Shown: in pieces, positions 1 through 39,298 of the stretch
Layout: each line of letters opens with the position of its first letter
Numbering within the stretch: position 1 is the first letter of the stretch
Source of the DNA: an uncultured Lactobacillus sp.
Lineage (GTDB): Bacteria > Bacillota > Bacilli > Lactobacillales > Lactobacillaceae
DNA: 39,298 nucleotides
Reading direction: 5' to 3'
NCBI GenBank assembly: GCA_947641735.1
Contig: CANRQR010000010.1
Location: 1 to 39,298 of the forward strand
Notes under the pieces: generated by a model
Told to the model about the DNA's origin: nothing
The model's database searches: none
The model's input: only the letters and a program-made list of their open reading frames with translations
Made by a program: the position numbers and the translations under genes

Positions 1-42
1 GAAGACTATCTTTATTTGATGAGTATAATTGACAGCGAAATA

Positions 43-51
43 TGCTATAAT
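43..51 (+). promoter_or_regulatory. extended -10 promoter of the antisense RNA
   Basis: The sequence TGCTATAAT is a perfect TGn-TATAAT extended -10 element. No -35 hexamer lies 16-18 bp upstream; a TTGACA at 29-34 is only 11 bp away and so is probably not used. Transcription would start near 58 and run into the region complementary to the 3' end of the toxin message. Confidence 0.7.
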
Positions 52-57
52 TTAGAT

Positions 58-187
58 AAAGAAAAAGGAGATCCGAAGATCTCCTTTGCAGTCCGCTTTA
101 AGAGCGGTGACAAAATTATAGTTTTGGCAAACGCCTACTCAATAACTCGGTCAAAAGTTATATATTGAGCGGCGTTTTTTATTTTTT
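58..187 (+). ncRNA. antisense RNA antitoxin of a type I toxin-antitoxin pair
   Basis: A short RNA of about 130 nt is predicted from the extended -10 at 43-51 to an intrinsic terminator. The terminator stem is AACGCC (130-135) with GGCGTT (171-176), plus an inner stem CTCAATA (138-144) with TATTGAG (163-169), followed by a T-rich tract to 187. No protein of useful size is encoded. The RNA converges on the toxin gene and is complementary to its 3' untranslated region and last codons (179-187). This is the geometry of the TxpA/RatA, BsrE/SR5 and BsrG/SR4 systems, whose antitoxin RNAs trigger decay or block translation of the toxin message. The role is inferred from layout; ends are approximate. 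Confidence 0.7.
60..87 (-). terminator. terminator of the toxin message
   Basis: Read on the minus strand this is AAAGGAGATC-TTCG-GATCTCCTTT followed by TTCTTTATC: a perfect 10-bp stem (64-73 with 78-87) closed by a stable UUCG tetraloop and followed by a U-rich run. It would end the toxin mRNA about 90 nt after its stop codon, so the message overlaps the whole antisense RNA. Confidence 0.75.
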
Positions 188-271
188 GTTGTGGTTATCG
201 ATATATGTTAGCAATGCTAACACAAAAGTACCAAACAATAGCATTAACGAGATGGTCTCGTATACGCTCAT
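179..271 (-). CDS. putative holin-like type I toxin (BsrE/TxpA family)
   Basis: This gene encodes a 30-residue peptide. It starts with the family-typical MSVYETISLML, continues as one hydrophobic helix (about residues 7-24, ending LALLTYID), and has a short polar tail ending NHNKK. The pattern closely resembles the small membrane toxins of the Hol_Tox/BsrE group of Firmicutes, which insert in the cytoplasmic membrane and lower viability when their antisense RNA is lost. An AAGGA element lies 11 nt upstream of the ATG, and a six-codon reading frame (MKSKDN) just upstream could attenuate translation. The gene converges with the antisense RNA at 58-187. Family membership rests on recalled sequence similarity and architecture; toxicity is inferred. 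Confidence 0.8.
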   Translation of the reverse strand: MSVYETISLMLLFGTFVLALLTYIDNHNKK

Positions 272-364
272 CTGACTAATTATCCTTAGATTTCATCTCT
301 GGAAATAAAAAACAACATTCTAATAAAATTTTTTGTACAAGTGATGAAGGTTATAACGCTAATA

Positions 365-390
365 AAAAAGAGTTCGTCAGAACTCTTTTT
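365..390. terminator. bidirectional terminator
   Basis: Perfect stem AAAAAGAGTTC (365-375) with GAACTCTTTTT (380-390) around a 4-nt loop, with T-runs on either strand. It ends the minus-strand repressor/membrane protein operon; the repressor stop codon begins within the stem at 390-392. Confidence 0.75.
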
Positions 391-593
391 TAATTTTGAT
401 CCTCTGGCCAAAAAAGATCATCTAATTTTTTATCTAAAACCTGGCAAATTTTGATACATAGATTAATCGTTGGATTGTAGTCACCTTTTTCAATTGATGA
501 AATGGTTTGACGTGATACCTCTACTTTGTCGGCTAATTCCTGCTGTGATAGATCTTTGCCTGCGCGAGCAGCTTTCATTCTTAGGTTTTTCAT
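390..593 (-). CDS. XRE-family helix-turn-helix repressor
   Basis: This 67-residue protein is essentially a lone Cro/CI-type DNA-binding domain. Helix 2 is SQQELADKV (about 16-24) and the recognition helix is SRQTISSIEKG (about 27-37), followed by NPTINLCIKICQVL and DDLFW, typical of the short YozG-like XRE regulators. There is no ligand-binding domain. The ATG directly follows the TAG of the upstream membrane protein gene (TAGATG), so the two are co-transcribed and translationally coupled. Pairs of this kind usually act as a repressor of their own operon, perhaps with the membrane partner controlling activity. A palindrome over the operon's -35 box (1127-1146) is the likely operator. The regulated signal is unknown. 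Confidence 0.85.
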   Translation of the reverse strand: MKNLRMKAARAGKDLSQQELADKVEVSRQTISSIEKGDYNPTINLCIKICQVLDKKLDDLFWPEDQN

Positions 594-1067
594 CTATTCA
601 TCATCTCTCTCAGTTTTATAGCGATCAATCCAAATAGAAACTGCTGGGATTAAGCATATAAGACTTAGAAAACCATTTGTAATTTTATCTTCTAAAGAAG
701 GATTGATAAAAACAGCTATTAACCAGATAATACCTAATACGGTTAAAAGTATTGGAGTATTGTTCTTTTTGTTATAACCATAATAGGCATGGTTTAAAAT
801 TGTATAAGTCATAAAAATGAGATCACTTATGAAAATCGGAATTAAGACAAAGAAAAATCTAGGAATTGGCATTAGGTTAGAGAGTAGATAGACAGCAATA
901 TCTGCTAACATCATTGAAATAAAACCATATTTATATCCACGACCGCGAATCATTTTTTGTCTTTCATCAAACTTTGTAGGATTAGATTTTCTTAGTCCTA
1001 TAACAGCTATCAAACCAATAAGTATTCCTCCTATAATGGCTATTGTGTTTGTATCCATTGAATTCAT
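594..1067 (-). CDS. multi-pass membrane protein paired with the XRE repressor
   Basis: The 157-residue protein has about five hydrophobic segments (roughly 8-25, 49-64, 71-91, 105-121, 131-146). Between the first two lies a conserved-looking FDERQ motif (33-37) followed by a basic stretch, KMIRGRGYKYG. The FDERQ motif after TM1 is typical of small DUF2178/DUF3796-like membrane proteins that commonly sit next to short XRE regulators in Firmicutes. No enzymatic motif is visible. It is the first gene of a two-gene operon. The first ATG has a GAAGA-type ribosome site at a workable distance; Met4 is an alternative start. A role as membrane-bound partner or anti-repressor of the adjacent regulator is inference. 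Confidence 0.7.
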   Translation of the reverse strand: MNSMDTNTIAIIGGILIGLIAVIGLRKSNPTKFDERQKMIRGRGYKYGFISMMLADIAVYLLSNLMPIPRFFFVLIPIFISDLIFMTYTILNHAYYGYNKKNNTPILLTVLGIIWLIAVFINPSLEDKITNGFLSLICLIPAVSIWIDRYKTERDDE

Positions 1068-1104
1068 ATTTTTTATCTTCTTTCATGATTCATTTTATGA
1101 TGTA

Positions 1105-1146
1105 ATTGTAAAATATTGTTTTTCTAATGTAAAGTATATTTTACAT
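1105..1146 (-). promoter_or_regulatory. promoter and candidate operator of the XRE operon
   Basis: On the minus strand, TTTACA (forward 1128-1133), a 17-bp spacer and TACAAT (forward 1105-1110) make a good sigma-A promoter. The inverted repeat ATGTAAA-N6-TTTACAT (1127-1146) covers the -35 box, the expected position for an autorepressor site. Confidence 0.65.
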
Positions 1147-1186
1147 AAAGTAATAAATAAGTGCTGATACAAATTTATTACAATTT

Positions 1187-1215
1187 TTGATAGACTGAGA
1201 TTAATTATTGATAAT
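1187..1215 (+). promoter_or_regulatory. promoter of the K+ channel gene
   Basis: TTGATA (1187-1192), an exact 17-bp spacer and GATAAT (1210-1215) form a sigma-A-type promoter 21 nt before the channel start codon. Confidence 0.6.
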
Positions 1216-1236
1216 TAGGGTAGAGGATAAGGATTA

Positions 1237-1548
1237 ATGAAACACCTAAGAATTTTAAGAAAAATTACTATAACAACGGGGTTTAATAAATTTACAGCTT
1301 CTTTTGTTTCATATTTGCTTATTGCTAGTGGAATATTATATTTCGTTGAACCGCAACTACATAGCTATGGTGATAGTTTGTGGTTTGCCTTTATTACTGC
1401 TACGACCGTGGGATATGGTGATATAGTTGCGACCACAGTATTAGGGAGAATTGTTTGTGTTACTTTAACACTTTATGGTCTAATTTTCTTTGGATGCTTA
1501 TCTGGTGTGATTGTCAATTATTATAGTGAACTTAATAGGAAAAGATAG
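1237..1548 (+). CDS. two-transmembrane potassium channel
   Basis: The 103-residue protein has a TM helix at about 22-37, a pore helix at about 45-55, the K+ selectivity filter TTVGYGD (56-62), and a second TM helix at about 70-95, ending in a short basic tail (NRKR). This is the minimal KcsA-type pore module, which would assemble as a tetramer in the membrane and pass K+. It lacks the RCK/TrkA-N ligand-binding domain found in many bacterial channels, so gating would rest on the pore or short termini. It has its own promoter and an AAGGA ribosome site before the ATG. It may be co-transcribed with the downstream propeller protein gene 82 bp away, as no terminator is evident between them. Confidence 0.9.
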   Translation: MKHLRILRKITITTGFNKFTASFVSYLLIASGILYFVEPQLHSYGDSLWFAFITATTVGYGDIVATTVLGRIVCVTLTLYGLIFFGCLSGVIVNYYSELNRKR

Positions 1549-1630
1549 ATTGAAATACTATGTTTTAAATGATGATACTGGTTAGGATGGAAAATAATAA
1601 CTCTAGTTAAAAAGAAAGAGGATAGGATAG

Positions 1631-2779
1631 TTGAGAAGAAAGTTAACCTCAAAAAAAGTTTCTCGATGGTTGATTGTAGGAATAATTTTGATTTTGTGCG
1701 GAATAGTTGCTACAGTTTGGAGCACTCAAAATACTAGAAAAAAACCCTCTCAGCCTAAATTAAAACCACAACCGGCTTTAGTTGATAATACGAGTACTCG
1801 GCCAGCTTCTTACACAACTAAAGAATTTAAATCTTTATTATTCCAAAATTACCCAGATATTTATAAAAACTTGAATTTTAAGCAAAAACCAACTTTCTAT
1901 GTGATTCCTGGTTTAATTCAGTCAGCAGCAATTAAATATACTCCTCCTGGTCAGGGAAAACCAGGTATTGCATATGATATGGATCCGCAGGGCTTAGCGA
2001 TTATTGACCATAAATATTTGATTATTTCAGCGTATAGTAAAAGCAAGACCTTTGATTCAGTTCTTTGGGTATTAGATTTTAAGACTGGCCGTTTTGTAAA
2101 AACAATTGCCTTAAATAATATTGATCATGTTGGGGGAATTACTTATGACGAAGATCATAAGCGTCTATGGGTAGCCACTATTAATCAAGAGCAACGAGCT
2201 CAAGTTCAATCTGTAACGCTGAAAGAAATTGAAAAATATAATTTTAAGAAACAGAAAAAGCCAATAAAATTTGAGCATGGCACTAACTTATCTGCACCAC
2301 TTCGAACGTCTTATATGACTTATCATAAGAATAAACTCTATATCGGCTACTTCGATAAAGTCCAAGGTGGTCAGCTTTTTGCCTATAAACTTAATAAGAA
2401 GGGCCTATTTAAAAAAGATAAAATGCAAGATGGTCTAGCTCTTCCTAGTGAAAACTGGTCAACTTACTCTCAAATTCAAGGGATTAGTTTTGATAAAAAT
2501 GCTATTTTACTATCTACTTCATATGGTGATTTAAATTCCCAGTTATTAATCTTTAAAAATAAATTGAATAAGCCAAACTATAATCTTGATCTTTCGGAAG
2601 CAGATAAAACCATTATTTTACCGCCATATATGGAACAAATTATTGGTAAAGATGGTGAAATTTATATGTTGTTTGAATCAGCTACAGCATTTTACCGTCA
2701 AAATCCTAATTTACTGCATATGGATCGGGTAATTAAGTTAAAAGTTAAATTCAAGGGTTCCGAAAATAGTAAGGAATAG
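1631..2779 (+). CDS. membrane-anchored, extracellular beta-propeller-like protein
   Basis: The 382-residue protein starts at TTG after a GAAAGAGGATAGG stretch. A basic N-terminus is followed by one hydrophobic helix (about 13-31) without a lipobox, then a Lys/Pro-rich linker and a large domain outside the cell. The domain has repeated strand patterns with Asp/Trp turns (GLAIIDHKYLIISAYS, SVLWVLDFKTGRFV, HVGGITYDEDHKRLWVAT, GISFDKNAILLSTSYG), which suggests a propeller fold of the kind that binds ligands or surface polymers. I do not recognise a named family, and no catalytic motif is visible. A terminator follows. The function is unknown. Confidence 0.65.
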   Translation: MRRKLTSKKVSRWLIVGIILILCGIVATVWSTQNTRKKPSQPKLKPQPALVDNTSTRPASYTTKEFKSLLFQNYPDIYKNLNFKQKPTFYVIPGLIQSAAIKYTPPGQGKPGIAYDMDPQGLAIIDHKYLIISAYSKSKTFDSVLWVLDFKTGRFVKTIALNNIDHVGGITYDEDHKRLWVATINQEQRAQVQSVTLKEIEKYNFKKQKKPIKFEHGTNLSAPLRTSYMTYHKNKLYIGYFDKVQGGQLFAYKLNKKGLFKKDKMQDGLALPSENWSTYSQIQGISFDKNAILLSTSYGDLNSQLLIFKNKLNKPNYNLDLSEADKTIILPPYMEQIIGKDGEIYMLFESATAFYRQNPNLLHMDRVIKLKVKFKGSENSKE

Positions 2780-2817
2780 CTATCAAGAGGAATAAATATA
2801 AACATATATTGAAAATT

Positions 2818-2848
2818 AAAACTCACAATTAAATTTGTGAGTTTTTTT
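2818..2848 (+). terminator. intrinsic terminator after the propeller protein gene
   Basis: Stem ACTCACAA (2821-2828) with TTGTGAGT (2835-2842), extended by flanking A/T pairs and followed by seven T residues. Confidence 0.8.
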
Positions 2849-2961
2849 ATGTTCTAAATTTAGCCGTTCATGGCTTTACTTTTGCCGCTTATTAAAAATG
2901 ACGATACAGTTCTGACTTATTTAAGTATTCTTTAGTTAAATCAAATAAAGGAAGTAATCAC

Positions 2962-3807
2962 ATGCTTATTGAAACTTATAGTTTAACTAAAAAATATGGC
3001 AAAAAATTAGCTTTGAATAAGGTTAATCTCAAAATTGATCGAGGTCAATTGGTTGCCTATCTTGGAACTAATGGTGCAGGGAAGTCTACGACAATTAATA
3101 TCTTGACTGGGCTGTTGAAGCCAACTTCTGGAACAATTAAATACGCGCCAAATTTAAAAATTGGGGTAGTTTTTCAAGATAGTGTCCTAGATAACAACCT
3201 AACGGTTAAAGATAATCTGTATCTAAGAGCCAAAATGTACAAGACTTTTTCTAAAGATTGGCTAGAACAATTAATTGAATTGATTGGGATAAAGAAGTTT
3301 CTAAATCAAAAATATGGCACTCTATCTGGTGGCCAAAGAAGAAGAGTTGATATTGCGCGAGCCTTAATCGATCATCCTGATTTGCTGTTTTTGGATGAGC
3401 CAACCACTGGACTTGATTTACAGACAAGATTGGTAATTTGGAATTTACTCCAAAAATTGCAGAAAGAGCAGGGGTTAACGATTTTCTTAACTACGCATTA
3501 TCTTGAAGAAGCAGAAAATGCCGATCAAATGTACATCTTAGAGAACGGTAATATTTTAGCCAAAGGATCTGCAAGTCAGATTAAGGCCAAATATGCACCA
3601 ACTAAATTGATAGTAACGATGAAAGCCGCTAAACAGCCGCTTCATTCTCAAATTCTTAAAGACAATAAATTTGAGCTAGATGATCTAGATTCAAATCAAG
3701 CAATTGATTTTCTAACAAAAAGTAAAGTTAAAATTGCAGATTTTGAATATCACCAAGGCTCAATTAATGATGCATTTATCAAGATTACAGGAAAGGAACT
3801 TCAATAA
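2962..3807 (+). CDS. ABC transporter ATP-binding protein
   Basis: This 281-residue ATPase subunit has all nucleotide-binding motifs: Walker A GTNGAGKST (35-43), Q-loop Gln72, signature LSGGQ (121-125), Walker B LLFLDE (141-146), D-loop TGLD and the switch His179. A C-terminal extension of about 70 residues is typical of drug- or antibiotic-type ABC-2 exporters (CcmA/NatA class). It overlaps the permease gene by one base (TAATG), showing tight coupling, and belongs to an ABC-permease-LytTR-DUF3021 operon. Substrate is unknown; efflux of a peptide or small molecule is the usual role. Start ATG has AAAGGAAG at good spacing. Confidence 0.92.
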   Translation: MLIETYSLTKKYGKKLALNKVNLKIDRGQLVAYLGTNGAGKSTTINILTGLLKPTSGTIKYAPNLKIGVVFQDSVLDNNLTVKDNLYLRAKMYKTFSKDWLEQLIELIGIKKFLNQKYGTLSGGQRRRVDIARALIDHPDLLFLDEPTTGLDLQTRLVIWNLLQKLQKEQGLTIFLTTHYLEEAENADQMYILENGNILAKGSASQIKAKYAPTKLIVTMKAAKQPLHSQILKDNKFELDDLDSNQAIDFLTKSKVKIADFEYHQGSINDAFIKITGKELQ

Positions 3808-4673
3808 TGTTTGCTTTAGTTAAAAGAAATATCAAAATTTATTTTTCTAGTATTCCTGGTGTAATTATGTCGCTTTTGGGGGCTTTAATTGCGTTTTTTA
3901 TATACATTGGATTTTTACAGAAAAATTTGGAAAGTTCCTGGCCTCAAATTGCAAATGTCAAGCAAATGCTTGATTTATGGATGATGGCAGGAATTGTAGC
4001 AATTGCAGGGATTACAACTTCTTTTCAAGCACTAGGTCAATTAGTCAAAGATCGAGAAACGCGCACTGCTGATGATATGTGTTTGACTGATCTTTCTCTT
4101 TCAGAGCAAAATTTGGCCTATGTTTTGTCTAGTTCAATCATCAGTTTCTTAATGCAAATCATTACATTTGTGGTGATGGATGTTTACTTTACAGCTGTTG
4201 ATAAAATTAATATCTCACTTGAAAATAGCTTATTAGCGTTAATTTTTATGGCATTAGGAGCAGTTGGAGCAACACTGCTCAATGAAATAATTGTGCTCTT
4301 TATTCATTCTTCAACTACGTTTAGTCGTTTATCGGCAGTCATCGGGGCAATCGCTGGATTTGCTGTCGCTACGTATCTTCCTTATGGAACTTTGTCTTCT
4401 ACGGCGCAAACTTTGGTAAAATTAGTCCCAAGTAGTTATGAAGCTTCTGCTTTGAGAAGTTTATTTTTAAATAAAATTAGCGAAAATCAAATGCCAGCGA
4501 GTGTAAGAAGTACGATGGTTAACTATTTAGGAATTCATTTCAAAATTAATGGCTATCAGCTAACGCGTGCAGATACAGGCTATGTGATGGTCGGAATGAT
4601 TTTAATTTTAAGCCTAGTGATTATTCTTGCTTCACTGGCAATAGGAAAGAGAAAAGTTCAAGTTGAAGGTTAA
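3807..4673 (+). CDS. ABC-2 type transporter permease
   Basis: The 288-residue membrane protein has about six hydrophobic segments: one near the N-terminus (about 15-35), several in the middle, and one at the C-terminus followed by a basic tail (GKRKVQVEG). A loop carrying KDRETRTADDMCLT after the second helix is the amphipathic coupling region common to ABC-2 permeases. It partners with the ATPase gene directly upstream (1-nt overlap) to form an export complex. Its end overlaps the LytTR gene start by 11 nt, so transporter and regulator are made together. The exported substrate cannot be read from the sequence. Confidence 0.88.
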   Translation: MFALVKRNIKIYFSSIPGVIMSLLGALIAFFIYIGFLQKNLESSWPQIANVKQMLDLWMMAGIVAIAGITTSFQALGQLVKDRETRTADDMCLTDLSLSEQNLAYVLSSSIISFLMQIITFVVMDVYFTAVDKINISLENSLLALIFMALGAVGATLLNEIIVLFIHSSTTFSRLSAVIGAIAGFAVATYLPYGTLSSTAQTLVKLVPSSYEASALRSLFLNKISENQMPASVRSTMVNYLGIHFKINGYQLTRADTGYVMVGMILILSLVIILASLAIGKRKVQVEG

Positions 4674-5112
4674 GTTTCAAAAAGATCCATCTTTGGAGGA
4701 TGAGATAGAGGTTGAAGTTAGAGCAAGTGCAGAAAGTGGCACAGTTAAGCGACTGGTCAGTTACCTAAATAAATTTGGTAAAAGAGATCGAAATCTTTTA
4801 CCTGTGAAAACGAGTGACCGGATAGTTACTGTTAAAAGGGATGAGTTGATTAAAGTTGAAGTTCAGGGCACCAGCCTAACTTATTACACCTTGAGCGAAG
4901 TAGTAAAAACAACTGGGCGATTGTACCAAGTTTTGGAAAACCTGAATGAAGATTTTGTGCAAGTTTCACGTCATTCTGTCATTAATTTGAATTATTTAGA
5001 ATCATTAGAGAGTGGTTTTGCAGGAAACATGGTTGCGATTTTAGCTGAAGGATTGAAGACTGAGGTCTCTCGTCGTTATTTGCCAGATTTAGAAAGAGAG
5101 CTGGGACTGTAA
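4663..5112 (+). CDS. LytTR-domain transcriptional regulator
   Basis: The 149-residue protein begins at TTG inside the 3' end of the permease gene. The C-terminal part (about 45-149) is a LytTR DNA-binding domain, recognised by LTYYTLSEVVKTTGRLYQVLE and by FVQVSRHSVINLNYLESLE, the hallmark basic strand-helix segment. There is no receiver domain, so it is not a classical response regulator. With the DUF3021 membrane protein gene starting two bases later it matches the LytTR regulatory system, in which a membrane protein sequesters the DNA-binding protein until induction. The likely target is its own ABC transporter operon. No clear LytTR direct repeat was found upstream of 2962. Confidence 0.88.
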   Translation: MKVKFQKDPSLEDEIEVEVRASAESGTVKRLVSYLNKFGKRDRNLLPVKTSDRIVTVKRDELIKVEVQGTSLTYYTLSEVVKTTGRLYQVLENLNEDFVQVSRHSVINLNYLESLESGFAGNMVAILAEGLKTEVSRRYLPDLERELGL

Positions 5113-5113
5113 A

Positions 5114-5503
5114 ATGAAATGGTTTGGAAAATGCATAGATTATTTTTTCACAGGAATGGGATTTGGCGCAATTTGCTACGTATGTATTATGACTTTTCTT
5201 TATCCTGGAGTGGGTTTGACTGTTAAAGAAACAGTTTCGGTTCTTGGAATTTCTGGAATAATTGGTTTTCTATCGATGATTTTTAAAACTGATTTACCAA
5301 TGAGTGCAGCTTTTGCGATTCATTTTATAGGTACTTTTATTTTATTCATGTTGATGGCTACTATTAATCACTGGGTAATTAATATAAGTAGTATCGTAAT
5401 GTTCATTCTTATGTATGTTGTGATTTGGCTCATTTGCCTTTTGGAACAAAAAAAGACAGTAAACCGAATCAATGATAGGATTAAGAAAAGAAATCTAAAA
5501 TAG
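5114..5503 (+). CDS. DUF3021 family membrane protein (LytTR partner)
   Basis: The 129-residue protein has four hydrophobic segments (about 10-30, 42-58, 66-85, 92-112) and a basic C-terminal tail. Length, topology and placement immediately after a LytTR regulator identify it as DUF3021, the usual inhibitory membrane half of LytTR regulatory systems. Known relatives hold the LytTR protein inactive at the membrane; that role here is inferred from family and context. It is the last gene of the ABC operon, since the acetyltransferase begins 25 bp later with its own ribosome site but no terminator intervenes. Confidence 0.85.
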   Translation: MKWFGKCIDYFFTGMGFGAICYVCIMTFLYPGVGLTVKETVSVLGISGIIGFLSMIFKTDLPMSAAFAIHFIGTFILFMLMATINHWVINISSIVMFILMYVVIWLICLLEQKKTVNRINDRIKKRNLK

Positions 5504-5527
5504 AAAACCTAACTGCGAGGAAAACAG

Positions 5528-6031
5528 ATGACATTAAATATTCGTACTGTAAAAATGGATGACTTAGATGCAATTGTTGAACTTGAATCAAGTGCTTTTC
5601 ATATGTCAGAGGAAATGACGCGTAAAGATATGATCGGCCGAATTGAAAATTATCCAGATACTTTTTTAGTTGCGCAAGTTGATGGAAAAGTAGTAGGGCA
5701 CGTTTTTGGTCCAGTAAGTAAAGAGCGCTACATTAAGGATGAACTCTATTTCAAAAATCAGCCCAATAACGCCCAGTATCATTATCAAACGATTTTGAGC
5801 TTAGCTACCAACCAAGAATACCGTAAGCAGGGGATTGCATCGGCTTTAATTGAGGAATTATGTAAGATTGCTCAAGCCCAGGATAGACGTGCAATTACAC
5901 TGACTTGTTTACCTAAACTCTTCCATTTTTATGAAAAGCGTGGTTTTATCAATGAAGGTAAGACTAGTGATGATATTCCAGATCCAGATGATGTAAGTAG
6001 TTATAACATGGTGAGAGCGTTAAAAATTTAA
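5528..6031 (+). CDS. GNAT-family N-acetyltransferase
   Basis: The 167-residue protein has the GNAT fold: an N-terminal IRTVKMDDLDAIVELE segment, a central strand FLVAQVDGKVVGHVFG, and the acetyl-CoA pyrophosphate-binding motif A around EYRKQGIASALIEEL (about 97-111). A C-terminal LTCLPKLFHFYEKRGF segment is typical of motif B. The acceptor is not evident; many relatives acetylate small amines, antibiotics or protein N-termini. It begins after AGGAAAACAG, 25 bp downstream of the DUF3021 gene, and may be read through from that operon. The next gene has its own promoter. Confidence 0.88.
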   Translation: MTLNIRTVKMDDLDAIVELESSAFHMSEEMTRKDMIGRIENYPDTFLVAQVDGKVVGHVFGPVSKERYIKDELYFKNQPNNAQYHYQTILSLATNQEYRKQGIASALIEELCKIAQAQDRRAITLTCLPKLFHFYEKRGFINEGKTSDDIPDPDDVSSYNMVRALKI

Positions 6032-6035
6032 ATTT

Positions 6036-6064
6036 TTGGAAATCAATAAGAGTAGATCTATAAT
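6036..6064 (+). promoter_or_regulatory. promoter of the Cys-rich peptide gene
   Basis: TTGGAA (6036-6041), an exact 17-bp spacer and a consensus TATAAT (6059-6064). It lies just after the acetyltransferase stop codon, which makes the small gene an independent unit. Confidence 0.7.
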
Positions 6065-6089
6065 TTGAAATAAAAAGGGGGGGTTAACT

Positions 6090-6230
6090 ATGAGTAATGA
6101 ATTTTGTCATAATGGTATGAAATGTCAACAGGGATGTCCATGCGCTAGTAAAGATGGTGTTTGTCATTGTTCCATGGTAAGTGAGAAAAAGTGCGCTTGT
6201 CAGAGTCATTGTAAAGAAAAAGAAGAGTAA
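6090..6230 (+). CDS. 46-residue Cys-rich, metallothionein-like peptide
   Basis: The reading frame encodes 46 residues, nine of them Cys (positions 6, 12, 16, 18, 25, 27, 35, 37, 41), with several His (7, 26, 40). The cysteines sit in CxC and CxxxC patterns (GCPCA, CHCS, CACQ, SHC). The tail is charged (KEKEE). There is no signal peptide, so it is cytosolic. A strong AAAGGGGGG ribosome site precedes the ATG, a consensus promoter lies upstream and a strong terminator downstream, so it is very likely a real gene despite its size. The Cys spacing suggests binding of Zn, Cu or Cd ions as a metallothionein or metallochaperone. No exact known family is recognised; the function is inference. Confidence 0.75.
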   Translation: MSNEFCHNGMKCQQGCPCASKDGVCHCSMVSEKKCACQSHCKEKEE

Positions 6231-6237
6231 AATCAAA

Positions 6238-6280
6238 AATCTCATGTTACTAACTCAATAGCTAACATGAGATTTTTTTA
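6238..6280. terminator. terminator after the Cys-rich peptide gene
   Basis: Perfect 12-bp stem AATCTCATGTTA (6238-6249) with TAACATGAGATT (6263-6274), followed by a T-run. A-rich sequence on the other side may let it also serve the convergent oxidoreductase gene. Confidence 0.85.
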
Positions 6281-6298
6281 ATTCTCGGAATCTGTTTT

Positions 6299-7291
6299 CT
6301 AAAAATTGATAATTACTTTCCCAAGACTTTTTCTTTGCGCAACATCTGCCAAGGCCAGATTGACTTCAGTAAGGGAATATTGATTTCCAATGAGGGGATG
6401 AATTTGGTTCTTCTCTAAAATCTTAGCAGCTTCCTTGAGCTGTTGACCATTAGCTTGAACGAAGATGAAGTGGTAGTTTTGGTTGCGTTTTTTGGCTTCT
6501 TTTTCAATTTTGCGAGCAGCTACATTAAAAAGCAGTTCCTTAGCTAATCCCATGTTCATTTTCTTAGCAAATTCTCTATTTGGCATCCCTTTTAGCGAAA
6601 CAATCTCGCCGCCATCTTTAAGAATAGAAAGTTGCTTAACAGTTTCTTCTCCACCTATTGTATCAATGACTGCATCCACATTAGCGACAGCTTTGGTATA
6701 ATCTTCGGTTTTATAATTGAGAAATTTTTCAACGCCTAGTTTTTCTAAACGAGCACGACTAGTTTCGTTTCCTGTAGTAATAACTTTGTAGCCTTGCGCA
6801 ATTGCTAAAGGAATTGCCATTGCGCCAAAACTTCCGGATCCTCCGGATATGAAAAGAGTTTGCCCAGCTTTTAGATTCAAAAGTTGAAAAGCCTGCATCG
6901 CTGTTAATGTAGTTAAAGGAACAGCGGCAGCTTCTTGATCACTTAAGTATTCAGGAGCTTTAGCCACAGCTTTTTCATTAATCACAATTTTTTGAGCAAA
7001 AGCGTTATTTACTGGATTACGTGCAAAAATACGGTCGCCAATCTTGAAGTTAGTAACTTTAGGACCAATTTTTTCTATAATTCCAACAAATTCATTTCCC
7101 ATAGTTTGAGGTAACTTGTACGGAACAACCAATTTAAGATCACCATGAGAGATAAGGTTGTCTAAAGGATTAACGGCTGCAGTTTTGGTTCTGATAAGTA
7201 AGTCATGTGCACCAAGTGGCTGAGAATTAACATCTCGAATTTCAATTAACGGATCTTTTTTATCGTATTTAATTAGTTGGGCTGCCTTCAT
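6299..7291 (-). CDS. zinc-free MDR-family NADP-dependent oxidoreductase
   Basis: The 330-residue enzyme belongs to the medium-chain dehydrogenase/reductase superfamily, quinone oxidoreductase branch. The N-terminal GroES-like domain contains AAVNPLDNLISHG and MGNEFVGIIEKIG. The Rossmann dinucleotide loop is SGGSGSFG (149-156), and the C-terminus ends SLGKVIINF. The Cys and His ligands for catalytic and structural zinc are absent, as in NADPH:quinone reductases and enoyl reductases. Likely role: NAD(P)H-dependent reduction of quinones or reactive alkenals in the cytosol. The start codon lies inside the 3' end of the upstream Rrf2 gene (23-nt overlap), so it is almost certainly under that regulator's control. 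Confidence 0.9.
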   Translation of the reverse strand: MKAAQLIKYDKKDPLIEIRDVNSQPLGAHDLLIRTKTAAVNPLDNLISHGDLKLVVPYKLPQTMGNEFVGIIEKIGPKVTNFKIGDRIFARNPVNNAFAQKIVINEKAVAKAPEYLSDQEAAAVPLTTLTAMQAFQLLNLKAGQTLFISGGSGSFGAMAIPLAIAQGYKVITTGNETSRARLEKLGVEKFLNYKTEDYTKAVANVDAVIDTIGGEETVKQLSILKDGGEIVSLKGMPNREFAKKMNMGLAKELLFNVAARKIEKEAKKRNQNYHFIFVQANGQQLKEAAKILEKNQIHPLIGNQYSLTEVNLALADVAQRKSLGKVIINF

Positions 7292-7718
7292 GATTTCTAC
7301 TTCTTTCTAATTGTTTCAGTCTATCAATTACGTCTGCTAAAGTATCATGTTGCAAAGAATGCTGGAGCCTTTTTTCGGCATCATCTAAAAATGGAAAGAC
7401 GGCGTTAACAATGTTGCGACCGACAGGACATTCTGCATTTGCATTTTGGTGAACTTGAAAAATATGAGGGTTCTCTTCTTCAACAATTTTATAAATAGTG
7501 AGGAGATCTAAATCACCAGGATCGACTAGTAATTGAATTCCGGTTTTTCCACGGTGGCTCTCGATAATTTTATGATCTTTGAGTAGACTCATTATTTTCC
7601 GAATATAACTTGGATTCGTGCCAACGCTTTTCGCAATGTCAACTGAATTGATTGGATGTGGACTAAGCGCAATCATAGATAGAATGTGAATTGCAATAGA
7701 AAATTTGGTATCTTTCAT
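7269..7718 (-). CDS. Rrf2-family transcriptional regulator
   Basis: The 149-residue protein has an N-terminal winged helix typical of Rrf2 proteins (KFSIAIHILSMIALS, then the recognition region SVGTNPSYIRKIMSLL at about 31-46, then RGKTGIQLL). It lacks the three-Cys Fe-S cluster motif of IscR/NsrR; the only cysteine is Cys97 in AECPVGRN. This resembles redox-sensing Rrf2 members such as YwnA- or CymR-like proteins. Gene order and the 23-nt overlap make the MDR oxidoreductase its probable target. A perfect palindrome 22 bp upstream of its start codon (7740-7762) is a likely autoregulatory operator. Sensing of electrophiles or thiol stress via Cys97 is inference. Confidence 0.88.
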   Translation of the reverse strand: MKDTKFSIAIHILSMIALSPHPINSVDIAKSVGTNPSYIRKIMSLLKDHKIIESHRGKTGIQLLVDPGDLDLLTIYKIVEEENPHIFQVHQNANAECPVGRNIVNAVFPFLDDAEKRLQHSLQHDTLADVIDRLKQLERSRNHEGSPTN

Positions 7719-7739
7719 CTAAAATACTCCTAAGTACAT

Positions 7740-7762
7740 AATGTATCTTTCACTGATACATT
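7740..7762 (-). promoter_or_regulatory. candidate Rrf2 operator
   Basis: Perfect dyad AATGTATC-N7-GATACATT upstream of the Rrf2 gene. On the minus strand TTGACG (forward 7781-7786), a 17-bp spacer and TAATGT (forward 7758-7763) could form the promoter, so the dyad would cover the -10 element and the start site. Confidence 0.6.
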
Positions 7763-7786
7763 ATTATATAAAATGAAAGACGTCAA

Positions 7787-8027
7787 ATAAAACAGAAATA
7801 GATTTCTAGATAAGCAAGTTGTTGTGATTGATTTACGATGATTAAATAATATATTAAGACTAATGTGCGAATTCTCTTGGCTAGAAATAAAACAAGACGT
7901 ATTATTGCGAACGAGACTTTTATTTTAGTATTTGGTAAATTTGAAAAAAGATTTATGTTGGATATGCAACTGATAATTTAAGCTGTTTTCTATATAAGAG
8001 GCTAACAATAAAAAATAGGAGGAGAAT
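7787..8027. other. intergenic stretch without a supported gene
   Basis: With the promoter/operator above this makes a 309-bp gap between divergent genes. It holds AT-rich sequence, an open frame of about 40 codons near 7860-7980 without a credible start or ribosome site, and at its right end the AGGAGG site of the alkyltransferase gene. No repeat or RNA structure is evident. Confidence 0.5.
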
Positions 8028-8516
8028 ATGAGAAAAAAGAGGATGGAAAAGGTTAGTCAATTAACTTTGAAGACACCAATAGGATTACTGCAGATAATTG
8101 CTACTGATGAAGCAATAGTCAGCATAAAACCTACTGGTCATGTAGAAAATATAGTGGGAAATGAAGCAGCAAATAAGTTAGCTCAAGAGTGTAAGGTAGA
8201 GCTAACAGAGTATTTTGCTGGAAAAAGAAAAAAATTTGATCTTCCTTTGAAGCAAGAAGGAACACAATTTCAAAAGAAAGTGTGGCAAGAACTTAAACAA
8301 ATTCCTTATGGGGAGACAAAAACTTACGGTGAGATTGCTAAATTAATAGATAAGCCAAAGGCTGCGAGAGCTATTGGAAGGGCCACTCACAATAATTCGA
8401 TTATGATTTTGATTCCCTGTCACCGAGTTGTCGGCGCAGATGGAGGTCTAACTGGCTATGCCTATGGTACGAAAGCAAAAAAGTTTTTACTTGAGCTTGA
8501 AAGGAAAAATAAATGA
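8028..8516 (+). CDS. ogt: methylated-DNA--protein-cysteine methyltransferase
   Basis: The 162-residue protein repairs O6-alkylguanine by transferring the alkyl group to its own cysteine, a suicide reaction. The active-site motif IPCHRVVG holds the acceptor Cys131. The helix-turn-helix DNA-binding segment TKTYGEIAKLIDKPKAARAIGRA (split about 97-119) carries the arginine finger, and the C-terminus GLTGYAYGTKAKKFLLELE is typical of the family. The protein is at normal length for Ogt/MGMT. A strong AGGAGG site five bases before the ATG supports this start; Met6 is an alternative. Its stop codon overlaps the ATG of a degraded P-loop kinase gene (ATGA), suggesting a former two-gene operon. Confidence 0.93.
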   Translation: MRKKRMEKVSQLTLKTPIGLLQIIATDEAIVSIKPTGHVENIVGNEAANKLAQECKVELTEYFAGKRKKFDLPLKQEGTQFQKKVWQELKQIPYGETKTYGEIAKLIDKPKAARAIGRATHNNSIMILIPCHRVVGADGGLTGYAYGTKAKKFLLELERKNK

Positions 8517-9029
8517 TTGTACTAATAACTGGTGCATCCCATACTGGAAAAACTACTCTGGCACAGCATTTACTTGAAAAATATAAATACCCATATTTAT
8601 CTTATTGATCATTTAGAGATGGGGACGATCCGTACTGAGTACAAAAAGCTTACACCTAAAGATGATAATCAACTTACGAACTATTTGCGGCCGATTGTAT
8701 GAGAAATGATTAAAACTGCGATTGAGAATGAACAGAATTTAATTGTTGAGGGATGATATATTCCTTTTGACTGGCAAAATTATTTTGATGAAAAATATTT
8801 AGAGCAGATTAAATATTATTGTCTTGTAATGAGTAAAAAATATATCGAGAATAATTTTGCAAATATTAAAAAATATGCAAATAAAATCGAAAATCGGTTA
8901 GACGATAATTGATCAATAGAGGATATCTTAGAAGATAATACTCATTATTTACAAATGGCTAAAAAGTATGGTTTAAACTATGTACTAATTAATGAGCAGT
9001 ATAAGATTGAGATTGATTTGGATGATTAG
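8513..9029 (+). pseudogene. degraded P-loop ATPase/kinase gene
   Basis: The frame opens with a convincing start (ATGA overlap with ogt) and a Walker A P-loop, ITGASHTGKTTLAQHLLEKY. It then needs a one-base shift near 8600-8606 to continue as IDHLEMGTIRTEYKKLTPKD. The rest reads coherently to a TAG at 9027-9029, but three in-frame TGA codons interrupt it at 8700, 8754 and 8910. The remaining text (NLIVEG, PFDWQNYFDEKYLEQI, KYYCLVMSKKYIENNF, KKYGLNYVLI) looks like the small adenylate-kinase-like or 2-phosphoglycerate-kinase-like proteins of Firmicutes. The frameshift plus three stops make a functional product very unlikely. All three stops could come from CGA to TGA changes. Confidence 0.85.
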
Positions 9030-9143
9030 AAAAGTAAAAACTCAGCTGGTTAATAAGTAATTAAGGACTAAAAAGCTTTATATGTTTTTATTGTCTGCTA
9101 TATAGAGAAAATATAAGATATTAATTTTTGTACCATATAAAAC

Positions 9144-9181
9144 AAAAAAGCTCCCGTTCAATTTGAACGAGAAGCTTTTTT
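9144..9181. terminator. bidirectional terminator
   Basis: Long interrupted stem AAAAAAGCT (9144-9152) with AGCTTTTTT (9173-9181) and inner CGTTCAA with TTGAACG. A/T-runs on both sides allow it to serve the pseudogene side and the convergent His-rich gene. Confidence 0.8.
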
Positions 9182-9695
9182 ACTTAGTTAATTTATGTAC
9201 TTTATGAGCCAAAACCATTTCTTTGTTTCGATCTTCATAAATTGCGTCTTTTACGTAGTTCCAGGGTGCCATTAGGCGACCTTTATTGTTTTTACGGAAA
9301 AGAAAGTCAGCATGATGATTTTCAAGGTGACGTAGATATCTTTTAGCATTTTGAACCTGAGTATGATGCTTTAGATTTAAGCGAGGTTCAAAATCAATAA
9401 TTTTATGATCAGCATTAAAGACTGGTCTTACTTTATGGTGCCAGTGACGAGCACTAGCAACATGACGACTAACTTTTTTACCAGCTTCAACAATATTTTC
9501 TTTAGTGGCTAAACTATTCCGATCTTTTAACTCTGCATGTGGATCTAGATAATAGTTTCCTAAACCATCTTGACGATAAAGACGTAACTTTTTGAATGAT
9601 TTATTATTTTTATCCGTCTTCACTTCAATAACGTCACCATTGGTATGGTTCATTAAATACATGTGATGTTTTTTAGTGTAATTTACACTCTTCAT
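9180..9695 (-). CDS. hypothetical His-rich basic protein
   Basis: This 171-residue protein was not recognised. It has no signal peptide or membrane helix, is strongly basic, and holds 16 histidines, several in pairs (KKHHMY, HWHHKV, LKHHTQ, ENHHAD). The N-terminal part has short strands (MYLMNHTNGDVIEVKT, KLRLYRQDGLGNYYLDP), while the C-terminal part looks helical (QNAKRYLRHLENHHADFLF). Nucleic-acid or metal binding would fit the composition but is not shown. It is monocistronic, with a TATAAT-like element and an AAAGGGGTG ribosome site upstream and a terminator overlapping its stop codon. Codon use and GC look like the surroundings, and clean coding structure argues that it is real. Confidence 0.7.
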   Translation of the reverse strand: MKSVNYTKKHHMYLMNHTNGDVIEVKTDKNNKSFKKLRLYRQDGLGNYYLDPHAELKDRNSLATKENIVEAGKKVSRHVASARHWHHKVRPVFNADHKIIDFEPRLNLKHHTQVQNAKRYLRHLENHHADFLFRKNNKGRLMAPWNYVKDAIYEDRNKEMVLAHKVHKLTK

Positions 9696-9837
9696 GATCA
9701 GAAATTCACCCCTTTATATATCTTATGAATCTATATTATAGACGCATTTTAAAATAAAGTATAGTGATTAAATTAGTACTTTAAGTATTTGTAAGAATAC
9801 AAAAAAAGTTAATTAATGCTTCTAAAAAGAAAACAAT

Positions 9838-9870
9838 AAAGACAGTTAGAGATTCATTCTAACTGTCTTT
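9838..9870 (-). terminator. terminator of the frc-oxc operon
   Basis: Perfect stem AAAGACAGTTAGA (9838-9850) with TCTAACTGTCTTT (9858-9870) around a 7-nt loop. On the minus strand it is followed by ATTGTTTTC and sits about 20 bp after the frc stop codon. Confidence 0.8.
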
Positions 9871-9890
9871 ATTAAATATTTAAAAGCTAA

Positions 9891-11249
9891 TTAGTGTTCT
9901 TTGCCGTCGATAATAACATGAACACGTGGGTTCTTAGGACCTTTAGCTTTAGAGATAACGCCTTTGTTAACTAGGTCTTCAATTTGATCAGGATCATAGC
10001 CTAACTTAGTTAAGATTTCCTTGTTGTTTTCACCAAGGTCAGGTGCTCGATCGTAAGATGGAGTGTAATTTGAAAGAGTAAATGGAAGTCCAATAGTCTT
10101 GAAGTCACCACGATTACCACCTTGATCAATGGTAACAATAGCACCATCTTTGTTTAAATCAGGATCATTTTCAAGTTCATGCCAGTCAAGAACAGGACCA
10201 ACTGGAACACCAGCAGCACCAAGCTCTTTAGTCAAAGTATATTTATCATATTGCTTAGTGTAAGCTTCAATTAATGGATAAAGTTCTTCCTTGTGTAATT
10301 GACGGTGTTGCCAGTCAATGAATCTTGGATCTTCTTCCCATTCCGGATGTCCCATTGCTTCACAAAGCTTATCCCACTTCTTGTTTTCGTTTTGAACAAC
10401 GATGTAAACATAAGCATTTGGATCAGTTTCCCAACCTTTAGCCTTATAGCACCAACCAATAACTTGTCCACCTTCAGTATTTTCTGCACGTGGAATTGCT
10501 TTACCCCATTTCCAGTCAGGGTAGACAGCGTAGTGAGGAAGAGCACCTAAGTTGTCTAACATGATTTGGTCACGTAATTTAATACGACAAAGGTTTAATA
10601 CGGCGTCTTGCATTGATTGGTAAACAAAGGTACCTTCACCAGTGTGTTCACGTTGAAGTAGGGCTGCTAAAATACCGATAGTTAAGTGCATCCCAGAGTT
10701 TGAGTCACCTAAGGCTGCAGCAGATTGAGTAGGAACATTGTCTTCACCTTTGTTCCAACCGGTTGCAGAAGCAGCACCACCAGCAGATTGAGCAACTGGT
10801 TCAAATGCCTTAACATTTTCAAAACGTGATCCTTGGTTAAAACCTTTTAATGAAGCGTAGATTAATCTAGGATTCATTGCATGAAGCTTTTCCCAGCCAA
10901 AACCATTTCTATCAGCAGAACCAGGAGCAATATTTTCTACGAATACGTCGGCTTTTTTAATTAAGTCGTACATAATCTTTTTACCTTCTGGAGTTTTAAT
11001 ATCAACAGTTAAAGACTTCTTATTAGCATTTAGTTGGAGGAAGTAAAGACTCCATGAATCCTTGATATCAAGTAATTCATTTCTTGTCGGGTCCCCAGTA
11101 TTAGTACGTTCAATTTTAATAACTTCAGCTCCAAGCCACGCTAAAAGTTGAGTACATGAAGGGCCGGATTGAACTTGAGTCCAGTCAACTACTTTAATTC
11201 CTTTTAATGGAGCATATTCATTTTGTTCGTTTTTTTCATTCTCACTCAT
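9891..11249 (-). CDS. frc: formyl-CoA:oxalate CoA-transferase
   Basis: The 452-residue class III CoA-transferase moves CoA from formyl-CoA to oxalate, giving oxalyl-CoA and formate. Family landmarks are GIKVVDWTQVQSGPSCTQ near the N-terminus, the ADVFVENIAPGSADR segment, and ALGDSNSGMH containing Asp182, which aligns with the catalytic Asp169 of the Oxalobacter enzyme. Other landmarks are MQDAVLNLCRIKLRDQ and a C-terminal PSYDRAPDLGENN. Slightly longer than the 428-residue Oxalobacter protein because of N- and C-terminal extensions. It lies five bases downstream of oxc on the same strand, forming an operon for cytosolic oxalate degradation that can consume a proton per turnover and support acid tolerance. 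The assignment over other CaiB/BaiF members is supported by the oxc neighbour. Confidence 0.95.
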   Translation of the reverse strand: MSENEKNEQNEYAPLKGIKVVDWTQVQSGPSCTQLLAWLGAEVIKIERTNTGDPTRNELLDIKDSWSLYFLQLNANKKSLTVDIKTPEGKKIMYDLIKKADVFVENIAPGSADRNGFGWEKLHAMNPRLIYASLKGFNQGSRFENVKAFEPVAQSAGGAASATGWNKGEDNVPTQSAAALGDSNSGMHLTIGILAALLQREHTGEGTFVYQSMQDAVLNLCRIKLRDQIMLDNLGALPHYAVYPDWKWGKAIPRAENTEGGQVIGWCYKAKGWETDPNAYVYIVVQNENKKWDKLCEAMGHPEWEEDPRFIDWQHRQLHKEELYPLIEAYTKQYDKYTLTKELGAAGVPVGPVLDWHELENDPDLNKDGAIVTIDQGGNRGDFKTIGLPFTLSNYTPSYDRAPDLGENNKEILTKLGYDPDQIEDLVNKGVISKAKGPKNPRVHVIIDGKEH

Positions 11250-11254
11250 TTTAA

Positions 11255-12991
11255 TTACTCCTTATCAATTTTTTCTTGTTCAGCTTCTTCAAGAGGCTTT
11301 AAGTTTAATGATGGGTTCAAATTACCGATGTGACCTGACTCTTTACCCATTGATGGATCAATTTGGACATCGATAACACTTGGACGTCCTGATTCAACTG
11401 CTGTAGCAAAGGTATCTTTCATTTCTTGGTAATTAGTTACGTAATAGTTGTCACCGCCAAAAGCTTTGGCAATTAGATCATATCTACCAGTTGGATCAAG
11501 TGTTGTTGGACCTAATTGGTTAGGCACCACATTGTCGACCCCGTTGTAAATACCACCGTTGTTAATAACGACCACAGTAATTGGTAGGTTGTACCGACAC
11601 ATAGTTTCAACATCCATACCATCAAAACCAAATGCACTATCTCCGTCTAAGGCAACAACATGTTTGCCAGTCTCGATAGCGGTGGCAATGGCATAACCCA
11701 TACCAATGCCCATGACGCCCCAAGTACCAGTATCAAGTCTGTGACGAGGGAGTTTCATACCGATCATGTCACGACCAATATCAAGAGTATTAGCACCTTC
11801 ACTTACAAGATAAGTATCTGGATGTTCTTGGAAGTATTCGTTAATAGGTTCAATAGCGCCATAATAACCAAATTCTGGGTTAGTTTCACCACCTTTAATT
11901 CTCTTGGCAAACTTAGCATCATTCTTGGCAGTATCTTGGGCAATAGCGTCAAGCCAATCGGAAGGTACTTTATAGCCAGTTGCAGTAAGAGCTGGGACTA
12001 ACTTGTTTAAAATAGAGGTTAAGTCACCTTGAAGCGGAGCAGAAATCTTTTGAGAAGAATCGAATTGAGTTGCATCGATATCTAATTGGATGAATTTTGC
12101 ATCAGGGTTAAATTGTGGTGCATCTCCATATGAAAGCATCCAGTTTAATCTAGCACCAATTAAAATTACGACATCAGCACCCTTTAAGGATAATGAACGA
12201 GCTGCAGCTGCAGAGTGTTTATCATCATCAGGTACCAATCCCTTAGCCATAGACATCGGTAGAAATGGAATATCAGTTTTATTAATTAACTCTTGGACTT
12301 GTTTTTCAGTTCTGTCATAAGCTGCACCTTTACCAAGAATGATTAAAGGCTTTTTAGCTTGTTTAATAATATCAACTGCACGATTAATTGCTTCATCACT
12401 TGGCTCTTGCAGAGGAGCTGGATCAACTAATTTATAGACTCCCATGTTCTTTTCACCGAGATCATTGTTAAGTTGAGCAATAGTATCAGCTGGTAAATCA
12501 AGATAAACACCACCAGGTCTACCGGAAACAGCAGTACGAATTGCACGGGCAACTGCTAAACCAACATCTTGTGCTCGATCAACACGATATGCCTTTTTAC
12601 AGAAAGGTTTAGCAACATTGTATTGGTCTAATCCTTCGTAATCACCTTGGGATAAATCAATAATGTGGCGTTCTGATGATCCAGAAATCATAATTAATGG
12701 AAAACAATTCTTAGTAGCTTGAGCTAAAGCAGTTAATCCATTTAAAAAACCTGGAGCAGATACAGTCATAGCTACACCAGGTTTTTTAGTTAAAAATCCA
12801 GCAGCTGCGGCAGCGTCTACGGCAGAGTCTTCACGACGAAAGCCATAATACTTCATTCCCTTTAATTCAGACAATCTTGCTAAATCTGTAATTGGGATTC
12901 CCACAACTCCGTATAGGTTGTTAATACCATTTTTTTGTAAAGCGTCAATTAATAAACTGGCACCCGTTCTGCTTAGAGAGTCATCTACCAT
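11255..12991 (-). CDS. oxc: oxalyl-CoA decarboxylase
   Basis: The 578-residue thiamine-diphosphate enzyme decarboxylates oxalyl-CoA to formyl-CoA and CO2. The ThDP-activating Glu54 lies in RREDSAVDAAAAAG. The central FAD/ADP-like domain spans about 195-340, and the cofactor-binding motif runs from GDS (450-452) to NN (477-478). Length and motifs fit Oxc rather than acetolactate synthase, and the frc gene five bases downstream settles the assignment. Together Frc and Oxc cycle CoA between formate and oxalate, so net reaction is oxalate plus H+ to formate plus CO2. An AGGT-type ribosome site precedes the ATG. The 371-bp upstream region, shared with a divergent transporter, probably carries its regulation. 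Confidence 0.95.
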   Translation of the reverse strand: MVDDSLSRTGASLLIDALQKNGINNLYGVVGIPITDLARLSELKGMKYYGFRREDSAVDAAAAAGFLTKKPGVAMTVSAPGFLNGLTALAQATKNCFPLIMISGSSERHIIDLSQGDYEGLDQYNVAKPFCKKAYRVDRAQDVGLAVARAIRTAVSGRPGGVYLDLPADTIAQLNNDLGEKNMGVYKLVDPAPLQEPSDEAINRAVDIIKQAKKPLIILGKGAAYDRTEKQVQELINKTDIPFLPMSMAKGLVPDDDKHSAAAARSLSLKGADVVILIGARLNWMLSYGDAPQFNPDAKFIQLDIDATQFDSSQKISAPLQGDLTSILNKLVPALTATGYKVPSDWLDAIAQDTAKNDAKFAKRIKGGETNPEFGYYGAIEPINEYFQEHPDTYLVSEGANTLDIGRDMIGMKLPRHRLDTGTWGVMGIGMGYAIATAIETGKHVVALDGDSAFGFDGMDVETMCRYNLPITVVVINNGGIYNGVDNVVPNQLGPTTLDPTGRYDLIAKAFGGDNYYVTNYQEMKDTFATAVESGRPSVIDVQIDPSMGKESGHIGNLNPSLNLKPLEEAEQEKIDKE

Positions 12992-13362
12992 AACGTACCT
13001 CCATGGTAATGATAAATATTACTTTTTTATATAAAGGCGCTATTCCAATAAGGGATGCGTACACCTAATTTATAGCTTTTTTTGAATTGGTTAGCAAGAA
13101 AAATACTATAAAAAAACTTTTATCTTAAGATAAGGGAAGAAATGAAATACATACGTATATGTTAATAATTTTCTTTAAAATTAACGGTATTAAGAATGTT
13201 ACGAGGCAATTAATGTATAGAAAATTAAAAATAACGATTTTAGTTAAATTCGAAAAATCTTTCGCTTGCTTATATCTGGATTAAGTTTATATTTAAGATT
13301 GCGATGAAGAATAATTTCATCGGGAAATATTAGACTGGTCAGATTATGAACGAGGTATAGAG
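12992..13362. promoter_or_regulatory. 371-bp divergent control region between oxc and the AEC transporter
   Basis: No credible gene is present. The region holds a perfect 14-bp palindrome TTATCTTAAGATAA (13120-13133), an ATACGTAT core near 13150, and a perfect dyad CGATGAA-N7-TTCATCG (13302-13322) 40 bp before the transporter ATG. A 23-codon frame at 13213-13284 has a weak GAGG site but no other support. The length and the palindromes suggest controlled expression of both transcription units. Confidence 0.55.
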
Positions 13363-14544
13363 ATGATTAGTATCTTGATCAATGACATAATCCCAATTTT
13401 GGTGATTATGTTACTAGGTTATCTCTGCGGAAAGTTTTACTTTTTCGATAATGATCAGAGACAAGGATTAAATAAATTAGTTCTTGATATCGCATTACCA
13501 GCAGCTTTATTTATTTCAATTGTTAAAGCTACCAGAAAAATGTTTGCGCAAGATATCGTATTAACGTTAATTTCAATTGTTGGTGTTGTGGGACTTTTTA
13601 TGTTGAGTTATTACTTAGATAAGTTATTTTTCCACAGAACTACGCAACAAGCTGCAGTTTGTGCTCTAATTGCGGGTTCTCCAACAATTGGTTTTCTTGG
13701 GTTTGCAGTACTAGATCCGATTTATGGAAATAATGCAACAACTAACTTAGTTATTGGGATTGTGTCAATTGTTGTTAATGCAATTACTATTCCATTAGGC
13801 TTAGCCTTAATTAATAAGGGTCAAGCCTTAACCAAGAAAAAGGCTGCTTCTAATCCGAATAATAAGGGTACAAAGGTAGAAGTAGAAGATATAAAGGGTA
13901 AAGGGCTGAACAAGACTAAGAAAAAGGTGATGGTAACTATTCCCGATGGAGTACCAGTTACTGATGCGGAAGCAAAGGCCTTGAAAGAAAAAGGCATAGA
14001 ACGTGAGATTGATTTAGCACGTGCGGAAATTGCTGATCATGCTGATGAACCGCACAAGCAAATGAATCCAACTGTAAAATCTGTTATCAATGCCGTTAAA
14101 CAGCCAGTTGCTGCAGCTCCACTACTTGCGGTTATTTTGGTGTTAATTGGTATCAGAATTCCTACTTCTTGGGCACCAACTTTTGATTTGATTGCCAAAG
14201 CAAATGCTGGTGTTGCAGTTTTAGCAGCTGGGCTAGCTTTATCCACAGTTAAGTTTTCAATTGATAAGGAAGTTATTTGGAATACTTTCTTTAGATTATT
14301 CTTAACCCCAGCAGTAATTGTTGCAGCTGCTTATATTTGCGGTATGGGATCTGATCCGACGAAGATTTCAATGCTTTGTTTAGCAACTGGATTGCCACCA
14401 GCATTTTCTGGAATTATTATTTCCAGTCGTTACAACATTTATGTTAAGGAAGGTGCTAGTTCAGTGGCTGTTTCAACAGTATTCTTTGCAGTGAGTTGTA
14501 TCTTCTGGATCTGGCTATTACCAATCTTGGCACATATGTTTTAA
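13363..14544 (+). CDS. AEC (auxin efflux carrier) family transporter
   Basis: The 393-residue membrane protein is an AEC-family carrier related to malate and other dicarboxylate permeases (MleP/MdcF type). Five hydrophobic segments (from PILVIMLLGYLCG to ITIPLGLALI) precede an unusually long charged cytoplasmic region (about 151-245), then five more (AAPLLAVILVLIGIRIP to SCIFWIWLLPILAHMF). It carries the family pattern of NKLVLDIALPAALF and TGLPPAFSGIIISSRYN. It is divergent from oxc-frc, so import of oxalate or exchange with formate is a plausible role, but the substrate is inference. A GAGG ribosome site lies seven bases before the ATG, and a terminator follows the stop codon. Confidence 0.88.
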   Translation: MISILINDIIPILVIMLLGYLCGKFYFFDNDQRQGLNKLVLDIALPAALFISIVKATRKMFAQDIVLTLISIVGVVGLFMLSYYLDKLFFHRTTQQAAVCALIAGSPTIGFLGFAVLDPIYGNNATTNLVIGIVSIVVNAITIPLGLALINKGQALTKKKAASNPNNKGTKVEVEDIKGKGLNKTKKKVMVTIPDGVPVTDAEAKALKEKGIEREIDLARAEIADHADEPHKQMNPTVKSVINAVKQPVAAAPLLAVILVLIGIRIPTSWAPTFDLIAKANAGVAVLAAGLALSTVKFSIDKEVIWNTFFRLFLTPAVIVAAAYICGMGSDPTKISMLCLATGLPPAFSGIIISSRYNIYVKEGASSVAVSTVFFAVSCIFWIWLLPILAHMF

Positions 14545-14567
14545 ATAAAAATTATGGATATAATTAA

Positions 14568-14599
14568 GGGGATAGGGCGAGCGTCCTATCTCTTTTTTT
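14568..14599 (+). terminator. terminator of the AEC transporter gene
   Basis: Stem GATAGG (14571-14576) with CCTATC (14585-14590), extended with G-T and G-C pairs, followed by TCTTTTTTT. Confidence 0.8.
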
Positions 14600-14615
14600 G
14601 TGAAGGAATTAAGCT

Positions 14616-14876
14616 ATGATAGATAATAAAAATTTGTTGAAGCTCTTAAGAACTGAACTTCAAAAGATGAATAACGGTGATAAAATTAGATTTTTAACTT
14701 ATAAGAAGGATCGAAGCATTCTTGTGGAAAAGGATGGAGATACTTTTACAATAATTGAAAATGGATATCGCCAAATGGTGTGGGAAAATTTAACTAAAGC
14801 AGAAGTGTTAAAGAGAATGAAAAAGTTACAAAAGATAGAATTCCCAAGAAGTAACAAATTATATTTAAGTAAGTAA
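14616..14876 (+). CDS. small conserved-looking hypothetical protein
   Basis: The 86-residue, basic, soluble protein was not recognised. An N-terminal helix (NLLKLLRTELQKM) is followed by short strands (DKIRFLTYKKDRSILVEKDGDTFTIIENGYRQM) and a C-terminal amphipathic segment (LTKAEVLKRMKKLQKIEF). The compact alpha-beta layout is compatible with a regulatory or nucleic-acid-binding protein, but nothing specific is seen. A GAAGGA ribosome site precedes the ATG. The gene lies between two terminators, so it is probably transcribed alone; no strong promoter was identified in the 70-bp gap. Confidence 0.65.
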   Translation: MIDNKNLLKLLRTELQKMNNGDKIRFLTYKKDRSILVEKDGDTFTIIENGYRQMVWENLTKAEVLKRMKKLQKIEFPRSNKLYLSK

Positions 14877-14915
14877 AAATGACGGACTGTAAAAGCTACA
14901 ATCTGTCATTTTTAC
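14873..14915. terminator. bidirectional terminator between convergent genes
   Basis: GTAAAAATGAC (14873-14883) pairs with GTCATTTTTAC (14905-14915); T-runs on both strands. The left arm includes the stop codon of the hypothetical gene, and the right arm lies just before the end of the lipoprotein gene. Confidence 0.8.
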
Positions 14916-14922
14916 TTACATT

Positions 14923-15636
14923 CTATTTAATTTTGATATCTCCATCTTGTGTAGAAGCTGTTAAGACATTAGCGCTATTTTTATTCTGTGTAAAAGTATC
15001 GCTAGATGAATCACCTTTAACTTTGATGTCTCCATCATCTACATTAAGGTTATAGCCACTAAAATTAGACGTAGAAATGTGAATATCTCCATCATCTGTG
15101 TTTATCTTAAATCCATTTTTACTATTTAATTTGTTGATAGTGATATCTCCATCGCTGGTATCAATTTTTCCACTTGGAGATTTTAAATTGTTAATATCAA
15201 TATCGCCATCATCAGTATTCAAAGAAATAGGATTTGTGGTAGCAATGTTTTCCACTTCAATATCACCGTCATCCGTTGAAAGATTTAAACTCTTCAATAG
15301 GTGTTTTGGTACGGTAATAGTGATAGTAGGATCTCCGTTAATGCGGTGAATACCAGAGGCTGATTGCTTAATTGTTAGACTACCATTCTTTCTGCTAACA
15401 GTGGGCTTTAAATTCTTAGGCCCTTCATATTCAACGTTATACTTATCGCCATATTTAACAGAAATATCTGTTATGGCAGCAGAGACTTTTAGTTGATTAA
15501 ATCCCTGATTACTAATAGTAGTTTTAATTTCGGGTTTATTATTAGAGTTAGAGATAATAATGCTACAAGCTGAAAGAGTCAGTACAAGAGAGAGCAGCAT
15601 AAAAATTAAGGCGAACTTTTTACTAATATTTTTCAT
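14923..15636 (-). CDS. DUF4097-type lipoprotein with DGDI repeats
   Basis: The 237-residue protein has a lipoprotein signal peptide with lipobox LSAC, so Cys24 would be lipidated and the rest exposed outside the membrane. From about residue 110 it is built of short repeats in which a hydrophobic strand is followed by DGDI. The motif occurs at 123, 143, 162, 182, 201 and 231, spaced 19-20 residues except for the last. This is the DUF4097 beta-strand-repeat pattern, expected to stack as a beta-solenoid. The regular Asp ladder could bind cations, but no function is known. Its promoter overlaps a perfect palindrome (15654-15671), which points to regulated expression. Confidence 0.85.
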   Translation of the reverse strand: MKNISKKFALIFMLLSLVLTLSACSIIISNSNNKPEIKTTISNQGFNQLKVSAAITDISVKYGDKYNVEYEGPKNLKPTVSRKNGSLTIKQSASGIHRINGDPTITITVPKHLLKSLNLSTDDGDIEVENIATTNPISLNTDDGDIDINNLKSPSGKIDTSDGDITINKLNSKNGFKINTDDGDIHISTSNFSGYNLNVDDGDIKVKGDSSSDTFTQNKNSANVLTASTQDGDIKIK

Positions 15637-15653
15637 AAAAAACTCCTAAGATA

Positions 15654-15695
15654 ATAATTAGGACTAATTATCTTATATTTATTGAGTAAAGTAAA
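15654..15695 (-). promoter_or_regulatory. promoter and candidate operator of the lipoprotein gene
   Basis: On the minus strand, TTTACT (forward 15690-15695), a 17-bp spacer and GATAAT (forward 15667-15672). The dyad ATAATTAG-GA-CTAATTAT (15654-15671) overlaps the -10 box and start site, a typical repressor position. The regulator is unknown. Confidence 0.6.
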
Positions 15696-15722
15696 TTTAA
15701 ATAAAAATTGGAGGGAAAGATA

Positions 15723-16175
15723 ATGAAAAAGATGCCACCAATTCAAAAAATTTTAGAAGCTTACACAGCAATTGTGGATAAACATGTGGAATTAAAAAAT
15801 AATGAAGCTTTGGTTACCTCATCAAATGGTGCAAAGACCTATACGGTAAGCTGGGATAATGACATTTACCATTCCAATGACAATGCGACTTATTGGCAAG
15901 GTTATGCAGGGTATCCGATAATTGCGGTTTTGATGTTGCAAGGAAAAATACCCTTTGATCAAAAATTGGCTGATAATTTTGCATCAGTTAATTGGAATGA
16001 AGTGAATGCAAAATTTAAACGTAATTATGCTAAAGCGGCCTCTGAAGTTATCAAGAAAAAAGGATTAGATGAAAAAGAGGTTATGGTTGAACTTGAGAGG
16101 GTTTATGGAGCTTTAAAGGATCTACCAATCACAATTAAGCGTGGCTCCCTTCGTCCACCTAAGGCTAGTAAGTAA
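15723..16175 (+). CDS. hypothetical protein, about 150 residues
   Basis: A frame is open from a TTG at 15708, but the GGAGGG ribosome site (15710-15715) lies inside that extension, eight bases before the ATG at 15723. The real product therefore starts MKKMPPIQKI and has 150 residues. It is soluble and begins with a helix (ILEAYTAIVDKHVEL). It then has strands ALVTSSNGAKTYTVSW and YAGYPIIAVLMLQGKIPFDQKLADNF, and ends in a basic tail. The WDNDIYHSNDNATYWQGYAGYP stretch (split here for reading) is aromatic-rich. I do not recognise a characterised family. It converges with the HxlR regulator gene: the two genes abut with no terminator between them. Confidence 0.7.
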   Translation: MKKMPPIQKILEAYTAIVDKHVELKNNEALVTSSNGAKTYTVSWDNDIYHSNDNATYWQGYAGYPIIAVLMLQGKIPFDQKLADNFASVNWNEVNAKFKRNYAKAASEVIKKKGLDEKEVMVELERVYGALKDLPITIKRGSLRPPKASK

Positions 16176-16496
16176 TTAAGAATTACGGTAGTTTGCGCCC
16201 CAATCATCCATCACCTTAATAACTGGAAAAAGTGTCTTTCCTAAATCAGTCAATGAATATTCAGTTTTAGGAGGAACTACCGGATAAACTTTCTTGTTAA
16301 TAATTTTTGCTTTTTCTAAATCTTTTAATTGGAGAGCTAACATTCTTTTAGAGCAGTCAGGAATTAATTTCTGTAATTCGCTAAAACGGCATACTTTTCT
16401 TTGCAATAGATAGTAAATGATAACACTTTTCCACTTTCCGGCAATTATACTTAAGGTATTTTCGAGTGAGCAACTAGAAGCAGATAGTTTTTCCAT
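16176..16496 (-). CDS. HxlR-family transcriptional regulator
   Basis: The protein is a winged-helix HxlR/MarR-like regulator: CSLENTLSIIAGKWKSVIIYYLL, then FSELQKLIPDCSKRMLALQLKDLEK, then the wing KVYPVVPPKTEYSLTDLG. The frame reaches an upstream ATG at 16505, but that ATG touches the AAAGGA ribosome site. The ATG at 16496 has 9-nt spacing and is preferred (106 residues). A Cys near the N-terminus, nine residues after the preferred start, matches the redox-sensing Cys of YodB/HypR-type members that control quinone and nitro reductases. The gene is divergent from a nitroreductase across a palindromic promoter, so repression of that gene with derepression by electrophiles is a good inference. 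Confidence 0.88.
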   Translation of the reverse strand: MEKLSASSCSLENTLSIIAGKWKSVIIYYLLQRKVCRFSELQKLIPDCSKRMLALQLKDLEKAKIINKKVYPVVPPKTEYSLTDLGKTLFPVIKVMDDWGANYRNS

Positions 16497-16552
16497 TAAT
16501 AACATTCCTTTCTGGTGAATAAATTGTGACTAGGTGAAAATAAATTCACGTC

Positions 16553-16580
16553 TTGTTACTTTTTAAAAGTAAGTTACTAT
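16553..16580 (+). promoter_or_regulatory. nitroreductase promoter with candidate HxlR operator
   Basis: Perfect 17-nt dyad TTACTTTT-T-AAAAGTAA (16556-16572), lying between TTGTTA (16553-16558) and TACTAT (16575-16580; 16-bp spacer). A further GTAAGT-like half site follows near 16582. The position suits repression by the divergent HxlR protein. Confidence 0.6.
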
Positions 16581-16645
16581 AAGTAAGTGAAATATATAAA
16601 TACATTAACTTGTAAAACTTGTTTTGTAAATAGAGAGGTACAAGC

Positions 16646-17248
16646 ATGAAATCAGAATTTAATAATTTATTAGCAAAACGTCGTTCAATTTATGCACTTG
16701 GGGATAATGTAAAAGAATCTCTTGAGGATATTTATACTTTGATTAAGGATACGGTCCGCAATTCCCCAACTGCTTTTAACAGTCAAACTGTGCGTACAGT
16801 TGTCTTATTTGGAAAAGCCTCAAATAAAGTATGGGACATAGTTGAAGACAGATTAAAATCTGAGGTACCTAACGAGGAAGCCTTTGCTAAAACAAAAGAA
16901 AAAATAGCTACTTTTAGAGCTGGATTTGGTACAATTCTTTTCTTAACAGATACAGCAATTGTGGAAAAGTTAGAAAGAGATTTTCCTCTGTATGCAGATA
17001 ATTTTGCTGACTGGGCAGAACAAGGAATTGGCGGAGCACAACAAGCTGTTTGGGCTGCTTTAGCTGAACAAAATATTGGTGCAAGTTTGCAGCATTACAA
17101 TCCATTAATTGATGATGCAATTCATGAAGCCTTTGCTTTATCTAAAGAGTGGAAACTTCGTGCACAAATGCCATTTGGCTCTATTGAAGCCCCAGCTAAT
17201 GAGAAAGATTATCTTGATGAAAATGAAGTATTTAAGTTGATTAAATAA
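16646..17248 (+). CDS. nitroreductase family protein
   Basis: The 200-residue flavoprotein belongs to the nitroreductase superfamily, in the fatty-acid-repressed-like YdgI/HBN1 branch. An N-terminal LLAKRRSIYALGD is the FMN-phosphate-binding arginine segment (RRS/RRSIY). NSPTAFNSQTVRTVVLFG is the second signature, and GIGGAQQAVWAALAEQNIGASLQHYN the central dimer/flavin helix. It would use NAD(P)H to reduce nitro compounds or quinones in the cytosol. An AGAGAGG ribosome site precedes the ATG. The divergent HxlR regulator and palindrome point to induction by electrophiles. Confidence 0.92.
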   Translation: MKSEFNNLLAKRRSIYALGDNVKESLEDIYTLIKDTVRNSPTAFNSQTVRTVVLFGKASNKVWDIVEDRLKSEVPNEEAFAKTKEKIATFRAGFGTILFLTDTAIVEKLERDFPLYADNFADWAEQGIGGAQQAVWAALAEQNIGASLQHYNPLIDDAIHEAFALSKEWKLRAQMPFGSIEAPANEKDYLDENEVFKLIK

Positions 17249-17361
17249 TAAAATACATTTTTTCAAGTAATTTCGTTAGGTTAAGATACTGATAAATTTG
17301 AACAAACAAGTGAAGTGAGAAGAGATTATTTTCTTCTAACTTTTTATTTTTAGAAAGAAAA

Positions 17362-17387
17362 AGAACCGAATCATTTGATCCGGTTCT
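17362..17387. terminator. bidirectional terminator between two nitroreductase genes
   Basis: AGAACCG (17362-17368) pairs with CGGTTCT (17381-17387), with inner ATCA/TGAT pairing. It is followed by TAATATTTTT on the plus side and TTTTTCTTTC on the minus side. Confidence 0.8.
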
Positions 17388-17394
17388 AATATTT

Positions 17395-18153
17395 TTACTT
17401 CCAGTCTAAGCAAAGCTCTTGTTTATGCAGTTCTTCAGGTAATTCGTCACGATCAGTTTTATGATTATCTAGCTTAGCACCAGTGATTTGTTTAGTAAAT
17501 GAATCAATACGACGATTTGAATCACGTAAATCATAGTAAGTAGTAACTACTTTGTCATAATCACGTAATTCTTTTACATCGAAGTCCTTATTATATTTTC
17601 CTTCAAAACAAGTGAACTGTAATGGTAAGCGTGGTTTTAATTGTGGCTTTTGATCAGGCACGCCAACTTGCATTCCTAATACTGGGAAAGTCAATTTAGG
17701 TAAATCAAGCGTCTTAAGCATTTCAAGTGGATGATCATTAACTGTTCCAAGTGGTACGTAGCCTAAATCCATACTTTCTACGGCATTAGCAACATTTTGG
17801 TAGGCAAGTAAGGTATCTTCCATTGCTTGGAAAAAGATATCAGTAGTATGCACACGACCATCATCCTTGCCAAGTTGTTTTCTAATTTGTTGATTACGAT
17901 ATAAATCAACTACAAAGATGAATAAATCACCTTCTGCACCAACATATTTTTGATTACATAATTCTCTAATTTTTTTCTTCTCCTCAGGATCAATAATATG
18001 TATCAAGCTAGCATTTTGCATGAACATACTAGTTGGGGTTTGTGCAAAAACTGAGTATAAAGTTTCTAATTGTTCTTTATTTAAAGTTGTATCTTTAAAT
18101 TTTCGAATTGAACGGTGATTTAATTGTGCATCAATAGTTTTGTTATGTATCAT
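17395..18153 (-). CDS. NfsA/Frp-like NADPH nitro- or flavin reductase
   Basis: The 252-residue flavoprotein is a longer nitroreductase of the oxygen-insensitive NfsA/Frp class. The FMN-phosphate arginines are in LNHRSIRKFKDTTLN (near 11-25). A QTPTSMFMQNASLIHI segment follows, and a dimer helix QAMEDTLLAYQNVANAVESMDLGYVPLG lies at about residues 110-137. FPVLGMQVGVPDQKPQLKPRLPL is the family NADPH-side motif near 165-190. Likely reactions are NADPH-dependent reduction of nitroaromatics, quinones, flavins or chromate. It is monocistronic between two terminators. A redundant role with the neighbouring 200-residue enzyme is possible, though the two are from different branches. Confidence 0.9.
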   Translation of the reverse strand: MIHNKTIDAQLNHRSIRKFKDTTLNKEQLETLYSVFAQTPTSMFMQNASLIHIIDPEEKKKIRELCNQKYVGAEGDLFIFVVDLYRNQQIRKQLGKDDGRVHTTDIFFQAMEDTLLAYQNVANAVESMDLGYVPLGTVNDHPLEMLKTLDLPKLTFPVLGMQVGVPDQKPQLKPRLPLQFTCFEGKYNKDFDVKELRDYDKVVTTYYDLRDSNRRIDSFTKQITGAKLDNHKTDRDELPEELHKQELCLDWK

Positions 18154-18239
18154 TTTTATCCTTCTTGCTAATAATTAGTAAGTATATTATAGCAGATAGT
18201 TATTATTATTTTTCTCTTTGTCATTAATTTTGGATAAAA

Positions 18240-18275
18240 AAAGATGCACAGAAGTATATACTTCTATGCATCTTT
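18240..18275 (-). terminator. terminator of the dipeptidase gene
   Basis: AAAGATGCA (18240-18248) pairs with TGCATCTTT (18267-18275), with a continuous inner stem AGAAGTATATACTTCT; T-rich on the minus-strand exit. Confidence 0.8.
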
Positions 18276-18293
18276 GTATGTATTTATTTTTGC

Positions 18294-19709
18294 TTAATCA
18301 AGTAAGTCATATTTTAAGGTCATTAAGCCGTGACCTTCGTTAACCATATTTCCTAGCAATTCAACAGTATTGTTGTAAACTGTATCAGCCATCTTTTGAT
18401 TTGCTTTGTTTAGCTTATCTTGGAGTTCATCGCCAGAATAGTTTTCAATTTCTTTATCAGTTTCATGTTGAATTTTATGGCATTGAGCAAGACTCTTTTG
18501 TTCAAAATCGGCTTCTAATTCACCATAAACACGGAAATTAGTATCACCTAATTGAGCAGTTAATTTATTCAACCAGAAGATCTTATTTAAATCAAATTTA
18601 GGACCAGTCTGGAAGCTGGCTGGAGTAGTAGTGATATTAGTGTAGAAAGGAACCATGCTGTTAAAAGTATTTGGTCCAAATGCTAACCATTGAACACCAG
18701 CAATTTCTTCTGGAACGTCATTTCTAATTTGTAAAATATGAGTTTCAAAGTTTCTATTAATACCAATTGGACGGAAGGTCTTCTTTTGTTCAGCTGTACC
18801 TTGATCTCCATATGCATCAAAAGGCGTATCTTGATAGTGAGAACTTTCAGCCCATTTAATGTCTTCAATACTGATCTTGCGATTTGCGTGGCAAATGAAT
18901 GGTTGATCTTGATCACTTGGTTCGCCACCAAAATTAGGATCAAAATAGTTATGGATATACCAAGCACGGGGATTATTGTAGTGAGCATCTTTAATCGTTG
19001 AAGAGCCAAAGATGTGTCGCAAGTTATAGCCCTCAAGATCTGGATTTAAGTGATATTCTTCAATTAAATATTTTAAATCTTTTGATGAAGCAAAATCATC
19101 ATTATCGAAATAAAATTCATCGATATTTAGACGGTTAGGAGCGATTACGTACGCATCATCTGGAATACGGCGAGCTGCCCAGTGGTGGCCACCAATAGTT
19201 TCAAGGTACCAAATTTCGTCTTTATCAGAAAAAGCCATACCGTTCATTTCGTAAGTACCATACTTTTCAAGTAAATATCCTACGCGTTCTACACCTTCAT
19301 AGGCAGAATGGATATATGGCAAAGTTAAAGTCACGAAATCTTCTTCACCTAAGCCGCCTTTTTCAAGGAGTGGATCAATACCTTGAATTCTTGAATTAGT
19401 GGTAATAGTTTCAGTTGCAGTCATAGCAATATTATCTGAATTAATACCAGCAGCAGCCCAAATTCCATTTTCACCTGATGCATCAGGTGCACTAGTATAG
19501 CGAAGAGGATTAGGTAGAAGATCTTCATCATCGATCTTTTGATGACTAATTACGCTTTCGTAGTGTTTAGGTTGATCAGCTGGCATTACTACATCAAATC
19601 GCTCAGGAATAATAGTACGGCCGCCATCTTCACTACGGGCTATCATTGTTGAACCATCAATAGTTGCATCTTTTCCGACTAAGATAGTAGTACATTCGGT
19701 TGGTTTCAT
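18294..19709 (-). CDS. pepD: C69-family dipeptidase
   Basis: The 471-residue enzyme is a dipeptidase A of the N-terminal-nucleophile C69 family. A very short propeptide, MKPTE, precedes CTTILVGKDATIDGSTMIAR. Cys6 is expected to become the N-terminal nucleophile after autocleavage. Further family landmarks are the GENGIWAAAGINSDNIAMTATETI region (about 79-102), the EIWYLETIGGHHWAARRIPDD segment and FICHANRKISIEDIKW. It hydrolyses dipeptides in the cytosol, the last step of peptide use in lactobacilli that need amino acids from proteins. A GGAG site precedes the ATG, a TTGCAT/TATAAA promoter may lie upstream with 18-bp spacing, and a terminator follows. Confidence 0.95.
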   Translation of the reverse strand: MKPTECTTILVGKDATIDGSTMIARSEDGGRTIIPERFDVVMPADQPKHYESVISHQKIDDEDLLPNPLRYTSAPDASGENGIWAAAGINSDNIAMTATETITTNSRIQGIDPLLEKGGLGEEDFVTLTLPYIHSAYEGVERVGYLLEKYGTYEMNGMAFSDKDEIWYLETIGGHHWAARRIPDDAYVIAPNRLNIDEFYFDNDDFASSKDLKYLIEEYHLNPDLEGYNLRHIFGSSTIKDAHYNNPRAWYIHNYFDPNFGGEPSDQDQPFICHANRKISIEDIKWAESSHYQDTPFDAYGDQGTAEQKKTFRPIGINRNFETHILQIRNDVPEEIAGVQWLAFGPNTFNSMVPFYTNITTTPASFQTGPKFDLNKIFWLNKLTAQLGDTNFRVYGELEADFEQKSLAQCHKIQHETDKEIENYSGDELQDKLNKANQKMADTVYNNTVELLGNMVNEGHGLMTLKYDLLD

Positions 19710-19855
19710 TAAAAAACTCCTTTTCTATTAACGTATTTATTTATATTTTAAAAGATTATTCTAATGCAAAGCAAACCTTGAACCCAAATTTACAATAATT
19801 ATAAGGTATAATTTGATTAATGAAAAAATTCTGCAAGCATGGGAGGAATTTATAG

Positions 19856-21091
19856 ATGAATTATGGAGAAAAATCACCTGCACTTTGGGATGCAATTAAA
19901 AGTGAAGAGAAAAGACAAGAAGATACAATTGAATTAATTGCATCAGAAAATATTGTTTCCGATGCTGTCCGAGAAGCACAAGGATCTGTTCTAACAAATA
20001 AATATGCAGAAGGATATCCCGGGAAAAGATACTATGGTGGCTGTCAATATATTGATAAGGTAGAACAATTGGCAATTGACTATGCCAAAAAATTATTTAA
20101 TGCAGAATATGCCAATGTTCAGCCTCATTCTGGTTCACAGGCAAACATGACAGTTTATAATGCTTTGTTAAAGCCAGGAGATACGATTTTAGGAATGGGT
20201 ATGGATGCTGGTGGGCATCTTACTCATGGATCTAAGGTTAACTTTTCAGGGAAAATTTTTAATTCTATTAGTTATGACCTAAATCCTGAAACTGAAGAAT
20301 TGGATTTTGAGCGAATTAGACAGATTGCTATAGAGAAGAAGCCAAAATTAATTATTGCTGGCGCTTCCGCTTATAGCAGAATTATTGATTGGCAGAAGTT
20401 TCGTGATATTGCGGATGAAGTTGGTGCCTATCTAATGGTTGATATGGCGCATATTGCAGGCTTAGTTGCAACTGGAGCATATCCGAGCCCAATTCCTATA
20501 GCTGACGTTGTTACAACAACCACACATAAAACTTTACGTGGTCCGCGTGGAGGGATGATTTTATCTAACAATAAAGAATTAGGGAAGAAAATTGATTCTG
20601 CTCTCTTTCCAGGAACGCAAGGTGGACCACTAGAGCATGTTATTGCTGCAAAGGCTCAAGCTTTTTCTGAAGATTTGCAGCCGGAATTTACCCAATACAT
20701 TAATCAAGTAATTAAAAATTCGAAAGCCATGGCTGAAGAATTTAAAAATAGCAAAAAGATTCGCGTGGTTTCAGGTGGAACTGATAACCACTTGATGATT
20801 ATGGATATTACCAATACTGGTGTAACGGGAAAAGATGCCCAAAATTTACTGGACTCAGTAAATATTACAACTAACAAAGAGTCTATTCCTGGTGATAAGC
20901 GAAGCCCATTTATTACTAGTGGATTAAGAATTGGAACACCCGCAATAACTAGCCGAGGCTTTAAGGAATTGGATGCTAAAGAAGTGGCTAAAATAATTAT
21001 TGAAGTTTTGGATAATCCTGAAGATGCAGAAGTATTGGCTCAGGCAAAAGAAAGAGTTAAGGATTTAGTTCAGAAATATCCTATCAAATAA
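19856..21091 (+). CDS. glyA: serine hydroxymethyltransferase
   Basis: The 411-residue PLP enzyme interconverts serine and glycine while loading tetrahydrofolate with a one-carbon unit. The PLP lysine is Lys225 in [14 protein letters not shown]. Other conserved elements are [41 protein letters not shown] and [11 protein letters not shown]. The length is normal for the bacterial enzyme. A GGGAGG site lies eight to ten bases before the ATG. No terminator separates its stop codon from the tryptophan-transporter leader promoter seven bases later, so glyA transcripts probably end at the tandem terminators of that leader (21277-21366). Confidence 0.97.
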
Positions 21092-21097
21092 AAGCTA

Positions 21098-21126
21098 TTG
21101 ACAGAAAAATATAAGCCAATTACAAT
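21098..21126 (+). promoter_or_regulatory. promoter of the trpXYZ-like operon
   Basis: Consensus -35 TTGACA (21098-21103), exactly 17 bp spacer, TACAAT (21121-21126). Transcription would begin near 21133, giving a leader of about 245 nt before the first transporter gene. Confidence 0.8.
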
Positions 21127-21156
21127 ATAATTAAATTTTTTAAGGAGTAGTTAATT

Positions 21157-21207
21157 ATGAATACACAAGCTAAGTTTATGAAAATTAATCGTTGGCAAGG
21201 CCAGTAA
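21157..21207 (+). CDS. 16-residue leader peptide with one Trp codon
   Basis: The sixteen codons read MNTQAKFMKINRWQGQ and then TAA. An ideal AAGGAG ribosome site (21142-21147) lies nine bases before the ATG, and a consensus promoter sits just upstream, so translation is very likely. Trp13 (codon 21193-21195) is four codons before the stop codon. The frame precedes two tandem intrinsic terminators and a tryptophan-importer-type operon, so it is best read as a regulatory leader peptide. Control could be by ribosome stalling at the Trp codon or by nascent-peptide arrest near the stop codon. No T-box motif is present. Confidence 0.75.
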   Translation: MNTQAKFMKINRWQGQ

Positions 21208-21276
21208 ATCAGGTTGTTAAGCAAGATGCAACCTGAAAGATTCAGATTGTATCTGTGCTGGCTGTGTATTTATTGT

Positions 21277-21314
21277 GGTCTGCATGGAGTAACATGCAGA
21301 CCCTTTTTCTTTTT
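21277..21314 (+). terminator. leader terminator 1
   Basis: Perfect 10-bp GC-rich stem (21277-21286 with 21293-21302), 6-nt loop GAGTAA, then CTTTTTCTTTTT. It probably also ends glyA transcripts. Confidence 0.85.
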
Positions 21315-21327
21315 GTGATAAAAAAGT

Positions 21328-21366
21328 AACAGGAATCTGCATGTGAAAATAGATTCCTGTTTTTTT
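21328..21366 (+). terminator. leader terminator 2
   Basis: Perfect 11-bp stem (21328-21338 with 21351-21361), 12-nt loop, and a run of T residues ending just before the GGAG ribosome site of the next gene. Confidence 0.8.
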
Positions 21367-21377
21367 GGAGAAAAATT

Positions 21378-22370
21378 ATGAAAAGAATGTATGGATTAAT
21401 TGTAATTTTAGTAGCTTTTCTAACCATAGCTTTTTTTGGAAAAAATAAACAAAAAGAAGAAAATAATAAAATTCCCCGAGTTGGTGTCTTAACTCTTATG
21501 CGTCACCCGGCTCTTGATGAGATATATCGCGGCTTTCGAGATGAGCTGAAAGAAGAGGGCTACGTAAATGGAAAAAATATCAAAATTGACTATCAAAATG
21601 CAAATAATGATCAGAGTAATTTACGTACGATGGCAACAAAGCTAACTGATGAGGAATCAAGAGTGTTAGTTGGAATTACCACTCCAGCAGCGCAAGCATT
21701 AGCAAATACAACGAATAAAATTCCAATAATTTTAGGTGCTGTAACAAGTCCAAAAACTAGTGAGCTAGTAAAAAATGAAAGACATCCCGAAAAAAATATT
21801 ACTGGTGTATCAGATGCTGCTCCAATTAGGCAACAATTAGATTTAATTAAGGAATTTTTGCCTAATTTAAAAACTTTAGGAGTAATTTATACTTCTAGTG
21901 ATTCTTCTGCAGTTAGCGGCTTTCATGAGATTGAGCGTGAATGTAAAAAGAGAGAAATAAATTTAAAATCTTTTTCAATTGCAAATAGTAATGACCTTAA
22001 TCAAGTTTCAGAGCAGATGTTTAGTCAGGTAGATGCCGTCATTGTACCAACTGATAATACAATTGCTGGAGCGATGGAAACATTAGTTAAAAATGGTAAT
22101 GCTGCTAAAAAGCCAATTTTCCCTGCTGCAGCAACTATGGTAAAACAAGGTGGCCTTGCAACTTATAGTGTTAATCAATATGAGTTAGGAAAAATGACTG
22201 GAAAGATGACTATTGAAATTTTAAAGGGTAAAAAAGTTAGTTCTTTACCAGTTGAGAGAGTGAAAAAGGGAGAACCAATTGTTAATTTAAAAGAAGCCAG
22301 AAAATTAAATCTTCAAGTACCTCAACGATTTTTAGAAGAATGTCAGAAAAAAGGAGTTGTATATAGATGA
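21378..22370 (+). CDS. trpX: tryptophan-type ABC transporter substrate-binding protein
   Basis: The 330-residue protein is a solute-binding protein of the ABC_sub_bind (PF04392-like) family, whose streptococcal members are TrpX. The binding domain starts at PRVGVLTLMRHPALDEIYRGF and contains VGITTPAAQALANTTNKIPIILGAVTSP and VDAVIVPTDNTIAGAMETLV. The N-terminus has a hydrophobic helix (about 5-20) but no lipobox cysteine, so it is held by an uncleaved anchor or a non-lipid signal rather than by lipidation. Its stop codon overlaps the permease start (ATGA). The tryptophan assignment is supported by family and by the Trp-containing leader peptide, but the ligand is inferred. Confidence 0.82.
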   Translation: MKRMYGLIVILVAFLTIAFFGKNKQKEENNKIPRVGVLTLMRHPALDEIYRGFRDELKEEGYVNGKNIKIDYQNANNDQSNLRTMATKLTDEESRVLVGITTPAAQALANTTNKIPIILGAVTSPKTSELVKNERHPEKNITGVSDAAPIRQQLDLIKEFLPNLKTLGVIYTSSDSSAVSGFHEIERECKKREINLKSFSIANSNDLNQVSEQMFSQVDAVIVPTDNTIAGAMETLVKNGNAAKKPIFPAAATMVKQGGLATYSVNQYELGKMTGKMTIEILKGKKVSSLPVERVKKGEPIVNLKEARKLNLQVPQRFLEECQKKGVVYR

Positions 22371-23266
22371 ACTTGATCGTATCTGCTATTGGCCAGGGGT
22401 TGCTATGGGCTTTGCTTGGCTTAGGATTATATTTGACATTTAGAATTTTGAATTTTGCCGATATGACAGTGGAAGGAACCTTCCCATTGGGTGCAGCTGT
22501 TGCAGTAGCTAATATTTCACAGGGAATGTCTCCATACTTAGCTACTTTCTTAGCCCTTTTAGCTGGAATGGCAGCAGGTTTAGTAACGGGATTATTGTAT
22601 ACAAAAGGAAAAATTCCAATTCTACTTGCTGGTATTTTAACAATGACGGCAATTTATTCTATTAATTTAAGAATTATGGGCGGCTCTAATATTTCACTGA
22701 TTGGTAAGAAGACATTACTCAATAATGAATTTTTAGAAAAATTACCTCAATATTTTAACAGTGTTGTTTTAGGTATTGTAGTTGTAATAGTAATTACGGG
22801 AATCTTAATTTTCTTTTTAAATACAGATTTTGGCCAAGCTTTTATTGCTACCGGAGATAACCCGAGCATGGCTAAATCATTAGGAATTCACACAGATTTT
22901 ATGGTGATTATCGGATTAATGTTATCAAATGGAATAGTTGCCTTGTGTGGAGCATTAATTGCGCAAAACAATGGTTATGCCGATATTAATATGGGAATTG
23001 GAACCATTGTTATTGCTTTAGCTTCCATTATTATTGGTGAAGTAGCTTTTGGAGAATTGACCTTAAATCAGCGTTTAGTAGCCGTAACTTTAGGTAGTAT
23101 TATCTATCGGCTGATTTTGTTAGCTGTACTTCAACTTGGATTTTCAGCTAATGACTTAAACTTGATCTCTTCTATTGTGTTGGCCCTCTGTATGATGCTT
23201 CCACAATTAGAAAAAGTCTTACATTTGAAAAAGCCAGTAGAAAGAGGTGTGAAAAAGCATGACTAA
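22367..23266 (+). CDS. trpY: ABC transporter permease, TrpY-like
   Basis: The 299-residue membrane protein has about eight hydrophobic segments of the branched-chain/sugar-type (LivH/RbsC-like) permease fold. It starts with AIGQGLLWALLGLGLYLTFRILNFADMTVEG, in which the LNFADMTVEG part is a family hallmark. It also has the GDNPSMAKSLGIHTDFM coupling loop (about 164-180). It overlaps trpX by four bases and the ATPase gene by eight, so the three are translated as a unit. It forms the membrane channel of the importer with TrpX as substrate receptor. Confidence 0.88.
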   Translation: MNLIVSAIGQGLLWALLGLGLYLTFRILNFADMTVEGTFPLGAAVAVANISQGMSPYLATFLALLAGMAAGLVTGLLYTKGKIPILLAGILTMTAIYSINLRIMGGSNISLIGKKTLLNNEFLEKLPQYFNSVVLGIVVVIVITGILIFFLNTDFGQAFIATGDNPSMAKSLGIHTDFMVIIGLMLSNGIVALCGALIAQNNGYADINMGIGTIVIALASIIIGEVAFGELTLNQRLVAVTLGSIIYRLILLAVLQLGFSANDLNLISSIVLALCMMLPQLEKVLHLKKPVERGVKKHD

Positions 23267-24023
23267 GCCAATTCTAGAATTAAAAGATGTCAAAACAACT
23301 GTTAAAACAGCTGATGGTGAAATTGTTCCAATTTTAAAAGGAATTAATTTAGAAATTAGACCTGGAGATTTTATTACTATAATTGGGACAAATGGAGCGG
23401 GCAAATCTACACTTTTTAATACGATTGCGGGCAGTTTAAAGCCTGATAGTGGTATTCTTCGGCATAATGGGCAAGATATTACGAAAATGAGTGAAGAAAA
23501 GCGGACTCAGTTTATTGGACGAGTTTTTCAAGATCCTAAGATGGGGACTGCTCCGCGAATGACTGTGGCAGAAAATTTATTACTAGCAACAAAACGGGGA
23601 AAGAGAAGATTTTTAAAGATTAGAAGACTTAAGCAAAACTTACCTCGTTTTAAAAAGCTAGCTGCAGTTATGAATAATGGCTTAGAGAATCGTTTAAATA
23701 CATTTGTAGAAGGCTTATCTGGAGGTCAAAGACAAGCTTTGAGCTTTTTGATGGCTACAATAGAAAAGCCGGATATTTTATTATTAGATGAGCATACAGC
23801 AGCTTTAGATCCTCATACTAGTGAAAATCTACTAGCAGTAACTGACAAGCAAATTAAAGAAAATAAATTAACCGCCTTAATGATTACGCATCATATGGAG
23901 GATGCTTTAAAATATGGAAATCGTCTTTTGGTGTTAAAGGATGGTCAAGTTAAAGCGGATATTAGTGAAGAAGAAAAAAAGAATTTAAAAGTAAGTGATC
24001 TTTATAGTTATTTTGAAGATTGA
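23259..24023 (+). CDS. trpZ: ABC transporter ATP-binding protein, TrpZ-like
   Basis: The 254-residue ATPase carries Walker A GTNGAGKST (43-51), a Q-loop in VFQDPKMGTAP (Gln91), signature LSGGQ (153-157), Walker B LLLDE (174-178) with the less common LDEHTAALDP, and the switch His in ITHHMEDAL. The alternative LDEHTAALDP is typical of ATPases that pair with this permease family. It starts inside the permease gene (8-nt overlap). A strong terminator follows the stop codon, so the operon is leader-trpX-trpY-trpZ. Confidence 0.9.
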   Translation: MTKPILELKDVKTTVKTADGEIVPILKGINLEIRPGDFITIIGTNGAGKSTLFNTIAGSLKPDSGILRHNGQDITKMSEEKRTQFIGRVFQDPKMGTAPRMTVAENLLLATKRGKRRFLKIRRLKQNLPRFKKLAAVMNNGLENRLNTFVEGLSGGQRQALSFLMATIEKPDILLLDEHTAALDPHTSENLLAVTDKQIKENKLTALMITHHMEDALKYGNRLLVLKDGQVKADISEEEKKNLKVSDLYSYFED

Positions 24024-24026
24024 TCT

Positions 24027-24061
24027 AAAACCTAGGGCTGGTTGTCGGTTCTAGGTTTTTT
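24027..24061 (+). terminator. terminator of the trpXYZ-like operon
   Basis: AAAACCTAG (24027-24035) pairs with CTAGGTTTT (24051-24059), followed by further T residues. Confidence 0.8.
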
Positions 24062-24127
24062 AGTTAAAATAATTTTTAATTGTTTTAAGTATAGATTTAA
24101 TTTTTATAAAGAAGGGATGGAAGAGAT

Positions 24128-25726
24128 GTGAATAAGGGACAAAAAATAAGTTTATTTTCAGCAATAATGCTAGCCCTTAATTCGTTGATTGGATCCGGAT
24201 GGCTTTTTGGCTCAGGCTCGGCAGCAAAAATTGCCGGCCCAGCAGCTATCTTATCTTGGATCATCGGTGCAGTTATTATTATTGCAATTGCCTTGACCTA
24301 TGTTGAGCTAGGAACTATGTTTCCTGAAAGTGGGGGAATGAGCAAATATGCTCAATATAGCCACGGTCCCATGCTTGGTTTTATCGCTGCCTGGGCGAAT
24401 TGGATTTCTTTGGTAACCTTGGTGCCAATGGAGGCAGTTGCTGCTGTTCAATACATGAGTTCTTGGCCATGGAAGTGGGCAAACTGGACACATCACTTTA
24501 TGCAAGACGGAAATATAACTACACCTGGGTTATTATTGGTATTTGTGTTCATGATTATTTTTACTTTAATTAACTTCTGGTCAATTAAAATCATGACGCA
24601 CTTTACTAACTTGATTTCTGTTTTTAAAGTACTCTTGCCTACGATAACAATTATTATGCTGTTTGCATCTAGTTTTCATCCTGCTAACTTTGGTCATGAT
24701 GTAAAAACATTTATGCCTTATGGAAGTAGAGCAATCTTTGAAGCAGCTTCTGGTGCTGGTATCATTATGTCTTATGACGCATTTCAGACAATAATTAATA
24801 TTGGTGGTGAGTTAAAGAATCCTCGAAAGAACATTATTCGTGGAGTTTTAATTTCCATGTTTGCGACAGCTGCAATTTATATTCTGCTTCAAGTAGCCTT
24901 TATTGGAGCAGTTGATCCAGGAATGCTTGCTAAAAATTCCTGGCATGGAATTGATTTTGCGTCCCCATTTGCAGATATTGCAATCCTTTTAGGAATTAAT
25001 TGGCTTGTGATTTTACTTTATATGGATGCTTTTGTTTCGCCATTTGGAACTGGAGTAGCTTTTGTCGCAACAGCATCAAGAGCGCTTGCTGCAATGACAT
25101 ATACAAAACACTTACCAGCTTGGTTAGGGAGACTTAACAGACGCTATCTAGTGCCTCGTTTTGCGATGATTGCAGATTTAATTTTGGCAATGATTTTAGT
25201 GAGTGTCTTTAGGAACTGGAATTTACTTGCAACCGTAATTACTTGTGCAACTTTGATTGCTTATTTAACTGGTCCAGTTACTACTATTACTTTGAGAAAA
25301 ATAGCACCAGATTTGGAAAGACCATATAAACCTACCTATATGCGCTGGTTTGCTCCTTTAACTTTTGTATTAACTAGTTTGGCTATTTATTGGACGATGT
25401 GGCCAACAACAATTCAAGTTATTTTAGTTATTCTTGTGGGAATTCCAATTTATTTCTATTATGAAGTTAAATATCAAAAGAAAGATTTTAAATCGCAGTT
25501 TAAGCATGCTGCTTGGCTTTTAGGGTATTTAGTATTTATTTCTATTATGTCTTATTGTGGTAGCGACGGCTTTGGAGGACAAAACTGGATTAAGTATCCT
25601 TGGGATTTTCTTGTAATTGCACTTGTCTCCTTGGTCTTCTATAAAGTCGCAATTGATACAGGACTAGAAAAAGTTGATCCGGCAGCGATAAAAGTAAACG
25701 AAAAAATTAAGCTTAAGAATGACTAG
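24128..25726 (+). CDS. APC-family amino acid permease, aspartate:proton symporter-like
   Basis: The 532-residue transporter has about 12-14 hydrophobic segments. The first helix carries the broken, substrate-binding motif LIGSGWLFGSG (20-30), and helix 6 has EAASGAGIIMSYDAFQTIINIGGELKNP, split by the usual unwound region. The GSGWLF variant and overall length resemble YveA-like aspartate:H+ symporters rather than general APC members. The start is GTG at 24128. An ATG two bases earlier is out of frame and stops at once (ATGTGA). GGAAGAG provides the ribosome site. Monocistronic. Substrate is inferred from resemblance. Confidence 0.82.
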   Translation: MNKGQKISLFSAIMLALNSLIGSGWLFGSGSAAKIAGPAAILSWIIGAVIIIAIALTYVELGTMFPESGGMSKYAQYSHGPMLGFIAAWANWISLVTLVPMEAVAAVQYMSSWPWKWANWTHHFMQDGNITTPGLLLVFVFMIIFTLINFWSIKIMTHFTNLISVFKVLLPTITIIMLFASSFHPANFGHDVKTFMPYGSRAIFEAASGAGIIMSYDAFQTIINIGGELKNPRKNIIRGVLISMFATAAIYILLQVAFIGAVDPGMLAKNSWHGIDFASPFADIAILLGINWLVILLYMDAFVSPFGTGVAFVATASRALAAMTYTKHLPAWLGRLNRRYLVPRFAMIADLILAMILVSVFRNWNLLATVITCATLIAYLTGPVTTITLRKIAPDLERPYKPTYMRWFAPLTFVLTSLAIYWTMWPTTIQVILVILVGIPIYFYYEVKYQKKDFKSQFKHAAWLLGYLVFISIMSYCGSDGFGGQNWIKYPWDFLVIALVSLVFYKVAIDTGLEKVDPAAIKVNEKIKLKND

Positions 25727-25752
25727 AATTAAGCACACTAGTATAAATTAGC

Positions 25753-25781
25753 TTGAATTATAGTTAGAAAGGTGCTATCCT
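25753..25781 (+). promoter_or_regulatory. promoter of rpmE2
   Basis: TTGAAT (25753-25758), 17-bp spacer ending TGC, and TATCCT (25776-25781), giving a TGn extended -10. It lies about 60 bp before the L31 start codon. Confidence 0.55.
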
Positions 25782-25842
25782 TAACTAGTCGTAAAATAAT
25801 CTATGATCTGAAATATTGGTCATGGCAAAGGAGTATTAAACA

Positions 25843-26094
25843 ATGAGAAAAGGGATTCATCCAGATTACCAAGAAGTTGTTTTCATGGACTCAGCAACTG
25901 GTGCTAAGTTCGTAGCTGGCTCTACTTTAAAGCCAGAAGAAACAGTTGAATTCGAAGGTAAGACTTATCCATTAGTTCGTGTTGAAATTTCTTCAGATTC
26001 TCACCCATTCTACACTGGCAAGCAAAAGTTTGCTCAAGCAGATGGTCGTATCGAAAAATTCAACAAGAAGTACGGTATGTCTTCAAAGAACTAA
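25843..26094 (+). CDS. rpmE2: 50S ribosomal protein L31 type B
   Basis: The 83-residue protein begins [23 protein letters not shown] and ends [11 protein letters not shown], typical of type B L31. The four zinc-binding cysteines of type A L31 are absent (no Cys at all), so this is the zinc-independent form that remains on ribosomes under zinc limitation; many lactobacilli carry only this form. Codon use is biased to common codons as expected for a highly expressed gene. AAAGGAG precedes the ATG and a strong terminator follows. Confidence 0.97.
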
Positions 26095-26115
26095 GAATTC
26101 TTGGTATTTTTACCG

Positions 26116-26149
26116 AAAAGAGCAGCCCACTTTGGACTGCTCTTTTTTT
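26116..26149 (+). terminator. terminator of rpmE2
   Basis: AAAAGAGCAG (26116-26125) pairs with CTGCTCTTTT (26137-26146), with inner CCA/TGG pairs and a long T-run. Confidence 0.85.
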
Positions 26150-26259
26150 ATGCTTAACGTGGTATAATTCTTATTGATATGCATGTGACCTTTTTCTTAG
26201 AGATAGAAGTCAGTATAATAGGGATACATGCAATTTTAGGTAGGAGTAATTTATTTATT

Positions 26260-27627
26260 ATGAAAATGCAACTTGCTGAGATCGCTAAAGCATTAAATAG
26301 TTCAGTTAATATGGGAGAAGACAAGGTCATTACATCTGTTGTTTTTGACTCAAGAAAAGCAACTCCCAATTCTTTGTTTATTCCCTTAGATGGTGCAAGG
26401 GATGGACATGATTTTGTATCTAATGCAATGGCAAACGGAGCAGAAGTAACCCTTTGGAAAAAAGGACATGAGGGTATGCCTACTGATGTGCCAGTTATTG
26501 AAGTGGAAGATCCGCTAACTGCACTTCAAAATTTAGCTAAATATTACTTAGGTAAAGTTAATCCAACTGTTGTTGGGATTACTGGATCTAATGGTAAAAC
26601 TACAACTAAGGATATGGTTGCAGCTGTTTTATCAAAAAGATTTAACGTGCATAAGACACAGGCTAACTTTAATAACGAAATTGGGGTACCTGTAACTATT
26701 TTAGAGATGAAACCATCTACTGAAATTTTAGTTCTTGAGATGGGGATGGATCGTCCGGGACAATTACACCATTTAAGTGAATTAGTAAGACCAGATGTTT
26801 GTGTCATCACAATGATTGGTGAAGCTCATATTGAGTTCTTCGGTACTAGAGATAAGATTGCAGACGCTAAAATGGAAATTACTGACTTTTTAAAGGAAGA
26901 TGGTAAGTTTATTTACAATGGCGATGAACCTTTACTAGAAGAGCGTGCAGCTAAGATTAAGCAAGAAAAGAGTACTTTTGGTTTTAGAGAAGAAGATACT
27001 GTTTTTGCGACTACATTTAGATCTTACATGCACCATGCTACTTTTGAAGTAAATGGGTCAGCACAGCAATTTAAGATTCCAATGATTGGAAAACATAACG
27101 TCTCTAATGCTCTTGCAGCCATTAGTGTAGGACGTCATTTTGGTGAAAATGATGAACAAATTGCCCAAGCTTTAGCTAACTTCACCCCAACAGCAAATAG
27201 AATGCAATGGAAGAAGGGTGATGTAGGCGAAGCAATTATGGATGATGTCTACAACTCAAATCCAACCGCGGTTAAGGCTGTTACGACTTCGTTTGGACAA
27301 GTAATGGTCGAAGATGGTGGGCGCAGAATTGCTGTCTTAGGTGATATGTTAGAGCTTGGGGATGAATCAGCTGATCTTCATGCGTCTCTTGCCGCTAGCT
27401 TGGATCCAGCAATTATTAATGAACTATATTTATATGGTCCAGAGATGAAAAACTTATATGATGCTCTTGTTGATAAGTACCCAGCAGAAAACTTGCACTA
27501 TTATCCACAAGATCAAATGAATCATATGATTGATGACTTAAAGAATGATATTAAGCCAGCTGATATTGTAATGCTAAAGGGATCACATGGGATGCATTTG
27601 GAAAAGGTTTTAGACCGTCTCATGTAG
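26260..27627 (+). CDS. murF: UDP-MurNAc-tripeptide--D-Ala-D-Ala ligase
   Basis: The enzyme adds D-Ala-D-Ala to UDP-MurNAc-tripeptide, the last cytosolic step of the peptidoglycan precursor. The frame is open from 26179, but residues before 26260 do not resemble the family. The ATG at 26260 gives 455 residues, the usual MurF length, with AGGAG 13 bases upstream. Domain 1 is KMQLAEIAKALN. The ATP-binding loop is GITGSNGKTTTKD (about 107-119). The central domain contains QANFNNEIGVPVTILEMKP, VLEMGMDRPGQLHHL and IGEAHIEFFGTR, and the C-terminal domain begins near DDVYNSNPTAVKA. The cshA gene begins 15 bp later, and the two may be co-transcribed. Confidence 0.95.
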   Translation: MKMQLAEIAKALNSSVNMGEDKVITSVVFDSRKATPNSLFIPLDGARDGHDFVSNAMANGAEVTLWKKGHEGMPTDVPVIEVEDPLTALQNLAKYYLGKVNPTVVGITGSNGKTTTKDMVAAVLSKRFNVHKTQANFNNEIGVPVTILEMKPSTEILVLEMGMDRPGQLHHLSELVRPDVCVITMIGEAHIEFFGTRDKIADAKMEITDFLKEDGKFIYNGDEPLLEERAAKIKQEKSTFGFREEDTVFATTFRSYMHHATFEVNGSAQQFKIPMIGKHNVSNALAAISVGRHFGENDEQIAQALANFTPTANRMQWKKGDVGEAIMDDVYNSNPTAVKAVTTSFGQVMVEDGGRRIAVLGDMLELGDESADLHASLAASLDPAIINELYLYGPEMKNLYDALVDKYPAENLHYYPQDQMNHMIDDLKNDIKPADIVMLKGSHGMHLEKVLDRLM

Positions 27628-27642
27628 GAAGGAATTAGATAT

Positions 27643-29097
27643 TTGAAATTTTCTGAAATGAACTTAAAACCTGAGATTTTAAAAGCTATTAAGCGTTCAG
27701 GTTTTGAAGAAGCTACACCAATTCAAGAAAAAACCATTCCCCTCGTTTTGGAGGGAAAAGATGTAATTGGTCAAGCCCAGACAGGGACTGGTAAAACTGC
27801 TGCTTTTGGTTTGCCAATTTTACAAAACTTAGATAAGCAACACGATTCAATTCAAGCTATTATTATTGAACCTACCCGTGAATTGGCTATTCAAACCCAA
27901 GAAGAGTTGTTCCGTTTAGGTCGTGATGAAAAAGCTCGCGTTCAAGTAGTTTATGGCGGTGCTGATATTAGACGTCAGATTCGTGCTTTAAAACAAACAC
28001 CAGCAATTTTGGTAGGAACACCTGGGCGTTTGCTTGATCATTTAAAACGTGGCACAATTGATATTTCTAAAGTCAAAACAATTGTTTTAGATGAAGCAGA
28101 TGAAATGCTTGATATGGGATTTATTCAAGATATTGAAAGTATTTTGAAATATGCATCAAGTAAACATCAAACATTACTTTTCTCTGCTACAATGCCAAAG
28201 CCAATTTTACGAATTGGTGAAAAATTCATGAATGATCCTGAGATTGTAAAAATCAAAGGAAAAGAATTAACTGCTAATTTAATTGATCAGTATTTTGTGA
28301 GAGCAAAAGAAAATGAAAAGTTCGACATTCTATGTCGCTTAATTGACGTTCAAAATCCTGATTTAGCTGTTATTTTTGGTAGAACTAAGAGACGTGTTGA
28401 TGAATTAACACGTGGGCTACAAGCACGTGGATATAACGCTGCTGGAATTCATGGTGATCTTTCTCAAGCTAAGCGAATGAGCGTGTTAAAGAGATTCCGT
28501 AAAGGTAAGCTAGATATTTTAGTTGCAACTGATGTGGCAGCTCGTGGATTAGATATTTCTGGGGTAAGTCATGTTTATAACTATGATATTCCGCAGGATC
28601 CAGATTCTTATGTTCACCGTATTGGTAGAACTGGACGTGCTGGTCAGAACGGAATGTCTGTAACTTTTGTTACTCCAAATGAAATTGGCTATATGCGTAC
28701 TATAGAACAATTAACGCATAAAAAGATGATGCCACTTAAGCCACCAACTGATGAAGAAGCATTTAAAGGTCAGCTAAGTGCAGCTAATAAAAAGGTAGCA
28801 GAATTGCTTGATAGCGATCTTTCTAAATATACTGAAGAAGCATCTCAACTTCTTGACGATTATTCTGCGATTGATTTAGTGGCCGCTTTATTGAAGGACT
28901 TGTCTAAAGATGCAGATAGTGTAAAAGTAAAAATTACACCTGAAAAGCCGTTACCATTTAAATCAAAGCATGGTAATAATCGAAACTTTAAACGTAATTT
29001 CAAACGTGGTGGAGATCGAAATGAACGATATCATCGTAAGCCTAGTGCCCGTAAAGGTGGTAGAAAGCATGATTTCGTTATAAAGAAAAAAGATTAA
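27643..29097 (+). CDS. cshA: DEAD-box RNA helicase
   Basis: The 484-residue helicase has all core motifs. The Q motif is ATPIQEK, motif I is AQTGTGKT (45-52) and motif Ia is PTRELAIQ. Motif II is DEAD (150-153), motif III is SAT (181-183), and the C-terminal lobe has ATDVAARGLD and HRIGRTGRAG. A basic tail rich in Arg, Lys and Asn (NFKRNFKRGGDRNERYHRK) binds RNA. It fits CshA, the main Gram-positive helicase in RNA turnover and ribosome assembly, used at low temperature. The start is TTG at 27643, 11 bp after a GGAAGGAA site. It follows murF by 15 bp and ends at a strong terminator. Confidence 0.93.
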   Translation: MKFSEMNLKPEILKAIKRSGFEEATPIQEKTIPLVLEGKDVIGQAQTGTGKTAAFGLPILQNLDKQHDSIQAIIIEPTRELAIQTQEELFRLGRDEKARVQVVYGGADIRRQIRALKQTPAILVGTPGRLLDHLKRGTIDISKVKTIVLDEADEMLDMGFIQDIESILKYASSKHQTLLFSATMPKPILRIGEKFMNDPEIVKIKGKELTANLIDQYFVRAKENEKFDILCRLIDVQNPDLAVIFGRTKRRVDELTRGLQARGYNAAGIHGDLSQAKRMSVLKRFRKGKLDILVATDVAARGLDISGVSHVYNYDIPQDPDSYVHRIGRTGRAGQNGMSVTFVTPNEIGYMRTIEQLTHKKMMPLKPPTDEEAFKGQLSAANKKVAELLDSDLSKYTEEASQLLDDYSAIDLVAALLKDLSKDADSVKVKITPEKPLPFKSKHGNNRNFKRNFKRGGDRNERYHRKPSARKGGRKHDFVIKKKD

Positions 29098-29110
29098 TTT
29101 TTGTTACTGG

Positions 29111-29138
29111 AGAGCTGTAGTTGCTACAGCTCTTTTTT
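29111..29138 (+). terminator. terminator of the murF-cshA unit
   Basis: Perfect 10-bp stem AGAGCTGTAG (29111-29120) with CTACAGCTCT (29124-29133), 3-nt loop, followed by T residues. Confidence 0.85.
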
Positions 29139-29172
29139 GTAATATAATGTATCAATGTGTGAGGTAAAAATA

Positions 29173-29532
29173 ATGATTAGAGGCGTAGGCATTGACTCAG
29201 TTGAAGTTGAGCGCATGAAGAAGATAGTTGAAAAAGGTGACAAATTCGCCAAAAGAGTATTAACTCCTAAAGAATTTGCACAATATCAACAATTAAATGG
29301 AAAACGAAAGGTTGAATATCTTGGCGGACGTTTTTCTTTGAAGGAATCTTTTTCTAAAGCAATGGGAACTGGCTTAGGTAAATATGTTGGTTTTCAAGAT
29401 ATTGAAACTTTATGGGATGATTTAGGTCATCCGGTAATGACGTCAACTAAGTTTTCTGGAAATATTTTTCCTAGTATCACACATGATGATTATGAGGTTA
29501 TAACATTTGTAGTTTTGGAGGAATTAAATTAA
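29173..29532 (+). CDS. acpS: holo-[acyl-carrier-protein] synthase
   Basis: The 119-residue enzyme moves 4'-phosphopantetheine from CoA to apo-ACP. It starts [15 protein letters not shown], containing the Mg2+-binding Asp, and has the second family motif [18 protein letters not shown] with its Glu. An in-frame ATG at 29155 would put the GAGG ribosome site inside the gene and sits about at the start site of a TATAAT promoter (29143-29148), so 29173 is the better start. The stop codon overlaps the alr start by one base (TAATG), the acpS-alr order common in Firmicutes. Confidence 0.95.
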
Positions 29533-30662
29533 TGGTTCCAGGAATTCATCGTCCAGCCGTAGTAAAGGTAAACTTGGGCGCTATTAAAAGAAATCTGAAA
29601 AATGAGATGGGGCATCTAGAGCCCGGCCAAAAGATGCTTGCCGTTGTAAAAGCAAACGGCTACGGACACGGTGCAGTAGAAGTAGCTAGAGTGGCAGATA
29701 AGGTAGGAGCAGCCGGATTTTGCGTTGCAATTTTAGATGAAGCATTAGAGTTAAGACGTGCAGATATTACAAAACCAATTTTAGTTTTAGGCGTTGTTTC
29801 TCCTGAATATGCTCCAATTACTGCTGTAAATAACGTTTCATTGACTGTTCCAAACTTAGAATGGCTTAAAGAAGCAGAGAAGTACTTAAAAGATGCAAAT
29901 TTGCAATTGAAGATTCATTTAGGTATTGATTCGGGAATGGGTAGAATCGGATTTAATGAAGACGCAGACTTTATTGCTGCTAATGAATTTTTGGAGAATA
30001 ACGATAATTTCTTTATTGAAGGAATGTTTGCCCATTTTGCTTCTGCTGATAGCAGTGATGAAACTTATTTCAAACATCAATGTGAAAAATTTAATCATAT
30101 GAAGAGTTTGCTTACTGTAAAGCCAAAATGGATTCATCAGAATAATACGGCAGCAAGTATTTTTCATGATGGAATTAAAAGTGATTTAGTTAGATTTGGT
30201 ATTGGAATTTATGGTTTAAATCCTTCTTCTAATCCTAATTCTCCAGACTTAAAATCAAATATTCCGTTAGAGCCGGCCTTATCATTTGAAAGTGAATTGA
30301 CTCATGTTAAGACAATTCACCAAGGTGATGGTGTTGGATATGGCTCGACCTTTGTTGCAGATGAAGATACAATTATTGGAACCGTACCCGTTGGGTATGC
30401 GGATGGATTTATTAGAAAATTTCAAGGTTTCAAGGTTAAAGTGGGAGATACGTACTGTCCAATTGTTGGCCGAATTTGTATGGATCAATTTATGGTTAAG
30501 ATGCCTAAAAAGATGCCAGTAGGAACCAAAGTAACCATCATTTCTTCTAATCCTAATGATCAAAATAATATTAAAGATGCAGCTGATTATGTTGACACAA
30601 TTCATTATGAAGTTGCTTGCTTATTAAATGATCGTTTACCACGTGTATATTACGAAAAGTAA
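29532..30662 (+). CDS. alr: alanine racemase
   Basis: The 376-residue PLP enzyme makes D-alanine for peptidoglycan and teichoic acid. The PLP lysine is Lys40 in [11 protein letters not shown]; the second catalytic residue is the Tyr in DGVGYGSTF. Also visible are [12 protein letters not shown], the phosphate-binding [13 protein letters not shown] and [13 protein letters not shown] near the C-terminus. Fold type III, normal length. It overlaps acpS by one base and supplies D-Ala for the murF-dependent step encoded about 2 kb upstream. A strong terminator follows. Confidence 0.97.
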
Positions 30663-30667
30663 AAATA

Positions 30668-30707
30668 AAAGCTTGTTTAACCAATTTGGCTAAACAAGCT
30701 TTTTTAA
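30668..30707. terminator. terminator of acpS-alr, usable from both sides
   Basis: Perfect 13-bp stem AAAAGCTTGTTTA (30668-30680) with TAAACAAGCTTTT (30692-30704), T-run on plus and A/T-rich exit on minus. It separates alr from the convergent CBS gene. Confidence 0.85.
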
Positions 30708-30725
30708 CTATAGTAATTAAGATAA

Positions 30726-31406
30726 TTAGTCTTTTAATTCTCCAGGTTTTTCTGCACTACGGATTGTTAGGCCTGATTGAAGATCTTCAATTTCGGCAAC
30801 AACGAAACCTTTCTTTTCAAGTCGGTTGACGATAGCGGCCATAGTTTCGCGAGAAACACCGATAGGAAGAGTAAATAAGTTACGACGAACTAGTTCACCA
30901 GTTTTGACATCTAAAGTTAAACAACCGGCAATATTACTATATTTAGAAATAATTTTTGCCATTTTAACTAAATTACCACGGTCATTATCCGAGAGGATAG
31001 TCAAAACATAAGAACCATTTTTGATATTCCAAGCATCAGAAAGCATATCTAGTAAACGGGAGTGAGTCAAAATTCCATAGAAATGGTTTTCTTCATCCAA
31101 TACAGCGATGTATGGAAGGTCTTTAATGTTAAAGAATACACGGAAGAAAGGAGAATTTACCTTAATTGTTTTAGTAGCATTTTTAAGCAAGTAAGTTACA
31201 GGTAGATTCATGTCGCCGCCTTGAGACTTGTGACGGTAAATGTGCATTTTATAAATGTTTCCCCGAAAAATGGTTCCTGTATCATCTAAAATAGGGACAC
31301 AACGAAAGCCGGAGTCTTCTAATATTTTTAATGCTTCGGCAAGAGTAGCTTTTTCGTTGACTGTAGTTAAGTAATCTTTTTTATAGACAAGAGATTTAAT
31401 TAGCAT
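30726..31406 (-). CDS. cbpA: CBS-domain protein with ACT-like C-terminus, CbpA-like
   Basis: The 226-residue protein has two CBS motifs in the first 135 residues. The first is ATLAEALKILEDSGFRCVPILDDTGTIFRG and the second PYIAVLDEENHFYGILTHSRLLDML. An ACT-like domain from about 150 carries ISKYSNIAGCLTLDVKTGELVRR and GVSRETMAAIVNRLEKKGF. This CBS-CBS-ACT layout matches the c-di-AMP-binding protein CbpA described in Listeria. A role as a second-messenger receptor is inferred from architecture. GGAGG lies six bases before the ATG, and TATAAT (forward 31440-31445) marks the promoter. Confidence 0.78.
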   Translation of the reverse strand: MLIKSLVYKKDYLTTVNEKATLAEALKILEDSGFRCVPILDDTGTIFRGNIYKMHIYRHKSQGGDMNLPVTYLLKNATKTIKVNSPFFRVFFNIKDLPYIAVLDEENHFYGILTHSRLLDMLSDAWNIKNGSYVLTILSDNDRGNLVKMAKIISKYSNIAGCLTLDVKTGELVRRNLFTLPIGVSRETMAAIVNRLEKKGFVVAEIEDLQSGLTIRSAEKPGELKD

Positions 31407-31500
31407 GATTAGCCTCCATACATCTGAAATTTACAAGCCATTATACCATAGTTTTATATAAAAATTAAAGACTGATTAAACAACTTTAATTTAGAAAATA

Positions 31501-31530
31501 AAAGAGCATCCACAAAATGTGAATGCTCTC
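31501..31530 (-). terminator. terminator of ldh
   Basis: AGAGCAT (31503-31509) pairs with ATGCTCT (31523-31529), inner CAC/GTG; on the minus strand it is followed by TTTTATTTTC. Confidence 0.8.
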
Positions 31531-31552
31531 TTACAGGAAAAAGTCTTAATTA

Positions 31553-32527
<975 letters not shown>

Positions 32528-32569
32528 CTAATACTTCCTTCCATATTAGTGATTTATTTAACAATAACG

Positions 32570-32578
32570 ATTATATCA
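32570..32578 (-). promoter_or_regulatory. extended -10 promoter of ldh
   Basis: On the minus strand this reads TGATATAAT, a perfect TGn-TATAAT element 46 bp before the ldh ATG. No strong -35 box is seen at 17 bp. Confidence 0.65.
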
Positions 32579-32643
32579 TATTGGAATTTAAAAATTAAAA
32601 ATATAATTTTAAAGATCTAATTAATTATTTGTAAGTAAGCGTG

Positions 32644-32652
32644 TGCTATAAT
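32644..32652 (+). promoter_or_regulatory. extended -10 promoter of the pth-mfd unit
   Basis: TGCTATAAT (32644-32652) is a perfect extended -10 element, about 57 bp before the pth ATG. Confidence 0.65.
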
Positions 32653-32708
32653 CTCAAGAGCAATAAGCAGATTTAGAATGAAATATTTATCAAAGAGGAT
32701 GAAAAAGA

Positions 32709-33266
32709 ATGAAGTTAATTGCAGGTTTAGGAAATCCAGGTAGAAAATATGATCAGACTAAGCATAATACAGGTTTTATGGCATTAGATCATTATTTAGA
32801 GAAAAATGGTTTAACCCTAGATAAGAATAAGTTTGACGGCTTATGGACAAAACAAAAGATCAATGGTGAAGATGTGATTTTTCTTGAACCACAGACTTTT
32901 ATGAACGATTCGGGAAAATCAATCGCGCAAGTAGCCAATTTCTTCAAAATTAAGCCTGAAGATATTTTAGTTATTCATGATGATATGGACATGCCAATTG
33001 GAAAGATTAGAATTCGTGCAAATGGTAAATCAGGAGGTCATAATGGAATTAAGAGCATTATGGCTTGCTTAGGAACGAACAATTTTAATCGATTAAAAAT
33101 TGGAATTCGTCATCCTGAAAACGAAAGTGTTGTTTCTTGGGTATTAAGTCCCTTTAATAATTACCAGCAAAAACTGATGGATGCAGCTTTTGAGACAAGC
33201 GAGAATGTCATTAATGATTTTATTAAAGGGAAGAACGCCCAATATTTAATGAATCAGTATAATTAG
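32709..33266 (+). CDS. pth: peptidyl-tRNA hydrolase
   Basis: The 185-residue enzyme releases tRNA from stalled peptidyl-tRNA. Family motifs are IAGLGNPGRKYDQTKHNTGF with catalytic His19 and Asn20, the EPQTFMNDSG substrate loop, VIHDDMDMP and GKSGGHNGIKSI. It is of normal length. GAGGATG-like ribosome site upstream. The stop codon is one base from the mfd start codon, the standard pth-mfd arrangement of Firmicutes, which ties expression of ribosome rescue with transcription-coupled repair. Confidence 0.97.
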   Translation: MKLIAGLGNPGRKYDQTKHNTGFMALDHYLEKNGLTLDKNKFDGLWTKQKINGEDVIFLEPQTFMNDSGKSIAQVANFFKIKPEDILVIHDDMDMPIGKIRIRANGKSGGHNGIKSIMACLGTNNFNRLKIGIRHPENESVVSWVLSPFNNYQQKLMDAAFETSENVINDFIKGKNAQYLMNQYN

Positions 33267-33267
33267 A

Positions 33268-36200
33268 ATGAACATTACAGAGTTAATAAAAAAAGATAAA
33301 GAGTTAAATAATTTTATTGAAAAAGCTCCAGTAGAAAAAAGATCGCTTTTAACTGGAGTAAATTCAGGTGCTTTTGCTGCTGTACTGATGCAAATGCTAA
33401 AAGCTTGGCAGCAGCCATTGATTTTAGTTGAAGATAATGAAGAAAAGGCGCAGACTCTTTTAGATGAATTAGGAAACTTATTGCCTGATGATATGGTATT
33501 TAGCTTCCCAGTTGATGCTACAATTGCTACCCAAACGGCTATTGCATCTCCGGACGAACTTAGTCAAAGATTGCAGACCTTAGAGTTTTTAGCTGAAAAG
33601 AGAGCGGGGATTGTTGTAGTAACGCCTCAAGCTTTACAGTATAAGTTAAGTGATCCGAGAGATTTTACTAAGGCAAAAAAGATATTTAAGCCTGAGGTAG
33701 AATTCGATTTAGATAAGTTAACTGAATGGCTTACGCAGGCCGGGTATCGCAGAGAAAGCATTGTAGCCCGTCCTGGAGAATTTGCTCGTCGAGGAGATAT
33801 TCTTGATATTTATCCTTTGGATCAAGAGAATCCGATTCGAATTGAATTCTTTGGGGATGAAGTTGATACCGTAAAGGAGTTTGATTCAGCTACACAGCGT
33901 AGTTTAGAAGAAAAAGACAGTATTTCAATTGGCCCAGCTCTAGATCGAGTATTTTCACCACATAATTTTCAAGAAGCGGTAGAAAAAATAAAGCAGGATA
34001 TGAGCGAATCAATTGCTGAAGAAGAGAGCGTTAAAAATCATTTTGTTAAGGCAATTGATTTATTAGAAGCTGGTGGTTTACCAGATAACTATGCCTTTTT
34101 AATTGATTATTTACTTCCGCGATCTTTCAATTTAATTGATTATTTAGATAAAGATGGCTTATTACTATTTGATGATTGGCAGTCCATAAAAAAGAATGTA
34201 GCTGATGTGGATGCTCAAAATGAAGCTTTTATTTCCGAAGAAATAAAAGCCGGAGCAATGCTGAATAGTCAAAAATTACGCCATAGTTTTGAGCGAGTTG
34301 TTCAAAAATCAAAGCAAGCTCAGATTTTATTCTCGCTTTTCCAAAAAGGAATGGGCCGATTAAAATTTGATCAAATTCTTAACTTTACCACACGAGAAGT
34401 TCAACAGTTCTTTAGTCAAATGCCTTTGATTAAAAGTGAGCTAACACGATTTTCTAATGAAGGAAATACGGTTATCTTGCAAGCTGATTCGGAAACTCGT
34501 GCCAAGCAAATCGCTCAAAATTTAGTTGATTATGGTGTTGATATTCCGGTTGTAAAAGCAGATCAACTTTTATCAAATAAAGCTCAAATAACTGTAGGTA
34601 ATTTTGCACATGGTTTTGCTTTACCTAGTTTAGATTTGGTTTATTTAACTGAACGAGAATTATTCAATCAAAGACCACATCACCGCAAACGTGTTAAGAC
34701 TCTTGAAAATGCTCAACGGTTAAGAAACTATAATGAATTAAAACCAGGCGATTATGTTGTTCATGTCAATCATGGTATTGGACGGTTTGAAGGAATTAAA
34801 ACATTAGATGTAGATGGTAAAAAACGTGACTATATCACTATTACTTATCAACATCATGATCAGCTATTTGTCCCTGCTGACCAATTAGGTTTAGTACAAA
34901 AATATGTGGCTTCTGAAGGCAGAGTTCCTCATATTAATAAATTGGGAAGCTCTGAGTGGACTAAGACTAAAAAACGGGTTCAGTCAAAAGTTGAAGATAT
35001 CGCAGATGATTTGATTGAACTGTACGCAAAACGTGAATCTGAAAAAGGATTTGCTTTCAGTCCGGATGATGATTTACAAAAAGAATTTGAAGATGCTTTC
35101 CCATATCCTGAAACTCCAGATCAGCTTCGTTCAATTAGAGAAATTAAGGCTGATATGGAAAGTCCGAAGCCAATGGATCGACTTTTAGTGGGAGATGTAG
35201 GCTTTGGTAAAACTGAAGTTGCCTTGAGAGCTGCTTTTAAAGCAATTCGGGATGGAAAACAAGTTGCCTTTTTAGCTCCAACTACTATTTTGGCGCAACA
35301 ACATTTTGAAACCATGCAAGACCGCTTTAAAGATTTTCCAGTCAATTGTGCGCTTTTATCACGTTTTCAAACTCCTGCTGAAGTGAAGGAGATAGTTGAA
35401 GGTGTAAAAAGTGGCAAGATTGATATGGTCGTTGGAACACACCGCTTGCTCTCAAAAGATGTCCAATTTAAAGACCTAGGCTTGTTAATTATTGATGAAG
35501 AACAGCGATTTGGAGTTAAGCATAAGGAAAGGCTAAAAGAATTAAAAGCCAATATCGATGTTTTGACTTTGACTGCTACTCCAATCCCTCGTACTTTACA
35601 TATGTCGATGGTAGGAGTACGAGATCTTTCAGTTATGGAGACGCCACCTACTAACCGTTATCCAATTCAAACTTATGTTATGGAAGAGATGCCAAGTATT
35701 GTTCGTGAGGCAGTCCTTAGAGAAATGAAGCGTAACGGGCAAGTATTTTTCTTACATAATCGGATTGATGATATCGATAAAGTTGTTAGTCAATTGGAAG
35801 AACTGATTCCAGAAGCTAAAATTGAATATATTCATGGTCGCATGAGTGAAAACCAAATGGAAGATATTATGTATCGTTTTTCAAAAAACGAATTTGATAT
35901 CTTGGTAACAACAACAATTATTGAAACGGGCGTTGATATGCCAAATGTTAATACTATGATTGTTGAAGATGCAGATCATTATGGATTAAGTCAGCTATAT
36001 CAATTACGTGGTCGAATAGGCAGAAGTGCCCGTTTAGCCTATGCCTATTTCCTTTATCAACCAAATAAAGTTTTAACTGAAATTGGTGAAAAACGGCTTA
36101 GTGCAATCCGCGACTTTACTGAATTAGGATCCGGCTTTAAAATTGCTATGCGTGATTTATCAATTAGAGGGGCCGGTAATATGCTTGGAAAACAGCAACA

Positions 36201-36765
36201 TGGCTTCATTGATAGTGTCGGTTATGATTTATATGCTCAAATGTTAGACGAAGCAATTAAGAAACGTAAAGGTAAAAAAGTTGTGGTTAAATCTAATGCA
36301 GAAGTTCAATTTGATTTGGAAGCATATATTCCCGATGATTATATTGCAGATCAAGAGCAAAAAATTGAGTTCTATAAGAAAATTAAGGGGATCAATGATC
36401 AAAAAGAGGCGGACAATATCGCAGATGAATTAATTGATCGCTTTGGTGATTATCCACTTGCTGTAGAAAATCTTTTGAATGTATCTACAGTTAAGGCAGA
36501 TGCGGATTTAGCTAAAGTTGTATCTCTTACTCAAAAATCAAATGATAAGTTGCAAGTCATTTTTAATAATCAAGCTAGTGAGGAATTAGAAGGGCCAAAT
36601 ATTTTTAAGGCCCTAGAACATGTATCCCTAAGAGCACGAATTACTATGGATCCGCAAAAGAGATTGAACGTAATGCTTGAGCTTGAGAAAAATATGAGTA
36701 CTAGACAATTATTTAATGAGCTTCATACATTCTTAGAAGCAGCTAGTGAGATTGTTCAAAAATAA
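33268..36765 (+). CDS. mfd: transcription-repair coupling factor
   Basis: The 1165-residue ATP-dependent translocase removes RNA polymerase stalled at DNA lesions and recruits UvrA. The N-terminal UvrB-like part carries REFARRGDILDIYPLD-type sequence (here GEFARRGDILDIYP). The RNA polymerase interaction domain holds LKPGDYVVHVNHGIGRFEGI, the CarD-like signature. The RecG-like motor has Walker A GDVGFGKTE, motif II DEEQRFG, TATPIPRT, and QLRGRIGRS near the end of the motor. A C-terminal TRCF domain follows. It has normal length and no interruptions. One base after pth; the S4 protein gene follows closely. Confidence 0.97.
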   Translation: MNITELIKKDKELNNFIEKAPVEKRSLLTGVNSGAFAAVLMQMLKAWQQPLILVEDNEEKAQTLLDELGNLLPDDMVFSFPVDATIATQTAIASPDELSQRLQTLEFLAEKRAGIVVVTPQALQYKLSDPRDFTKAKKIFKPEVEFDLDKLTEWLTQAGYRRESIVARPGEFARRGDILDIYPLDQENPIRIEFFGDEVDTVKEFDSATQRSLEEKDSISIGPALDRVFSPHNFQEAVEKIKQDMSESIAEEESVKNHFVKAIDLLEAGGLPDNYAFLIDYLLPRSFNLIDYLDKDGLLLFDDWQSIKKNVADVDAQNEAFISEEIKAGAMLNSQKLRHSFERVVQKSKQAQILFSLFQKGMGRLKFDQILNFTTREVQQFFSQMPLIKSELTRFSNEGNTVILQADSETRAKQIAQNLVDYGVDIPVVKADQLLSNKAQITVGNFAHGFALPSLDLVYLTERELFNQRPHHRKRVKTLENAQRLRNYNELKPGDYVVHVNHGIGRFEGIKTLDVDGKKRDYITITYQHHDQLFVPADQLGLVQKYVASEGRVPHINKLGSSEWTKTKKRVQSKVEDIADDLIELYAKRESEKGFAFSPDDDLQKEFEDAFPYPETPDQLRSIREIKADMESPKPMDRLLVGDVGFGKTEVALRAAFKAIRDGKQVAFLAPTTILAQQHFETMQDRFKDFPVNCALLSRFQTPAEVKEIVEGVKSGKIDMVVGTHRLLSKDVQFKDLGLLIIDEEQRFGVKHKERLKELKANIDVLTLTATPIPRTLHMSMVGVRDLSVMETPPTNRYPIQTYVMEEMPSIVREAVLREMKRNGQVFFLHNRIDDIDKVVSQLEELIPEAKIEYIHGRMSENQMEDIMYRFSKNEFDILVTTTIIETGVDMPNVNTMIVEDADHYGLSQLYQLRGRIGRSARLAYAYFLYQPNKVLTEIGEKRLSAIRDFTELGSGFKIAMRDLSIRGAGNMLGKQQHGFIDSVGYDLYAQMLDEAIKKRKGKKVVVKSNAEVQFDLEAYIPDDYIADQEQKIEFYKKIKGINDQKEADNIADELIDRFGDYPLAVENLLNVSTVKADADLAKVVSLTQKSNDKLQVIFNNQASEELEGPNIFKALEHVSLRARITMDPQKRLNVMLELEKNMSTRQLFNELHTFLEAASEIVQK

Positions 36766-36781
36766 GGAGAGAAAGAAAGTA

Positions 36782-37024
36782 ATGAGAATCGATAAGTTTT
36801 TAAAGGTATCTAGATTAGTTAAAAGACGTACTGTTGCTAAAGAAATGGCTGATCAAGGAAGAGTAAAAGTTAATGACCGAGTAGTAAAATCTAGCTATGA
36901 TGTTAAACTGGGTGATGTTATTGAAATCGGATTCGGTACAAAACAATTAAAAGCTCGTGTACTTGACTTAAGAGAAACAACTAAGAAGGCAGAAGCCAGT
37001 GACTTGTATGAGTTAATTGATTAA
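36782..37024 (+). CDS. rqcP: S4-domain RNA-binding protein RqcP
   Basis: The 80-residue protein (formerly YabO) is a small S4 domain: MRIDKFLKVSRLVKRRTVAKEMADQGRVKVNDRVVKSSYDV, split by the usual turn. In Gram-positive bacteria RqcP works with RqcH on stalled 50S subunits in alanine tailing of nascent chains. The frame is open from 36746 inside mfd, but AAGGAG at 36764-36769 and the conserved MRIDKFL start favour 36782. It belongs to the pth-mfd-rqcP run and is followed by a separate promoter for divIC. Confidence 0.92.
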   Translation: MRIDKFLKVSRLVKRRTVAKEMADQGRVKVNDRVVKSSYDVKLGDVIEIGFGTKQLKARVLDLRETTKKAEASDLYELID

Positions 37025-37064
37025 TGACAAGGGAAGAGTAAGGTGTTATATTAATAACAAGTGG

Positions 37065-37073
37065 TGATATAAT
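37065..37073 (+). promoter_or_regulatory. extended -10 promoter before divIC
   Basis: TGATATAAT is a perfect TGn-TATAAT element 39 bp before the divIC ATG. A dyad GTTAT-ATTA-ATAAC lies just upstream near 37045-37058. Confidence 0.6.
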
Positions 37074-37112
37074 TAAGATTTAGAATAATGACGAAAAGGC
37101 AGGGACACGTGT

Positions 37113-37490
37113 ATGCAAAGAGGGCCACGACTTTATAATGCCTTAAGCGATGAAGAACGTTTAGCGCGCCTGCGACGCAAAGCCGCTAGGAAAGAAAAAG
37201 AAGTTCATCGTGTAAGGAAAAATCGAATTATTGCTTGTTTTGCAATTGCATTTTTAATTTTTGGGCTACAATTAATTATGGTTCATATCCAGACTGGTCG
37301 AATTAATAACCAGATTCAAGCAAATAAGACGGAGTTAAATCAAGTTAACAAAACTAATAAGAAATTAAAAGCGCAGGTTGCTGACTTAAAAGATCCTGAC
37401 TATGTGGCTAAAGTAATTCGTTATAAGTTTTATTATTCTAAATCTGGTGAATCAATTTATACTCTTCCTGAAAAAGAGGAGGATTATTAG
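37113..37490 (+). CDS. divIC: septum formation initiator DivIC/FtsB
   Basis: The 125-residue bitopic protein has a basic cytoplasmic segment (LARLRRKAARKEKEVHRVRKN), one TM helix (about 39-57), and an extracellular coiled coil (about 60-95; QIQANKTELNQVNKTNKKLKAQV). The end is the DivIC-type YVAKVIRYKFYYSKSGESIYTLP. It joins FtsL and DivIB in the divisome. Position between the S4 protein gene and yabR is the standard Firmicutes order. Its stop codon overlaps the yabR GTG by one base. Confidence 0.95.
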   Translation: MQRGPRLYNALSDEERLARLRRKAARKEKEVHRVRKNRIIACFAIAFLIFGLQLIMVHIQTGRINNQIQANKTELNQVNKTNKKLKAQVADLKDPDYVAKVIRYKFYYSKSGESIYTLPEKEEDY

Positions 37491-37846
37491 TGAAATTTCC
37501 AATTGGATTAAGGCTCAATGCTAAAGTGAATAATATTACTAAAATTGGGATTTTTGTAACTTTACCACATCGACATCATGGTTTGATTTTCCATAAAGAC
37601 TTCGGTGACAAGTGGGAAAGTGTTAAAAAGAAGTATAGTGTTGGAGACGAAATTCGTGTTGTTGTGATCAATAATCATGAAGGAAAAATTTCTCTATCAT
37701 TGAGTCAGGTAAATAATTCTGATTTAGTTGATCCAACTAATGAATTTAAAGATAGCAAAGATTTTACTCCACTAGCTAAATTATTAGAGAAATCTACTGA
37801 TAAAATAGCTAATTTAAAAAATCAATTGAATTTAAGTGACCAATAG
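37490..37846 (+). CDS. yabR: S1-domain RNA-binding protein YabR
   Basis: The 118-residue protein is a single S1 OB-fold domain (about 5-75; LNAKVNNITKIGIFVTLPHRHHGLIFHKDFG, then YSVGDEIRVVVINNHEGKISLSLSQ) with a charged C-terminal tail. It starts at GTG, overlapping the divIC stop codon (TAGTG), after an AGAGGAGG site. YabR-like proteins are small RNA- or ribosome-associated general stress proteins; the exact role is open. Its stop codon lies in the loop of an intrinsic terminator. Confidence 0.9.
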   Translation: MKFPIGLRLNAKVNNITKIGIFVTLPHRHHGLIFHKDFGDKWESVKKKYSVGDEIRVVVINNHEGKISLSLSQVNNSDLVDPTNEFKDSKDFTPLAKLLEKSTDKIANLKNQLNLSDQ

Positions 37847-37860
37847 TGGTCACTTTTTTA
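37834..37860 (+). terminator. terminator inside the yabR end, just before tilS
   Basis: Perfect 8-bp stem AAGTGACC (37834-37841) with GGTCACTT (37848-37855), followed by T residues. The yabR TAG is in the loop, and the tilS ATG is only 9 bp after the T-run. Confidence 0.75.
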
Positions 37861-37868
37861 ATCTAAAA

Positions 37869-39164
37869 ATGACAAAATTTACAACTTTTTTTACTGAAAA
37901 TAATATTGAAATAAAAAATAAAAAATTTTTACTGGCTGCAAGCGGCGGTCCAGATTCAGTAGCGTTGCTGAAGATGTTGGTTAATTTTTTACCTAATCCA
38001 TCTGAACAATTGATTGTTGCACATTTGGACCATTGTCTAAGAGATGATAGCTTTTTAGAAAGCCAACTTTTACAAAGATTAACTTCAGCCCTTAAAGTAA
38101 AGCTAGTAGAAAAAAAGTGGCCAGTTGAACTTCATCCGCAAGCTGGGGTTGAAGCAAAAGCCAGAGAGTACCGTTATGCATTCCTGGCAAAGGTTGGAAG
38201 AAAGTATCAAACTGATTATCTTTTAACGGCACATCACGGGGATGATTTAATTGAAAATATTTTATTGAAGTTTATTCGCTCTGGGGATGTAGCTGAAATG
38301 AATAGTCTTCAAATTGTGGGAAATCTCGGTTCAATGAAATTGTTGCGCCCTTTAGTTAAATATTCTAAAGATGAATTATTGAAATATGATAAGGACCACC
38401 ATCTTGATTTCATTGAAGATAAAACTAATTTTGAAGATGACACTTTAAGAAATCGTTTGAGACATCATGTTGTTCCATTATTAAAGAAAGAGACAAGTCA
38501 TCTAGTTAAAAATGCTAACCACTTTAGTGAGAGTGTAGCGTTACTTTCAAAGTGTCAGAGTGATCTCTTTGATAGTTTACCTTCTCCAATAAATTTTAGT
38601 AAAGCGCTACGGGGTAAAAAGGAAGATATAGCTCGGTTAAATACACATGAAGCGGCAGCTTTTTTTGATTATTTAATCTATAAAAAGTGGCATCAAAGAA
38701 TCCATTTTGATGAAATTGACTTGAATAAAAATGTGATTTTCAATAAAGAAAATTTTCAATTGCTTTTTTATCAAAAATATTACTATTTGATTAATAGAAA
38801 TGAATTAGCTGTAATTGATCCTAAAAGAAAACTAGTTAAATTAAATGAAAAATTTTCTTTGAACGGGAAAAAATATTTAATTACCCAGGATGAAAAGTCA
38901 CAAAAATTGGCTGGTTATTTTTATGGCGAAAAAGCAAAGTATTTAGAGGTAGGCAGCTTGCCACAAGGTAGTACATTAAAGTTAGCTACAGGAAAACAAA
39001 CTAAGGCCAAGAAAAAATTTGCTGAAAATGGGATTCCTTTGGCTTTAAGGCCGTATTGTTTGACAGTCTGGCAAGAGGAAAAGCCAGTCTATGTTGAAAG
39101 TGTTTATCAAAATCAAGAATATAACCCCAATTTTGTACGCTATAATGTATATATTTATTTTTAA
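37869..39164 (+). CDS. tilS: tRNA(Ile)-lysidine synthase
   Basis: The enzyme converts C34 of the CAU-anticodon isoleucine tRNA to lysidine so that it reads AUA. The PP-loop AASGGPDSVALL (SGGPDS 25-30) binds ATP, and HLDHCLRDDS, YLLTAHHGDDLIENILLKFIRSG and LRPLVKYSKDEL follow. A C-terminal TilS domain ends near 431 residues. An in-frame GTG at 37836 falls inside the upstream terminator stem, so ATG at 37869 is preferred. No clear Shine-Dalgarno precedes it. Expression may depend on read-through or an unseen promoter. Confidence 0.93.
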   Translation: MTKFTTFFTENNIEIKNKKFLLAASGGPDSVALLKMLVNFLPNPSEQLIVAHLDHCLRDDSFLESQLLQRLTSALKVKLVEKKWPVELHPQAGVEAKAREYRYAFLAKVGRKYQTDYLLTAHHGDDLIENILLKFIRSGDVAEMNSLQIVGNLGSMKLLRPLVKYSKDELLKYDKDHHLDFIEDKTNFEDDTLRNRLRHHVVPLLKKETSHLVKNANHFSESVALLSKCQSDLFDSLPSPINFSKALRGKKEDIARLNTHEAAAFFDYLIYKKWHQRIHFDEIDLNKNVIFNKENFQLLFYQKYYYLINRNELAVIDPKRKLVKLNEKFSLNGKKYLITQDEKSQKLAGYFYGEKAKYLEVGSLPQGSTLKLATGKQTKAKKKFAENGIPLALRPYCLTVWQEEKPVYVESVYQNQEYNPNFVRYNVYIYF

Positions 39165-39247
39165 GTTTATGCAAAGTTCTATGGTAAAAGCATAATTTGT
39201 GGTAAAATCGTTGGAGTAATTCCAAGAAGTGTCGCGGAGGTTAATAG

Positions 39248-39298
39248 ATGAAAAATAGAAGAAATAGACTGCTTTCTAACGGTCTTTTCTATATCATA
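39248..39298 (+). CDS. ftsH: cell-division protease FtsH, N-terminal fragment
   Basis: Only 17 codons lie in the window: they encode MKNRRNRLLSNGLFYII, a basic N-terminus running into the first TM helix, typical of lactobacillar FtsH. GGAGG (39236-39240) sits seven bases before the ATG. The location after tilS supports FtsH, the membrane AAA+ zinc protease for misfolded membrane proteins. The rest is beyond the window edge. The hypoxanthine phosphoribosyltransferase gene often found between tilS and ftsH is absent here. Confidence 0.8.
   Translation, partial: MKNRRNRLLSNGLFYII

Follow-up and report, generated by a model that had tools for sequence, protein, structure and literature searches.

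The transcription attenuators of the enteric trp and his operons combine leader codons for the regulated amino acid with mutually exclusive helices and a terminator. In TnaC, a leader peptide with a Trp residue senses free tryptophan inside the ribosome. His attenuators have been proposed in the Bacillus cereus group, Peptostreptococcaceae and Erysipelotrichales, according to the accessible parts of PMC9413887, and trpX of Streptococcus suis is placed under a Trp T-box in the accessible parts of PMC9382623. The trpB motif (Rfam RF04312, SRC-39-1) was published in 2024, and the available excerpts of PMC11109978 count over 900 members, from both Firmicutes and Fusobacteria, mostly upstream of an uncharacterised ABC transporter homologous to amino acid transporters. 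The authors class it as a strong candidate for a riboswitch whose ligand they do not know, and they do not rule out a classic attenuator.

Here we describe a leader upstream of trpX in a stretch of 39,298 nt, called the window below, from an uncultured Lactobacillus sp. (GCA_947641735.1, contig CANRQR010000010.1). The enteric trp and his attenuators share with it cognate leader codons, exclusive helices and a terminator, whereas in the window the chain of pairings is longer, both the start and the end of the leader frame contribute to a protective helix, and the terminators are in tandem and linked by a further pairing (F:G). Its family also differs from them in usually having one Trp codon and in having an importer as target. 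The his attenuator is outlined in PMC9413887. The trpX of S. suis belongs to the same importer type, for which the window has a leader without a T-box instead of the T-box given in the excerpts of PMC9382623. Like the trpB motif, the window has a hairpin (C:D) followed by a terminator (T1), an antiterminator in the right arm of the hairpin and an amino-acid ABC importer downstream. Its match to RF04312 (21220-21313, C:D hairpin plus T1) reaches 46.2 bits, below the cut-off of 59; RF04312 itself is treated as a riboswitch candidate in the available text, with the leader frame outside its model.

We consider that transcription of the tryptophan importer operon in the window is very probably controlled by a ribosome-mediated attenuator, with charged tRNA-Trp as the signal that it reads. 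The parts of the element, their conservation and co-variation, and the agreement between leader codon and gene are all seen at the level of sequence. We regard the element as a variant form of ribosome-mediated attenuation that also suggests a function for the orphan motif. It offers a testable role for a published riboswitch candidate and could spare a search for its ligand, and it suggests a mode of tryptophan-uptake control in most of the sampled Lactobacillaceae, where a T-box might be expected. A first-pass annotation, made from the sequence alone, had suggested a regulator type not yet described in lactobacilli. This did not stand for the RNA core, which has been published as RF04312 (PMC11109978), but it still applies to the leader peptide, of which we found no mention in the available parts of that paper; nor did we find a description of a Trp leader peptide before trpX in the accessible portion of the open-access PubMed Central literature.

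The trpX leader and its conservation

The features of the leader and of the importer operon are all on the plus strand, downstream of the end of glyA at 21091. A sigma-70-type promoter (21098-21126; TTGACA-17-TACAAT, 11 of 12 consensus matches) is followed by the ribosome site AAGGAG (21142-21147) and by a frame of 16 codons and a stop, MNTQAKFMKINRWQGQ (21157-21207), whose single Trp codon (21193-21195) is the proposed stall site, judging from the folding of the window and of the family. The minimum free energy of the leader is -77.2 kcal/mol against a shuffle mean of -50.35 kcal/mol (z -5.48). Downstream lie trpX, encoding the substrate-binding protein (21378-22370), and the genes of the importer permease (22367-23266; BPD_transp_2 domain) and ATPase (23259-24023; ABC_tran domain).

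The TrpX protein scores 470 bits against the NCBIfam TrpX equivalog NF041285 (cut-off 390), and its closest relatives are from uncultured Lactobacillus (98%), L. taiwanensis (96%) and L. johnsonii (95%). Promoter, ribosome site, single-Trp frame and tryptophan-type importer had all been read in this way by the first-pass annotation. An amino-acid permease (AA_permease_2, 24128-25726) lies downstream of the importer operon. No trpB gene was found in the window's genome, the assembly of which is 72% complete. The same genome holds a second trpX (L048, G000:C28:2000-4800) with the leader MAVKFEAINRWQFQH; its leader peptide is identical to that of L042, from another genome, and the leader is nearly identical. 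The L048 contig is possibly a contaminant of the assembly (72% complete, 4% contaminated).

A Trp leader precedes trpX in 143 of 146 unique upstream sequences, nearly all of them from Lactobacillaceae; seven duplicates had been removed, and L011-L017 and L061-L082 stand outside the 146 and were examined apart. The count comprises the 139 frames called by script, minus that of L159, which was judged spurious and dropped, plus L006, L086, L084, L129 and L131. The leaders of L129 and L131 were read by eye, and only the frame end of L084 falls within its sequence. Among the 146, no leader frame was seen in L146, L157 or L159. By a hand count of genus labels, the leader-bearing upstreams span 32 of the 34 genus groups sampled. 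All 138 tabulated leaders have a Trp codon, its presence having been a selection criterion. Strict criteria (an ATG, a ribosome site of at least 4, and W followed by Q or R at most eight codons from the stop) were passed by 130 of the 138 real upstreams and by none of 690 dinucleotide shuffles. The ribosome site matches at least four bases in 132 of the 138, and TTGAC lies 25-90 nt upstream of the leader start in 129. The frame usually ends in W-Q-x-R or W-Q-x-Q-(H), sometimes in W-W-R-R and twice in W-W-W with two more residues behind it. Directly downstream of the first Trp codon (21196-21198 in the window) stands CAA in 114 leaders, CAG in 3 and TGG in 21, and no pairing that would explain the near-invariant CAA was seen.

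Two members of the sample stand somewhat apart. The L130 leader seemingly lacks the segments B and C described below and retains the frame end, D and two terminators; it is possibly a minimal version. The one sequence from a record titled Faecalicatena (L007, Faecalicatena absiana) has a WWQFR leader and a trpX 62% identical to that of the window, and may be mislabelled, a contaminant or transferred.

Alternative pairings and ribosome position

Folding of the window indicates a chain of pairings that share their arms. Segment P0 at the start of the frame (21160-21167) pairs with 21263-21270 when the ribosome is absent, segment A at its end (21199-21204) pairs with 21258-21263 in D, and segment B (21209-21216) pairs with 21229-21236 in C. 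Segment C (21224-21236) can pair with either B or D (21247-21263), and D contains the right arm of the C:D hairpin (21247-21254), the partner of A (21258-21263) and the left arm of the antiterminator D:E (21253-21262 with 21278-21287). Terminator T1 with its T-rich tail occupies 21277-21314 (hairpin 21277-21302, -17.9 kcal/mol; arms E 21277-21286 and F 21293-21302), and T2 with its T run occupies 21328-21366 (hairpin 21328-21361, -13.6 kcal/mol). The two consecutive terminators and the B:C helix (-11.5 kcal/mol) had been correctly given by the first-pass annotation. Its competitor for that helix, 21241-21249 with 21229-21237, has a C.A mismatch inside, and the real competitor is the C:D hairpin (21224-21231 with 21247-21254, plus an inner 21233-21237 with 21241-21245; -12.7 kcal/mol). 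The pairings A:D, D:E and P0 were absent from it. A further pairing, F:G, joins 21293-21300 in F to 21336-21343, the end of the T2 5' arm and the start of its loop.

In a swap test, pairing with a segment's own partner was compared with pairing to the partners of other species, among 33 representatives that share under 72% identity, of which 23 to 33 entered each test. The z values were -9.0 for P0 (n 32), -9.0 for A:D (33), -13.2 for B:C (33), -6.1 for C:D (32), -7.1 for D:E (27) and -5.7 for F:G (23), as against -13.2 for the positive control E:F and -0.3 to +3.0 for four unrelated segment pairs. A second segmentation, with 28 representatives, gave -5.5 for D:E and -7.5 for F:G, and -1.5 to +1.3 for five unrelated pairs; its T1-tail classes were left unused, being unreliable where the hairpin search entered the T run. 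The 8-nt complementarity of F:G, noticed in the first reading of the window, thus has a counterpart in relatives beyond chance. Base pairs were also counted in two alignments, the first of 16 and the second of 22 distinct sequences, with 500 shuffles each, and the counts support P0, B:C and C:D. Double-change cells numbered 16 for P0, A:D and B:C together and 5 for C:D in the first alignment, and 10 for A:D and B:C together and 20 for C:D in the second, with none of the 500 shuffles as high. A:D hardly varies in the first alignment; in the second, a single one of its pairs shows double changes. D:E was not above shuffles within the first alignment, A1 (124 of 500 as high), where it retains a U.C mismatch in all 16 sequences, and the measure 'further pair types' was above shuffles for no helix set on either alignment. 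Segment C is shared by B:C and C:D, and both helices co-vary; terminator and antiterminator appear to be mutually exclusive, a relation that the co-variation backs. The first-pass annotation would have been refuted had relatives kept neither the Trp codon nor the alternative pairings; both are conserved, the codon in 143 of 146 upstreams and the pairings by the swap tests.

The window folds into three states. With the ribosome on the Trp codon, B:C and D:E form; with the ribosome on the stop codon, C:D is present and the T1 arm is free of D; and with the ribosome absent, P0, A:D and B:C form together with T1. From these states we infer how the leader would depend on tryptophan or on tRNA charging. 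In the absence of a ribosome, P0 and A:D would enclose the B:C hairpin and D would be occupied, allowing T1 to form and stop transcription. When tryptophan is plentiful, the ribosome at the stop codon would cover A and B, C:D would pair, and T1 would again cause termination. When tryptophan is short, the ribosome would wait at the Trp codon and cover only A, so that B:C could form and D would be freed to pair with the T1 5' arm and prevent T1. The T1 3' arm freed in this way may pair with the front of T2 through F:G, which co-varies in relatives, and the same stall would then open T2. This relay, if real, would mean that one stall controls tandem terminators. Once its 3' arm is complete, T1 outweighs D:E in equilibrium folding of the window, so timing would have to decide.

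For 95 leaders we placed a ribosome on every codon in turn and folded the RNA that it left free as far as the beginning of the T1 3' arm, omitting the RNA upstream of the ribosome. Detection of T1 by its T run missed 43 of the 138 leaders, the window included, so this folding covers 95, and the window was folded separately. With the ribosome edge at +13, upstream pairing of the T1 5' arm was 0.72 when the last Trp codon occupied the A site, 0.465 when the stop codon did and 0.25 without a ribosome, and the Trp value exceeded the stop value by more than 0.05 in 74 leaders and was below it in 7. The corresponding values were 0.70, 0.48 and 0.25 at edge +11, and 0.68, 0.51 and 0.25 at edge +9. 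The maximum falls on the Trp codon only at +13, lying one codon later at +11 and two at +9. Codons upstream of Trp already reach about 0.54 to 0.69, and the sharp contrast is therefore with the stop codon and with the ribosome-free state. When pairing across the ribosome was permitted the pattern was nearly lost (Trp 0.387, stop 0.306, none 0.289, early codons about 0.6). The close relatives L030, L041 and L045 have 0.04-0.14 at the Trp codon, a misfit by energy alone. At 20 RF04312 loci the values were 0.61-0.65 five to seven codons before the stop, 0.34 at the stop and 0.53 without a ribosome. Leaders with Tyr/Phe codons (26 of 27 folded) were flat, with 0.43 at the stop, about 0.50 when the ribosome stood five to seven codons short of it and 0.53 ribosome-free; in another run, with T1 found in 11 of the 27, the value was highest at the stop, and there is no clear peak overall. 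Their swap test gave z -2.3 for F:G and -1.2 for D:E, from 24 leaders too alike for a strong test.

Leader codons at RF04312 loci

No Rfam family was reached in a scan of the window at curated cut-offs. The sub-threshold RF04312 match is full-length (E 1.5e-5) and the sole one that a strictly filtered search, which loses weak matches, gave in the window's genome. Of 19 other trpX loci, 6 match RF04312 with E no higher than 0.05, and none of these reaches the cut-off. The motif begins 12 nt past the end of the leader frame in the window. In general the frame ends 3-26 nt upstream of the motif start, outside the RF04312 model, and since the model starts downstream of the frame, the frame may have gone unnoted.

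We surveyed RF04312 in two classes, that of the window (299 genomes) and that of a Clostridia relative (341 genomes), using strict filters that lose weak matches; the survey yielded 17 + 16 = 33 places. Upstream of 28 of them stands a leader whose codons are Trp, His or Tyr/Phe (the window and its near relatives L212 and L215 included; the leaders of L211, L214 and L216 were identified by script). These comprise 11 with Trp codons before trpX, 9 with His codons before a hisZ-like gene, 6 with Tyr/Phe codons before transporters and 2 with Trp codons and no gene. All nine places above the RF04312 cut-off have Trp codons, and seven of them precede a gene that passes the NCBIfam TrpX model, the other two being L204 and L208; below the cut-off, L212, L213, L215 and L219 have Trp codons and trpX. 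His codons stand before a PF13393 hisZ/hisS-like gene in nine of nine cases (L211, L221, L222, L223, L224, L227, L230, L231 and L232). Phe/Tyr codons stand before sodium symporters (L220, L226 and L229), an ABC permease (L235) and the TrpX-like proteins of L214 and L216, whose 384 and 269 bits, respectively, fall short of the TrpX cut-off of 390. The codon agrees with the amino acid of the gene in 20 of 20 cases in which the latter is known, the six Tyr/Phe transporters being outside this count, and leader codons that follow the gene are what ribosome-mediated attenuation predicts. The RF04312 places L217, L225, L228, L233 and L234 (37.5-43.5 bits) lack a leader of this kind and have the look of matches by chance, though some places with a leader score equally low. 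In L204 and L208, a Trp leader, RF04312 and a terminator (at about 1501-1613) are followed by no same-strand frame of at least 80 codons that would begin in the next 700 nt; these two may be orphan attenuators or, possibly, trans-acting RNAs.

The codon rule would predict the substrates of unassigned importers from their leader codons, for example Tyr/Phe for the Lactobacillus TrpX paralogues. These proteins fall below the family cut-off, and 30 of 31 of their upstreams have Tyr/Phe leaders such as LNNRYYFSYFR. The Tyr/Phe leaders are matched by Rfam RF02863, Enterococcus sRNA 2410 (28 matches, 13 above cut-off, in 19 of the 20 loci L061-L080, scanned out of 22), which differs from them in being filed as an sRNA; as it covers leaders of TrpX paralogues, the sRNA label may be wrong. 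In the window's genome RF02863 had no match, in a search whose controls also gave none. The His versions resemble the His attenuators of PMC9413887, which in its accessible parts are likewise Firmicutes leaders with His codons, a terminator and an antiterminator, and the two sets may overlap; no link to the trpB motif was found in those parts.

On this evidence RF04312 would be a codon-programmable attenuator and not a ligand-binding riboswitch, with the window as a weak-scoring relative. We lean, by a little, towards a wider reading that joins RF04312 and RF02863 in a single superfamily of codon-programmable attenuators in Firmicutes. As an alternative to the T-box, its members would be re-aimed to Trp, Tyr/Phe or His by changes in a few leader codons, and a relay of D:E and then F:G would let one stalled ribosome open two successive terminators.

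Competing explanations and the T-box question

According to the trpB motif proposal, the fold upstream of T1 would be a metabolite-binding riboswitch that binds tryptophan or an amino-acid-related ligand and sets the terminator. The C:D hairpin is indeed conserved upstream of a terminator, and SRC-39-1 is a strong candidate in the published account (PMC11109978, available parts). We nevertheless find this very improbable, given a core made of mutually exclusive helices, a Trp, His or Tyr/Phe leader frame at 28 of 33 RF04312 places and at all nine above cut-off, and Trp or His codons that agree with the gene in all 20 cases with a known amino acid; a riboswitch does not predict such codon changes. 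Nascent-peptide arrest, raised in the first-pass annotation, would have the leader peptide sense free tryptophan in the ribosome in the manner of TnaC. A single W among the final ten residues, as in 113 of 138 leaders, would suit it, as would a Leu-Asn-Asn-Arg that recurs at residues -4 to -1 before Trp and Tyr/Phe codons alike with differing Leu codons, and this motif may have a role at the level of the peptide. The other residues before Trp vary, however (W-1 to W-8; at W-1 R 12, S 8, G 3 and others in 33 representatives), leaders with WW and WWW occur, and a Trp-specific peptide would not predict the His and Tyr/Phe versions. Expression induced by tryptophan would also be of the wrong sign for an importer, and arrest seems to us very improbable.

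If termination in the leader served mainly to release a trans-acting sRNA, and attenuation were secondary, this would account for the filing of RF02863, which matches the Tyr/Phe version, as an Enterococcus sRNA, and for the complete Trp leaders of L204 and L208 that lack a nearby downstream frame. Yet a matching or compatible gene follows at 26 of the 28 leader-bearing RF04312 places, and trpX follows the leader in 143 of 146 upstreams, which leaves this explanation with slight probability. The least probable, to the point of being negligible, is a chance frame before ordinary tandem terminators, for instance those of glyA, although a plus-strand terminator scan found none between the end of glyA and the promoter. 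A glyA-like sequence is present in only 6 of the 138 leader loci, although 135 of the 138 extend at least 900 nt ahead of trpX; it is thus trpX with which the element travels, and glyA terminators with a chance frame were rejected on this ground; shuffles, moreover, gave no such frame in 690, and the pairings co-vary. Attenuation by a ribosome that reads the Trp codon is the reading we prefer.

The first-pass annotation had seen no T-box, and none (RF00230) was found at cut-off in the window or in the 20 trpX loci scanned; T-box control of the window's trpX was rejected for want of a covariance-model match at cut-off. A chance-like T-box string occurs in L116, which gave no Rfam match, and in L123, and L088 has a T-box of 63.9 bits, below cut-off and on the strand opposite to its trpX. 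Among 20 trpX upstreams from other families of Lactobacillales, RF04312 is matched at its cut-off in 5 and a T-box in 3, the latter confined to a single family; 14 have a Trp leader frame (13 directly, and L185 through being the same locus as L206) and 3 have neither leader nor T-box. The T-box family also includes G406 (L203), in which a Trp leader with RF04312 takes the place of the T-box.
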